Below, one piece after another: positions 1 to 64,000 of a stretch of DNA of 64,000 bases; positions within the stretch are counted from its first letter, which is position 1; each line of letters begins with the position of its first letter. The DNA is from Phanerodontia chrysosporium (Eukaryota; Basidiomycota; Agaricomycetes; Polyporales; Phanerochaetaceae). The position numbers and the translations under genes were made by a program. The DNA is taken from NCBI GenBank assembly GCA_001910725.1, contig MJGA01000026.1, positions 1 to 64,000 of the forward strand, written 5' to 3'. The notes beneath the pieces were generated by a model, which saw only the letters and a list, made by a program, of their open reading frames with translations, did not search any database and had not been told where the DNA came from.

Positions 1-2110
1 GGGGCCGGGAGAGCGGATCAGCGAGGAGATGGGTTTTGCCAGGGCGGTGGATGATGCGGAAGTCGTACTCGGCGAGGTAGGAGGCCCATCGGGCTTGTCG
101 CCGCGTGAGATTCTGCGCAGTCTTCCAGTACTGGAGATTCTGATGATCGGTCCAGATCTCGAAAGGCTCCGGGAGACCTTCGAGGAACTGGCGCCAGTCC
201 TTGAGAGCTTCGATGATTGCAAGCATCTCACGGTCCCAGATCTCGTAGTTCCGCTCGGCGGGGCTCATGGTTTGCGAGCGATACACGATTGGATGCCAGA
301 GACCATCTTCAGGGTTGTGTTGGGCTATGACTCCTCCGGTGGCGTAGCCAGAAGCATCGGTCTCGACGCGAGTTGGCCGATCAATGCTCCACATGGCGAG
401 CACAGGCTGAGTCGTGAAAGCGCGCTTGAGCGTCTCGAAGGCTTCTGCCTGTGCGGGACCCCAATTAAACGGAGTATCCTTCTTCGTCAGATCGTGCAAC
501 GGGCGGCAGATCTTTGAGAAGTCTTTGATGAAACGGCGATAGAAGTTGGCGAACCCGACAAAGCCTCGTACGTCTTTGAGGTTCTTCGGGGTCGGCCACT
601 CGGCTACTGCCTTAACCTTGCCGGGGTCCATGCCAACTTGTCCTTCGCTGATGAGGAGCCCAAGATACTCGATCTCTGAGCGCTCGAACTCGCACTTCTC
701 GGGCCGAAGGTACAGATCGTACTTGGCGAGGCGTGCCAGGACCTCGTGAACAATCTTCCGATGCGAAGCGAGGTCGTTCGACCAGATGAGGATGTCGTCG
801 AGGTAGACTGCGACCTTGCTTTCGGCGATGAGGTCGGCAAAGATGTGATTCATGAGGGCCTGGAACGTGGCAGGGCTGTTGCACAGACCGAAGTACATAA
901 CTCGGGGTTCGAAGAGACCGCGGTTGGTGACGAAGGCGGCTTTCCACTCGTCACCTTCCTTAATCCGGACGTTGTTGTAGCCCCAACGGACGTCGAACTT
1001 GGTGAAGATCTTAGCGCCCTGGAGCTTCCCGATGATGTCGGAGGCGAGCGGAAGGGGGTAGCGATTCTTCACAGTGATGTCGTTGAGCTTGCGATAATCT
1101 TGAATGAACCGGAGCTTGCCGTCTTTCTTCTTGATGAAGAATACAGGGGAGGCGATCGGAGACTTGCTGGGAACGATATAGCCCTTGGCGAGTGCGTCGT
1201 CGATGAACCGCTGTAGTTCCTCGTTCTCGATTGGGGACATGGGGTAGACCTTGGATTTGATCGAGGCCGGGGCGTCCGGAACGAGATCTATCGCGTGATC
1301 CCAGGGTTGATGCTTCGGGAGGCGGTGTGATTCCTCTTCAGAGAACACCTTCTTGTGTCGGTGGTATTCCTTGGGAACCAGCTCTTCAAACGTTTTGGCG
1401 TACTTCTCGCGATTGGCTTCGACAGCGATCGCTTGCGAGTACGTGTAGCCGGCGAGGATCCAGACTTCGTCCTTGGCGTCCTCAACAATGCCTGCTCGAA
1501 GCCATTCACGGCGTTCGGAGCGGTTGGCGTCAATCTGGTGGATACCGAAAACCGGGGTGTCCCCAGCTCCGCCGCGGAGCTGAAACTGGACATCTCCCGT
1601 TTCCCAGTCGATGTTCGGATTCCATTTCTTGAGCCACGGAAGTCCGAGGATGACGTTCTCGGGACCAATGTTCGTGACAAGAAACTCCTCCTTAAACATG
1701 TATGAACCGACAGTCAGCTGGAGTCTGGCGCGATGCGTGATAGACCCTGCTTCGTTCCTAGTTCCGTCGATGTTGTATAGCGTGATTTCCCTTTTGAGCG
1801 GTACCGTGAGGATCTTGTGTTGCTTACAGAAATCCTCGTGGATGAACAACGAAGTCGCACCGGAGTCAATCATTGCAGGCGTGCGAATAGTCTTATTGAT
1901 TCCGGTGAGCTTTATTGGTACACGATAGTGATTCGAAAAGGGGTCTAATACTGATATGGTACATGAGCGGATGATATCGGAAGTGTCCTGTGGTTCTACA
2001 GAAGGCGCCGGAGTTGAATCCGGGCTTGACGAAACGGGGACCGACGATGCGGCGTCACTCCGGCCCCTTAAGCAAAACCCCCGAGCTGCTTTTGTATCAG
2101 AGCCAGCTGA
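1..2110 (-). CDS. pol: Pol polyprotein of element A (protease-RT-RNase H; C-terminus outside window)
   Basis: The frame is open from 2110 to the window edge and has no ATG of its own near the start, so it is expected to be made as a gag-pol fusion. In order: aspartic protease with DSGAT near 1860-1868; an RT region with FFIKKKDGKL near 1140 and the catalytic YLDDIL box near 790-810; RNase H beginning VETDASGYATGG near 330-370; then the connection RPGKTHLLADPLSR at the very edge. The first motif of the RT fingers and the QDYRKLN segment match Ty3/gypsy enzymes, not copia. Gag is read with codons starting at positions divisible by three and pol is read in the -1 frame relative to it. Integrase is not visible, so activity cannot be judged. 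The frame was followed by hand and appears unbroken. Confidence 0.9.
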
Positions 2111-3318
2111 TCACGGAGGGCGGCGATCGCGGCAGCTTGGTCGTCGGACGAGCTACCAGAAGACGAGGAGGCCGGAGACGAGGAGTCCTGCGACGAGGTA
2201 TCCGAAGACGAGGCGCGGACGGCAGCGGTAGCGGGGGCGGTTCTCGGCTTGCCCTCGAGGCGGGCGCGACAGACGCGGGACCAGTGACCCTTCTTGCCAC
2301 AGTGGTTGCAAACCGAGTCGCGGTGAACGGGGTCCGTGGACTTGTGGGACTTCGAGCTGCAGACCTTGCAGCGATCCTTCATGACGGCGTCGAACTGGCG
2401 CTTGAGATCCGTGCCGGTGAGACCCTTAAACAGCTCGTCGATGTTCGCGGCGTCAATATCCATCGCGTTCGGGTCGCAGAAGGCGCGCGCTGACGAGCTA
2501 GCCGGAGTCGAGGACGTCTTGCCTTGCTGTGCCAAGAGGTCTTGCGAGAGCTTGTCCTTCGACCGGTCGACGGCGAAACCCGCGTTCTTGAGCTCGTCGT
2601 ACGTCTCGGGGCCTTTGCCGGTAGCGGGGTTGACCATGTACGAGATCCGCTCGAGGTAGTCCTTATTAAACTTCGTCCGTAGTCGGGCTGCCAGGTCTTC
2701 CGGGGTGAGCTTCGTGCGGCCGGCGAGGGCTTGGAACTCCGCAAAGAACTCTGCGAACCGACGGTTGCCTTGCGTACATGCCTGCAGCTTGCTGAGAGCC
2801 TCGGCCTTCTCGTCCATGGGCTCGAACCGGTTCTTGAAAGCCTCCCAGAACGTAGCGCGAGAGCCGTCGAATATCTGAGTGCCGTCTGCCGCTTGCTCGA
2901 TGTACTGCCGTGCCCATTCGGCCGCTTCGTCCTGCATAAAGGAAAGAGCGCCGACGATCCACTTCTGGCCGTCTACCAAGATCTTGCCGGATTCGGGGTC
3001 TCGCTGGAGGTTGCCGTTGACGTCGCGCTTGCCGAATTTCTCCGGCTGTCCATCGGCGTAGATGCGATAGGCGGCGCGGAAGAGACGGGCCGTGTCCGAA
3101 CCTTTCCCTTTGAATGGGACGGGCTTCTCGACGAAGGGCAGCTCCTTGTTCGCGTTAACCGTGGCGTTGACCGTTGTGTGATTGTTACCGATGGCCTGGG
3201 CCAGAGTGTTGACAGTGTTGGTGAGCTGCGTCATCGCCTGGGCCATTTGCAGGAGCGCAGCAGAAACGGGGTCGGGAGGCGCCGGACCGGGCGGCGCTCC
3301 TCCGGGAGTGCTGGACAT
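2068..3318 (-). CDS. gag: Gag of element A
   Basis: 416-residue capsid-nucleocapsid protein starting at the ATG at 3318. It begins with a Pro/Gly-rich leader and a Thr/Asn-rich stretch. Next comes a helical capsid domain with the usual features of Ty3-type Gag (AEWARQYIEQ, then FFAEFQALAGRTKLTPEDL). It ends in a nucleocapsid tail with a CCHC zinc knuckle, CNHCGKKGHWSRVC, preceded by a second Cys/His cluster (CKVCSSKSH), and a Ser-rich segment. Gag packages the element RNA into virus-like particles in the cytoplasm. The ORF is uninterrupted. The stop TAA is at 2068-2070, inside the overlap with pol. Confidence 0.92.
   Translation of the reverse strand: MSSTPGGAPPGPAPPDPVSAALLQMAQAMTQLTNTVNTLAQAIGNNHTTVNATVNANKELPFVEKPVPFKGKGSDTARLFRAAYRIYADGQPEKFGKRDVNGNLQRDPESGKILVDGQKWIVGALSFMQDEAAEWARQYIEQAADGTQIFDGSRATFWEAFKNRFEPMDEKAEALSKLQACTQGNRRFAEFFAEFQALAGRTKLTPEDLAARLRTKFNKDYLERISYMVNPATGKGPETYDELKNAGFAVDRSKDKLSQDLLAQQGKTSSTPASSSARAFCDPNAMDIDAANIDELFKGLTGTDLKRQFDAVMKDRCKVCSSKSHKSTDPVHRDSVCNHCGKKGHWSRVCRARLEGKPRTAPATAAVRASSSDTSSQDSSSPASSSSGSSSDDQAAAIAALRDQLALIQKQLGGFA
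2074..2080 (-). promoter_or_regulatory. Predicted -1 ribosomal frameshift site GGGTTTT, element A
   Basis: In the gag frame the last codons read GGG GGT TTT GCT TAA. The heptamer G GGT TTT has the X XXY YYZ form, and slipping by one base puts the ribosome exactly in the pol frame, which is open from 2110. The gag stop follows after one more codon. The same heptamer is used by barley yellow dwarf virus (established knowledge); function here is inferred. No downstream pseudoknot was modelled. Confidence 0.7.
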
Positions 3319-3858
3319 ATTGGGGGGACGGGGAGTATTGGCTCCTGAGTGAGCGCGAGAGAGATCGAGGGGCGAGGGAGCGGGTTCGTGGTCGGAGAGG
3401 ACAGAGCCGAGCGATGTCTCGGGAGACGGGTGGTGGCTGCTGTCCGGGGGACTGCGGTCGGGAGTATTCGGAGTAGTGGCAGAGGCGCGGGCGAATTCCA
3501 GCCGTTGCGCGAAGTGGGGGCGCTCGAATTGGGTTTCTCGAGTGTTCGGTGGGAGTTGTGGGGCCGCTGGAGCGCTTTCTCGATGTGGACAGGGTTGTTC
3601 GTTACAGGGAACGAATTGCCAATTTTCCCCTCGATCGATGAGGTGAAAATCGCGAACTGTATAGTCCTCGAGATTTCGCGCAAAGAAGTGCGGATCGCGC
3701 GAGCAGTCGTAATCCAGAGCGACACGAGATATATTTATTTAATCAAAGTATCCGGCCTGGTACACTATGTCTAATTCTCCCACGATGCGGCGGAAGTTGC
3801 GCCTTAAACCGACGAACGAAATGTCACCAATCTGAGCCAGACCTAGCTCGTATTGGTG
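3319..3858 (-). other. Leader segment between pre-gag ORF and gag, element A
   Basis: 540 bp with no supported gene. On the minus strand it contains no ATG in any frame before the gag start, so a scanning ribosome passing the pre-gag ORF would meet the gag ATG first. The longer open frames here on either strand look like chance ORFs. Confidence 0.5.
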
Positions 3859-4475
3859 TCACTCCTTAAACGTGGTGGTGGGAGCGAGGCGGCTGAGCTC
3901 GTTGTGGATCTGTCGAAGACGTTCGAGCAGCTGGCAGACGCCGTGCGCGCGGTCGCTGTTGACGAGGTGGAAGAGGTCGACTTCTTCGACGGCCTTGAGA
4001 CGCTTGATGGTCGCGTCGAGCTTGGGCGTGAAGATGCCGACAAGGTCGGTGGGGGAGTACTTGGGGATGTCGATGCCGACGGGCTTGCGGGCGATAGGCT
4101 CGTACATCGGGGCGGCGCTGAGGCGCTCTGCCAAACTGAGCTTCGAGGAGGAGGCAGCTACGGTGGCCTGGACTTCTTGCGCCTCTCGTTGGCGCTGCTC
4201 GCGGATGCGGTTGCCTACGCGTTGTTCGGCCTCACGGGCCTCGCGAACGGCGGTCCAGTTGATGGAGGGGACGGAGGGTGGAGGCTGGGGAGCGTGGACA
4301 CGTACTTGACGACTGCCTTGACTTTGCGGTCCGTCCACTTGACGGGGTTACCGGCCTCGCGACGACGTTGGAGGCGGTCGAAAATGCGTTGGGGGATGTG
4401 GTCCTTGAGCTGGACGTCTTTCGGCACTGCAAATGCAAGCCTCAGCAACGTGTACGGAGTGAGCGGGCTGCTCGA
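3859..4475 (-). pseudogene. Pre-gag ORF of element A, split between two frames, no AUG start
   Basis: Two overlapping open frames precede gag. The first opens at 4475 after a TAG and runs to 4215. It reads TPYTLLRLAFAVPKD and then a basic segment with RIFDRLQRRREAG. The second is open over 4338-3859 and reads INWTAVREAREAEQRVGNR, then a helical C-terminal half ending near LSRLAPTTTFKE. The natural join is near 4290, where one extra or missing base would fuse them. Neither frame has an ATG at its start; the only ATG is internal, in SAAPMYEPI. Amino-acid composition and third-position GC look coding. It is not an env gene: there is no signal peptide or membrane span. It could be an accessory protein translated from a non-AUG codon, or a decayed N-terminal gag extension. 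Compare the AUG-less ORF of element D. Confidence 0.5.
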
Positions 4476-4567
4476 CTACGACGTACTCGCTTTAATCGGT
4501 GGGGATAAACTTTTTTAAACGGGGTTTGGGGGGAGCGGTAGGGAGAAATGCCTAGGGCACCCAAAAG

Positions 4568-4577
4568 ATCTCGACCT
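4568..4577 (-). other. Self-priming primer-binding site, element A
   Basis: On the minus strand AGGTCGAGAT follows the LTR end after two bases (TT). It is the perfect complement of the predicted 5' end of the element's own RNA, ATCTCGACCT at 4770-4761, which starts 34 bases after the beginning of the TATATAA box. The complement is 10 nt long. This is the arrangement of the Tf1-type self-primed retrotransposons of fission yeast. Confidence 0.7.
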
Positions 4578-4579
4578 AA

Positions 4580-5024
4580 TGTCGCGGAGCAGGGGCTCAA
4601 CGCTTCACGAGGGAGCACAAGTGGGGAGGTCGACGAGATGGCGCGGCGGAGCGAATCACGCAGCGACGAACGGTTTGTTCAACTGTCCGTATTGACCAAG
4701 ATAACATTAGCAAACTATTCTACTATACAAGCTGGGGCTTACCTGTCCGTATTGACCAAGAGGTCGAGATGACGGACAGGAGCGAGGAGTACTACCCTTA
4801 TATACTACAGAGTCTTTAGGGCAGGCTGTACGATTATCTAAGCTGATGGGCAGCGCTTGGCATAGCCAGCGAGGCTGCGACGTGGACTGCGCGGCGAGGC
4901 TGTGCGGGGCTATGTCACGAGGCTGTGTCAGCTGGCAGTGTCTCGAGGCTGCGTCGGGCCGAAGCTGTGTCATCAGGCTGATCAGCTCGGCGTGTCTCGG
5001 CGAGGGGAGTCATCCGGGATGACA
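4580..5024 (-). repeat. 5' LTR of element A (445 bp)
   Basis: The unit begins TGTCATCC and ends GCGACA on the minus strand, so it has TG...CA ends. It is matched in inverted orientation by the solo LTR at 5258-5705. The inner end is fixed by divergence of the two copies exactly before the primer site. It contains a TATA box and predicted RNA start pointing into gag. Confidence 0.8.
4798..4804 (-). promoter_or_regulatory. TATA box of element A LTR
   Basis: TATATAA on the minus strand. The sequence complementary to the primer site begins at 4770, the expected distance for an RNA start, which independently supports this as the promoter. Confidence 0.65.
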
Positions 5025-5257
5025 GTGCCTCCTCGGCGATCCGGGGAACCGGTTGCAAGGCAGACCGGTGATCCGGGCGGTGTCTGAGCGCGCAGCGGGA
5101 TGCGCTGGCGTCTAGGGGTGATGCGCCATCAGGGCGCTGGCGCTGAGTGGCCAGGCGCTGAGTGTGGGCGGCTAGGACTCCAGACGGCACGAGGGCTGCT
5201 CGCCCGTTGGATTAATCGAGGAAAATAGCCAAAAATCGGCGAAAAATAGGGCAGCAC
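5025..5257. other. Spacer between two head-to-head LTRs
   Basis: 233 bp with no recognisable gene. GC-rich on the left, with an AT-rich end near 5225-5250 containing three AAAAAT(C/A)GGC-like repeats. Both flanking LTR promoters point away from it. Confidence 0.4.
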
Positions 5258-5705
5258 CGTCACATCCGTGACAATGACTCCCCTCGCTGAGACACGCCAA
5301 GCTGATCAGCCTGATGACATAGCCTCGGCCCGACACAGCCTCGGACACTGCCAGCTGACACAGCCTCGTGACATAGCCCCGCACAGCCTCGCCGCGCAGC
5401 CTGCGTCGCAGCCTCGCTGGCTATGCCAAGCATTGCCCATCAGCTTAGGTAATCGTACAGCCTGCCCTAGAGTACTGTAGTATATAAGGGTAGCTCTCCT
5501 CGCTCCTGTTCATCATCTCGACCTCTTGGTCAATACGGACAGGTAAGCCTCAGTTTGTATAGTAGCATAGCGTGCTAATGTATCTTGGTCAATACGGACA
5601 GCTGAGCAAGTTTGTTCGTCGCTGCGTGATTCGCTCCGCCACGCCTCGTCGTCGACCTCCCCACTTGCCCTCCCTCGTGAAGCGTTGAGCCCTAGCTCCG
5701 CGACA
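5258..5705 (+). repeat. Solo LTR related to element A, opposite orientation
   Basis: About 448 bp with clear but imperfect identity to the LTR at 4580-5024, inverted. It has its own TATATAA box at 5481-5487 and the same start region (ATCTCGACCTC from 5515), and ends GCGACA. No primer site or internal sequence follows, so it is a solo LTR. The left boundary is uncertain: starting at TGACAATG (5269) gives flanks ATCCG/CTCCG, a 4/5 match for a target duplication. Confidence 0.7.
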
Positions 5706-5782
5706 CTCCGTAACTTCCTTTGAACCCTGGCGTTCTCCATGAGCAGAGTTGGCTCGGAGATTCAGCGTCATGACACACGTAC

Positions 5783-5909
5783 CATGTCCAATTTGAGAGC
5801 ATTGGTCAGTGAGAGCATGACTGTAATAGTGTCATTGCGCACGAGGGAGTACATGTAGAAGAGTGCGAACTTGCCATCTTCAGTTGCAGAGACACACAGC
5901 ATGTCGTCT
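5783..5909 (-). pseudogene. Decayed RecQ/DEAD-type helicase exon, part 2 (left of element B)
   Basis: Continuation of the exon at 13675-13774 after the element B insertion. It reads DDMLCVSATEDGKFALFYMY, then SLVRNDTITV and LTNALKLDM, followed by a GTACGT donor at 5782. The context resembles motif I and motif Ia of RecQ-like helicases found in many copies in agaricomycete genomes (family knowledge). The Walker A core G-x-G-K-S/T is altered: ATEDGKF lacks one glycine and the Ser/Thr, so the protein would not bind ATP normally. Sequence further left is replaced by the solo LTR. Confidence 0.5.
5905..5909 (+). repeat. Target-site duplication of element B, left copy (CGTCT)
   Basis: CGTCT immediately before the 5' LTR; identical to 13675-13679 immediately after the 3' LTR. 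Confidence 0.95.
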
Positions 5910-6440
5910 TGTCATGGCGCTGAAATCCCGAGCCAACTCCGGGTCACGGAGAACGCCGGAGTTCGAGGGAAGCTACGGAGTAGCACGGACATTCGGAGTT
6001 GCGACTCCGGTTGGTTGCTAAGGTCTTATCTTCACCACATGCCTTCATCATCTCGCAAACCTTTACCCCTTCGTTCCTGAGACAAATCCCAGATTGGAAG
6101 TATGATATGTTTTGTACATCTCCGACCATCTCCACGAACTCCGGACTCAGTAGTATATAAGCTCCCGCGCTAGCACTTGTATCCTCAGTTCGGATATCGA
6201 CTTAGGTCCCCTTGTACCCTCTCGACTCTGCTTAATCCTTTCTCGCAATCTCTGTGTGGGCCCGAACCCCGCCACTTCTCCGTATCTCCGACTCTGAAAT
6301 CCAGGCAACGCAGACCGCCGAGGGCGCAGCCCTTTAAGGCTGAAGCCGACTGCCATCCGACCTCCGACCTCCGCCCTTCTCCGACCCTTTCTCCGCTCTG
6401 TTCTCCGTTCTCCGGCCCATCTCCGACCCGCACCTTGACA
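5910..6440 (+). repeat. 5' LTR of element B (531 bp)
   Basis: TGTCATGG...CTTGACA. It differs from the 3' copy only at GAGGGCGCAG versus GAGGGTGCAG and at CTCCGCTCTG versus CTCCGCTCCG. Confidence 0.96.
6154..6160 (+). promoter_or_regulatory. TATA box and predicted RNA start of element B
   Basis: TATATAA; the predicted transcript start is at 6187, 33 bases after its first base, because AGTTCGGATAT at 6187-6197 is the exact complement of the primer site. No ATG occurs between the start and gag at 6469. Confidence 0.7.
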
Positions 6441-6442
6441 GT

Positions 6443-6453
6443 ATATCCGAACT
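6443..6453 (+). other. Self-priming primer-binding site, element B
   Basis: ATATCCGAACT lies two bases after the LTR and is the 11-nt perfect complement of 6187-6197, the predicted RNA 5' end. Pairing stops at both ends exactly after 11 nt. Tf1-type self-priming is inferred. Confidence 0.75.
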
Positions 6454-6468
6454 CACACTCGGCACTGC

Positions 6469-7848
6469 ATGAGCGCCTTCCAGCAGGCGTACGGACACAT
6501 CAACGTCCGGCCGCGACGTTCCACGTCGCAACGATCCGTGTCGCGACGACACACAACTCCAGACGAGGACCGGTTCGAAGAACTAGGTCCAGACGAGGAA
6601 CCCAAGGCTGCAGAGCCGCAGCCGGGAAACCGGGCCTCTGGGGAACCTCCGGTCCCGGAATTCCACATGCCTCGCGAATCCCCGAACAACCCGTTCCAGG
6701 ATTCCGACCGGAGTAGAGAGGGCTCCCAGTCCCGTTCCGGCTCTCGACGTTCGGAGCCACGGAACGAGGAAGCTCCGCAATCGGACATAGTCCGGTTAGC
6801 GGAGGTACTGGAACGATTAACTCGTAAGACGTCCTCCTCTCCTCCGCCCCGCTCTGTGAAGGTCCGGAAGCCCGACCCGTTCGATGGCTCCGACCCACAG
6901 AAGCTCAACACCTTCCTGCTCCAGTGTCAACTGGCCTTCCGGACTGATACCCGGAGTTCCTCCCGGGGTCAGGACAAGGTCAGCTTCGCTCTCTCGTACC
7001 TCAAGGGTACTGCGTTGGACTGGTTCGAACCAGCCATCATGAGGGGCGAAGATCCGGAATGGATTGACGACTGGGACATCTTCGTGGAGGAACTCCAGTC
7101 AAACTTCGGAGTCTTTGACCCGGAGGGCGACGCGGAGTCCAAACTCCAGACGCTAACCATGCGCGACGATAAGCCGTGCGCAAAATACCTTGCTGAATTC
7201 AACAGGTTAGCATCCCGAGTTCAGTGGAGCGAGCCGGCCTTGTGCTTCTTGCTCTACAAGGGCCTTCCAGCCCGGCTCAAGGACAAGATCTCCGAGTCCC
7301 CGTCCGGCAAGCCTAAAACGCTGGCCGGAATGCGGAGAATGATCCAGCTATACGACCGGCGATATTGGGAGCGCCAGGAAGAGATCCGCCGTGAACGGGG
7401 GTCTCAGCCAAAAGCCAGCTCGGCGCAGAACTCCGGCTCTCGGAGTAACAACTCCGGAGGCAGTTCTAACAATGCGTCGAGCAGCGGCAACGGCAACCAG
7501 GCTGCTAAGTCCAGCAGCAACAACAACCAGGCAAAGGGTTCGAACTCCGGGGGCAGGAATGACACTCCGAACCCGAGGGCGAACTCCGCGCCGCGGCCCG
7601 GAAACAACAGCGGCGGCAACAACTCCACCGCTGACAGGGCAAAGGCAATGGGTTTGGACAAGAACGGTAAGCTAACGCCAGAGGAGCGTAAACGCCGTTT
7701 CGAAAACAACTTGTGCATGTTCTGTGCAAAGCCCGGCCACAAGGCCCGGGACTGTACCAACCCCGCCTCTACGGCCTCTCAGGCTAAGGCCCGCTCGGCT
7801 ACGACCACGAGCTCCGCTACTCCGCAGAGCTCGGAGTCAAAAGCCTGA
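6469..7848 (+). CDS. gag: Gag of element B
   Basis: 459 residues from the first ATG of the predicted transcript. The N-terminal third is charged and Ser/Arg/Pro-rich. The capsid domain follows, with KLNTFLLQCQLAFRT, FALSYLKGTALDWFEP and CAKYLAEFNRLASRVQW, typical of Ty3/gypsy chromovirus Gag (retrotrans_gag family). An Asn/Ser/Gly-rich linker of about 90 residues leads to a CCHC knuckle, CMFCAKPGHKARDC, near residue 420. Gag forms the particle and binds RNA. The stop TGA (7846-7848) lies within the pol overlap. No interruption is seen. Confidence 0.95.
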   Translation: MSAFQQAYGHINVRPRRSTSQRSVSRRHTTPDEDRFEELGPDEEPKAAEPQPGNRASGEPPVPEFHMPRESPNNPFQDSDRSREGSQSRSGSRRSEPRNEEAPQSDIVRLAEVLERLTRKTSSSPPPRSVKVRKPDPFDGSDPQKLNTFLLQCQLAFRTDTRSSSRGQDKVSFALSYLKGTALDWFEPAIMRGEDPEWIDDWDIFVEELQSNFGVFDPEGDAESKLQTLTMRDDKPCAKYLAEFNRLASRVQWSEPALCFLLYKGLPARLKDKISESPSGKPKTLAGMRRMIQLYDRRYWERQEEIRRERGSQPKASSAQNSGSRSNNSGGSSNNASSSGNGNQAAKSSSNNNQAKGSNSGGRNDTPNPRANSAPRPGNNSGGNNSTADRAKAMGLDKNGKLTPEERKRRFENNLCMFCAKPGHKARDCTNPASTASQAKARSATTTSSATPQSSESKA

Positions 7849-10800
7849 GCAACTCTCGTGACTCCGCACGGGCCGAGAGTTGCGTTGAATCTTCCCGTGC
7901 ATCCGAGGAGCTCCGTCTCAACGCGTCCGCTCTTTTTCCGTTGCATTCCTTCTATGTTCCGCTAACCGCACCCCCCGACCTTTCTCTCCTTGCGCTGCTA
8001 GACAGTGGCTCCTCACATTGTTTCATTGATTTCGATTTTGCCAAACGGCACCATCTCCGGCTCAAGTCCGTTCCTCCGCTTCCGCTCCGTCTTTTCGATG
8101 GATCTCTTGCAGGGACCATCTCCTTCTCCGTTGATCTTCCGGTCACTTTTCCGACCGGGAACACCCTGGATTTGTCTTTCTACGTCACTAAACTCGACTC
8201 TCCGTCGACTGCAGTCTTAGGTCTCAACTGGCTATCCGCCTTCAATCCGTCGATTGACTGGGCAGCCCGTACCATCACCTTTCCGCCTGCAGTCTCTCCC
8301 GTACCCCCGTCTCCGGCTGATAAGGCCACATCTCCGGAGAAAACCCCCACTTCCGACGAGTCTTCCGATCCCACTCCTCCTGAACTCCGCTCCGCTCCTC
8401 TCGTTTCCCTCATCGGAGCAGCCGCATTCGCGCGAGCCTCGCAGTTGCCCGGCTCCGAAGTATTCCACTTCCGTCTGCGCGCCGTCTCCGACTCCGCTAC
8501 TCCCGCTCCGACACCCCCGCTCGACCTATCCAATGTTCCCCCAGAGTACCACGACTTCGCCGACGTCTTCAGCGAGGAACGTGCCTACACTCTACCCCCT
8601 CACCGACCTTACGACCTCAAAATCGAGTTGGAAGATGAAAAGCCCCTAACTCCGGGGCGTCTCTACTCCCTATCTCCGGCTGAACTCCAGGCTCTCCGCG
8701 AGTTCATCGACAAGAATCTCTCCGCAGGATTCATCCGTCAGTCCGCCTCTCCGCACGGAGCTCCGATCCTCTTCGTCAAGAAGAAGGACGGGAGTTTACG
8801 CCTCTGTGTGGATTTCCGCGCGCTGAATCGCATCACCAAGAAAGATCACTACCCCCTCCCACTCATCTCCGATCTCCTGAACGCTCCGGGGAAAGCCCGT
8901 ATCTACACCAAGATAGATCTCCGCCATGCGTACCATCTGGTCCGCATCGCGGAGGGCGACGAGTGGAAAACCACATTCCGCACGCGCTACGGCTCTTTCG
9001 AGTGGTTGGTTATCCCTGAGGGTCTTACTAATGCTCCTGCCGCTTTCCAGAGATTCATGAACGACGTTTTCCGCGACCTGCTCGATGAATGTGTTATCGT
9101 CTACCTCGACGATATCCTCATCTACTCCGATTCTCCGGAGGAGCACCGGAAACACGTCCGCGAAGTTCTCCGTAGACTCCGCGAGCATGGCCTCTACGCC
9201 AAGGCTCCAAAGTGTCAGTTCCACACTGACTCGGTGGAGTACCTCGGATACATCTTGTCCCCCTCCGGACTTTCGATGTCCGAGGACAAGGTCAAGATTA
9301 TTCTTGACTGGCCTACTCCGCGGAAGGTCAAGGACATCCAGTCCTTCCTAGGGTTTGCAAATTTCTATCGACGTTTCATTCCTTTCTATTCCGATATCGT
9401 TGTTCCGCTAACCCGTCTCACCCGGAAGAATACTCCGTGGAAGTGGACTCCGCAGTGTCAGGAGGCGTTCGATACCTTGAAAAAGGCTTTCACGTCCGCT
9501 CCGACACTGGCGCAGTGGAAGCCCGGAGCTCCGTTGATTGTGGAGACCGATGCGTCCGACTATGCACTAGCGGCCATCCTATCCATGGTCACGGACGACG
9601 GCGTTCATCCGCTTGCGTTCCACTCCCGGACGTTCTCCGCTCCGGAGTTGAACTACGACGTTCACGACAAGGAGTTGCTAGCCATCTTCGCGGCATTCCG
9701 CATCTGGCGGCACTACCTCGAAGGCTCCTCTACCCCCATAGACGTCATCACCGACCACAAGAACCTGGAGTATTTCTCCACGACGAAACTCCTGACCCGG
9801 AGACAAGCCCGGTGGTCGGAGTTTCTGAACTCCTTCAACATGGTCATCCGCTTCCGTCCCGGCCGTCTGGGCACCAAGCCCGATGCGCTCACTCGACGAT
9901 GGGACGTCTACCTTAAAGAGGGAGGTAACGGCTACGCCAACGTCAATCCGCACAACTATAAGCCGATCTTCACCTCCGAGCATCTCGCTGCATCCCTCCG
10001 AGCGACCATCCTCGCAGCTCCGGTTCTCCGGGCTGTGGTCACTATGGACGTGGAAACACTGCACGACGATATTCGTAAGGCTTTGGCTACGGATTCCCTT
10101 GCTTCTTCTATCCTTTCCCAATCTCCGCTTCCTCCGCGCTGGTCCGCTGATAATACAGGTTTACTTCTTCTCGATAATCGCATCTACGTCCCCGACATTC
10201 CCGAACTCCGGCTCCGAGTTCTCCGTTACAAGCACGACCACCCCCTCGCGGGTCACTACGGCTTTAACAAGACTCTCGAGCTCCTCCGACGCGAGTATAC
10301 GTGGCCCGGTGTTCGTGGGTTTGTCAAGGACTACTGCCAGTCTTGCACGACTTGCAGGAGATCCAAGGCACCCCGGCACAAGCCATACGGAACTCTGCAG
10401 CAACTCCCGATCCCGGAGAAGCCATGGAACTCCATCTCCATGGACTTCATCGAGCATCTTCCGAAGTCCTTCGGATTCTCCGCTATCCTGGTGGTGGTGG
10501 ATCGTCTCACAAAGCAGGCAATCTTCATCCCCACTCACGACGAGATTGATGCTCCGGGACTAGCTAAGTTGTTCATCCTCCATGTTTTCTCCAAGCACGG
10601 AGTTCCCTCGCACGTCACCTCCGACCGAGGTTCCGAATTTGTCTCTCAGTTTTTCCGCTCTCTGGCACTGGCTCTGGACATCGAGCTCCACTACACCTCC
10701 GGGTATCATCCCGAGGCAGATGGGCAGACAGAGCGTACTAACCAGACTCTCGAGCAGTATCTCCGGATGTACTGCAATTACCAGCAGGACAACTGGTCGG

Positions 10801-11528
10801 AGTTACTCCCACTCACGGAGTTTGCGTACAACAATGCCCCGAGCGCAACAACGGGCATTTCTCCGTTCTTCGCTAACAAGGGTTATCACCCGAATCTCAC
10901 AGTGCACCCCGAGCGTGACATCGCGTCCGCTCGCGCTCGCGACTTCGCCGTCGATCTCCACGAGCTCCAATCGGAGCTCCGGACACAGATCGCGGAAGCT
11001 CAGAAGCGCTACCAAGGACCTGCCGATGCCCGGAGATCACCTCCGCCTGACCTCCAGGTCGGAGACATGGTCTTCGTCAAGGCTAAGCACTTCCGGACTA
11101 CCCGTCCATCTCCGAAGCTTGCGGAGAAAATGCTTGGCCCTTACAAGGTCATAGCAAAGGTTGGCCCGCAGTCCTACACACTGCAGCTACCCCGCGAGTT
11201 CCGCACCGTACACCCCGTGTACCACATATCCATGTTAGAACCTCACCTTTCTAGTTCTATTCCAGGTCGGACTACATCTCCGCCACCTCCGGTCGAAATC
11301 GACGGAGACCTCGAATACGAAATCTCCGAGATCGTAGACTCCAAGATCGACAAACGTCGGAGATGCCCCCTCCTCTACAAGGTCCGCTGGTTAGGATATG
11401 AAAACACCGACGAAGAGTTCGAATGGATTCCGGCAAGCGAGCTAGAGCATGCTCAGGAACACATTGCGGACTTCCATCTCCGGTACCCCGAAAAACCCGG
11501 TCCACTCTCGGACTCCGTACCCCGATGA
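7788..11528 (+). CDS. pol: Pol of element B (protease-RT-RNase H-integrase-chromodomain)
   Basis: The frame opens at 7788 after a TAA, overlaps gag by about 60 bp in the -1 frame, and runs to 11528. It has no ATG near its beginning, so a gag-pol fusion is expected. In order: protease LLDSGSSHCF; RT with FVKKKDGSLRLCVDFR and IVYLDDILIYS; RNase H VETDASDYALAAIL; the integrase zinc finger with paired His then CQSCTTC; the integrase core with SMDFIEHLP, TSDRGSEF and HPEADGQTERTNQ giving the D-D-E triad; and a C-terminal chromodomain EYEISEIVDSKI...KVRWLGYENTDEEFEWIP. The chromodomain is thought to direct integration to chromatin with particular histone marks. All catalytic residues looked for are present. 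The overlap lacks a classic slippery heptamer. Confidence 0.96.
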   Translation, partial: GPLGYDHELRYSAELGVKSLSNSRDSARAESCVESSRASEELRLNASALFPLHSFYVPLTAPPDLSLLALLDSGSSHCFIDFDFAKRHHLRLKSVPPLPLRLFDGSLAGTISFSVDLPVTFPTGNTLDLSFYVTKLDSPSTAVLGLNWLSAFNPSIDWAARTITFPPAVSPVPPSPADKATSPEKTPTSDESSDPTPPELRSAPLVSLIGAAAFARASQLPGSEVFHFRLRAVSDSATPAPTPPLDLSNVPPEYHDFADVFSEERAYTLPPHRPYDLKIELEDEKPLTPGRLYSLSPAELQALREFIDKNLSAGFIRQSASPHGAPILFVKKKDGSLRLCVDFRALNRITKKDHYPLPLISDLLNAPGKARIYTKIDLRHAYHLVRIAEGDEWKTTFRTRYGSFEWLVIPEGLTNAPAAFQRFMNDVFRDLLDECVIVYLDDILIYSDSPEEHRKHVREVLRRLREHGLYAKAPKCQFHTDSVEYLGYILSPSGLSMSEDKVKIILDWPTPRKVKDIQSFLGFANFYRRFIPFYSDIVVPLTRLTRKNTPWKWTPQCQEAFDTLKKAFTSAPTLAQWKPGAPLIVETDASDYALAAILSMVTDDGVHPLAFHSRTFSAPELNYDVHDKELLAIFAAFRIWRHYLEGSSTPIDVITDHKNLEYFSTTKLLTRRQARWSEFLNSFNMVIRFRPGRLGTKPDALTRRWDVYLKEGGNGYANVNPHNYKPIFTSEHLAASLRATILAAPVLRAVVTMDVETLHDDIRKALATDSLASSILSQSPLPPRWSADNTGLLLLDNRIYVPDIPELRLRVLRYKHDHPLAGHYGFNKTLELLRREYTWPGVRGFVKDYCQSCTTCRRSKAPRHKPYGTLQQLPIPEKPWNSISMDFIEHLPKSFGFSAILVVVDRLTKQAIFIPTHDEIDAPGLAKLFILHVFSKHGVPSHVTSDRGSEFVSQFFRSLALALDIELHYTSGYHPEADGQTERTNQTLEQYLRMYCNYQQDNWSELLPLTEFAYNNAPSATTGISPFFANKGYHPNLTVHPERDIASARARDFAVDLHELQSELRTQIAEAQKRYQGPADARRSPPPDLQVGDMVFVKAKHFRTTRPSPKLAEKMLGPYKVIAKVGPQSYTLQLPREFRTVHPVYHISMLEPHLSSSIPGRTTSPPPPVEIDGDLEYEISEIVDSKIDKRRRCPLLYKVRWLGYENTDEEFEWIPASELEHAQEHIADFHLRYPEKPGPLSDSVPR

Positions 11529-11776
11529 TACCCTTCCGTTTCTCTCTCCATTTCTCTCTCTCTCTCTCGCCCTGAACCAACATCAAAAAAAAAAAAACCA
11601 AACAAAGTCTCTCTCCGATTTCTCCGATTTCTCCGATTTCTCCGTCTCCGAACTCCGTCTCTAATTCCGGTTTCTCGTATCCGTTCACTCTCACTCTCAC
11701 TCACACAAGAATTCCCCGAAAAACATCACATAGTATTAAAAAAGAAAAAACATAAGATAAAACAAAACCAAAAACC
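11529..11776 (+). other. Region between pol and antisense gene, element B
   Basis: Non-coding stretch with an A13 run near 11585-11597, then a tandem TTTCTCCGA-type repeat at about 11612-11645 and CT-rich sequence. It is the probable 3' untranslated region for the antisense transcript as well as sense internal sequence. Confidence 0.45.
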
Positions 11777-12936
11777 CTACTCCTTCCTCGCCTTCTTCCG
11801 CGCCGGACTTTTCTCCGCCTCCTCCTCCTCCGACGACTCCGAGCTCTCCTCCTCACCCTCCGTCTCCTGCGCCTCCGCCAAAGGTCCTCCTTCTTCTTCT
11901 TCTTCTTCGTCTCCTTCTCCGTCTTCTTCTCCGCTCTGCTCCGCCTCCGCCCGCTCCAACTCCGCCTTCATCGACCCCACGCGGACGGCCCACTTCTTGA
12001 CCTCGTAGGGCCACCGCGCCTGATCCGCCTTGATCAGGCCCAGCTCCCTCCGCACCGCCTCCACCTGCTCCGCCGGCACCTCCACCTCCGGCTCCGGCGC
12101 CGGACCGAGACCCTGCATCCGGACCAGGGCGTCGTCAAAGTCCGGGTCGGCGAGGCCCGCGTACAGCGTGTCCGCCAACACCCCCATGGTGTAGGCGAAC
12201 TTTGCGAATTCGCGCCGGGTCTTGTCGCCCTGGCGCTTGACCTCTGCCGTGAGGTCGTCCACCGCCTCCGTTAGGAGGCCCAGGGCCTCCGCGATCGCCC
12301 CCGCGGCCGTCGCCACCTCCGACTCCGCTCCGGCCTCGGAGTCCGCGACCTCCTCCGCCGTCACCGGGGCCTTGCCCTTCCCCTTCTCCGCGGCCTTCTT
12401 CCGCGGCGCGGCTCCGCTCACGGAGACGCCACCCTTCGTGCACGGCCGCTTGGCGACCGCACACGGCTGGCAGGCTTTCGCCCGCCCCCCAACCCGCCAC
12501 TCGCACTCCAGGCCCAACTTGCGACAAGAGTCGCAAGGGGCCTGCTTAGCGGCCTCCGCCTCCGCGTGCCTCCGGGCCTCCGCCTCCGCGGACCCCTCCG
12601 CCACCTCCGGCCGCTTCCTCTTCGCGGCCGACGCGGACCCGCTCGCCTCCTTCTCCTCCCGCTGCTTCCGCAGCTCCGCCGCCCGCCTCCGCTTCTCCGC
12701 CTCCGCCGCCTTCCGCTTCTCCTCCTCCGCCGCCTTCAGCCTCTCCTCCTCCGCCTTCCGCTTCGCCTCCTCGCGCCGCCGCTCGATCTCGCGCCGTCTG
12801 CGCGCCGCCTCCTCGAGGGCCTTCTTGGCCTCCTCCTCGGCCTTCCGGATTTCTGCGAACTCCGTTAGTCTCGAACTCCGGAAGAGGAAACTCCGGGGTA
12901 CTTACCCTGCTCGAGTCGTTCGTCTTCGGAAGACAT
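11777..12936 (-). CDS. Antisense accessory gene of element B: spliced Zn2Cys6-cluster protein
   Basis: Encoded opposite to gag-pol. Exon 1 is 12936-12906 (ATG, ten codons plus one base). The intron 12905-12853 is 53 nt with a GTAAGT donor, a CTAAC branch-like site and a CAG acceptor. Exon 2 is 12852-11777. The phase-1 join is exactly in frame and gives about 368 residues. The N-terminal 100 residues are a charged Glu/Lys/Arg/Ala heptad-like helix, followed by a basic KRKR motif. The cluster starts CDSCRKLGLEC and continues to CQPCAVAKRPC, spacing C-X2-C-X6-C-X10-C-X2-C-X6-C, the exact pattern of fungal Zn(II)2Cys6 DNA-binding domains. The C-terminus is very acidic with a final basic KKARKE. 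A nuclear DNA-binding regulator is the natural inference; a role in the element cycle is unproven. An antisense long ORF could also arise by chance in GC-rich DNA, but the intron and zinc cluster argue against it. Confidence 0.75.
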
Positions 12937-13130
12937 GGTGGTTCTGAGGAACCCCAGCCAGAATCCGCGAGCCTAAAATACCCGAAATCCGTACCCCGGG
13001 CACCCCTTCCGCAACCCCGGATACCCGATCAATTTTCATCCGCTGGGGAGCGCCGCATTCCGTTGGGGCACGAAAAAATACGAAAGTCGTACGATGTCGC
13101 GAATTCGCTTGGCCTCGAAGGTCTCGGCCT

Positions 13131-13140
13131 AAGAGGGAGG
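13131..13140 (+). other. Polypurine tract of element B
   Basis: AAGAGGGAGG lies three bases before the 3' LTR, the expected place for plus-strand priming. Confidence 0.7.
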
Positions 13141-13143
13141 TAC

Positions 13144-13674
13144 TGTCATGGCGCTGAAATCCCGAGCCAACTCCGGGTCACGGAGAACGCCGGAGTTCGA
13201 GGGAAGCTACGGAGTAGCACGGACATTCGGAGTTGCGACTCCGGTTGGTTGCTAAGGTCTTATCTTCACCACATGCCTTCATCATCTCGCAAACCTTTAC
13301 CCCTTCGTTCCTGAGACAAATCCCAGATTGGAAGTATGATATGTTTTGTACATCTCCGACCATCTCCACGAACTCCGGACTCAGTAGTATATAAGCTCCC
13401 GCGCTAGCACTTGTATCCTCAGTTCGGATATCGACTTAGGTCCCCTTGTACCCTCTCGACTCTGCTTAATCCTTTCTCGCAATCTCTGTGTGGGCCCGAA
13501 CCCCGCCACTTCTCCGTATCTCCGACTCTGAAATCCAGGCAACGCAGACCGCCGAGGGTGCAGCCCTTTAAGGCTGAAGCCGACTGCCATCCGACCTCCG
13601 ACCTCCGCCCTTCTCCGACCCTTTCTCCGCTCCGTTCTCCGTTCTCCGGCCCATCTCCGACCCGCACCTTGACA
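13144..13674 (+). repeat. 3' LTR of element B (531 bp)
   Basis: Begins TGTCATGG, ends CTTGACA; about 99.6% identical by eye to the 5' copy, indicating recent insertion. Confidence 0.96.
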
Positions 13675-13679
13675 CGTCT
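13675..13679 (+). repeat. Target-site duplication of element B, right copy (CGTCT)
   Basis: Identical to 5905-5909. Confidence 0.95.
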
Positions 13680-13774
13680 CCAGACAGCAACCAGGCAGTA
13701 TCTTGAATCTGCCACTGGCCCAGTGCATATGGTAGCTTGCATTCCAAGATTTGCCGCAAGCATTGCAGCCCAGG
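13675..13774 (-). pseudogene. Decayed RecQ/DEAD-type helicase exon, part 1 (right of element B)
   Basis: Minus-strand coding sequence reading LRQILECKLPYALGQWQIQD then TAWLLSGD up to the insertion. It continues in frame at 5909 once the element and one duplication copy are removed. The Q-motif-like region before the nucleotide-binding loop suits a RecQ-like helicase. A probable splice acceptor (GAG) sits at 13775. Upstream exons were not identified with confidence. Confidence 0.45.
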
Positions 13775-14992
13775 CTCAGTCGTTCAATTGAAGTGTGGTG
13801 ACTTGAACCAGTCAGACTCATGAGTCAGTACCAGTCTCGAGGGTGAATGAGCCATGTATTAAGAAGTGTCGTAAGGTACAGGTTGCGGAGTGCAAGCCAC
13901 ATTACTTGAGACGGAACATGGTGGTGAGCAGACGGGACAGGCGCGACGACGGTTCAGTGGGCGTCAACAGCAAAATGAGTGTGTTGTGTGGTCCTGCTTG
14001 CACATTCACGTGAGCGGCAAGTCAGCAGCAAATTTGATGGGGAGACCAGTCAATAAGGGGGCCTAATGAAAGCAGACATCAGACAGACGATCCTCGCTTG
14101 CCGGTTGAAGGCTGGCTACTCTGCAACGGAGACTAGCGAGGGCCTTCCCAAATGAAATCAGCAACAGTTTTGTCATCAGCTGGAAAGTCATGTCAATTAA
14201 AAGACGTGCTACTTCCAGTGTGAACCACCACGTTCAGTTTTACTAAAGGGCTCCTGCGCGCACAAGATGAGTCTCACTAGCATGTTTTTGCATGGAAATG
14301 GTGCCAACAGAACCATCACTTGCCCGTCGCGAGGCTGGTCACGCTGAACGCAGCATATACACAGTGGCACCTCTCTGCGAATGCAAGCTGATATCCCTGC
14401 CAGGGTTATAGCAAGCGAGGCAGGGAAACACCTACGAGAGTAGAAAATGGGAAATAAGTTACATGCTTGACGACGTATGGAATAGGGATTAGGGACGCAC
14501 CGTAGTCATGACTTGCTATATAGCCCGGACGTTGTCCGTGGTTCATTGCGCACGCGTGAAGAAACTAAAACGCGAGGGAGTTGCTGCTAAAACGCTTGGT
14601 CGCCTCATGGCCGACTTTGCGACCGCGACCTGTGCCTGAATGGAACGTTGGCGGCGTCCACTGTCGCGCAGACCTAGCGTCGTAGAGGCGCCTGCAGATG
14701 CACTCGAGATGTGACCGCTCTCGTACCTCTGCCATCTTCCCACCACCATCCCCCGACAGATGTTTGCTCGAGCCTCCTAAACTCGTTCTCTGGTTTGCCT
14801 CAGAGTGCTGGCGACAACCCGTCCGTCTTGAACGCACTGCTGACAGGCACCGCTTGACCATCATCAACTTCGCCGACCTCGTGTCTACCACGACCACACG
14901 CTCGTTTTTTTCCTCTGCTTTCCACCACCTCGCCTGCTCCAGGACCGCTCCCGACAGCCTGAGAACCGTTGACAGCTCGTTTTAACCCCCGC
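13775..14992. other. Intergenic / decayed region before the RhoGAP gene
   Basis: About 1.2 kb. The left part may hold remnants of upstream helicase exons on the minus strand, but none is convincing. The right part is the presumed promoter and 5' UTR of the gene at 14993. A CTATATAG motif lies near 14516-14523. Confidence 0.4.
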
Positions 14993-17900
14993 ATGCCTGT
15001 GTCTCCTGCGCCGACCTCGCCGTCTCCACGTTCTGCATCAGCCCGTCAAGATGCTGCAGATCCAGCACGCCCAGAATCTGACATCCCGCCCACCCCACAA
15101 GTGCAGGTGAATGGCCGCCCTGCGAATACCAGTATCAGCATCCCACCCGCGCAGCCTCGGCCCTCGTTCAGCGGCAGCGCGCCGTCCAGTGACGGCACAG
15201 GATGGGGTGCCAACTTCTGGGTCACGCTTGCCGATCCTCAGGTGCGTATTCGCGTGGTGCACACGCTGGAGACCGCTGAAGCACACTTGTTGTACAGACT
15301 GGCGTCTCGTTCTTCGCTTGCCCAGCCACAGGAGAGGTTAGCTGGGATCCACCAGTGGGCAACTTCCTGTAAGCAGCCCTGCCTGTCTCGCTGGCATGAC
15401 GGAGCTAATTTGCCGTAGACTACCACCCAGCGAGGAAGGTGAATGGTGGGAGATGGTGGACGAAGAGAGTGGGCTGCCGTACTATTATCACACGAAAACG
15501 GGGGAAACGGTCTGGGAGAGACCCGCGCAGGCATTCGTGATACCGCTCCGTGTGCTGCAGGTGCGTCGCGACGTTACTTTCATCGCATGTATGCGCCTAA
15601 AACCTTTTTCTCCCAGAATACAGCACTCAGTCGAAGGCTATCTCTGACGAACAGGAACTCGAAGGTCGACCCCGACTCGCCGCCGAAAACGGAGGGCTCC
15701 GGGACTAAACCTACGTATCGCAGGTCCCGCTCGTATGTTCAAGATGGCGACGCGAGCAATACTTCGCTTCAGGCCCAGGCAGACTCACGACCCCGCAGGC
15801 GGTCCCACTCCTCCACCAGGCAGTCACCAACTGCGTCTCCGTCGCCCAGTCCGGGTTCCTCGAAACTGTCCAGACAGTCCCTCCGACGCTCGATATCAAG
15901 CGACCGGTTTGGTCCTCACTCCACGTCCGTGTCGCCGCTGTCCTATGAGCGCGGCCATCCACTCGCACCCATTCCCGGCTCTCCCTACGCTACCGATGCG
16001 ACACCGCCACCGAGCCCATCTGCAAAGCGCAGGCAGTCGCAAGCTTCGAGTATCAAGCAGGACAAGGGTAAGGCCCCCGCGTCGGGCGACTCCCCTCAGC
16101 GAGAGTCCCCAAAGCGCAAGTCTGCCGCGCCCGAAGACGGCCTCAGCCGGTCGCGCTCAAATAAGTCGACGCGCTCGAACAAGTTTGTCAGCTATCACTC
16201 GCCGACACCGCAGAGTCTCAACGCTGCACTCGAGAAGATCGGGCTGAGCACGTCGCAGTCATCGTCTGCGTCAGCACAGTCTCGTAGCGATCCACCAGTT
16301 GGTCCGCAGCTCACAGCGCCCGGGGAGCGCGTTCCACGACAGTCCGTATCGCTCGGCAGGGCCTCGGGCGCGGGGCATGCGCGCCCGCGCGTGAGCACGG
16401 ATCCGTTCAAGCACCCTGGCGGCACCGCGACGATGCCGAACTCACCTGCAAAGTTGCGAGAGCCTACCGAGCGTACAGCGCCGCCGACGCCGGTAAATGG
16501 AGCGCCGCAGGGGACGTTTGTCAACGGGAACAGCGCGAACGGCATGCCGCGGCTCGTCGGGAAGGAGATCAGCGCACCCGTGTTCGACGTTGAGGCAACG
16601 CTCAACATGACGCCTGTCAAGATGCGCAATGCGGGTAAGCCTATCCTCGTCGAGCGGGACCCCACCCGCGCGTCCATGAATCCCTCAAGTCGCCCGCCGT
16701 TGGATGAGGAGCTTGGCATGTATTTCGCGGCCAAGCGACGGACGTCGCTACACACTGGGTAAGCATTGTTGTGTCTCTGCGGGGTGGTAAGGCTGACCAC
16801 GCGATAGGACGTATCCTGCACTGCCGGACGACCTCGCTAGCGACATTCAGCAGTTCTCGGAGTCGCAGTTTGCCAGACAATACTTCTCCACGCACCGTAC
16901 CGGATTCATTTTCAGGCGGAAGGTTCCTGTCGAGCAAATGATGACTTGGCAGAAGGTACGTAGATGCTGCTCTCTCTAGTAGGCGGTGGCGTTGCTAACG
17001 AACTGGGCAGTCTCCTCTAGGGTCACCACTCTTGCAGATAAATAAATATCTGCATAAGGAGGCGATCAAGACGTTCAAGTCCATCCAGCGGGTCATGGGC
17101 GACCGTGATCGACCGTCACACAACGGCTCATCAACGTCGCTTGTGGCGTCGAACGCGTTGCTCGAGGAAGAGCGATCTCTCCTCGGTGATGGGATCACCC
17201 ACGGCGAGCTGCGCGACGAGATCTACTGCCAGGTCATGAAGCAACTCACTGGGAACCCAAATCCGTACGTATCATGCATGCTGAATAAGTTTGTGATGCT
17301 CACGCAAATATTTAGTGAGAGTGTCTTCCGTGGGTGGCAGCTATTATGCGTGCTGCTCGTAACGTTTCCGCCGTCTAAAAACTTTGAAGCCTCCTTGCGC
17401 TCTTTCATCAGCCAAGCGACGCATCAACAGGAAGGCAGAGTGGACGTCATGGCGAAGTATTGCTTGCGACGACTTGAATACATATCCCGTAAAGGTCCAC
17501 GCGGCAAGCCACCAACACTGGCCGAGATCGAGACTGCTTCGGATGCGGCGTTCCACCCCTCCATTTTCGGCGAGTCGCTCGACGCGATTTTCCGGCTTCA
17601 GGAGCGAAACTACCCGCAGCAAAAGGTCCCCATCATCCTCCCCTTCCTCGCTGATGGCATCCTTGCGCTTGGCGGGACCAAGTCTGAGGGCATCTTCCGC
17701 GTCCCAGGCGACGGCGACCTCGTTTCAGAGCTCAAGCTTCGCATCGACAAGGGCTACTACACCCTCGATGGCTTCGACGACCCGCATGTCCTCGCGTCGC
17801 TACTCAAGCTCTGGTTGCGCGAGCTCGCAGATCCGCTCGTGCCGGACGAGATGTACAACGACTGTATCGCTGAGTCGCGCGACCCTTCTGCTTGCGTGCG

Positions 17901-18307
17901 CATCGTGCACCGCTTGCCGACCATCAACCGCCGCGTTGTGCTCTTCGTGATCAGCTTCTTGCAGCTGTTTCTCGACGACAAAGTGCAAAGCGTCACCAAG
18001 ATGACGGCGCCCAATCTTGCCCTTGTCATGGCTCCGAATTTGCTGCGTTGCAACTCGGAGTCGATGGCAGTGGTCTTCACCAACGCCCAGTAAGTCTTTC
18101 TCAGCTGTACTTTCCAATGTGTATGCTCAACTCTGCTGCAGGTACGAACAGGCTTTCGTGCACAACCTCCTACTCCATCTTAAATGTGACGAAGTCGATC
18201 GCGAATACGTCCCCACGCATGGTCGCGGTGCTATTCCGTCACCACCACCCCCTGCGCAGCAGCGCAACGGAAAACCTTCAAAGGCCAGACATCGCTCTAA
18301 TTCATAG
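14993..18307 (+). CDS. WW-WW-MyTH4-RhoGAP protein (ARHGAP39/Vilse-like)
   Basis: Eight exons can be joined in frame: 14993-15241, 15298-15368, 15419-15560, 15617-16758, 16808-16955, 17011-17264, 17316-18089, 18142-18307, giving 981 residues. Two WW domains occupy roughly residues 70-150 (NFWVTLADP...GEVSWDPP, then WWEMVDEESGLPYYYHTKTG...VWERP). About 380 residues of Ser/Pro/Arg-rich disordered sequence follow. The MyTH4 domain has FARQYFSTHRTGFIFRRK, then QLTGNPNP joined across an intron to ESVFRGWQLL. The C-terminal RhoGAP domain has the arginine finger in EGIFRVPGDG and the MTAPNLALVMAPNLL helix. It should stimulate GTP hydrolysis on Rho/Cdc42-type GTPases and so act in polarity and cytoskeleton, with MyTH4 likely binding microtubules or membranes. 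The domain order is that of animal ARHGAP39. The start codon is the first ATG in frame. Confidence 0.88.
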
Positions 18308-18795
18308 TGTCGCCCGTCACTGGCCACTGTCGCTCCTTTCGTTCACTTTCATTCCCGTTCACTTCTTGTCGTCTCCGGAATCCGTGCCCTCCAAGCTTTA
18401 TTGATGCTATTTACACCCCAATATACTCTCGCCGATGGTTGATACCTCGCTCATATAGATACCTAGCCCCTTCGTGGACCTTAATTGTTCTCGTTCGCCA
18501 CGCTTTCTCTCTGTGTTGCCGAAGATGCTATTCCGTGTATAATATGTATTGTCGGGTAGAGTGGTGCAGCAAATATACTCGAGGAATTCATGTGAGGGGG
18601 CCAGTCCGTGGGCCGGCGATTAATCATTGCTGCATAAGTGCGTCCTGTGACCTCTGTCTCGTGCGCAGTCTCTGAGGTTGGTTCACAGGTCACCGTCTGG
18701 GTAGCCTCGGAATGAGAATTGGTCTCGGCGATAAGCCGCGGGATCGCAGTGCAAAGACCAGCCGACCTTATCTGCGACACTTTAAGTGTGCATCC
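18308..18795. other. Intergenic region
   Basis: 3' UTR of the RhoGAP gene and promoter of the P450 gene. No further gene is supported; ORFs here are short and lack coding features. Confidence 0.5.
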
Positions 18796-20857
18796 ATGAC
18801 CACTGCGCGGGATACTGGTGATATCGTCTTGCTGATGCCATGGCTGGTCTGCGTTCTGCTCGCAGCCATCGTCTATAGGTCTCGCAGGACAGCACCACTG
18901 CCTCCAGGGCCGGGGAGGTATCCCATTGTGGGAAGCGCGTTCAACCTCCCGAAAGAGCACGAATGGGTCGAATACGAACGATGGTCGCAGGAGTACGGTC
19001 AGCTGCCTCATACTTTGCTCTCCGGCGGGGTTGCTTACGCCAAATAGGGTCGGCTTTGTTGTTTTACAGCACCTGGGGAAAGCCGTACATCATCATCAAC
19101 TCGCATGACGTCGCAGTCGACCTCCTCGAGCGGAAATCTGTACTCTACGCAGACCGGTAGGCATGCCTGCGGTGATCCGAAAACGTTTGTGCTGATACTT
19201 ATGGCGCGCAGGCCTCGAATGCCAAGGTTGGGCGACTTGTGCGTCCATCATACTCATGAAGGCTCATAGCTCTTGCTGACGCATGTATAGGTGCGGCTGG
19301 GGCTGGGATCTCGGCCTGTTGCCATACGGCAACGAGTGGAAGCTCGCGAGGAAGTTCTTCACGCAGCATTTCCGACAAGCGGCGTCTGTGCACTACCGCG
19401 CCGAGGAGACCCGCTGCGCGCGGGAGCTGGTGCGCGACGTCTTTCACGACCAGGGGAGGTTGTACGAGCATGTTCGGCTGTACGGCCTACGTCTTCCATA
19501 TCCGATTCCTGGCTGATACAGTGCGATAGACTGTTCGGGAAGCTGATTATGAGCATTACGTATGGCATAGACGTTCTCTCGACTGACGATCCGTACATCG
19601 TAAACGCTCGGAAGGCCCTCTACGCTATCAATGCAGCGGGAAACGTAGGGTCGTACTTAGTGGACTCGATTCTAGCCTGTAAGGTCAGTATCTTTCGTCC
19701 TCGCTGCTCAGTGCTGACTGTCGCCACCAGTGAAATACATTCCTGATTGGTTCCCTGGAGCGCAGTTCAAACGTGATGCTAGAGAATGGAACAAATACGC
19801 CACGAACTTTGCACGCAAGCCGTATGAAGCTGTCAAGGACGCTATGGTAGGCCCTTCGACGGCGTTCACATGATTGACCACCGACAATCGAATCATTCAG
19901 AGAGAGGGCGTGGCTCGGCCTTCAGTGCTGCGCTCGTTGCTCGAGGAGTATGGCGAGGACGCGACGGAACAGCAGAAACGGGCTATTATTAGCGCAACTG
20001 GGACAGCATATGAAGGTAAGTGAACAGCAAACATCGTGAGTCTCTCCGTATCTGAAGGACAATCGTGATAGCTGCATCAGAGACGGTTAGTCTGGAGTCT
20101 GGGCTCGCTGTGGCGTATGCTTATCTGAATGAGATCGCAGGCTTGGTCATCGACCCTGACACTTGTTCTGGCAATGGTCCTTTTCCCAGAGGTGCAGCGC
20201 AAGGCACAAGAAGAACTCGACTGCGTCGTCGGTACAGACCGCTTCCCCGAGTTCTCCGATCAGCCTATGTTGCCATATATCACCGCGGTATGCAAGGAGG
20301 TACGTCTCTGGGCGTCCTCGTGGGACATACGCCGTGAACGCTCTTCCTAGGTCATTCGCTGGCGACCGCCATTGCCGCTCGGTGCGTCCTGTCTTGGCAG
20401 CATTACATCTTGTAGTGATACTTATGCGCAGCGGTGATGCACCGCGTCACAACGGACGACAACTACAACGGATGGCACATCCCAGGCGGCGCCACGGTCG
20501 TGCTTAACTCGTGGTACGCCCCGCGCCCCTCGTACGCGGCAGCATCTGCTGACGAGGCCCGCCAGGGGTCTCCTGCACGACCCCGCGCGGTACCCCGCGC
20601 CCGACGCATTCCGCCCGGAACGCTACCTGACGGCCGACGGGGCGCTGGACCCCGCTGCGCCCGAGCCGGTCGCGGGCTTCGGGTTCGGGCGGCGCGCGTG
20701 TCCGGGCATGCACATGGCGCAGGACACGCTCTGGATCGTCGCTGCGTCGCTGCTGTGGGCGTTCCGGATGGAGCGCGCGGTAGACGTGTCGGGTGCGCCT
20801 GTCCCGGTGACGGGCGAGTACACGGTGGGCGTCGTCAGGTGTGCATGTTACGTGTAG
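18796..20857 (+). CDS. Cytochrome P450 monooxygenase (membrane-bound, ordA/CYP64-like class)
   Basis: Twelve exons joined in frame give 494 residues, the usual P450 length: 18796-18997, 19048-19156, 19212-19238, 19291-19479, 19530-19678, 19731-19846, 19901-20015, 20072-20085, 20141-20299, 20351-20381, 20432-20513, 20566-20857. An N-terminal membrane anchor ([14 protein letters not shown]) is followed by the PPGPG hinge. The I-helix is AASETAWSST, weaker than the usual AGxDT. Also present are the K-helix ExxR (EVIR), FRPERY, and the heme loop [10 protein letters not shown] with the Cys ligand. It would act on the ER membrane with NADPH-P450 reductase on an unknown substrate. Exons of 14 and 27 bp make automatic prediction error-prone. 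Acceptor choice at 20566 restores the conserved NSW...LHDP segment. The family name is approximate. Confidence 0.88.
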
Positions 20858-21116
20858 GCTGAGGGTGAACGTAGGATGATGCACTGCGCATGTTTCCAGC
20901 GCCGCTCGCATGTTGAACTATGGCTCGGGTGGACGACGTACGGTCGAGGGATGCTACCCTGCGGCACGTGCACAGTCGAAAATATGGGGATGCCAACCGT
21001 CAGTCAGAAACAGTGATACAGATATATAAGCACAGATATCCCGATACAGTCTAGCTGGTATAATACATAGCACTGATATACATCACACACGCCCGCCTGC
21101 TGAACAAAATGCACCC

Positions 21117-23115
<1,999 letters not shown>

Positions 23116-23511
23116 TCAGGCTTGTCCAGAGTGCTGCTGCGAGTCTTGGTCCAGAGAGAGAGCAGATGACGGCGGAGACAAAGGACAGACGTGACGCGTG
23201 AACGCGCTGTCGCGGGCGTGACAGGAGGCACGTGATGCGCATCCCGGCGCCGTCAACCCGCGGTCCCGCGGAGCGTTGCAACCTTGATTCCAGCTGCTAC
23301 CTATCACGCTACAAGAGGCATACGAGGAACATACAAGACTGAAAGTGAGAGTGTCTTTGATGCTCATTTTTCGTCAGCTAAAACTCACTGCCTCCCGCTG
23401 CAAACGTCGTTGCCAGCGACCGCTAATCCTGCCTCAATGATATCAAAATAGGTATAGAGGTACATACGAATGGTGCAGCATACAATCGTCACTCATGAGA
23501 AAGGAGACACA
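23116..23511. other. Intergenic region between chk1 and the F-box pseudogene
   Basis: About 400 bp; presumed chk1 promoter to the left and 3' flank of the F-box copy to the right. No gene is supported. Confidence 0.5.
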
Positions 23512-24893
23512 CTATACGCCGTGCATGCTTCCCTTTAACTTTCCCTTTCCGTCGGACATCGTCGGCTGTAGCCGTTCAGTCCCCAAGCCATCGTTCAGGA
23601 ATCGGCAGCCGAACCTCTCTTGTTCGATCAAGGGCTTGAAAGCCTTGTCGGTAAGACCGATGGCTGCAGGCCAGCCGTCTTCGCGCGACTCCCAGTTCCG
23701 CACAACCTCAACACGCTGCAGATACTTGAACTTCAACAATACCTTGCAGAAGCTGCTCCACAGAGTCTCGCTGCAGACCTTCTCTGCGCGGGGATCAAGG
23801 ATGCGGATGAGCAGCACCTGTAGTATGCGCACGTGCAGCAGGACAAGCTCTATAGGTGCTGCGGTGGGGCTCGTGTGCACAAAGGTGCGGCTATCCATCC
23901 CCGAATCGAGGTACAGCTCGATTTCTGGCGCCACGAGCCTACCGAACTCTGACCCGTCCTGCTCATACGGCGACATTTTGAGCACTGAGAGGTCGTGTGA
24001 GCCCTGCAACGCGCACCCCCAGTGCATCTACGCACCTGACGTGGCCTGCCCCGCGAAGAAGGGCGCGCCGTAGTAGTGCTTCACTTCGGTGCTCGGCGCA
24101 GCGGCGAACAGCGCAAAGAGCTCGCTGACGGCTGCGAGATCGTCATCTGCCAGGATCTGCTTCGCGACGCGGCCGGCACGGACCCGGGCGGGGGCCCCGC
24201 AGGCGCCGCGTTCGCAAGCAGCCGCGGCACGAAGGCGTGGCAGAGTGCATGGTCGTTGAACGTGACGCTGTACAGCTGCAGCCAGAACGGCGGCACCGCG
24301 AGGTCGCCTGCCGTCGGGGGCGCGCTGAACACGGGGCTCGTGCCGACGAGCGTGGCGAGCCTTGGGAGGGAGCCCAGCAGGCGCGCGAGGGTGCGCGGGT
24401 CGGGGAAGTGCACGCCGGAGACGTCGAGCTCCTCGAACGGGGCCATCGTCGAGCCGGGGAGCGTGCGCGGGAGGGCGGGGTGCAGCGAGCGCCACGGGCG
24501 GCCGTCCGAGGGCAGCGTGTGCACGCAGACGGCGACGTCGGGCGGGAGCGCCGCGAGCGTGCGGAGGAAGACCTGGTGCAGCCAGGGCACGTCGCGGTTG
24601 TCCGGCGCGGCGTCGAGCCGCCGCACGAGCGCGGCGACGGGCTCGAGGTCGGGGACGGTGCGTGCATCGAGGATGGCGCGCAGGCGGTGCACGTCGTCCA
24701 GCGTGCGCAGCGTCAGGCAGCGGAAGAGCTCGCGCCGGGCGAGGCGCGCCCAGTATCTGCAGACGGATGCACACGCGACGACGAGCGGTTTGGCGGCCTG
24801 TTGTAGAGGCGACTCGCCCCCAGCGTCGCATGCGTGCCAGATGACATGCTCGAAGAGCTCTTCTGGGATCTCAGCAGCTTTCGAGGTCTGCAT
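23512..24893 (-). pseudogene. F-box protein paralogue 1, frameshifted
   Basis: Closely related to the gene at 25169-26546. Exon 1 begins at the ATG at 24893 with an F-box-like domain (IPEELFEHVIWHACDAG, then CRYWARLARRELFR). It goes on to a leucine-rich part (RPWRSLHPALPRTLPG, FEELDVSGVHFPD). After LLANAA the reading frame is lost: relative to the paralogue one base is missing in the GGGGCCCCC run near 24190-24197. The correct continuation (RAGRVAKQILADDDLAAVSEL) is in another frame. The second exon (about 24000-23512) carries ETLWSSFCKVL and LQRVEVVRNW and ends at 23512; its splice join is not clean either. Likely a pseudogene, or an assembly error in a homopolymer. F-box proteins recruit substrates to SCF ubiquitin ligases. 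Confidence 0.75.
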
Positions 24894-25168
24894 GCCTGGA
24901 GCTGAAGTTAGCGGTAGGAGGAAGGAGAGTGATATGATCCATGTGGCTGTGTACCTGAAGATAAGTATCCATCGATTAACGCACGACTCAAGAGTAACTA
25001 CCCCAGTTGTAGGATATAAGTATTCCTTGTGTAATACCGTATTCAGCGACTCGAGTGCCTGAAGCTCCCGTTAAGCTGGAGCGAGTCACAAAGTTTGTAT
25101 GGGATTTGTGCAATGAGATATGGTGCAAACTTGAGCTTTTAGTCACTCGGGAGGTGGAGCAAACGAAG

Positions 25169-26546
25169 TCAAGAGGAGTCTTCGGCCCTTATCCCTACGT
25201 GCTTCTTTGGCATCGCCGTCCCCAGGCTCATTGTATCTAGCTCGCGACTCAGAAATCGGCATCTAAACCGCTTGCGCTTGACAAGAGGCCCGAAGGCTTC
25301 ATCGGTCAGTCCGAGGGCAGCGAACCAATCGTATGAGCCCAAGTCCCAGTCGCGCACCACCTCCACCCGTTGCAGATGCGCGAGCTTCAGCGCCGTCTCG
25401 CAGAAGCTCTTCCAGAGGGTCTCGCTGCAAAATTTTTCCGCGCACTCAGCGAGGAGCGAAGTCAGGTGCACCTGCACCGTGTGCACATAGAGTGTGATCG
25501 ACTCTGCGCGTGGTGCAGCGGGACCTGCTGGAGCGACTGCTCGCTGCTCCAGGCCGGAGGTAAGGTAGAGCTGGATAGTAGGCGCGACCAGTTTGCCGTA
25601 TTCATCCAGAGTGTCCTGGTCGTATGGAAAGAGTTCTATCACTGATCAACGCGTCAGGTCTGCTGCGTAAGGCCCCGCCGGAGCACATACCATGCATTGA
25701 CTGGGTCGCCGCCCAAGGCTTATCACAATAGTGATAGACCTCGATACTTGGCGCTGCGCCAAACAGTCCGAACAGCTCGTTTACTGTGGCAATGTCGTCT
25801 TCAGCAAGGATGTACTGCGCGATGCGGCCGCCTCTGATCCTGGCGGACGGTTCCATCGGAGCCGTGTTTGCGAGCAAACGAGGGACAAATGCACGGCCTA
25901 GCGCGTGATCGTTGGTCGCGACGTGCGAGAGGTGCAGGCCGAACGGCGGCACAGCGAGCTCGTGGGCGGTCGGCTGCACATCGAACGTAGGGCTCGTGGC
26001 GGCGAGCGTCGCGAGGCGCGGGAGCGACCCAAGGAGCCGCGCGAGCGTGCGCCCGTCGGGGAAGCGCACGCCTGAGACGTCGAGCTCCTCAAGGGCCATG
26101 ATCGACCCGGGCAGCGTACGCGGCAGTGCAGGGTGCAGCGAGCGCCAGGGGCGCCCGTCGGACGGTAGTGTGTTCACCCGCAGCGTGATGTCCGCGCGGA
26201 GTGCTGCGAGGACGCGCAGGAAGACGAGGTGCAGCCACGGCGTGCTGCGGCTGTCGGGCGCGGCATTGAGCCGCCAGACGAGCTCGGCGACGGGCTCGAG
26301 GCCCGCGACAGGAGGCGTGTCGACGATGGCGTGGAAACGACGTACGTCGTCCAGCGTGCGCAGCGTCACGTAGCGGAAGAGCTCGCGCCGGGCAAGGCGG
26401 GCCCAGTATCTGCACACCGATGCGCAGGCGGCGACTGCCCGCTTGACGTCTCGTTGGAGAGGAGCTGCGCCATCGGTATCGCATGCATACCAGATGATAT
26501 GCTCGAATAGCTCTTCTGGGATTTCAGCAGCTTTCGACTGCTGCAT
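25169..26546 (-). CDS. F-box domain protein, paralogue 2 (intact)
   Basis: Two exons: 26546-25691 and 25641-25169, separated by a 49-bp GT-AG intron; the phase-1 join is in frame and gives 442 residues. The N-terminal F-box-like domain reads IPEELFEHIIWYACDTDG, then CRYWARLARRELFRYVTLRT. The middle has leucine-rich-like segments (EELDVSGVRFPDGRTLARLL), and the C-terminal part carries FCSETLWKSFCETAL, LQRVEVVRDWDL and ALGLTDEAFG. This architecture (short F-box, divergent leucine-rich tail) forms large lineage-specific families in Agaricomycetes. The partner and target are unknown. It lies in tandem with the frameshifted copy at 23512-24893, and a decayed third copy is at 54330. Confidence 0.82.
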
Positions 26547-27133
26547 GCTACTGATCTACAGCGATCAGCAGGTCAGGTTTTTGTGTGGATATACGTGTGA
26601 CTATCTCACTCACTTCAGGGTAATGATGAGGGTTGGGAGAGAGACAGATCAGTTGGGTGAGTAATCTATTGGCGCAAGTACGCGATAGTGAGTACATAAG
26701 CTTGGCATCGTTGCATGACACTTACCTGATAATCAAGAGCTTATCTAGCCAATCTAAGTTTTCAAGTCCATAGCATTACGTTGACGAACCCAAGGCTACC
26801 AAAGCAGATTCTCCGGAAACAAAAGGTATGCACAAATGCAACACTCGTCAGAGCACATTTTGTTCTTTCCTTAGGTGCATGTACCGTCCAAGTAGTGCTT
26901 GGGTTGGGCGTCTGCTGTGCCCAGCCACGCGTCGATATACTGACATTGCGTGTGTCTCTGATTTTTTGAAACGTTAGTGACCTTTGTAGCAGCGCAAGGA
27001 CAGGCACTGCTCATGAGGGACAGAGGGTGACAAATACGCCAGACTGTCGTAATTGTGGATCGCACCGAACGATATATGACACTCGTACCAAGTACATCAG
27101 TTCGGATCGCCTACCACGCCCTATGCAACATGG
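26547..27133. other. Intergenic region left of the copia insertion
   Basis: About 590 bp, AT-richer than the genes, no gene supported. The right end is the target site of element C. Confidence 0.5.
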
Positions 27134-27138
27134 AACTC
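27134..27138 (+). repeat. Target-site duplication of element C, left copy (AACTC)
   Basis: AACTC before the left LTR, repeated at 40495-40499 after the right LTR. Because the next host bases (TAT) equal the LTR start, the boundary could shift by up to three bases. Confidence 0.85.
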
Positions 27139-27443
27139 TATCAGAACCAGTCTCTGGACGGGTTCTGCGCAGACAGGGGGCCGCTGACTCCGGTCAGCAC
27201 GCGCAGCGAGGCCTATAACCGTAGACACTCAGTCTAGAGCTCAGAGAAGGGGGGAAACGTCTCTGAGCGGGCGAAAATTGAGAGGGGGGGCTTTTTATAC
27301 TACGGAAAATATTAGCTAATGCAACTGTATACTATCTACGGAAAGTCCGACGTTGTGGCTTGACGGCCGAGGTGGTTTTGCTTCCGCGCCACGCAAGTGG
27401 CGGCGGTGGGCGCTTGCGCAAAGCGCGGCGCGAGTCTTCGACA
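27139..27443 (-). repeat. 3' LTR of element C (305 bp)
   Basis: On the minus strand TGTCGAAG...TTCTGATA. Identical by eye to 40190-40494. An unusual TA, not CA, end. Confidence 0.92.
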
Positions 27444-27450
27444 CTCCCCC
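27444..27450 (-). other. Polypurine tract of element C
   Basis: GGGGGAG on the minus strand lies directly between the pol stop codon (TGA, 27453-27451) and the LTR, leaving no other 3' sequence. Confidence 0.75.
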
Positions 27451-30400
27451 TCAAGCCTTTGCGAGTCCGAGGGACGAAGCGAAGTGCTTGGCCTTCATCG
27501 AAGGGAGCGCTTTTGTGAGCGTGTCGGCCACCATATCCTCTGTAGGACAGTAGGTAACGGTGATATTGCCGTGCTCGATGTGGTACCGAATGAAATGGTA
27601 CCGGATGTCGATGTGCTTCGACCGAGCGTGGTAGCGATCGTCGCGCGCGAGGGCGATGGCGCTCTGGTTGTTCGAATAGAGCTGCGTCGGCTGGAGGGGC
27701 ATTTGCCAGACTTCGTGCAGGTAATTGCGCAGCCAGAGGGCCTCCTTCGCGGCGTGCGTGAGCGCGACGTATTTGGCTTCGCTCGTCGAGAGCGCGACGA
27801 TTTCCTGACGCTTGGATGACCAGGAGACAGCGCCGCCGATGAGGAACGCGTAGCCCGAGACGGCTTGACGTCCTTCGGTGGACATGCCGTCCGCATCGGT
27901 GTAGCCGACGAGAGGTCCGTCGCGCGCGTCGCCGCCGAGAACGAGTGAGAGGTCGCGCGTGCCCTTGAGATACGCGTAAACGCGGCGCAGCGCGTTCCAG
28001 TGCTTCATGCCAGGGTTCTCGGCGAAGCGAGCGAGCTGATTGACAGCGTAGGCGATGTCTGGGCGTGTGGCGACGGCGGCATACATGAGCGCACCGAGAG
28101 CTTGACGGTAAGGCTTGTGGCGCATCTCGGCGACTTCGGCAGCGGTCGAGGGGCAGTCCTCCTTCGAGAGAACGAGGTGCGGGTCCATCGGCGCAGCAAG
28201 CGGCTTGATGTCTTCGAAGCCGTAGCGGCTGATGATCTGGTCGAAGTAGGCCCGTTGCGAGAAGGAGACCGTTCGCTTTGCGCGATCGCGTTTGATTTCG
28301 ATGCCGAGGAGCCAGTTGAGCGGCTGCAGTGGCGTGGCTTCGACGCGTGCGCGAATGCGTCTGTCGATGTCCTCGATCGTCTTCTGGTCGGGCGCGATGA
28401 GCGTGAGGTCGTCGACGTGAGAGGAGATGATGGCGACGTGGTTCCCGGGCAGGTGGCGGTAGAACACGGCGTGGTCTTGCTCGGAGCGCGTGAGACCGAT
28501 GTCGGCGATGATTTCGCGCAGGAAAAGTGCCCAGCGACGGCCGGCTTGCTTAAGGCCGTAGAGCGCGACGCGAAGGCGAAGGACTTGACCAGTCTTGAGT
28601 CCCTGCAGCTTGACACCGGGGGGCGGGCGCAGGTAGATGACTTCGTCGTCCTTGAGCGGTCCGTAGAGGAAGGCGGACTTGATGTCGATCTGGGCCATCT
28701 CGTAGTCGCGTTGGGCAGCGAGAGCTGCGTTTGCGCGTTGAGACGCCATTTTTGCGACGGGCGCGAACGTGTCGTCCGAGAAGAAGTCGACGCCGTCGAT
28801 TTGAGTGAAGCCTTGGCCGACGAGTCGCGCGCGATAGCCGGTAATCGCGTTCTGCGCGTCGCGTTTCGTGCGGTAGACCCATTTCGAGCCAACGACGTGC
28901 GCGCCACTCGGGGCGGTTTCGTAGACCCATGCGCGGTGCTGCTCGAGGCGGCGGATTTCTTCGTCCATTGCCTCTTGCCAGGCAGGTGCGTCCGGGCTGC
29001 GCATGGCTTCAGCGTAGCTTCTAGGGTCGTGCCCGAGTGCTTCTGATTGCGCGGCTTCGAGGGTGGCTTCGAGTTCGCTGTGCGAGAGGTCGAGGATGTG
29101 GGCGGCTAGGCGCTTCTGGGCTAGGCGCGCTGAGCGGCGCGGTGTGGCGGGAGGCTCGTCGTCCGGGGGATCGCTCGGGAAGGTGTCAGAAGCGTCGGAG
29201 GCAGCGTCGGGGTGCTGCTCGTTGTCGCTGTCAGAGTCTGGAGCCGGATCGAGGCTGTAATCCTCCCCCTCAAGGAGCGGCACCTCGCGCGACGAGAACT
29301 TGATGTCCCGCTCGACCGAGACTTTGTGTGAGGTCGGCCAATAAATCTGAGACCCGTTCGACGTAGGGTCGAAGCCCAGCCAACGGCATTCGACTGCGCG
29401 CGCATCGAGCTTCCCAGCAGAGAGGTTTCGGACGAAGCAGACAGCGCCGAAGGGCTTGAGGCCAGAGAGATCAGGAGGGGAGCCGAAACGAACCTCGTAT
29501 GGCGTACGGAAGTCGATGGCGGCGTGCGGTGTGCGGTTGTACAGCCAGACAGCGTGGCGAACAGCTTCGCCCCAGAGCGTGCGCGGTAGCCCAGACGAGA
29601 TGAGAAGTGCGCGCACCATATTGAAGATAGTGCCGTGAACGCGCTTGGCGACACCGTTGTGCTCAGGCGTGTCGTGGACGGTGAGGCGGCGAACGACGCC
29701 GTTGCGCGAGAGGAACTCAGAGAATTCGTGGCTGGTGAACTCACCGCCGCGATCCGAGGAGACGACTTTCAGCTGGGCGCCGGATTGGGTGCGGATCAGC
29801 GCCACAAAGTCGCGGAACCTCGCGAAGGCTTCGTCCTTCGAGCGAAGCAGCGGTTCTTCGAGCCAGCGCGAGTGGTCGTCGACCATGACGAGAGCGTAGC
29901 GGCAGTGATTTATGGTGCGCACGGGCGCAGGGCCCCAGACGTCGAGGTGCAGGTGCTCTCCGAAGGTAGCGGCGAGAGGGGAGGAGCGCTTCGCGGCGAT
30001 CGGGGCGCGCGCAGCCTTTGCGCGCATACAGACAGAGCATTCGTCCTCGGTACGCCGAGCAGGATCGAGCTGGAGGCCCTGGATCGCCTTGGAGGCAACG
30101 AGCTTTTTGATGTAGCCGTAGGAAAGATGCCCAAGGTGCTGGTGCAGCTGGTACAGCGAGAGCGAGGCCGAAAAGGCGGCGAGAGCGAGACCTTCGCCCG
30201 AGTGGTAGTAGCGATAGAGCCCGCGAATTTTGGGGATTGCAGCGAACTGCGCGTCGCCGCGCATGATGCGCAGGTAGCCACCGCCGATAACGGCGCGGTA
30301 GCCGGCGTCGTCGAATTTTCCCAGAGAGACGAGGGTGGCGGCCATCGATTCAGCGAAGTACACGTCGCGAAGAGTGATGCGCGTCCAGCTATCGCCGTTG

Positions 30401-31021
30401 GGCATGAGAAGCTTCATGTCCCTGACACCGGTGGCGGCGAAGTGAGACTTCCCGGCGGCGCGCACGGTGCGAGCGGGGATGGGGCGATAGTTGTACAGCA
30501 GATGGCGGAACGGCGTCATATGGTGTGTGGCGCCAGAGTCGTAGATGTCGACAGGGTCGGTAGACTGGCTGACCAAGGCTTCATCGACGGTATCTTCGCG
30601 TTCGGGTGGCGCATCGGACTCAGGTGCGAGCGCAGAGGCGGCCCAGGCGTCCTCGACTTCGACGATCTTAGCGGCGGGCGCAGGCGCAGGCGCAGGCGCA
30701 GACGCGGGCGCGGGCGCGGACGTGACTTGCGCGGCGTTCGCAGCGGGCTCAGGACGCTTCGCATAGTTCTTAGATGGGCAAACTTTCTTGGTATGTCCCT
30801 TCCCTTGACACTTGTAGCAGGTAACCTCCTCCCCCTCACGGGAGGACTGGTTAGCAGAGTTGCCACCGCGCTGCTGCTGTTGCGCGGAGCGGCCCTTCCC
30901 CTTGCCGCGCCCTCCACGCTGGCCGCGAGCATCCGCGCTCGCAGCGGTGGGCACGGCGTCCTTAGCGCCACCTCGAGCGACAGTGTATCGAGAGTGCGCC
31001 TCGGCGCGCAGCAACGGGATC
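27451..31021 (-). CDS. gag-pol: Copia Gag-Pol, C-terminal part (nucleocapsid-protease-integrase-RT-RNase H)
   Basis: Downstream part of the element C ORF, cut at its N-terminal side by element D. In order: CCHC knuckle CYKCQGKGHTKKVC; protease IYDSGATHHM; the integrase zinc region HLGHLSYGYI...CSVCMRAK and core with LHLDVWGPAP, SSDRGGEF and HNGVAKRVHGT; RT with IDIKSAFLYGPL and SSHVDDLTLI (HVDD in place of the usual YVDD); RNase H with GYTDADG, STSEAKYVAL and YSNNQSAIAL; ending SSLGLAKA. Integrase before RT is the copia order. About 1,190 residues are present here and roughly 1,511 would exist in the uninterrupted ORF. No stop or frameshift is seen. Confidence 0.93.
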
Positions 31022-31026
31022 AGTTC
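31022..31026 (+). repeat. Target-site duplication of element D, left copy (AGTTC)
   Basis: AGTTC before the 5' LTR; repeated at 39127-39131. Confidence 0.95.
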
Positions 31027-31626
31027 TGTCACAGTTTTTCGTCTCAACCCTTAGGGTTAGGGGCAGCAGGTGACAGAAGCGGTTACTCCGAACTGTGACA
31101 TGCAGAAGCGCTGGAGTGACAGCCCTAGGCTCGGGGCTGGTCACGTGATACGGCGGTCACGTGATGCGCACACGTGCGGTATCCCAGGGTCACATGGTCG
31201 AAGGTCTAGAAGCAGGCAAGGGTCTGGAAGCGCCGAGACACTCCGGAATGGACTAGAAAGCCCTGGAGGTCTCTGGACAGGTCCGGACAGTGCTGGAACG
31301 TTCTGGAGGTTTCTGGGACATCGTAGGAACATTTAGGAACGTGTAGGAGAATGTAGGAATGCCTGTAGGGCACTAGCCAATAGCGTAGTAGGTATTAGAT
31401 AGCTAGGACCCTGAACACCGGTCCCTGGGGACCTGGTGCACATGTATATAAACCCTGAGGGCTGGGGGTGCCTCCCCAGCTTCAATCTCATCGCATCTCA
31501 CCTCTCTAGTCTCTATACCTCGTCTTCAAGCTTGGCTACACCCTTTGTAGTCCAAGTAAACCTTTGCCAGTGAGTATTGCTGGTTGGTTTGGTGTATAGG
31601 CGCTAGGGCAGCGCATTTTTGTGATA
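31027..31626 (+). repeat. 5' LTR of element D (600 bp)
   Basis: TGTCACAG...TTGTGATA; ends TG...TA. It contains TTAGGGTTAGGG at 31051-31062, three CACGTG palindromes at 31142, 31158 and 31171, and a TATA box at 31445. Confidence 0.95.
31445..31452 (+). promoter_or_regulatory. TATA box and predicted RNA start of element D
   Basis: TATATAAA; the predicted RNA start is 31478, 33 bases after its first base, marked by the sequence complementary to the primer site (AGCTTCAATCT, 31478-31488). Confidence 0.7.
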
Positions 31627-31628
31627 GA

Positions 31629-31639
31629 AGATTGAAGCT
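31629..31639 (+). other. Self-priming primer-binding site, element D
   Basis: AGATTGAAGCT, two bases after the LTR, is an 11-nt perfect complement of 31478-31488 with mismatches immediately at both sides. Same geometry as in elements A and B. Confidence 0.78.
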
Positions 31640-31932
31640 AGCCAACCTACTCCACCTTTGGTGGCCTAGGTTATTGCTTTGGGTTCTGGGGGCTTGTTTG
31701 AACAAGTGCTTTTGCGCTTTGTTCAGTTTTCTGCCGATCCACAGGCGTAAGTGGGCACTATAGTACCTTTTTAGGTACAGACAGGGGAACGTGGTGTAAC
31801 CCACCTCAGAGGGCTTTGCCTGCGGACGAGTAACCCCTGTTGTAGTGCTGGACTAAGGGTGTAATACCCTGTCCAACCAGTTTTAGCTGCGTGGCGTGGA
31901 AACCCGCAGTAATACCCCTTTCTCTTCGTTGA

Positions 31933-32748
31933 GGGTTGGCTGGCAGGAAAGCCTTGCGCTTTGCCTGTGTGGAGAAGTTTTCTGGCTTGTGTACACAGGC
32001 TGACCCGTGTTTACTAGTGCCTAAAGCTGCTAGGAACCGTTTTGTCCTTGCTAAGGACGAGAGCTCTGGCAAACCCTTGCTTGAGCGCATCAAGATCTCG
32101 AACCTTCACCGCTTCAAAGACGTTGGGAAGCCGCGCCCTGCGTACAAGCCTCGCACTACACCCTACACCCCTGTCCCTGGTCGTCGTGAAAGGCTTGCTC
32201 GTGAAGCAGACTTGAACGACTTCAAGCACCAGCTTCAGCTCGAAGACTATCGCAACGAACAGCGCAAGCGCCGCCTACTCGATCGCATCGCGAACGCCCC
32301 TCCCCCTCTACCCCTCATCGAACGTATTGAACCTCCCCCTACTCCCCCTATCGAAGTCAAACCCATTCCCAAAGACCTTCGCTTTCACACCAACACTCAG
32401 GTCCATCAGCTGCGCGACTACGGACGAAAGTTCAACGGCGCCCTTAACCACTTGGGTCCGTTCTTTCAGAAGCTAGACGAGCAGCGTTTTCGAGTTGGGT
32501 TGACTGAACACGAGCTCTACACCTTGGGCTTGTTCAAGGAGAGGTTCGACAACATTCGCAAACACCTTCAGACCATCGTCGAGACGAAGGAGTACACCAC
32601 GAGGGAGTGGAAGAAGATTTCGAGGGATTTGAAGAAGGCAGGCGCACATAGCTTCGCTGAGCTTAAGCCACGCTTCGCTGAGCATTGCAGGGAGCTGATT
32701 CAGGAGTTGGGTGAAGATTGGTTGTTTTTGGAGAAGAACCTCGATTAG
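31933..32748 (+). CDS. Pre-gag ORF of element D, 270 codons, no AUG anywhere
   Basis: The frame opens after a TGA at 31930 and closes with TAG at 32746-32748, 29 bp before gag and in a different frame from it. It has no Met codon at all; a TTG at 31936 is the first near-cognate start. Content looks protein-like. A basic N-terminal region with KISNLHRFKDVGKPRPAY comes first, then a charged helix (DFKHQLQLEDYRNEQRKRR) and a Pro-rich hinge (IERIEPPPTPPIEVKP). A helical C-terminal half follows (LFKERFDNIRKHLQTIVETK, HCRELIQELGEDWLFLEK). There is no signal peptide, membrane span or known catalytic motif, so it is not an envelope gene. Codon third positions favour C and G as in real genes. It may be translated from a non-AUG codon, be reached by splicing, or be a former N-terminal extension of Gag. 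Function unknown. Confidence 0.6.
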   Translation, partial: GLAGRKALRFACVEKFSGLCTQADPCLLVPKAARNRFVLAKDESSGKPLLERIKISNLHRFKDVGKPRPAYKPRTTPYTPVPGRRERLAREADLNDFKHQLQLEDYRNEQRKRRLLDRIANAPPPLPLIERIEPPPTPPIEVKPIPKDLRFHTNTQVHQLRDYGRKFNGALNHLGPFFQKLDEQRFRVGLTEHELYTLGLFKERFDNIRKHLQTIVETKEYTTREWKKISRDLKKAGAHSFAELKPRFAEHCRELIQELGEDWLFLEKNLD

Positions 32749-32777
32749 TTTTTGTATCTGCGCGTTTTTGAATCAAG

Positions 32778-34358
32778 ATGTCGCTCAATTCAAATCCTGT
32801 TGACTTTGGTTTGCGTTCTGCTTCGAGTTCAAGTGGCATGGACCCTTGGGGAGCGTTAGAACTCGGCTCTATGGCTGAGGGAGGCCCTACCCCAGTTTTG
32901 GCCGCTGCGCCGCTTTCGACCTCTTACGAAGAGTACAGCCAGTCATGGGTACAAGCCGCTCAGGAAGGACTGACTCCTGGCGACTTCAAGGCCCTCGTTG
33001 ACAGCCTGGGTAACTGGGTAAAGGCTGAGATAGCTCAAGTAAGGTCGGAAATGGGTTCAGAAGTCCTTCGCTTGAAGGAAGCCCTTCGCAAACGCAAAAC
33101 TGAGGCCAAGACACTTCAGGAGCAGATAGACACTCTTGAGCAGACTAGACAGCACTTGTCTGCGCAGATAGCAGAGGCTCAGAACCAAAATCGCGTTTTG
33201 CAGAACGCTATGCAGGTGCTGAAGCAGGAGAACGAGAGCTTGAAAGTGTTGGTTCAGCAAGGCACTAGTGGAGGCAACGTTGGGTTGTCTCAGTCTTTGT
33301 TCCCTACCATGAAGGAGCCTGACACCTTTAATGGTGATAAGGCTAGTAAGCTGGATGACTGGCTCGAGTCGATGGCACTCTGGTTGCGCCACCGTGGCGT
33401 AATGGACGACGAAAAGAAGATAGAGACGGCGATGACTTACCTGCGAGGTTCAGCAAAGAAGGTCATGCAAGAGTACTTCGACAAGGTGGCAGACTCAAAG
33501 CCCCTTGGTACTTGGACCAACTTTGTGAACGAACTCCAGAAAGGATTCCAACAGACCGACAAGAAGGACAGGGCAAGGGCAGAGTTTGAGCAGCTTGTCA
33601 GCAAGAAAGGAACGAACGAGAAGACTTTCAATGAGTTTGCTGCTCGTTTCCGTTCGCTGGCTCGCCAAACTGGCTTCTCCAACGAGGAACTGTTGGTCAA
33701 AGCCTATGCCCATACCCCTCGTGCCGCCGCCGATGTACTGGCAGCCCGTGGTCGTGCTCAGTGGGCTACGACCTGGGATGGTTGGTTGAAGGATGTTCAG
33801 GAGATTCTGCAGGATCAACGTCTCTTGACGGGCACCGTACTCTCTGGACAGCCTCAGTCGTCGAAAGACCCTGACGCTATGGATGTCGACGCCTTGAAGA
33901 AGGGCTCAGCCCAGGGTAAAGGCAAGACAGCCAAAGTTCAGAAGGTTGCCATGTCGTTCGAGGAGGCGAAGAAGAAAGGCTGCTGCGCTCAGTGTGGAGG
34001 CAAAGGCCACATCGCCAAGGAGTGTCCATCGAAGAAGAACAACTCAGGTTCTTCGACGTCGTCGAGTAAAACCACCAATGCACCGGTGGCCAGTTCGTCA
34101 AAGGCTTCGCCTTCAAAGGGAAAGGAGAAGGATAAGGGCTCTCGCCACACGAAGAACAGCGTGCGCGAGGTGTACGCCAGTGACTCGGAGAGATTCCAGG
34201 AGGTAGCCTCTGACGAGGAATCGAGCTCAGATAGCTCAGAAGAAGAAGATACCCCCAAGACCAAGCACAAGAAGAAGTCATCTTCGAAGGAGAAGGCGCA
34301 GAAGATTAACCGCGTGGTATTCTCAGACGATGAGGATTTTCTGCAGGGACCGATGTAG
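32778..34358 (+). CDS. gag: Gag of element D
   Basis: 526 residues, starting at the first ATG after the predicted RNA start, about 1.3 kb downstream. After a Ser/Pro-rich start there is a long coiled coil (about residues 85-160, with LKEALRKRKTEAKTLQEQID and QNRVLQNAMQVLKQENESL). The capsid domain follows (FNGDKASKLDDWLESMALWL, TYLRGSAKKVMQEYF, FNEFAARFRSLARQTGF). The nucleocapsid has a CCHC knuckle, CAQCGGKGHIAKEC, and a Ser/Lys/Glu-rich acidic-basic tail. The stop is TAG at 34356-34358 inside the overlap with pol. Codon use is less GC-rich than in elements A-C. Confidence 0.94.
   Translation: MSLNSNPVDFGLRSASSSSGMDPWGALELGSMAEGGPTPVLAAAPLSTSYEEYSQSWVQAAQEGLTPGDFKALVDSLGNWVKAEIAQVRSEMGSEVLRLKEALRKRKTEAKTLQEQIDTLEQTRQHLSAQIAEAQNQNRVLQNAMQVLKQENESLKVLVQQGTSGGNVGLSQSLFPTMKEPDTFNGDKASKLDDWLESMALWLRHRGVMDDEKKIETAMTYLRGSAKKVMQEYFDKVADSKPLGTWTNFVNELQKGFQQTDKKDRARAEFEQLVSKKGTNEKTFNEFAARFRSLARQTGFSNEELLVKAYAHTPRAAADVLAARGRAQWATTWDGWLKDVQEILQDQRLLTGTVLSGQPQSSKDPDAMDVDALKKGSAQGKGKTAKVQKVAMSFEEAKKKGCCAQCGGKGHIAKECPSKKNNSGSSTSSSKTTNAPVASSSKASPSKGKEKDKGSRHTKNSVREVYASDSERFQEVASDEESSSDSSEEEDTPKTKHKKKSSSKEKAQKINRVVFSDDEDFLQGPM
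34334..34340 (+). promoter_or_regulatory. Predicted -1 ribosomal frameshift site GGATTTT, element D
   Basis: In the gag frame the codons are GAT TTT, preceded by G, giving G GAT TTT. The pol frame is closed by a TGA at 34331-34333 and its first sense codon is the GGA of this heptamer. GGATTTT is the slippery site of dianthoviruses such as red clover necrotic mosaic virus (established knowledge). Downstream structure was not modelled. Confidence 0.72.
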
Positions 34359-37300
34359 AGTCTGCGACATCTGGTCCGTTTTTAGATTTCCTTTACCCTC
34401 CCGACTCAGTAGAATGTATTAGATCAGTTTTGGAATCGAGAAAAGTCTCTAGTTTACCCTCTAAATCGAGCTTTATCGTTCCAGTAACTTTGAGTCAGGG
34501 TAAGGAAATCAGAGTGCAGACTACCGCGCTGGTTGATTCAGGGGCCTATGCTGTGTTCATTAGCCATCGCTTCGTCAAGAAGCATAAGCTGAAGACGAAC
34601 CAGCTGGCCAGGGAGATACGCGTTTACAACGCAGATGGCTCCAGGAACAAGTGTGGCAGTATTGAGGAGTACGCTTGGCTCGACGTAGCCGTAGGGGACC
34701 ATGTCTCCAGACAAGCATGCCTCATTACAGATCTGGGTGGAAAGGACATGTTCCTCGGCTTTAGCTACTTGAAGAAGCATAATCCCGAGATAGATTGGGA
34801 TAAGGGCGAGTGGAAGTACTCCAGATGCCCAGATTCTTGTCGCTTTACCAGCCACAAGGCTCAAGTAGCGCAAGCAGAGCTCGAAGAACCTATGGATGAG
34901 GACTTCGAGGAGGAAGAAGAGGAGCCTTGGCTCCAGTGGGTCGACCCTTCCACCCCAGATGGCCGCGTTTTGGCATTAACTTGCCGGAAGATCGCAGCGA
35001 TGTGCAGTATTCGTTCGCTGGAGGGAATCGAGGGCTGGGAGCAGCTTGTCCCTGCACAGTATCAAGACTATGGGGACGTGTTTTCGAAGCGTGCAAGCGA
35101 ACGGTTACCCGTACGAAAGCCTTACGACCACGCTGTCGAGTTTATCGACGGAGCTACCCTACCTCGACCAGCTCGTAATTACTCGCTGTCGCCAGAAGAG
35201 AGGAATTCTCTGGACGAGTGGATTCAGGAGAATCTCGCCAAGGGATACATCAGACCAAGTAAATCCCCGCTGGCAGCACCAGTCTTTTTCGTGAAGAAGA
35301 AGGACGGTTCATTGCGCTTGGTGCAGGACTACAGAAAGCTGAACGAAGTCGTTAAGAAAGACCGCTTCCCTATACCCAAGATCTCAGACCTTATAGATCG
35401 ACTATCTAAGGCTAGTATATACACCAAGATTGACCTTAGATGGGGGTATAACAACGTCAGAATCAAGGAAGGAGACGAGTGGAAGCTGGCCTTCATCACA
35501 CCTTTCGGTTTATACGAACCTACAGTGATGTTCTTCGGCCTCAGCAATGCACCAGCAACCTTTCAGCGCATGATGAACCATATTCTCGACGATCTGATTC
35601 GAGAAGGGCATGTCATGGTCTACCTAGACGACATTCTCATCTTCACGAATGACTTGGACCACCATCGGCGATTAGTTCGCGAGGTATTGCAGCGGCTACG
35701 CGACAATGACCTGTTCGCTAAGCCAGAAAAATGCTTCTTCGAGACGGATAGCATTGAATACCTCGGAATGATCATCAGCAAGGGGTCGGTTCAGATGGAT
35801 CCATCGAAGGTAGATGGCGTTTTATCTTGGCCCATACCCAAAAGGGTCAAAGATGTCCAGGCTTTCCTGGGTTTTGCTAACTTCTACCGACGGTTTATTC
35901 GAGACTTTGGCAAGATTGTTCGCCCATTGTCAGAGCTTACCCGCAAAGGCAAAGAGTGGGAATGGGGGCCTGAGCAGCAGGATGCCTTCGATACACTCAA
36001 AAGAGCGTTCACTACTGCGCCTATTCTCAAGATTCCAGACGACGAGCACCCTTTTAGGCTCGAATGCGATTCGTCAGACTTTGCTACGGGGGCTGTACTT
36101 GAGCAACTGGGCGAGGATGGCCTTTGGCACCCTGTCGCGTTTTACTCCAAGGCGCTAGGCGTACATGAGCGCAACTACGAGATATACGACAAGGAGATGC
36201 TAGCCATCATCCGCGCATTGAAGGAATGGCGCCACCACTTGGAGGGACACCCTCTACCATTCGACATATGGTCAGATCACCAGAATTTGACCTATTTCCG
36301 CAAGGCGCAAGACTTGACGCGACGCCAAGCACGTTGGAGTCTTTTCCTCACACGTTTCCACTTCAAGTTGGAGCACAAGCCTGGAAAGACGATGAAGCGG
36401 GCTGATCCAATGTCCAGGAGGCCAGATCATGAATTGGGGGTGGATTGCGACAATCGTGAAAAAGTCCTTTTGAAGCCAGAATATTTCGCGATTCGAGCCA
36501 TGCAACCAACCCATTCATCGATAGTGGACGATAGCAAACTGCTAGAAAGGATCAGAAAAGCCCTGCTGGACGACGAAGTCACCAAGTCGTACAAAGACCT
36601 GATGTTGAAAGGACCAAGAGAGTTCGGGAAGGACTTAGCGGAATGGCACCTCGAGGACGGGCTACTACTGCACCGAGGCAAGGTGTATGTGCCCAAGGAC
36701 GACGAGATTAGGGCGGATCTACTCAAGTTACACCACGACTTCCCTGGGGCTGGACACCCTGGACGATGGAAGACGTTGGAGTTGCTGTCGCGCAACTACT
36801 GGTGGCCAGGAATGTCGGTTTACGTCAAGAAGTACGTCGCAGGTTGCGAAGTTTGCCAGTCGCATAAAAACGTCAACCAGAAGCCTGCTGGCCTGCTACA
36901 ACCGAACGAGGTTCCGTCGGAACCCTGGGAGATAATCTCATGCGATATGATCACGGACTTGCCTGAGTCGGACGGTTACAACGCTATCTTCGTAGTCGTT
37001 TGCCGCTTAACCAAGCGAGCACATTTCCTCCCCATCACCAAGGAGTTTTCAGCCAAGGATCTGGGAAATTTGCTCTATGAGCGTGTTTGGCCTTTGCACG
37101 GCCTACCCAGACAGATCATTTCGGATAGAGGAACGCAGTTCGCCGCGAAACTCTTCCAGGAATGGTGCAGACTCCTGGGGATCAAGTCAGCAATGACTAC
37201 AGCGTTTCACCCTCAGGCAGACGGTCAGACCGAGCGAGTTAATCAGTCATTGGAGCAATATCTGCGCTGCTACACAAGCTTCAGGCAGGACGACTGGGCG

Positions 37301-38491
37301 TACCTTTTGCCCTCTGCCGAGTTTGCGTACAACAACCAGGCGCATGAAAGCACCAAGAACTCGCCATTCTTCGTCGAATATGGCCGTCATCCACGCATGT
37401 TCCCAGAGCAGGACCGTGTTACAAGGTTGTCAGAACTGGACGACTGGACGAAGCTTAGACAGGAGGCCCAAGATCAGGCGAAAGCCGCGCTCGTGCTGGC
37501 TGCAGAGCGAATGAAGTGGTACTACGACCAGGGTAAATCAGAACCCTTGTTCAAGGTCGGAGACCGTGTTTGGCTTGACGCAAAGGATCTGAACCTTCGG
37601 GTTCCCTCCAAGAAACTGGCACCAAAGCGAGTAGGCCCTTACGAGATCGTAGAGCAGCTGGGACCGGTCACCTTCAAGCTGAAGTTACCAGCCCATGTGA
37701 AGATTCACCCGGTCTTCCACGCAAGCAAGCTCACGAAGCACGTCGAGGATGAGGTTGCCAATCGCACGCGCAAACCCCTACCACCCATTCGTGTGGGTGA
37801 TGACGAGGAGTACGAGGTCGAGCAGATCGTAGATGCACAGCCAGACTCTAAAGGCCGTGTTATGTACCGAGTACGGTGGAGAGGCTACGATGAGCATAGC
37901 GACACATGGGAATACTTGCCCAATCTCAAGCACGCTATGGCGAAGGTCAAACAATTCCACAGGAAATACCCAGATGCGCCGAAGGCAATTTCCCTTCTGC
38001 AACGCCACCACGACGAGGAGGATGAGTTTTTCGTGCGCGAACTCGCGCTACTCCAATCTTGGGGAGCAGACGACCAGTTCGAGGTCGAGCTCATGAACAA
38101 GGACGCAAAACTCCCCTCACGTGGCTCGCCAGAAAGTGCAGGGTTGGATCTTTTCATCACGGAAGACCTTACGCTCAAGCCCCATGATCGCAAGCTAGCG
38201 TCAACGGGCCTTCGAATGTGTACTCCACCAGGTACCTACGCTCGAGTCGCACCACGGAGTGGCCTCAGCCTCAGAGGCATCGACATAGGAGCAGGCGTTA
38301 TTGACCGAGATTATCGAGGGGAGCTCAAAATTCTACTCATCAACAACTCGCCCGACACCTTTACTTTCCACAAGGGTGATCGTGTCGCTCAACTCGTGCT
38401 CGAAAGAATCTCCTACGCCGAACCAACTCCGGTTTCTCGCCTCGACTCAACCATTCGCAGCAGCGATGGTTTTGGCTCCACTGGTATTTAG
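34334..38491 (+). CDS. pol: Pol of element D (protease-RT-RNase H-integrase-chromodomain-dUTPase)
   Basis: Read in the -1 frame from gag. In order: protease LVDSGAYAVFISH; RT with FVKKKDGSLRLVQDYRKLN and MVYLDDILIFT; RNase H LECDSSDFATGAVL; integrase zinc region HHDFPGAGHPGRWK...CEVC; integrase core SCDMITDLPES, ISDRGTQF, FHPQADGQTERVNQ; chromodomain EYEVEQIVDAQPD...RVRWRGYDEHSDTWEYLP (about 37805-37975). The last 137 residues (from about 38078) are a full trimeric-type dUTPase with all five motifs: SAGLDLF, APRSGLS, GAGVIDRDYRGE, KGDRVAQLVLERI and RSSDGFGSTG. dUTPase splits dUTP to dUMP and so prevents uracil entering cDNA during reverse transcription. All catalytic motifs look intact. A dUTPase behind a chromodomain is unusual; in known retroviruses it sits in pol or in pro. 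Confidence 0.95.
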   Translation, partial: GFSAGTDVESATSGPFLDFLYPPDSVECIRSVLESRKVSSLPSKSSFIVPVTLSQGKEIRVQTTALVDSGAYAVFISHRFVKKHKLKTNQLAREIRVYNADGSRNKCGSIEEYAWLDVAVGDHVSRQACLITDLGGKDMFLGFSYLKKHNPEIDWDKGEWKYSRCPDSCRFTSHKAQVAQAELEEPMDEDFEEEEEEPWLQWVDPSTPDGRVLALTCRKIAAMCSIRSLEGIEGWEQLVPAQYQDYGDVFSKRASERLPVRKPYDHAVEFIDGATLPRPARNYSLSPEERNSLDEWIQENLAKGYIRPSKSPLAAPVFFVKKKDGSLRLVQDYRKLNEVVKKDRFPIPKISDLIDRLSKASIYTKIDLRWGYNNVRIKEGDEWKLAFITPFGLYEPTVMFFGLSNAPATFQRMMNHILDDLIREGHVMVYLDDILIFTNDLDHHRRLVREVLQRLRDNDLFAKPEKCFFETDSIEYLGMIISKGSVQMDPSKVDGVLSWPIPKRVKDVQAFLGFANFYRRFIRDFGKIVRPLSELTRKGKEWEWGPEQQDAFDTLKRAFTTAPILKIPDDEHPFRLECDSSDFATGAVLEQLGEDGLWHPVAFYSKALGVHERNYEIYDKEMLAIIRALKEWRHHLEGHPLPFDIWSDHQNLTYFRKAQDLTRRQARWSLFLTRFHFKLEHKPGKTMKRADPMSRRPDHELGVDCDNREKVLLKPEYFAIRAMQPTHSSIVDDSKLLERIRKALLDDEVTKSYKDLMLKGPREFGKDLAEWHLEDGLLLHRGKVYVPKDDEIRADLLKLHHDFPGAGHPGRWKTLELLSRNYWWPGMSVYVKKYVAGCEVCQSHKNVNQKPAGLLQPNEVPSEPWEIISCDMITDLPESDGYNAIFVVVCRLTKRAHFLPITKEFSAKDLGNLLYERVWPLHGLPRQIISDRGTQFAAKLFQEWCRLLGIKSAMTTAFHPQADGQTERVNQSLEQYLRCYTSFRQDDWAYLLPSAEFAYNNQAHESTKNSPFFVEYGRHPRMFPEQDRVTRLSELDDWTKLRQEAQDQAKAALVLAAERMKWYYDQGKSEPLFKVGDRVWLDAKDLNLRVPSKKLAPKRVGPYEIVEQLGPVTFKLKLPAHVKIHPVFHASKLTKHVEDEVANRTRKPLPPIRVGDDEEYEVEQIVDAQPDSKGRVMYRVRWRGYDEHSDTWEYLPNLKHAMAKVKQFHRKYPDAPKAISLLQRHHDEEDEFFVRELALLQSWGADDQFEVELMNKDAKLPSRGSPESAGLDLFITEDLTLKPHDRKLASTGLRMCTPPGTYARVAPRSGLSLRGIDIGAGVIDRDYRGELKILLINNSPDTFTFHKGDRVAQLVLERISYAEPTPVSRLDSTIRSSDGFGSTGI

Positions 38492-38513
38492 GCTTCACCA
38501 GGAGGTTCAGCTA

Positions 38514-38526
38514 GAATTGGGGGTAA
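38514..38526 (+). other. Polypurine tract region of element D
   Basis: Purine-rich GAATTGGGGGTAA directly before the 3' LTR; two T residues on the left and one on the right make it imperfect. Confidence 0.55.
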
Positions 38527-39126
38527 TGTCACAGTTTTTCGTCTCAACCCTTAGGGTTAGGGGCAGCAGGTGACAGAAGCGGTTACTCCGAACTGTGACA
38601 TGCAGAAGCGCTGGAGTGACAGCCCTAGGCTCGGGGCTGGTCACGTGATACGGCGGTCACGTGATGCGCACACGTGCGGTATCCCAGGGTCACATGGTCG
38701 AAGGTCTAGAAGCAGGCAAGGGTCTGGAAGCGCCGAGACACTCCGGAATGGACTAGAAAGCCCTGGAGGTCTCTGGACAGGTCCGGACAGTGCTGGAACG
38801 TTCTGGAGGTTTCTGGGACATCGTAGGAACATTTAGGAACGTGTAGGAGAATGTAGGAATGCCTGTAGGGCACTAGCCAATAGCGTAGTAGGTATTAGAT
38901 AGCTAGGACCCTGAACACCGGTCCCTGGGGACCTGGTGCACATGTATATAAACCCTGAGGGCTGGGGGTGCCTCCCCAGCTTCAATCTCATCGCATCTCA
39001 CCTCTCTAGTCTCTATACCTCGTCTTCAAGCTTGGCTACACCCTTTGTAGTCCAAGTAAACCTTTGCCAGTGAGTATTGCTGGTTGGTTTGGTGTATAGG
39101 CGCTAGGGCAGCGCATTTTTGTGATA
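38527..39126 (+). repeat. 3' LTR of element D (600 bp)
   Basis: Matches 31027-31626 with no difference seen by eye; TG...TA ends. Confidence 0.95.
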
Positions 39127-39131
39127 AGTTC
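39127..39131 (+). repeat. Target-site duplication of element D, right copy (AGTTC)
   Basis: Identical to 31022-31026. Confidence 0.95.
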
Positions 39132-40091
39132 ATGCGACCGAGCAGGGCGAGGGGTACCCGTGCGCGCAGCGTCGAGGAGGAGTGTGGCGCTGTAGGCGTT
39201 GACGATCGGCTTGTAGGAGTCGGGCAGAGACGCAATAATCGCGTCAGTGAAGACCTTATCAGACACAGAAGTACCGCTCTCGATAATCTGTTCGCGCACG
39301 GCGAGCATGGAGTCCAGGTGAGCCTGCAGCTTGCGATCGTCCTTGCAGGTCATGGAGAAAAGCTTGCGCTGCGCTGCGGCGTCAGAAACAGCGGTAGACA
39401 CACCGTAGCGAACCTTCATCGCAGACATAACATCGGCAGGGACGTCGGCCGTGGACGAGACACTCATGAAGACGGAGTCAGGCAGGGTGTCGAGGATAGC
39501 AGACAGCAGGGCGTCGGCTTCGCGTTTGCGCGTGGCGGGCACGTCAGGCTCTTCGAGGAGGTCGTCGCATTGTACGCCACGCGCCGCAGCGACGATGCGC
39601 TGATGCCAGAGGCGATAGTTGCTGCCTTCGAGCGCGAGCTTAGGGACAGAACTGAACGCGCGTATAATTGAAGACGACGATACAGAGGGGCGAGCAACAG
39701 GAGACGACGCGGCATCAAGGTACTCTAGCTCTTCCTCTGCGACAGAACGCTCAGAGGAGCGCGACGGCGGGAGGAGCGTAGGCGCAGCGGTCGCTTCGCC
39801 TTCAGGGACCTCTTGGATAGACGCAGAGCGGGGCGGCGACGGCTGGCGGCCGGACAGACGGGCGACGAACAACTTGAGCTGCGAGGGGTCGACAGCGACT
39901 TGCCAGGACGCGTCCTCGACAACGCCTATGGGCTGTGAGTAACGGTGCGGACAGGGCTGGAGCTCACAGGGCATCCATCCAGCGTGACCCGTCGACTTGT
40001 ACCAGCGGTCTTCGGTCTCGAGCTTGTCGAAGATGTGCGGCTTGCCGGAGCACACGGCCGGAGCGGTGGTGTCTGAACGCTTGGAGGGCAT
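39127..40091 (-). CDS. gag-pol: Copia Gag, N-terminal part of the element C polyprotein
   Basis: ATG at 40091. The N-terminal 140 residues are Ser/Pro-rich with a short Trp/Cys segment (WMPCELQPCPHRYSQPIGV). The Gag domain follows, with LEGSNYRLWHQRIVAAARG (a typical copia-Gag start), DALLSAILDTLPDSV, KLFSMTCKDDRKLQAHLDSM and DAIIASLPDSYKPIVNAYSA. It ends at SHEL, where element D begins. Removing element D and one AGTTC copy joins it to the ORF ending at 27451 without changing frame. As it stands, translation enters the LTR of element D and stops after a few dozen codons, so this copy is dead in its present form. Confidence 0.92.
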
Positions 40092-40177
40092 TCGAACGAA
40101 AACGAGCGGTGGGGAGCGAGAGACAGGGGCGAACGAAGGTGCGCAAACGAATGACTTCGACTGAGGTCGGCCTCTAA

Positions 40178-40189
40178 GGGCTCATAACC
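40178..40189 (-). other. Primer-binding site of element C: initiator tRNA-Met anticodon arm
   Basis: On the minus strand GGTTATGAGCCC directly follows the 5' LTR. Its complement GGGCTCATAACC is exactly the anticodon stem-loop of the initiator tRNA gene at 48248-48319. Priming by an initiator half-tRNA is established for Drosophila copia and yeast Ty5. Confidence 0.8.
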
Positions 40190-40494
40190 TATCAGAACCA
40201 GTCTCTGGACGGGTTCTGCGCAGACAGGGGGCCGCTGACTCCGGTCAGCACGCGCAGCGAGGCCTATAACCGTAGACACTCAGTCTAGAGCTCAGAGAAG
40301 GGGGGAAACGTCTCTGAGCGGGCGAAAATTGAGAGGGGGGGCTTTTTATACTACGGAAAATATTAGCTAATGCAACTGTATACTATCTACGGAAAGTCCG
40401 ACGTTGTGGCTTGACGGCCGAGGTGGTTTTGCTTCCGCGCCACGCAAGTGGCGGCGGTGGGCGCTTGCGCAAAGCGCGGCGCGAGTCTTCGACA
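40190..40494 (-). repeat. 5' LTR of element C (305 bp)
   Basis: TGTCGAAG...TTCTGATA on the minus strand. A plus-strand CTTTTTATACT and AAAATATT stretch lies inside. Same sequence as 27139-27443. Confidence 0.92.
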
Positions 40495-40499
40495 AACTC
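40495..40499 (+). repeat. Target-site duplication of element C, right copy (AACTC)
   Basis: Identical to 27134-27138. Confidence 0.85.
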
Positions 40500-40579
40500 T
40501 ATGACAATAGGAAGAAGAGAACCTAAGTTGTTCCATCGTACCACGACAGAATGATTAGCACTCACTCGAGTCTGTGGCT

Positions 40580-41161
40580 TTATTTCCGCAAGGATGCATC
40601 TACGGCAGTCAGAAGGTTGACCACCGTAGCGGCGCTCTCCTGCATGCGCTGATGTTTAGCGTACTCGGCCTCGATGGATTTGGTCGTATCGTGGAGAAGC
40701 TTCTCTTCTGTCGGGGCCGCGAGGGGGTTCGTTGAGTCTAGAAGCGGTAAAGCACCGACGCCAGTCTGACGAAGGAACTCCGCAAGCTCCTGAAGCATCG
40801 CGCGCAGGGATGCGGCCTCGGCTGATCTCCATTAATTAGCACGGGGCCTGGACATGCGTGTGGCGACGCACCTGCGGTCTGCAGCGGGTTCGTGCCGGGG
40901 TGATACGCGTGCTCGCTGAGATACAGGTTAGTCACTGGCAATAGAGCGGGAGTGTGCCTATGCGTACACGCCAGCGAGGACGCTGCGAGCAGTGCCCTGG
41001 ATACGCGCGAGGTGCTGTTGCACGGCGTGGATGGCCTGCCGAAAGTCGTCTTGTGCGCTGCGCGGGGCGCCGCTGCCTAGAGCATCCGGCAGCACAAATG
41101 GGACGTCGCTGAAGCCGAGTGGACCGTACAGCGTGTTCTGGCTGCTCGATGTCGAGAACAT
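40580..41161 (-). CDS. Small helical protein, function unknown
   Basis: Three exons: ATG at 41161 with SQNTLYGPLGFSDVPFVLPD and DDFRQAIHAVQQHLARIQGT; a short second exon (VEHAYHPGTNPLQTA, about 40927-40870); and a third from about 40827 to 40580 with AASLRAMLQELAEFLRQTGV and a C-terminal helix (EEKLLHDTTKSIEAEYAKHQ). Both GT-AG joins keep the frame, giving about 160 residues. Two amphipathic helical segments suggest a subunit of a larger complex, but no family is recognised. Its 3' end lies about 85 bp from the copia element, which inserted outside the coding region. Confidence 0.65.
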
Positions 41162-41967
41162 GAGTCGCAGGCAAGTCGTCGTCGCGGAACAAGTCTCGCG
41201 GCGTCACGCAGACGCGCGCTCCGAGGGAAGGGACCCCGTGTACTCCATATCGCTGCTCACATGGTTTTCGAAGATGGCTCCAGCGGCCGAGGTTGACAAG
41301 ATTAACCAAATAGATGCGTTTAGAGACACATAAATTCTAACTTGATGAAACCAAACTTATTTTTTGTTCTCTCTTTCCTTGGGGCCAAGGCCAAGACTAC
41401 AACTGTAGCAGACGGATTCATTGTTGGGCTCAAGCCACTGGCCGCAGCTACCATCAAATAAAGCATCGGAGAGCGTCATATTATTACGCATGCTGCTACG
41501 TAGAACCTGTGCTCTAGCGGTCAGTGGCCCGGTTTCATATCAGATAGCCTAGTGGCCCTAGTCCCGGTACAACTGAGCTACTGCACTGCTATATACCCAC
41601 CTCAATGCGGATATATTTGTATCTCCTGGCATTTCGAAGAATCTCCAATACATGAGCTATAGAGGCAACGACCTGATGTTGCAAGCCCAAGTTCAGTAGG
41701 CGCCTTTTTTCCTTGGATGTCAGGTTGTGCCTGCGCATCATTGAATCTGAGATCTAATCTGCCTCACGTGATGCCTTGCGGCCACGGTGAGGTCGCTTGC
41801 CTTCTCGTCGTCCTCGACCACCTCCATCACCTCGCAAGACACACACCCATCCTCACAGACCGCGGAGCGCGATGTCGACGTCGGCTTGAGCTGCTGAGGT
41901 CCCTCCAGACCTCCCCTCTCAAGCAACAAGTTCACGCTTGTTGGTCCTACCCCGCACATCTCGAGTC
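41162..41967. other. Intergenic region before GCN2
   Basis: About 800 bp holding the presumed divergent promoters of the small protein and GCN2. No further gene is supported. Confidence 0.5.
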
Positions 41968-44900
41968 ATGGATGATCTTCCAGAGAATCGACAGCAAGAA
42001 GAAATAACTGCGCTCAAAAGCATCTACGGAGAAGATTTTATTGATTGCCCCCCTCCAAAAGCTTGGAAGGTCTGTCTGCCAAATATCGGATGGGACGCTC
42101 GCCGTTGACGCACGCTTTGCAGGGAGCACCTAGACTACCCGAGTTTATCATTCGCGTTCGCCATCCAGACCCTGAACATGCCTCTAAGATCTACTTCAAT
42201 CTCCATGTCAAGTGCGTCTCGGCCTTTCATTTCACCTCGTGCGATCGCTGATCTAGTCTATCAGGTTTCCCAAGACGTACCCGACATTGGCACCGCCTAT
42301 CCTGACCGTGCAACAGCAATACGCAGGCTTGAAGCCGCAACACATAGCGAAGCTATCTTCCGTGATACACGCCGAGACGCAGAAGTTGAAGGACACGGAG
42401 ACGGTCTTCTCGGTACGTACTGATAAGCTTGCCTTTCGCCTTCGACTCTTCCCCCCGCCTCATGTTCGCCTTGTGCCTCTTGTTGCCACGCAATGCCTTT
42501 CCTTCGCGCTTCTCCCCTATCCCGTCCTTCAAACAATCGCCGAGTGCGGCGCTGCCTCGCATGGCTGCAACACGTGTTGACAAGACCCTCGAATCTCCGC
42601 GACTCTACTTTGTACGGCCTTGCCACTTTTGACTCGCCCTCGCGGACCCAGGTCCGCCTCAGGATGATCCCAGCTGTCCGCGATGGGAGGATGATCTCTT
42701 CCTGCCGTAAAAGGTCACCTGCCAAAGCTTGCTTGACCTCGTGTCTGTCGCTATACCCTTTTCGCGCCTCGCTTCCCCCGGCCCAGGCAACAGCCTCGCC
42801 TCTCCGTCCCTTCTGCCTATCAGATCTTTTGCGCCGTGTACACGCGACTAACTGGCCATCCTTTTACATATAGGCCGTCGCCGCAGCCCAAGACTGGCTT
42901 CAGAACAACGTTATGCCACCCGTCGAGCCCATCGGGTCGCTCGCGACCGAGATGAACCGTCGTGCCCTCGAGGCCGAGCAGGCGCGGCGCCAGCGTGAGG
43001 AGGCGGAGGCTCAAGAAGCACTCCGTCGTGAAGCACAGCGGCAGCATGAACTCGAGGAGCAGATCCGCGCAGACGCAGAACGCCAGCAGGCCGAGCGTGC
43101 GCGTCTTAGTCGCAACCGTGAACGCTCCGAGTCCGATGCGACTGAACTCTCGATCGGCACGCTCGTCGACGACGGCACGAAGGTTGTGTCGTTCCCAGAG
43201 GACATCGTCTGGGAGGGCGTCCGATTCTCGCATGTGAAGCTATACCAAGCGCAGAAAGGTGCGTAGCGCCCCCGGGCAGCTGTGGAGTAATGACTGACGC
43301 GCCGCAGAGTGTCTCGGAACAGTGTGGCAGGCGGAGCCTATGTGCGACAGCGAGCATGCACTGCAACTGGAGCTCCTCGTTGTCGAGTTTAACGGCCGGT
43401 ACTACTCCACCGCACATGGGCGCAGGAAGCTCAAGACCCTCGCCGACGAATTACGTAGACTCTCTAGCGTGCGCCACACGAACCTCCTCGCCGTACTCGC
43501 ATGCAAGCTCCTGCTGCCGAACACGAACGTCGCGCCGAAGCTCTACATTCTGCATGAGCGTCGGCCGGCGCTAACGCTGCATGATGTCCTCGAAGACTGC
43601 GAATCACTCCGTGAAGACCGGGCGTCGGATTACCTCACGCAGATCCTTTCGGCGCTGAATGCATTGCACACGGCTGACGTGCTTCACCGTGGGCTGAGCC
43701 CCAAGTGCATCGGTCTCGTCCCTGGCAAACATCCTGGTGATCCCAAAGCAGTCAAGATCTTCAAGGTCGGGTTCTACGTTGCTTTGCTCGACATGAATCG
43801 CTCCGAGCGGTTTCTGGCGGCTTGCCCGGGCAAGCCAGAGCATCAGAATATACCCGAGGGCTGGTACGTAGCTCATCTACTGTTGAGGACCGTGCTGACA
43901 GAGTGTGAACAGGCTTCCCAAAGACGCCCTCGAGTCGCCGCTCGAGTACACGAAGAACCGAGATGTACACTCTGTCGGCATCATACTGCTGCAAATGCTC
44001 CTCGGGCTCGACGTGATGGATCGCTTTCAAGACTTCCATATGGCTCTCCGCAACTGTACGTACCATATCATTGAACAGTGCGCGAGTCTGACGTTGCTCC
44101 AGCGCACATATCGCAAGCCATGCAGCAACATGCCCTTGCGATGCTTGCTCCCACCAAGAAACATGTTTCGCCTCACTCATTGCTGGCAAGCATGGCAGGC
44201 ATTGCGCTTGGCACGGCGATGCGCACCCCGTCTATCCCAATCAATGGTCCGTAAAACCCTTTTTCTTGTGTGTACAAAGCTTACATGCGTACAGGGAATG
44301 GGCATGGCTTTGGTCCGAAGACGCCGCATGCTGTAACTAACTACAGTGGCTCGCCGGAGTCCGACTACTTCAATAAGACTGTTGCAGCGCGACCTCGACA
44401 TGCAAGCAGGTGGAAGGAAGACTGGGAAGAGCTTGAACTCCTGGTTTGTTCTCACCGCTTTGTTGCCCGCTTCTGGTGTTAACGGGGACCAGGGTCGCGG
44501 GGCGTTCGGTTCTGTTGTCAAAGCTCGGAACAAGATGGACTCTAGAATATACGCGGGTGCGTACCAGCTGACATGCCGGCAAAGCCTCATGTGACGGGCA
44601 GCTGACTGTCTTCTAGTGAAGAAGATCCGCCTACGCACAAGCCAGAGCGACCAGAAGATCTTCCGGGAGGTCGACACCTTAAGCAGGCTCAACCACCGAT
44701 ACATCGTGCGATACTACACCACTTGGATTGAGACTTCGGATCACGTATCGACCGCGACGTCCGCGGTTGGGTCATCAGCTGGCACGTCGGTTCCTGGCAA
44801 TGCGAACGGATCCACGACGGAGGCGGAAGAGGAGAGCGATCCCTTCGCAATCAACCTCGATGACCTCGACGATTACAATGACACGCCGAGTCACAGCTTT

Positions 44901-47900
44901 CCCGCCATCACCTTCACGCGTAGTGGCACCCCGCGATCCGATGAGGGCGAGTCCACTAGCAGCGAAGGCAGCGCGTCGAGTGACGAGGTCATATTGCCGC
45001 ACAGTGGCCGCGGGCGCGAACTCACGAAGCGCGCAGCTACACCGGTGCCCTCGGTGTCACGGACGTTATACATCCAGATGGAGTACGTCGAACGGCAGAC
45101 GCTGAAGGAGCGCATCGCCGAAGGGCTCAGCGAGAGCGAAGCCTGGCGGCTCTTCCAGCAGATCGTCGACGCGCTCGTGCACATGTCGAGCATGAACATC
45201 CTGCACCGCGACATAAAGCTCACTAACATCTTCATTGATGGCAAGGGCGACTGCAAGATCGGTGATTTCGGCCTCGCGACCAGTGCTCTTGCAGTGGTGG
45301 ACCCGACGGACTTTGTGCAGACCCCTGCGATCGAGGCGGACATGACGCTCGACGTCGGGACGCGGTTGTACATCGCCCCTGAGGTGCAGTCGTCCAAGGG
45401 CAAAGGACGCAACCATGCGAAAGCGGACATGTACAGTCTCGGAATCGTCTTCTTTGAGATGAACCATCCCTTCACCACGGGCTTTGAACGCATCAAGGTC
45501 TTGGAGCAGCTCCGGACGCCTGAGATCGTGTTCCCGCCTACGTGGGACTCACATCGGACACGGCAAAGACAGAGTAGGTAATTTGTATGATCGAGTCGAT
45601 TCCTGTTACTGAATTCGCCCCAGTTATCTCCTGGCTGTTGAAGCACGACCCCGACGAGCGACCTACTGCACTCGAATTGTCACAAAGTAACTTGCTGCCT
45701 CCACGAGTGGAAGACGAGTTTTTCAAGGATACCCTCAAGTTAATAGGTGCGTCTAGCGCAGTGGCTCGCTCTAGACAGCCACTTATGCCTGGTTCCTGCT
45801 GCAGTCAAGCATGACTCTCCTTATCGACAATCCGTACTATCGACCCTCTTCAGCCAAACCACGAAAGCATCGCACGGTATCCTTTACGACCAAGACGAAG
45901 TACCTGAACATACTACGCTCAACGGCATAGTACACGACCGTATGGTGCAGATTTTCCGCCTGCATGGCGCCATCGACATGGAGCCCCCCTTGCTGCTCCC
46001 GGTTCTCAACCCCGATGAGGACTACTCTCGCGCAGTCTTTCTCGATCGTAACGGGGATGTAGTGGCTTTGCCGAACAGCCCGCTCGCGCCTTTTGCACGG
46101 ATGGCTGCCCGTATCAATATCCGCAGGATCAAGCGCTTCCACATCAGCGATATCTATAGGCCAGAGTGCGTGTTTTTGTGACTTGGCTGGAGCCGTCTAA
46201 TCGGTCCCACGTAGCCCCGTCGCCGGTCATCCCAAGGCGTCCAAAGCGGCCGTCTTCGATATCATCACACAGGACCTGGAGTCTGGCCCTAGCGCCGCCA
46301 CCGCCGAGGCAATTGCGATAGTCAACGACGTCCTCGATAGTTTCGCCAATCTGGAGAAGTATGACATCCATCTTTCGCATACCAGGAGTGCGTAGCGTGC
46401 GATTTAGTTCACAGCATCTGTTGACCCTCCTCACAGTCTACGACGCCTTGTTCGACCAGGTGGCACCCCACATCCGAAGTGACGTACTGAAGCTACTCGT
46501 GCAGTCAAATGCGTCGCCATCTCAGCGGCGGCAACTTCTCATCGAGAAAGGCCTGACTCGCAGCTTTGTCGAGTGCATCGACATTCTTGCGGACAACGGT
46601 CAGCCACACGTAAACTTTGATATATCAATGGTCGCTCACAGCGATGCAGACGCAGACGTTGACGAGCTTCTCGTCCGATTGGAGCGTGTGTCGCCATCGA
46701 TGGTCATTAGCATCTATCAGGCGGCACAAGAAATCAAGAATACGATGCAATTCGCAGCGGCGACAGGCGTCACGCGCACGATCTATTTCCACCCGTTATT
46801 CATGATGCGCAACCCGACAAACTTCTTCGATGGTCTTTGCTTCGAGGTCGTCAAGCGGCAACAGCCCCAGAAAAGGTCCGACACGTTGGCGATAGGGGGA
46901 CGGTACGCTGATGCTTACGTTACTATCTGGTGCAGGGCTCATTCTGGTCCCTAGCTATGACAAGTTCATCAACCGTTTCAGTCCCGTGCGGACCAGGACC
47001 GAGGGCCTCGCCGCGGTTGCGGTGCAAGTCTCGCTGGAGAAGATCACTGTAGCTCTCGCGTCGTTCCAGAGCGTCTCACAGAAGACCTTGCTGAAGGAAC
47101 GAAAGTCCTACGGTTACTGGAGTCCACGCCGTTGCGACGTCTACGTCGTCTCGCACCAGTCAGGGCATCTCGCGGACCGTTTGGAAGTCACTTCGCTCCT
47201 TTGGAAGAACAACATCAGCGCAGACATGATGTACGAATTTGGCCTGCAGACAGTTGAGCATGAGAATGTAGTCGATCAGTGTTCACGCGAGGGCATCTTG
47301 TGAGTCCTCCTGTCTGCCTATGCTGTAGGCGATTCTGCTTAACTGCCTTAGGTTCATCGTTTACCCTCGTCCTCGTAACGCGCGGCGCGACCAGCCCGCG
47401 TTCAAGGTCAAGAGCGTCCTGAAGGGCGTCGAATACGAGTGTGAGTTTGTTCTCGACTATCTGTTTGGCCCTCAGCTAAAGCCCCTCTCTAGTGTCGAGA
47501 CAGGAGCTCGTGCCATTCCTGCATCAACAAATCGCTGAACAGAAACGGATCGACGCCTCGCTTTCCGGAGCACCGCTTGTCTCGGTGGCGGAAGGGACGC
47601 AGGCTGTAGCCGCCTCCAAAGAGGCGACGGGGCCGGAAGTCCATCTAGTTTTGCAAGGCGATGCGAAAAAGCAGCGGAAGCAGACGAAGCAGATGTACAT
47701 GGACAGAGGTAAGCATTCTTGTTTGTTTCCCCAGCCGGCCTTCCCGATGAACGCTGGTGTAGCGTTCGAATTCGGCGTCGACTTGAAGAACGCGATGGCT
47801 CAGTCCAACGTCCCCATCATCGCAGTGGACGTCAGCGATTCGGTCTTCGACCAGATGACCAAAAGCACGGCGTGGCTCACGGACGAGAACGCGTGGAAGG

Positions 47901-48043
47901 CCCTGGTGGCCCACTTCCCGACATCGCAGTCATCGTACGCGCATCAGATCCGCGAGGCGGTGCTAAGGCGCAAGGCCGACGGGTGCAGGTTCCTCATTCT
48001 CTTCGCCGTCAAAGAAGAGCGGCCGTTCCTTGTCAACCTTTGA
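41968..48043 (+). CDS. gcn2: GCN2-type eIF2-alpha kinase
   Basis: Starts at ATG 41968 and ends at TGA 48041-48043, with many short introns. In order: an RWD domain (ENRQQEEITALKSIYGEDF, then LPEFIIRVRHPDPEHA) that binds the GCN1/GCN20 complex; a charged coiled coil (EQARRQREEAEAQEALRRE); a pseudokinase domain with a degenerate catalytic loop (DVLHRGLSPKCIGL); an active kinase domain with GRGAFGSVVKARN spliced together across an intron, Lys in YAVKKIRLR, a long acidic insert (ESDPFAINLDDLDDYND), HRDIKLTNIF and IGDFGLATS; a HisRS-like domain (HTRSA lost, but IGGRY and FFDGLCFEVV present); and a C-terminal ribosome/dimer domain ending RPFLVNL. It phosphorylates eIF2-alpha when uncharged tRNA accumulates. 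HRDIKLTN has Leu where most kinases have Pro. Confidence 0.93.
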
Positions 48044-48247
48044 TCTATCGTTTGCTTGACCATCTTGCCATGCTTCATTGCTTAATCATACTAAATGTAC
48101 CTCAAATCGATTCTCTACGCTGTATAATGCCTCACAACTGTCGTAGTTACCCATGTAATGGATCCCCTGACATTGAATTACACCTTTATGCCAAATCGGT
48201 ATCGCCCAAGTAATTTGTACTAAAATGCATGATGAAACCTTTGAGAA

Positions 48248-48319
48248 AGCAACTTGGCGCAGGGGTAGCGCGCGGGGCTCATAACCCCGAGGTCGCTGGA
48301 TCGAAACCAGCAGTTGCTA
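48248..48319 (+). tRNA. Initiator tRNA-Met (CAT)
   Basis: 72 bp folding as a cloverleaf: acceptor AGCAACT/AGTTGCT, D-arm GCGC/GCGC, anticodon arm CGGGG-CTCATAA-CCCCG, T-arm GCTGG-ATCGAAA-CCAGC. Initiator marks are the A1:U72 pair and the T-loop ATCGAAA (A54, A60) instead of TTCGAAT. No intron. Internal box A (TGGCGCAGGGG) and box B (GATCGAAACC) are recognisable. Confidence 0.95.
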
Positions 48320-50174
48320 TGCATACGAAGCAGAGGTGTTGTTTTTGTGTCGACGGCTGCAGAGTGGAAAGCTTTTCTGACACGTAGCTCATAAGTTGTA
48401 CGTTTTGCTAACTCACCGAGCAGTAGAATTGAGCCGTAATTGACTCCCGAAAGTGATAACATCACAGGGTGACCCGAAGTCCTAACCAGTGCGTGCATCA
48501 CACCGTAGAATCATCCCTCTATATAGCGGGCCATGAACGGGTCAGTTCGTGCTAAGAGCTGTGAGAGGAATTGCCTTCGCGGTGTTGCAGACGGTTCGTG
48601 TCCACGCGATAGGTTAGGGTTAACACCACGTGTGATTATTTGGCCCTGTTAGATTCAAAGGCCGTCGCCTTCCGAATGCAGTGCACGCCCGCTCGCACTG
48701 ACCACTGGTCTCTTTTCTGTCCTATAAATCTTTATGCTCTCTTGGAAGGGTGAGATCCGTCTGTGTTACCTGCCTTGATTTTGCTACTCGCTCTGCATAT
48801 TCTGCCGCAATTGATTTGCCGCGCGAAGGCTGATTTTATTCTAGGTTTCAAGTCGAGTCCCTGCCATGTCTTGGATAGAAAGACCGCAAAGATCCTGAAG
48901 AGCACACCGTACTTCAGTCGCGGTACCCATTGATTATATGGATTACTCGTACTCACGCAGACTGGTGAGTTTGATTATGGTAATGGCAAACGTTGAGTTG
49001 CTGTTGGCATGTATTCACCGCCTGTCAGTAGCATTCTTCTCACTCACATGACACACTGCTGTAGCACACTTGCTTTCAGAAGACGAGATAGACTGTCCAA
49101 TCGATGAGATGCTCATATCTTTCTATGGGTGCGTTGCAAATGCCTTGCCTTCTCTTTGGTACCAACTCTCGTTGCTCCACAGGCGCGGTCTCGAGGTAGC
49201 AGGCCGTGCGTTCTCCACCGGGAGAGTATGCTCTGAGGTCCAATGAGCAGGCAGTCTTCGCTTGTTGGCAATCCACATGTCCCGCCGACCTCCCCGTTGC
49301 ACAGGCCGGAAGCAAGTCATATGCACCCGGCATCCGCCACTAGTCTCCACTTATTCCAAATCGTCGCTGCTTCCTGTGAGTACCCGACTAGCCCTGGGAT
49401 GCGCGAATGCCCACGAACGGAGTGTACAATGTCCGCAGGGCGACGCAGCGTGGTAGGCCGCTGCACCCTGCATGCCCACCAGACCAGCATCCCTGCCTTT
49501 CGCGCATTCAAACGGCCCTACTTTAGGCCAGCCTCGGTGCCACAATACCAAGAACCACGGTGTCCGCCCTCACTGCTGGGGCCGGTTGGAGAAGGACAGT
49601 TTGGTGAGGCGTCCGCGGGGGATCTTCTCCTTGAGCCAGCTTGGAAGAATGTCTACACGAAGACCGCAATGTTGCCGGAAGGATAATGCTGCAAAAGTCG
49701 TCTCGCTTGGCTCATCCCCGCTCGGATATGGTCGTCCATCGCAACTCAGTGCTTGGTGTCCGGGGATGTCGGCGATGCGCGCGTCCGCCGGAGCCACAGC
49801 GTGGCGCAGGCCTATTAAGTGGGTCCTTCTCTTCACAGCACAAATGAAGCTTCTCTGATACCCTCTGATACATTCCGCAGGGCCGCGCCCTTCGCGAAGG
49901 GAGAAGCCGCGCACTGCGCCCAAACTTAATTGCAAGCTTTGGAACCTGGACGCCTTCGCGGGGCTCGTGCTGCCGTCACCCACTGAATCGAGCGTCGCGG
50001 TTCGTCCCCCGCGAGTCCGATGCTCGCGGTGCTCTGTTCTCGCTGAAACTGTGCAGGTACCGCCGGCATGTGATCACGCGCAAAGGGGCTCTACACGAAA
50101 ACGTCCGCCTGCGCGTCCTGCAACATCACGACCACACATCCCCACCTCCCTCACGCGCCCTCGCCGGGTCGTGC
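48320..50174. other. Long region without a supported gene
   Basis: About 1.85 kb. Open frames on both strands (for example 49243-49686 plus and 49570-49983 minus) lack motifs, clean introns and coding bias. The right end becomes GC-rich. A diverged pseudogene or non-coding RNA cannot be excluded. Confidence 0.4.
48342..48346 (+). terminator. RNA polymerase III terminator of the initiator tRNA
   Basis: T5 run 23 bp after the tRNA, the usual Pol III stop. Confidence 0.75.
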
Positions 50175-50784
50175 CTACGGCAGGCGCTGCAGCCCGCCCG
50201 AAGGGATGCCGCTGCCGGGCCCCGTCTGCGTGTGGTCCGGGGCGGGGCCCGTGCCCTCGGGGTGTACGCTGTCCGCGGGACCGCCCGCGCCTCCGTACCC
50301 CGCAAACTCGCTGTCGTTCCGCCCACCTGCTTCGCGCGGCGGCTCGGACGCGGCGTGGTACTCTGCCGCGGCGCCGCCTGCGCCTGCGCCGAGCCCTGCG
50401 TCCAGTGCCGTCGCCGCGCCGGCGCCCGCGAGGCCGCCGCCGTAGGCGTCGCTGCCGCCCGTGCGCGAGCGATCGTGCCCGCGCTGCCCCTCCACGTGCG
50501 TGCGCCGCTCGACCTCGGCCTCCGCAAGCTCGCGTTCTGGGTCCTTGCGCTCGGGCGGTGCATGCGTGTTGCCCTGGAGAGCCTCGGTGAGATGGCCTGC
50601 GTAGCCGTCAACGGTCAGTGCCGGTCGTGAGCCAGCGGCACAGATGGAAGGCCTGACCATGGGCAGCTTCTCTGTGAGGATCGTCAGGCGGTCAGTGTGG
50701 TGAGAGTTGGTGACGGAGGGGGGCGTACTTGATTCGCTCGCCAAGACTCGGCTTGTCGTTGGTATTATCGTTTCTGTCTGGCAT
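50175..50784 (-). CDS. Small hydrophilic Gly/Ala/Glu-rich protein, unknown
   Basis: ATG at 50784 (MPDRNDNTNDKPSLGERIK). Possible exons are 50784-50729, 50671-50658 and 50596-50175; these join in frame with GT-AG borders and give SLGERIKEAAHGHLTEALQG. An acidic-basic stretch (ERKDPERELAEAEVERRTHV) follows, then a long Gly/Ala-rich tail ending GGLQRLP. The KEAAHG-type segment and overall hydrophilicity recall small fungal stress or LEA-like proteins, but this is a weak resemblance. The middle exon is only 14 bp, so the model is tentative. Confidence 0.5.
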
Positions 50785-52289
50785 GGCTTTGTGCTGAGAT
50801 TCTCTTGTGTTAGGTATCGTCGCAAGGCGGTTCCTGGCAAGCTGTGAGCCCCTGCATCCCGGTGCCTTCGGACAGCCAGCAACGGCTCCACCTAGTGGCA
50901 GCCTCGTATGATGTAAGTACTTGGGTTAAGGTTTAGATAGTCACCCACCCGCATATGTTCGCAGGGACGCACGACCCATCACGTTCATCTTCATGACACG
51001 AGCGACCCTGGGTCTAATCTCAATCGGGGCCATAGCATTCCGGATAGGCTTTCATTCATGCACACGCCGCCGCCGCCGCCATGCGCACAGCCCACCGTGC
51101 TCGCCATCTATCGCCACACTGAGCCAAACGCAAACGAGCCTGGGGGGGCGAGGATGCAGTGGCGGCGCCAGGCCGATCACAAATGTGCCGAGACGTATTG
51201 CGTGCGGTGTCTCGTGTCTCGGGCTCTGCGCGGACAGAAGGGGTCTGATGTTCTCCGCAACATACGCGGGAACCGGGGGCGCCTTCCGCACCGTCTCTGC
51301 GGATGGGGGCCTATATAAAGGCCTGCGGCGAGCCAGTACGAGCCGTGGCCCATGATCCCCCCGCCTCCCCAGTTGTTCCCCCCAGGGCACGCCGCCCGCC
51401 CCGCTGCGCGCGGGCCACACCTTGACTTCCGGTGTCACCCACACAGCGGCCCTCGCAGGCGACCCCGCTCGGGGCCGCCGCCAGCCGCTGTGTCGTGGCG
51501 GCCGCAAGGATTGGTGGGGCCCGTGCGCAGCGCAGGGTGCGCGCACCTCGCCTCGCCTCGCCGCCGCCGCCGCTTCCGCAGGTGCGTCGTCCCCGCGTGC
51601 GTCTCTGCCGCCTCTCGCAGCCGGTCGTGGGCCCTGTCCTCTGCAGAGCATCTGAGGTAGTACACCAGCCCTGCTGCGCTTGCTGGCGTGCGCGCGGACT
51701 TCTGGTTCGTGCGCAAGTCATCGTGGAACCGCAATCGGGCCCCAACTGGCCTCTGACAATTCCTCAGGACATGCGTTCACACGTCCTGTTCGCGATGCTA
51801 TCCATCTGCGATACATATGCGCCGTGTGTCCTCCCTGCTTCCCCTGCGACGTGCCGTTATCGCCGTCGTGGGTGCCTTGTTCCGGTGGGATCGTCTTCTG
51901 TGCTCGCACGCTCACTGTATACAAAACAATAAAACATATTGAGCACGTCATGACTGCAACCGGCCATGCTAGTTCTGACGACCGTGCGAGCAATGAACGA
52001 AGAGAATAACAGCATGCCGAACCCAGCAGGCGAGGTTCTCATGTCACAGTCCAAGGCGTTGCGCAAGGCCTACCACGTGTGGTACGATGCAGAACCCAGT
52101 TCAGACTATTGATACAACGAAGAGCAAACGCGCGATAGCATACAAGTAGGTAGCATACAGCATGACAACGCGACCTGAATACATGACCAAGCCCGTGAGA
52201 AGGGGCGCGAAAGCGCACGCCTTTTCCGTCACATCCGCAAGATGACCGTCCCCAATGAACCTCAAGCCTTTTCAAGCCGAAAGAGGCAC
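50785..52289. other. GC-rich region without a confident gene
   Basis: About 1.5 kb. A CTATATAAAG motif at about 51310 precedes an ATG at 51352 by 40 bp on the plus strand, but the frame that follows is low-complexity Pro/Arg/Ala and no intron model gave a sensible protein. The right part is the 3' flank of the eL8 gene. Confidence 0.4.
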
Positions 52290-53558
52290 TTAGAGCTTGG
52301 CAGCGTTGGCAGCAGAGAGGGTCTGGCCGGCAGCCTTGGCACGCTTGCGCATCATCTGCGCAGACTTGTTGCCACGGACACCTCCGCCCCACTGGCGACG
52401 GTGCTCCTCGTACTTGTCGGTGCTGCAGACACGATCGTAAGTTACAACACAGAGCGAAGACGGAAGACGACGCCACGCACAAGTTGGCCTTGGCGGCAGA
52501 GACAAGGGTAGCGAGCTCGCGCTGGTCCTCGGAGCGGACCTCCTGGAGGGTAACGACGGCGGCGGTCTTCTTGTGGACGACCGTGCCGAGACGAGCCTTG
52601 CCCTTGACGATGACGTATGGCACACCCATCTTGCGGCAGAGGGCGGGAAGGAAGACGACGAGCTCAATGGGGTCGACATCGTGGGCGATGACGACGAGAG
52701 ACGCCTTCTTGGCCTCGATGAGGGCAACACAGTGGTTCAGGCCGTACTTAACGAAGAGGGGCTTCTTGGAGTCCTTGGCCTGAGCCTCCTTCTCCTCGGC
52801 GGTAGCCTTGGCGAGGGCATCGAGACGAGCCTTCTTCTCCTGCTTGGTCTCGGGGCGGTACTTGTTGAGGAGCTTGAACAGCTGGGTGGCAGTGTTCTTG
52901 TCCAGGGTGTGGGAGAACTGCGCGATGGCAGGGGGCACCTTGAGGCGCTGGTTGAGGATGACCTTCTGGCGCTGGAGACGGATGTACTCAGGCCACTTGA
53001 CGAAGCGAGTCAAGTCGGTCTTGGGCTGAATGTCCTGGCCTGCAAGGAGAGTCAAGATCGTTGCGAGGCTAACAGTCACGGACGCATACCAATGCCGAAG
53101 TTCTTGGGGCGGGACTCGAAGAGGGGGTTCTTCTGAGTCTTGGTGGCCTTGCTGGCGAAGGGGGCAGCAGCGGGCTTCTTTCCGGTCTTGGTGGCCTTCG
53201 GCTGGTCATTGAGACGGGTGTGAGCGATATGCACAACAGCGGTGAAGCCGTCGTCACGTCGGTGCACCCGGAGCTCTAACGCCCGCACTCAGAACTCGAC
53301 GGAGCGAGAGAGTACGGGCCCAGCATCCACAGCACGCCTCATTGCTCAGAGAGCTCAGCAAGTGCATGATTGTGTTCGCTGACACAGATGTCTGCGAGGG
53401 GACGAGACAGTCTAAAGCGAGATCGTTAGCAGCCTCCAAAGGGACATCCGGACGAGGGACATACCATCCACCCCAAAAGCTCACGTTCCCAACAGACATC
53501 CGTGGTTTCCGAGCTCCTGCGCACCGGCAGGGACAGGACTGGCGGGTGCACTCACCAT
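52290..53558 (-). CDS. RPL8: 60S ribosomal protein eL8 (L7a / Rpl8)
   Basis: Exon 1 is only the start codon (53558-53556); a 354-bp intron follows, then exon 2 from 53201 begins [18 protein letters not shown] and reaches [14 protein letters not shown]. Two more short introns separate [20 protein letters not shown] (exon 3) and the last exon [20 protein letters not shown] ending AANAAKL. The body holds the L7Ae RNA-binding fold ([40 protein letters not shown]). Length, about 260 residues, fits the family. Its job is structural in the large ribosomal subunit. Splitting just after the ATG is common in fungal ribosomal protein genes. The first intron is several times longer than its neighbours. 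Confidence 0.93.
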
Positions 53559-54329
53559 TTTGTTGAGGTCTTGAGGCTTGAGGACGTTGACGGTGGTGGA
53601 GAGGTCGTCTGCTGCAAACTTGTTGATGGGCGCTCCCTTCCACGCGAGTCTCACGTGAGCACAGGCGCCCATACGACTCCTCTTGAACACGCTTACTGAC
53701 TTGTGACATGGCAGTAAGATTGACCCATCACACTTTCATCAATATCACGTGAGCTACCCGTCACGCTTTGGCAGAGAAAGCAACTCAAACAGATTCTGAC
53801 TCTGCGGCATTACAAGTAAAATTATTGTGCGTAAGCAGAATAATCAAGCAGTCTCAGAGCTACGATCTTGGTTGTCTCGCTTTTGGGCAACAAGTTTAGT
53901 AGCCGAAAGGTAGGCGTTGGACGGGCTGATACCGCCAGCGGCAGAGCTTGCTGTGACTGTCAAGCGCCCCATACCCCTGCCAGCGAGCATCTTCACGTGC
54001 CTGTCACACTTGGTCACATATTGCGGAAAGTGCATTGGGTCAATCTTAATATTTGCGCGTATACTCGGTGACGTACCACGAATTCTCACTACAACGTACA
54101 TGTAGCGATGCAATTATTCATACTACACAGCCTCTCGAGATGCGATAGGCTGTGCTAGAAGAAGCCTCGTACCGTGGACTTGTGCATACGTTGGACATCA
54201 CGCAGGCGATGACATCTATGAAAGCGATGTTCTGGTCACAGCATCAAGGCAGCCAGGCCTCACGCTGGTTTTCTCTGCATAACACTAATAGCAAGTCAGC
54301 GTTCTACTGCCTTTCGACCCGCTTCCGCG
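53559..54329. other. Promoter region of eL8 and flank of the F-box pseudogene
   Basis: About 770 bp. The first 150 bp are probably eL8 5' UTR, although a minus-strand frame at 53690-53559 is open. No other gene is supported. Confidence 0.45.
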
Positions 54330-55611
54330 ATGGCTACCAAGCTCCCCGAAGAGTTGTTTGAACATATCCTTTGGCACGCCTGCGCCTATGGACTTGCGCT
54401 ACCACTCTGTCTGGAGACGAAGATTGCCGTCTCGCTGGTCGGCCAAGAGTGTTGCTACTGGGCTCGCCTGGCTAGGCGCAGGCTCTTCTGCGAGCTTGTC
54501 TTGCGCTCCGCAGATGAGTACGAGCCTGCAAGAACCCACCCCTTCCGGCCTCGACCCGCTCTCGGAGCTCATCATGTCCATACGTGCAGAGTCCACCGGT
54601 CACGGTCGCCCGTGGCTTCACCTCGCCGCGTCGCCGGTTCGCTTCGGGTTGCGCCATTGTTCATATTTCACCGTCGTCATCAATCAGGCCAGAGACGACC
54701 AGCATACCCAGCGCTGGCGCACGCCACAGGAGGCCCTTCCACGGACGCTTCCTGGAGGCGCGCTGCACCTCCTCAAGCTAGTTTTTGACGGCGTGCCCTT
54801 TGCTGACGGGCGTGCGCTCTTAGCTTCCGCATGCTCTCATCCGTCCCGTCACTCGACCTCCTCCGGCTGACGTTTGCCACGGCACCGACGACCGCTGACA
54901 TTTTTGCCCCACCTTGTGGGTGGCGCCTCGGCGGCGTTGTCTCCGAGAGCCTGCTCGCGCTGGCTGCGGGCACCCCGCTGAGCGTGGCCGGCGTACACAC
55001 ACACACACACCGGTGTACATGCTCGATCCAGACGACCACCGCGTGCTGTTGCATCTCCTCAGCATCCTAGTCGGCGCGTGGGCAGTTCCGGCGCCGAACA
55101 CCGGCGCACCGTCGGGCGCATCCGCGACCGCCTCTACGCAGACGGTCCGGAGCAACCCTGCACGTACCCTCTTTTCCTGACCGACGCCCCGAACAGCTGA
55201 CGTGTGCGTGGATCATGCAGGTGCACGGCGCAGAACACGCACGCGGCGGGCGACTGGCGCCTGAGCTCTTCACGCCGGATGCCTCTCCGGGAACGGGCCG
55301 CCTCGCCCCGGTCGCCGTGCGCATCGACGCGATCCGCGTCAGCTGCGTGGACGCCTTTCGCGGACACGGCGCTCGCGCAGCTGGATGGCGCACTGTGGGC
55401 GCGCTTCGCGCAAGCCGAGCGGGGGCTGCCGTGCCCCCGTTTCGTCGAGCTCCTTCTCCCTGCGGGTATCAGTAACAGCGCCCTCGGCATCAGCGATGGT
55501 GCGTTTCGGCTCCTCACTGACGTTGGGAGACTGCACATACGCTGGCTTGAACGGGGATGGCATACCGCCGCTGCCCGCTGGAATGAGACTCAGCGGCCCA
55601 CGAACAGCTGA
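54330..55611 (+). pseudogene. F-box protein paralogue 3, decayed
   Basis: Starts with the family signature (MATKLPEELFEHILWHACAYG, then YWARLARRRLFCELVLRSAD). The frame then changes near 54520-54540 to GLDPLSELIMSIRAES and RTPQEALPRTLPGGALHLLK, and again after about 54820 to SLDLLRLTFATAPTTADIFA. An (AC)8 microsatellite at 54995-55010 lies in the coding body. The C-terminal segment (ALWARFAQAERGLPCPRFVE, then ALGISDGAFRLLTDV) is in yet another frame. At least three shifts relative to the intact gene at 25169-26546, so a pseudogene. Confidence 0.7.
54995..55010 (+). repeat. (AC)8 microsatellite
   Basis: Sixteen bases of pure AC repeat within the decayed F-box copy; a slippage-prone tract consistent with frame loss. 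Confidence 0.95.
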
Positions 55612-56323
55612 ATGGCTTCGCCAGCATCGATATTCTCATCAATATGACTGGTATGTTGTCAAAATGTCCCATTCGCGAACACTCAATCAACCCACAAGCC
55701 GCTATAGGTCTAATGCCGGGAGATGTCAGCCCTAGACTTATCCGCAGCCATTGACGTGACTGTGCTTGCGCGCGATATTCGATTCTTGTTTCGCTCACGG
55801 ATTGGCTACGCCAGTATCGCCGGAATGACTGGGACCCATCACTAGAACACAGCCCGCTCCGGCCCCGCTCTGAGCAACCCGGGGTCGCGCCGCATCGAAG
55901 GGTATCCGTACGGTTCGTGAAGATATGACGCATGAAGAACATCGGTCGCCTTGCGGTATACCATTTCGCTCCAAGTGCGCAATGTCGAATTGATGCGCCG
56001 TCTGACGCTCTTGTTTGGGCTTGATCAGCCCGAAGCCTACACCACAAGCAGTGCACTGTTGATCCCGCTGATGTTTCACGCGCTGTCTCTTGACGACTCC
56101 GTCTCCCTGCGGTGCCGCGCCTCGACATCATGATACTCGTATAAAACACCATGCGTTTCCAGCGACCCTCTCTCACCCCTTTGCTCTGGGCGACCTCACC
56201 ACGGCTCTGACTTTATTATACTTGAGCTCCTAATCACGAGTGGCTGGTCCACTTTGTGCACTTCCTCGTATACTCTCTCTGACCATCGCAACCCATAGTG
56301 ACGCCTGCTGAACGACCAGAACA
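55612..56323. other. Intergenic region
   Basis: About 710 bp. ORFs on both strands lack coding features. The right part is presumed promoter of the next gene. Confidence 0.4.
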
Positions 56324-57390
56324 ATGCTGAAGACAACCGCTGCTACGACCTCGCGTGCTGCTCGTCGGCAGAATGCACCCCGGGCGCTTCAGCTTTCGTA
56401 CACAGCCCAGAAAGCGTCTGAGTACTCGCTGCAGTCCCCCTTGCGAGATGGCGCATTCATGCAGGTTAGCGCAAGGTGCGACAGCGTCTGTACTCGCGGA
56501 AGCCCCACGTACTCAGTCGGTCATTCAGGCCAACTCCGCCCCCTGCGGCATCTCCGTGGATCCCCTTTCCCACCCCAAGCTCGCCCTTCTTGCAGAGCCC
56601 GCACCAGCGCATGGCAAACCTGACAGCATGCCTCACCTTCAGCAAGCCCGGCGAGGTGCTCTACCCCTCGTTGGGCCAGGTAGCCACCGCGGCGCAGCAC
56701 ATCTCGACGTTCCTCGACCTCTACCGCGTGCGCGCGTCCGAGGACGCGCACCTCGCACACGTCAAGTCCCCGACCTCGACGGGAGGCGCGCCGTGGGCGC
56801 CGCTTGCGCCGCCGAGCACCCCGCCGCCGCGCCGCCGGCGGGGCACGCTCCGGCGCAGCCGCTCGCTGAGCGACCTGGAGCGCGGCGTCGCGGTGACGTC
56901 CGACGCGGTGCACGCCCCGGGCGCGCGGCGCGCAGCGACGCTCGAGGACCGGCCGCCGCACGGGCGCGCGCCGCTCTTTTGCGCCGGCGCTGCCGACAGC
57001 AACGCACGGCGCACGGCCGAGGCCCGCCGCCGCCTCCCCGTCGGCCCGCGCGCGGCGCCGCCGGACGCGCCTCTTCCGTCGCCGCCGCCGCCGAGCGCGC
57101 TCCTGCGTGTCAAGTCGCCGCCGCCGCCAGTGATGGTTGCGCCGCACGCGGCGGTCGTTGTGCCCCAGCGGAGCGCACACGCGCGGTTTGCGACAGTCCC
57201 GCCGGGCAATCGCCGCGTGCTGCGCTCGCCGCAGGCCCCGTACTGGCTCAAGAGTGCGCGGACGGGCGGGGCGCCGCCGAAGACGCCACGCACGGTGCGC
57301 CGTGAGCGCAGGCAGGGATGGGGTGGGACGCGGGTCATGGGAGGCATCGGCCCAGCTGCTCAAAGGCGGAAGGAAGGAAACATAGCTTGA
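56324..57390 (+). CDS. Ser/Pro/Arg-rich protein, unknown
   Basis: Two exons: 56324-56464 (MLKTTAATTSRAARRQ, ASEYSLQSPLRDGAFMQ) and 56596-57390. The 131-bp GT-AG intron is phase 0 and the join reads GAFMQSPHQRMANLT. About 312 residues. A short ordered segment (CLTFSKPGEVLYPSLGQVA, AQHISTFLDLYRVRA) is followed by a basic, Pro/Ala/Arg-rich disordered tail with phosphosite-like RRSRSLSDLERG. GC content is very high. Not recognised. The ordered segment may be an interaction module. Confidence 0.6.
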
Positions 57391-58481
57391 CGGATTACGC
57401 TCATGTAACTGTAACGTCGACGTCTTGCAGCTAATGGCAAAACTCGTGCGTCGAGAATAAACAATTCGCACTTGAAATCGCCACCTCGGCATACCCAGGA
57501 GAGTAGGTAGGCGCGAATCGGTATAATAGTGATGAATGGTAGCAGTGTGCTTTGTCCCTGTATCTACGCAGGCAGGAACGTCCCCCAGAGCCGATGCGCC
57601 ACAGGGCGTGTGCGCGGCGCGGCTATAGCTGCACTGTGTGCAGGGGGCATGCATGCTCCTCGCCGCTGATGAGCCTGCCCCGCCTTCTCCTGCTCCTGTT
57701 TCCCGTCCGCGGCATCATGTCTGCGGCTTTGATCCGCAGTGGTGGCCGCAACATATGCGCACTCTGCGCGCCCAAGGACGTGTCGCTTGACGCCCTCGTG
57801 CGGGAAGGCCGTCATGCCAGGGGTGTGGTCAGCAACAGCGCGTTCGTGGGGTGCATGCACAGGACTGCCAGGCGCATAAGCATGCACCCGACGGCGGGCC
57901 GTGACCGTGGCACGGTGTCGGAATGTGCGCAATGCCGGGGGTGCGCTCGCCGTGCACTGGGTGTGCGACGCTGCACGCGGGGCGTAACTTTGACGTCTGC
58001 ACTTTCTTGCAGTGAACCTTCGGAATGTTGAGACGTTGAAGCTTGAAAGAGCAGTGCATGCAGACAAATTGTGTACATTCGCTCAACGAACTATATGACA
58101 CGCAGAGGCCAAGCAAGGCATCAAGCCTCGCAGCAGTACCAACTTGGGACGTAGCAGAGTACATATTTGGTCCAGACGGAGGCTGTGGTACATTCGCAGA
58201 TCGTACAAGTATTTGGGTCAGGAAGCATCACAGACAAGCAGAGCAGGATGGTGGAATTAGTGAATGCCCAAGGGATCGAGACCGCACGATGCGCAAATCT
58301 CATCATCGAAGCGAAGGCTTGCACAGATAGGGGAGATGGGGCATAGTGGAGGCAAGGGAGAGCATATACATATTGGTCGTCGTCGCCGGCGCAGCCCGTC
58401 AGGCACTAGGGCCTGCAGACGACGCGAGGCGGCGTCGACGAGGAGCCAGACGTTTCTGTGGTTGCTTTTCTGTATAGGCGA
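57391..58481. other. Intergenic region
   Basis: About 1.1 kb. Long frames on both strands (for example 57552-58031 plus) are Cys/Arg-rich and look like chance ORFs. Includes the 3' flanks of two converging genes. Confidence 0.4.
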
Positions 58482-61400
58482 TCACATAGCAGCCAAGGGC
58501 GCGCGGGCGAGCGCAGGCCGCGCGTTCGACGCCCTGCCGCGGGGGCGGGGTCGGGAGATGCGCAGGGACGCATTCGGACTGCGGCACACCATCAGCCCCG
58601 CTGACACTCTTGGCGAAGCCGCAGACGGACATACCTCGTGATCGTCCCGGCATTCTCCTTCGCGCGCGCGGAGCTCGTGCTCGCCTTGCTCGTGCCCGTG
58701 CTGCTCTTCGCGGTGCCGCTGCCGCTGCTCGCCTTCGCGCCGTTGCGCTTCGACCAGCCGAGTGCGGCGCGGCGCGTGCTCGACGTCACGCGCGGGCGCG
58801 GGAGGCCGTTCGCGTCCTTGCCCGCGCCCGCGGGCTTCTGCGCGGCGGGTTTCGGGGCGGGCGACGGCGCGGCGTTCGGCGCGGATGGCAGCGAGAAGAC
58901 GGGCATGTTGGGGTTGATGGAAATGTCGCGCAGTGGCGCCGGCGCCGGCGCACGCGGCGACGCGAAGGGCTTGCTCTGGGGTGGCGGGCAGGGCTGCTGC
59001 TCTTGCGACGCGGTGGAGATCCGGCGCGGGCGCACTGGGTACGGGACTGCGCGCGAGGACGTGCGCGAGCGGACGCGGTGGACGAGCAGCTCCGAGGAGA
59101 GCGGTCCGTAGCTCTTCTGCGAGTGCTCGAGCATCGCCTGCATCCCTGTCCGAGTCCGAGGGGGCTCAAACGCTGCGGGAGTGCACATGAGTACCGACGG
59201 CGACCGACACGCTGGTCCGGCGTACACTCACATTGCAAGGCGAATGTTGAAAAGGGCGTGTCAGACCACATCTTCCTGCTTTCAGTGACGGTCACCTCGA
59301 CTTCGTTCTTGAGCGCATAGTACCTGCGCAAAGTCACGATCCCGCGCTCGTCGTCCCAGTCGCTCACAGAGCCGGCGTCGGGGTCGACGATGTACACAGA
59401 GTCGGTCTGTGGCAGCGAACCGTCTTTGAGCACCGTCATGTCCTGACCGACGGTGAGATTCGTCGAAGAGTGCGCGGGCGACGGCGAGCTGCAGTAGACG
59501 CCGCACTCCTCCTCGATCGTCTCGTAGACGGACGACCGCGAGATGCGCACCGAGGACATGCGTCTGCGATGGCCTGCGCCGCGTGCCCGCATGCGCATCG
59601 TGCGCGAACGCGCGATGCCACTGGACGGGATTGTCGGGGCGGTGAGCAGGTTGTTGAGCTGCCCGATGTCGATACTGGACTGCGAACCACTGGAGATCGA
59701 CGAGCTGTCTGAGGCCGAGAGCGGCGGAGTCTCGCCGCCAGAACTTGACACGGTGTTCGAGCGGGCACGGCCGGCGGGTCCAGGACGCGAGAATACCCTT
59801 GTAGTTTCCACTATATTTTTGTGAGAACATAGTTCAAGGCTATTGGGACTGAAGGCTTACGAGATGCGATGATTTCCTCCCCTTGCGCCATGAGCGCGCT
59901 CTCCTCGAGGCTCTGGCGTTCAAGAAGGCCTCGCCCAGCTTTGATCATTCGCTCTGCACCGAATTGGTACGATGACGTTGAGGCGATAGATGGCTTCGGG
60001 GCGACAGCCTTGTCCGGGGAGAACTTGGAGAACCGGTCAACAACATTGGAGGGGAGTTCGTCGGGGCCTTCATTGTACTGCAGAACCCTCGCGAGGTGCT
60101 GGAGCGCGGTGTGCTTCTTGCGCTCCTTGCGGCAAAGCTCGATGCATGGCGAGTCGTCGATGCGCGAGTCCACCGAACGACGGCGGACGTGGCCGCCACC
60201 GAGCATCTGCAGAACGTTCAGAATACAGAAGAACCCACAGATTAACGGGACTCACAGTGATCATCGTGTCCTCGTCCTTGGCAACGGAATGCGTGCTCGT
60301 GACGCTCATCATCGATATCGGCCTGAACTGGTTAAGCCGCGAGAACGTGAGATGGCTCGGCTGCGAAAGGTCGAACTCGAACACGTCGTCTGACGCCTCG
60401 TACGAGGTCGGAACACCGGTCTTGCCGAAGATGGAGTCGGTGACCCCGGTGCCCTGCTCTGCATCGAAGAGCGAGTCGTAGGGCATGGCGCGGTCGCCGT
60501 AGGGCTCGCTGATGTCAGAGTACCGCTTGCACGCGTCCTGGTCGCTGAACGCACTACCGGTGGGCGACGCTGAGATAGAGGGAAGGGGCATTCCGTAGTC
60601 CATCCTGTCGAACATCTTGTCTCCGAGGCCGGGCCGCGCGCAGCTGCCCATGGAGAAATCACCACTGAAGAGCGAGTCGCCCGACGGCTGCTGGCGGTGG
60701 CGGGCCCACGACGAGCGATTGCCCGCTGCTGGTGCGTGAGGCTGAGCCACAGAGTTCGTGCTCGCGTTGGAGTCGTTTCTGCGATGTCCACCGCCGTTGC
60801 GGTTGTACAAACTGATGGGTGGGTAGCTGGTACGGACCGAGAAGTTTGACTCGTTGCGGCGGTGCCCGCGAGCCGCGCCGGGGCGGAAGTAGAAGCTAGA
60901 GGCGTCGCTATCGACGCGCTGACGCTGCTGGCCCTTCTTCAGGAACGAGAAGGTATCGTCGACAGTTGAGGACATTGCAAAGGACATGTCGTCGCCAGTG
61001 GACACCGGGCGGCTCGAAGCGTACCCAAAGGGGTCGGGGGCACCAGCATTGACGACAGCGCCATAGGAAGACACAGACGCGAAGCTAAACGACGAGTCAT
61101 ACCGACTGTGCCAGGGCTTGGGAGCACCCGGCGGTGGATAGAATGCAGGCCGGTTCGGGTGGAATTCGAAGCCCCTTCGCACCTCCTCGAAGGACTCGAA
61201 GCCCTTGAAGCTCAGCTCAGAACTGTTCCTCGAGTGGGACGAGATGGTTGACAAGTTGAGAGAATCGCGAGCACCGCGCTTCGAGCTCGAAATAGAACTA
61301 ACTCGCGCGCGGGCCTCCAGCTTCGCCGCTGCCTGGGCACGAGCAACAATCGAGTCGACCACCGACGTATCATCCTCGTAAACCTTGCCTAGAATTGACT

Positions 61401-64000
61401 TGAGCACGGAGCTGTCGCTTTCGAGTGCCGACGAGTGCGATGGCGAGCGCGAGTGCGAGACTGGTGGTATGATGTCCGACAGCGTTAGAGGCCTCTCCTC
61501 TACGCTCTCATCGAGGGCGTCGGGAATCGATGGTTTGCCGCCGAACTTGAAACTTCGGTTTAGCTTCCCGTCCGACTCCTTGGACCGCATCGTGCTTCGG
61601 CTGCTCTTCACGCTGTAGGGCCGACAAAGCTCCTCTTCGCACTCTGCGAGGAGGTGGTCGATGGTATCGGACTCCGTTGAGAGACGGTAGGACTGCTCAG
61701 CAGCGTGCTCGAGCTCGAAGCTCGAGAGCTCAGACTCGCATTCTGAAGGGGGACAGTATCCTTGTCAGGAGTCTCGCGGTGCTCGAGCCTGAGCGCAGGG
61801 AGGCGGGGCTCCTCTTGGTGGAAGAGGTCGGCACCAAGCTTCAGCCCGTACGAGATGTCTGCAGGTGTTCGGAATGCGTTCTCAAGCTGCTCAACGAAGC
61901 TGAGGCGGTCTGAAGCTCCAGACTCATTCAGCAAGCGTAATTCACCGGTAAAGTCAAAAGACTTCTTCGTATCGTCCTCGTCAGAGCCAGAGCCATCGCC
62001 TTCGTCTAGGCCAGCCTCGTGATCGTCCGCGTCAAGCAGCGTGGCGCGAAATACAGGCGTCCTGTCTCCAGATTCGGTCTCGTCTTCAGGTTCAGGCAGT
62101 GCAGCAAAAGGAGGAAGACCCGGCGAAGGAGCACGATCGCGGCGCTTGTAGGTCAGCATATGGTCGAACGACTCCGTGTCTTCATCGACGTCCTCGTCGC
62201 TTTGGCCAGACATTATGTCCTCGAGATCGGCTGTAATATCAAAGTCAAGATTGTGCATGCCAGCCAGAGGTTCTGAACGATCGAGCGTACCAGCCAGACC
62301 GAGGCTCATCAAACTGTCCCGCGACAACGTTGCACCAGTATCGCAGATAACCGACAAGACGGATGTCCGATCCACAGGCTTTGGGCGACGCCGTGCGGTA
62401 GGCGTCGGCGATGGCGGTGCAGCATCGTCGTAACCCAGGTCGACCGACAGAGCCTTGCCCGTCCTGGAGACAGCCTCCGAGCCGAACGTCTGTGAGGAAG
62501 CGACGGCAGGCACCGGCGGGACCTGAGCCGGAGTCGAGGCGGCCGAGGGCAGCTGCTCCACAGACGGCGCGCGTTGCTGCGCGGCGGGCTTCAGCGGCTG
62601 GAACGCTGCCGCTACGCTCGCCTCCTCAGGCGCAGGCGTGACAGTGCGGCGGTGCGTCGGGCGAGACGCCTTGACGGTATCCTGGGCCGCGGCCTCCTGC
62701 TTCGGCGAGACCTGCCAGTTCAGCTCGTGCCACGGCGCGATCTGCTGGCCGATGAGCATGCGGCGCGCCTCGGCTGGGTCCATCGCCTGCTGGCGCGAGG
62801 CAGGCGCGGCGGGATTGGAGTGTGCGCGGGTGATCTGGCCGTACGGGCGCAGCGAGCGGAGCGAAGCGAAGCTGTCGCGCTCTGCGAGCAGCGGTGCGTC
62901 ATGTTCCTTGTCGAATGTGCACTTCTTGGTCTTGAGCGGGCTGTCCTCACTACCCCTGCGGAGGGACATGAGCGAAGGCGAGCCTTTGATGCTCGCTGGC
63001 GTGGCCTCAAGGTCCAGACGATTGATCAAGGACGCAAGATCATTGGTTGCAGCATCCAGGATCGACAGTACACCTGGCACGATAAACCGTATTAGTATAC
63101 TGTCCCAGACTGAGGGATAAAATACCGACCATCGGCGTCATCCATGATGGCCTTCGGGCGCATCTTCCCAAGGAGCTGCTCAGACACGGGACGAGGGCGA
63201 GGACGCTTCACAGGCGTCCCATCGGAAGGAGCATCATCTTCGCTGTGCCCGTTGGTCGTCGCCGCCTCGGCTGCGATGACGGTGGGTGGACACTCTTCAG
63301 CACTGCCGATGCTCTGTGGAGAGCTCCCCTTCGCAGCATCACGGATCTCAGGGAAGATATCAATGACCGGCGTGCGACGGCGCCCATCGCCACTGCGCCT
63401 GCTGTCCTTCGCGCCGGGGGCATTGCGGCGCTCCTGGCGTTCGCGGCGCTGGCGATCGCGCGTGCCCTGGAGGCACTCCTCGTCCCAGCGCACAGAGACA
63501 GAGCTCGTCGAACTGCGCGGCGAGCGCGTCGAGTACGCAGAGACGCTCCCGCCGGAGGCAGTCGACGGCGGGCGGAGCGAGGAGCCCGTGCTCGAGTGAG
63601 AGTATGCGGACGACGGGCGGCCCTGCGGCGCAATGGGCAGGTGCGCAGACGAGTCGAGCATGGAGAGGCGCGCGTTTGCGAGCGCGTACAGGCCGTTCGT
63701 CGTGGGAGGGCTCGACGTCACTGGCGTGCCGGCGCGCGACGAAGCGGACGAGACGCGGCTACTCGTCGAGCGCACCGTGCCGAGGCGCAGCGAGCCGGGG
63801 ATGAGGCCGCCGAGCGAGAGCATGCTCGGCTTCTTGTTGATGCCTGCGGGCAGCGGAGGCATAGGGACCTCGAGCGTGCTGGGCCTGCACCCCTCGAAGC
63901 TACTCGTGGGCTGCGTGTCCCCATGGTGTCGCCCTTTCGCTTCTCCTTGGCCTTCTTCTTGCTCTTGGGCTTGATTGTGGCGGCGGTGCCGTTGGTATCG
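58482..64000 (-). CDS. Very large Ser-rich, mostly disordered protein (N-terminus outside window)
   Basis: Seven exons join in frame: 64000-63130, 63073-61835, 61742-60256, 60206-59861, 59810-59232, 59172-58635 and 58578-58482. They give at least 1,718 residues with the start beyond the right edge. Phases were checked for each join. Ser/Thr/Pro-rich segments (RPSSAYSHSSTGSSLRPPST) alternate with short conserved-looking blocks: LSILDAATNDLASLINRLDL, CIELCRKERKKHTALQHLAR, HLLAECEEELCRPYS, YYALKNEVEVTVTESRKMW. Many RRNDSN/RRNES-type sites suggest phosphorylation. The C-terminus is Arg-rich. No enzyme domain is seen; a cytoskeletal or polarity scaffold is one guess. The family is not recognised. 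Confidence 0.7.

Follow-up and report, generated by a model that had tools for sequence, protein, structure and literature searches.

Antisense accessory genes are already known from plant LTR elements and from human T-cell leukaemia virus (HTLV-1), and self-specific anti-silencing is known from a plant transposon. The viral product, HBZ, is a bZIP protein, and the plant transposons, VANDALs, are DNA transposons. In plant LTR elements of the Retand lineage (Grande, RIRE2 and Silene Retand), antisense TRP28 open reading frames (ORFs) lie between pol and the 3′ LTR; as described, such an ORF occurs in nearly all of the recently active elements studied, and its product is predicted to bind DNA and suspected to be a regulator (PMC11963269). 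HBZ is encoded by a spliced antisense gene at the 3′ LTR end of HTLV-1 and regulates transcription (PMC1459196). VANDALs of Arabidopsis encode an anti-silencing protein, VANC, and a fast-evolving short motif has accumulated in the element (PMC5735166) (PMC10398659). LTR elements of bdelloids possess ORF3s that are shared among retroelement types (PMC5408684).

The window analysed here, the first 64,000 nucleotides of contig MJGA01000026.1 of Phanerodontia chrysosporium, contains a chromovirus that resembles the Retand elements in having an antisense ORF in the interval between pol and the 3′ LTR. The Retand elements are described as plant, non-chromovirus elements with a TRP28 domain and with family-specific tandem repeats in the 3′ interval, whereas the fungal element is a chromovirus with a zinc-cluster-like domain, and its 5-bp motif, CTCCG/CGGAG, is dispersed through coding sequence. 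The fungal antisense gene has an intron; the word 'intron' is absent from the main text of the Retand paper (PMC11963269). HBZ, in the account cited above, is alternatively spliced and translated mostly from a first exon in the LTR. In contrast, the fungal ATG is 207 bp inward of the LTR edge, the element has an element-wide array of sites, and the protein looks unrelated to HBZ. VANDAL motifs are reported as tandem repeats in noncoding regions, whereas the fungal motif is scattered and lies within codons of gag and pol. As far as these sources go, VANC can serve as a functional model for the fungal antisense gene, and HBZ and the Retand TRP28 ORFs as positional models. The bdelloid ORF3s are alike in that an accessory gene family is found in different kinds of repeat within a single genome; the types given for them (DEDDy, GDSL, env, CC and TM) are unlike the fungal gene, and 'antisense' in the main text of that paper concerns small RNAs only (PMC5408684). 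No fungal chromovirus with an antisense zinc-cluster gene was recognised in the literature, as judged by titles and the beginnings of abstracts, and neither 'antisense' nor 'zinc' occurs in the main text of PMC3248453.

Organisation and age of the element

The element at 5910–13674 of the window is a complete chromovirus 7765 bp in length, with the following features.

5905–5909 (no strand): target-site duplication CGTCT, left copy
5910–6440 (+): 5′ LTR, 531 bp, 17 CTCCG/CGGAG motifs
5910–13674 (no strand): dispersed array of 183 CTCCG/CGGAG motifs over the whole element
6469–7848 (+): gag; Retrotrans_gag, E = 1.4e-12; the CCHC knuckle scores under the cut-off
7941–11528 (+): pol; protease, RT, RNase H, integrase and chromodomain
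13144–13674 (+): 3′ LTR, two mismatches against the 5′ LTR
13675–13679 (no strand): target-site duplication CGTCT, right copy

The domain order, gag followed by PR-RT-RNaseH-IN with a C-terminal chromodomain, is that of a chromovirus (Ty3/gypsy, Metaviridae). A search of the genome with pol found at least 12 family members with an identity of at least 93%. Both LTRs are present in ten family elements, where the LTR pairs have 0–6 mismatches of about 531; nine of these elements have perfect 5-bp target-site duplications, and the exception, L015, has a duplication with one mismatch. The chromovirus is young and active-looking, with a third, antisense gene.

A second chromovirus is located at 34430–38491 (+) of the window, and its Pol ends in a dUTPase domain (PF00692, E = 7e-38). 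Many of the other chromovirus pol matches listed resemble this one in identity and open-frame length. A C-terminal dUTPase has been described in a Postia element (PMC2864245).

The antisense gene, its splicing and its upstream region

The antisense gene occupies the minus strand (12936–11777) of the interval that separates pol from the 3′ LTR, and its predicted product has 368 aa.

12974–12980 (−): TATTTTA box, 38–44 nt upstream of the ATG
12937–13143 (−): 3′ LTR-to-ATG region, putative promoter and leader
12906–12936 (−): exon 1, 31 nt, ATG at 12936, phase-1 junction
12853–12905 (−): intron, 53 nt, GTAAGT...CTAAC...CAG
11777–12852 (−): exon 2 with stop, 2 nt + 357 codons + stop
12650–12850 (−): predicted long helix, probably a coiled coil, N-terminal to the zinc cluster
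12440–12535 (−): six-cysteine Zn2Cys6-like cluster, residues 117–148

A minus-strand gene with an in-frame intron had been proposed in the preliminary description, and this model is confirmed. The donor GTAAGT is at 12905, CTAAC at 12868 and the CAG end at 12853; when 17 AG acceptors were tried, only the 53-nt intron gave the long product, and the remaining acceptors gave at most 114 aa. The '359-codon exon' given there is essentially right, as the length of exon 2 listed above indicates. The intron is present in 11 of 11 family copies, in several versions of 52 or 53 nt, and is the more variable part, with 22 of 53 columns varying over the 11 copies (41%) vs 154 of 1076 (14%) in exon 2. Splicing of the gene thus has strong comparative support. 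The earlier claim that the gene is carried through transposition with its intron is borne out by these copies; keeping of the intron would be expected if reverse-transcribed sense RNA cannot splice an antisense intron. The opposite strand of the gene carries a 241-aa ORF at 12222–12947.

The 207 bp upstream of the antisense ATG contain no CTCCG/CGGAG motif in 11 of 11 copies and in L021, a short relative described below, and one motif in L022, a sister chromovirus. The longest motif-free gap of the element (280 bp, 12891–13171) spans the area just upstream of the ATG. The TATTTTA box is unchanged in the 11 copies, and both the box and the GTYCCTCAGAACCA leader are conserved to L022. We infer that a separate promoter just inside the 3′ LTR serves the antisense gene.

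Conservation and selection in the family copies

A protein search of the genome with the antisense gene gave at least 34 matches, ten of which, besides the window's own, are full length and 86–99% identical. The preliminary description would have doubted the gene if related elements lacked the ORF or most copies had stops. Of the listed family copies, 11 retain the full 3′ end of pol. Every one of these has the gene, with an open spliced frame in ten and a single stop, at codon 60, in L018; a twelfth listed copy is truncated and has no antisense gene. The lists of gene matches and pol matches, which were compared by eye, are lower bounds. Among the matches listed, none to the antisense gene lies within 5 kb of the other 97 chromovirus matches (36–41% identical). 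The locus thus shares with HBZ and the Retand genes an antisense ORF in the pol–3′ LTR interval, conserved across active copies.

Gap lengths in exon 2 are 3, 3, 6, 12, 18, 21, 24, 45 and 45, all nine being multiples of 3; the same is true of four of 19 gap runs in the interval between pol and the gene. Pooled pN/pS of the antisense gene is 0.30 when nine close copies are compared and 0.42 in comparisons with L018 and L019; that of the end of pol (340 codons) is 0.075. When the six frames of exon 2 are compared, the gene frame has the lowest pN/pS and no stops in ten of 11 copies, whereas the other five are all interrupted by stops, in some copies or in all of them, and give higher pN/pS values. 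The antisense gene is therefore under constraint, though faster-evolving than pol. dS between gene copies reaches about 0.23; since the insertions are young, the differences would have built up over repeated rounds of retrotransposition, during which the frame was kept. On these comparisons, the antisense gene is a real accessory gene of the element family.

The antisense protein

The spacing of a Zn(II)2Cys6 cluster ranges over CX2CX6CX5-12CX2CX6-8C. The cluster of the antisense protein has the spacing CX2CX6CX10CX2CX6C, within this range, and all six cysteines are invariant in five of five subgroup sequences. The cluster is the most constrained part of the protein between copies L009 and L019, with a pN/pS of 0.16 based on only two synonymous changes and one nonsynonymous change. 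The Zn(II)2Cys6 assignment made earlier stands as regards this spacing; it does not stand as regards the Pfam Zn_clus profile, which gave no match at E up to 1, or 9.7 bits vs a cut-off of 21. The antisense gene is not among the 29 Zn_clus matches in the genome. None of the five family sequences has a K or R directly before Cys3 or a loop proline before Cys4, whereas the canonical zinc clusters of the same genome have both a basic residue before Cys3 and the loop proline (seven of seven examined, from the 29). The cluster is, judging by these residues, atypical and not a textbook Zn2Cys6.

In GAL4, a basic pair contacts CGG. This pair is not conserved in the antisense protein, which has LG at these positions (in RKLGLE), so reading of CGG by the antisense protein cannot be assumed. 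Typical targets of fungal Zn2Cys6 proteins are described as pairs of CGG triplets (PMC5559640). The antisense protein resembles fungal Zn(II)2Cys6 transcription factors (PF00172) in the six-cysteine spacing, with a weak similarity of profile and perhaps of fold; unlike them, it has the cluster in mid-protein, behind a long helix, and lacks the basic residue, the loop proline and an above-threshold Pfam score. The product is predicted to be a Zn2Cys6-like nuclear protein, probably a coiled coil, with one acidic and one basic tail.

A scan of the 275-aa C-terminal frame gave no Pfam match at E up to 1, the TRP28 domain (PF04195) included. No homologues were found among 7995 candidates scored in a first protein search, where low-complexity words probably swamped the search and the absence is uninformative, or among 7994 scored with alignment A1, a search probably swamped in the same way. 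The Zn core region gave none among 34 candidates, an absence that is likewise uninformative, the protein library being apparently poor in fungi. A scan of IMG/VR with A1 gave seven pattern matches, none of which was confirmed. The comparative claims made here rest on one fungal genome.

Diverged relatives in the same genome

A first exon of 31 or 34 nt is common to most of the diverged relatives in the genome, and their shared layout comprises a short exon 1, a phase-1 intron, a charged helix-like stretch, a six-cysteine cluster and a basic C-terminus. In the sister chromovirus L022, pol is 87% identical over 91 aa (tblastn, next to the gene copy); this locus is missing among the listed matches of the pol search. 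Its exon 1 has 34 nt (read by eye) and its frame is broken later. L021 (contig C85, about 64440–66880) packs into about 2.4 kb one LTR, an antisense gene lacking the zinc cluster and the beginning of a second LTR; no match to pol lies between the LTR and this second one. It has a 34-nt exon 1 and an open spliced frame of 311 aa, and is an apparent non-autonomous derivative. The left part of L021 recurs in contig C63 with 99% identity.

Groups B and C of the relatives are embedded in larger repeated units, and each has a candidate first exon that is exactly 31 nt long; pol of this family has no match in their 10-kb loci. Group D has kept the six cysteines, and no exon 1 of the 31- or 34-nt type was found in it. 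The similar layout and first exon of the diverged relatives suggest that the intron is probably older than the gene's residence in this chromovirus.

Four loci, L042, L043, L041 and L044 (contigs C85, C63, C47 and C41), share a large repeated unit in which as many as three Zn2Cys6-like genes occur, assigned to groups B, C and D by their spacing among the genome matches. It also contains a zinc-less relative and three long ORFs (352–416 aa) without any Pfam match, and is possibly an undescribed giant mobile element. An RT-bearing ORF at L039:2–1981 (+) (RVT_1, E = 6e-7; 13 genome matches) belongs to what we take to be a Penelope-like element. It was considered as the carrier of the group B gene and rejected, as few of the 13 matches are near (about 5 kb on C114 and C51, about 18 kb on C63). 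As regards a subtelomeric position of groups B–D, TTAGGG arrays are absent from the eight loci examined.

Excess of the CTCCG/CGGAG motif

The preliminary description remarked on a CTCCG-rich LTR. This lead proved important: the motif is enriched over the whole element, beyond the LTR as well as in it, and CTCCG/CGGAG is its top over-represented 5-mer, with 183 occurrences in 7765 bp vs 39.7 expected from dinucleotides, and a density of 23.6/kb vs 2.35/kb in the rest of the window. In a 300-bp profile, the rise and fall of the motif coincide with the element edges. In pol, 77 motifs compare with 28.0 ± 4.4 under synonymous shuffles (rank 1 of 511 5-mers), and each of the six strand-by-phase classes is higher than in any of 500 shuffles. 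Enrichment holds for either orientation: it is 2.7- and 3.1-fold in pol and 2.2- and 3.0-fold in gag, and none of 1000 shuffles reached any of the observed counts. The antisense gene has an excess in one orientation only (gene-strand CGGAG 35 vs 19.6, CTCCG 2 vs 1.3), and its motif richness is partly due to the coding of Ala and Glu; in the LTR, the minor orientation merely equals the shuffle maximum (4 vs 4). On the sense strand of the element, CTCCG is 3.6 times commoner than CGGAG (143 vs 40). Spacing between motifs is not fixed, and their flanks show little consensus. 6-mers suggest CGGAG followed by A.

The other elements compared lack this excess. A homologous pol segment has 24 motifs here (7.0 ± 2.2 under synonymous shuffling) vs one or two in each of nine control segments, which represent three other chromovirus families at 70% identity (six from the family of the second chromovirus, two and one). 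The truncated twelfth family copy has 15 motifs in 822 bp. The second chromovirus of the window has four motifs vs 6.5 ± 2.4, about one SD low, and is thus without motif excess, with no clear avoidance. A copia element (window 27451–31047, −) has four vs 17.7 ± 3.5 in synonymous shuffles, a marked avoidance. Eight host loci match the dinucleotide expectation (80 vs 87.8), and the rest of the window falls short of it (104 vs 163). Genome-wide, clusters of three CTCCG at short spacing number 765 vs 903 for a reversed-pattern control, so CTCCG clusters alone are not rare in the genome. Among the matches listed, 41 of 46 clusters on contig C13 fall within a 7.8-kb copy of the element. As with VANC, a short motif is over-represented in the element encoding the factor; unlike the VANDAL motifs, it is dispersed over coding and noncoding sequence and is not in noncoding tandem repeats. 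Gene and motif excess are found together only within a single clade, made up of the family, its sister L022 and, more weakly, L021; these are not independent cases.

Gain and loss of motifs between copies

Motif gains and losses were compared with a null in which the same substitutions were relocated within region, base and codon position (2000 simulations). From L019 to L009, the aligned part has 210 substitutions, with 20 motif gains vs 4.8 in the null (none of 2000 simulations as high) and six losses vs 19.5 (none of 2000 as low). Without the gene, ten gains compare with 1.5 (0/2000) and five losses with 10.6 (16/2000). Among 20 5-mers of the same composition (300 simulations each), gains exceed the null for CTCCG and its overlapping shift TCCGC only. 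Substitutions in the L019-to-L009 direction preferentially create the motif. The reverse direction is weaker, with seven gains vs 3.2 (77/2000) and 20 losses vs 24.7 (218/2000); outside the gene, gains are in excess (five vs 1.0, 5/2000). Polarised roughly by L022 as an outgroup (76.5% identical), the changes comprise 16 gains and five losses on the L009 side and four of each on the L019 side. In L073, an LTR of the gene-bearing sister, there are 12 motifs and four gains (null 0.8, 7/1000).

Slower evolution of existing sites was not seen in the LTR, where motif columns change at 0.093 vs 0.077, and in pol they are faster from the L009 side (4/55 vs 12/437). The LTRs of relatives L067–L072 (85–89% identical) have 3–9 motifs vs 17, with loss that is neutral or faster; no antisense-gene match lies alongside them among the matches listed. 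The CTCCG/CGGAG sites look to have been gained by selection, judging by the aligned copies.

Possible function of the antisense protein

Given a gene with its splicing logic and purifying selection, and a motif both in excess and gained with a bias, the most likely job of the antisense protein would be recognition of the element's own DNA. In the proposed mechanism, an antisense transcript would be driven by a promoter in the stretch separating the 3′ LTR from the ATG, and its spliced mRNA would encode a nuclear, probably oligomeric protein. Weak binding to single sites, multiplied by oligomerisation, would mark the element, with about 24 sites/kb, against a background of about 2 sites/kb. The outcome would be sequence-specific control of the element's own chromatin or transcription, with relief of silencing ranked above transcriptional tuning and this above target immunity; a motif-free antisense promoter would keep the factor expressed. 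The antisense protein would accordingly bind the motif, act in the nucleus and counteract silencing. The explanation as a whole, a protein that recognises its element's own site array for VANC-like control, is put forward tentatively, with a chance close to even. A bolder form would be that the whole element, including gag and pol codons, has been rewritten into a continuous binding array for its own antisense-encoded protein, with only that gene's promoter left site-free, as a density-based self-recognition device for anti-silencing or target immunity; we consider this possible, and somewhat doubtful.

The alternative that survives best, though unlikely, is that a host protein (an activator, a remodeller or a histone-modifying factor) reads the CTCCG array, or that the array serves in some other capacity at the DNA level (target immunity is one), and that the antisense protein acts elsewhere, for example, on host genes. 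The loss of GAL4-type contact residues and the single, unspaced 5-mers would suit such a reader. However, the nine segments from three other chromovirus families of this host lack the excess and the copia element is far under its synonymous expectation (4 vs 17.7), so a general host factor would need to be exploited by this lineage alone; avoidance of the antisense gene's own upstream region by the motifs also argues against it.

Rather improbable is an HBZ-like role, in which sense transcription from the LTR is repressed or adjusted by the antisense product, whether protein or RNA, or the antisense RNA pairs with genomic RNA as dsRNA, the array being unneeded. The place and orientation of the gene are as in HTLV-1 HBZ as described (PMC1459196), and overlap would be unavoidable if both transcripts were made, since the antisense unit lies inside the expected sense transcript. 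Purifying selection, however, acts at the protein level, and an RNA-only role would neither keep the frame nor confine gaps to multiples of 3; moreover, 183 motifs through gag and pol would be unexplained. We give still less weight to a motif acting in RNA, for instance with CUCCG scattered through genomic RNA as a signal for packaging or translation. The sense-strand bias towards CTCCG noted above fits this idea, but in gag and pol the bias is mostly codon content, and both orientations are similarly enriched over synonymous shuffles.

A host gene transduced by chance and kept merely through the youth of the copies would be consistent with near-identical LTR pairs; it is very improbable, being contradicted by the dS, the pN/pS of 0.30–0.42, the several intron versions and the nine in-frame gap lengths. 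An artefact of GC-rich open frames, to which the 241-aa ORF on the opposite strand might point, has hardly any probability in view of the stops and higher pN/pS in the other five frames of exon 2.

Significance

With recognition of the element's own DNA as the preferred reading, what is new is one fungal element that combines an antisense, intron-bearing, zinc-cluster-like gene with evidence from aligned copies of selection for a 5-bp motif in coding and noncoding sequence. How a transposon distinguishes its DNA from that of the host becomes a directly testable question, and a motif excess beyond synonymous expectation would provide a sequence-only signature for similar systems elsewhere.
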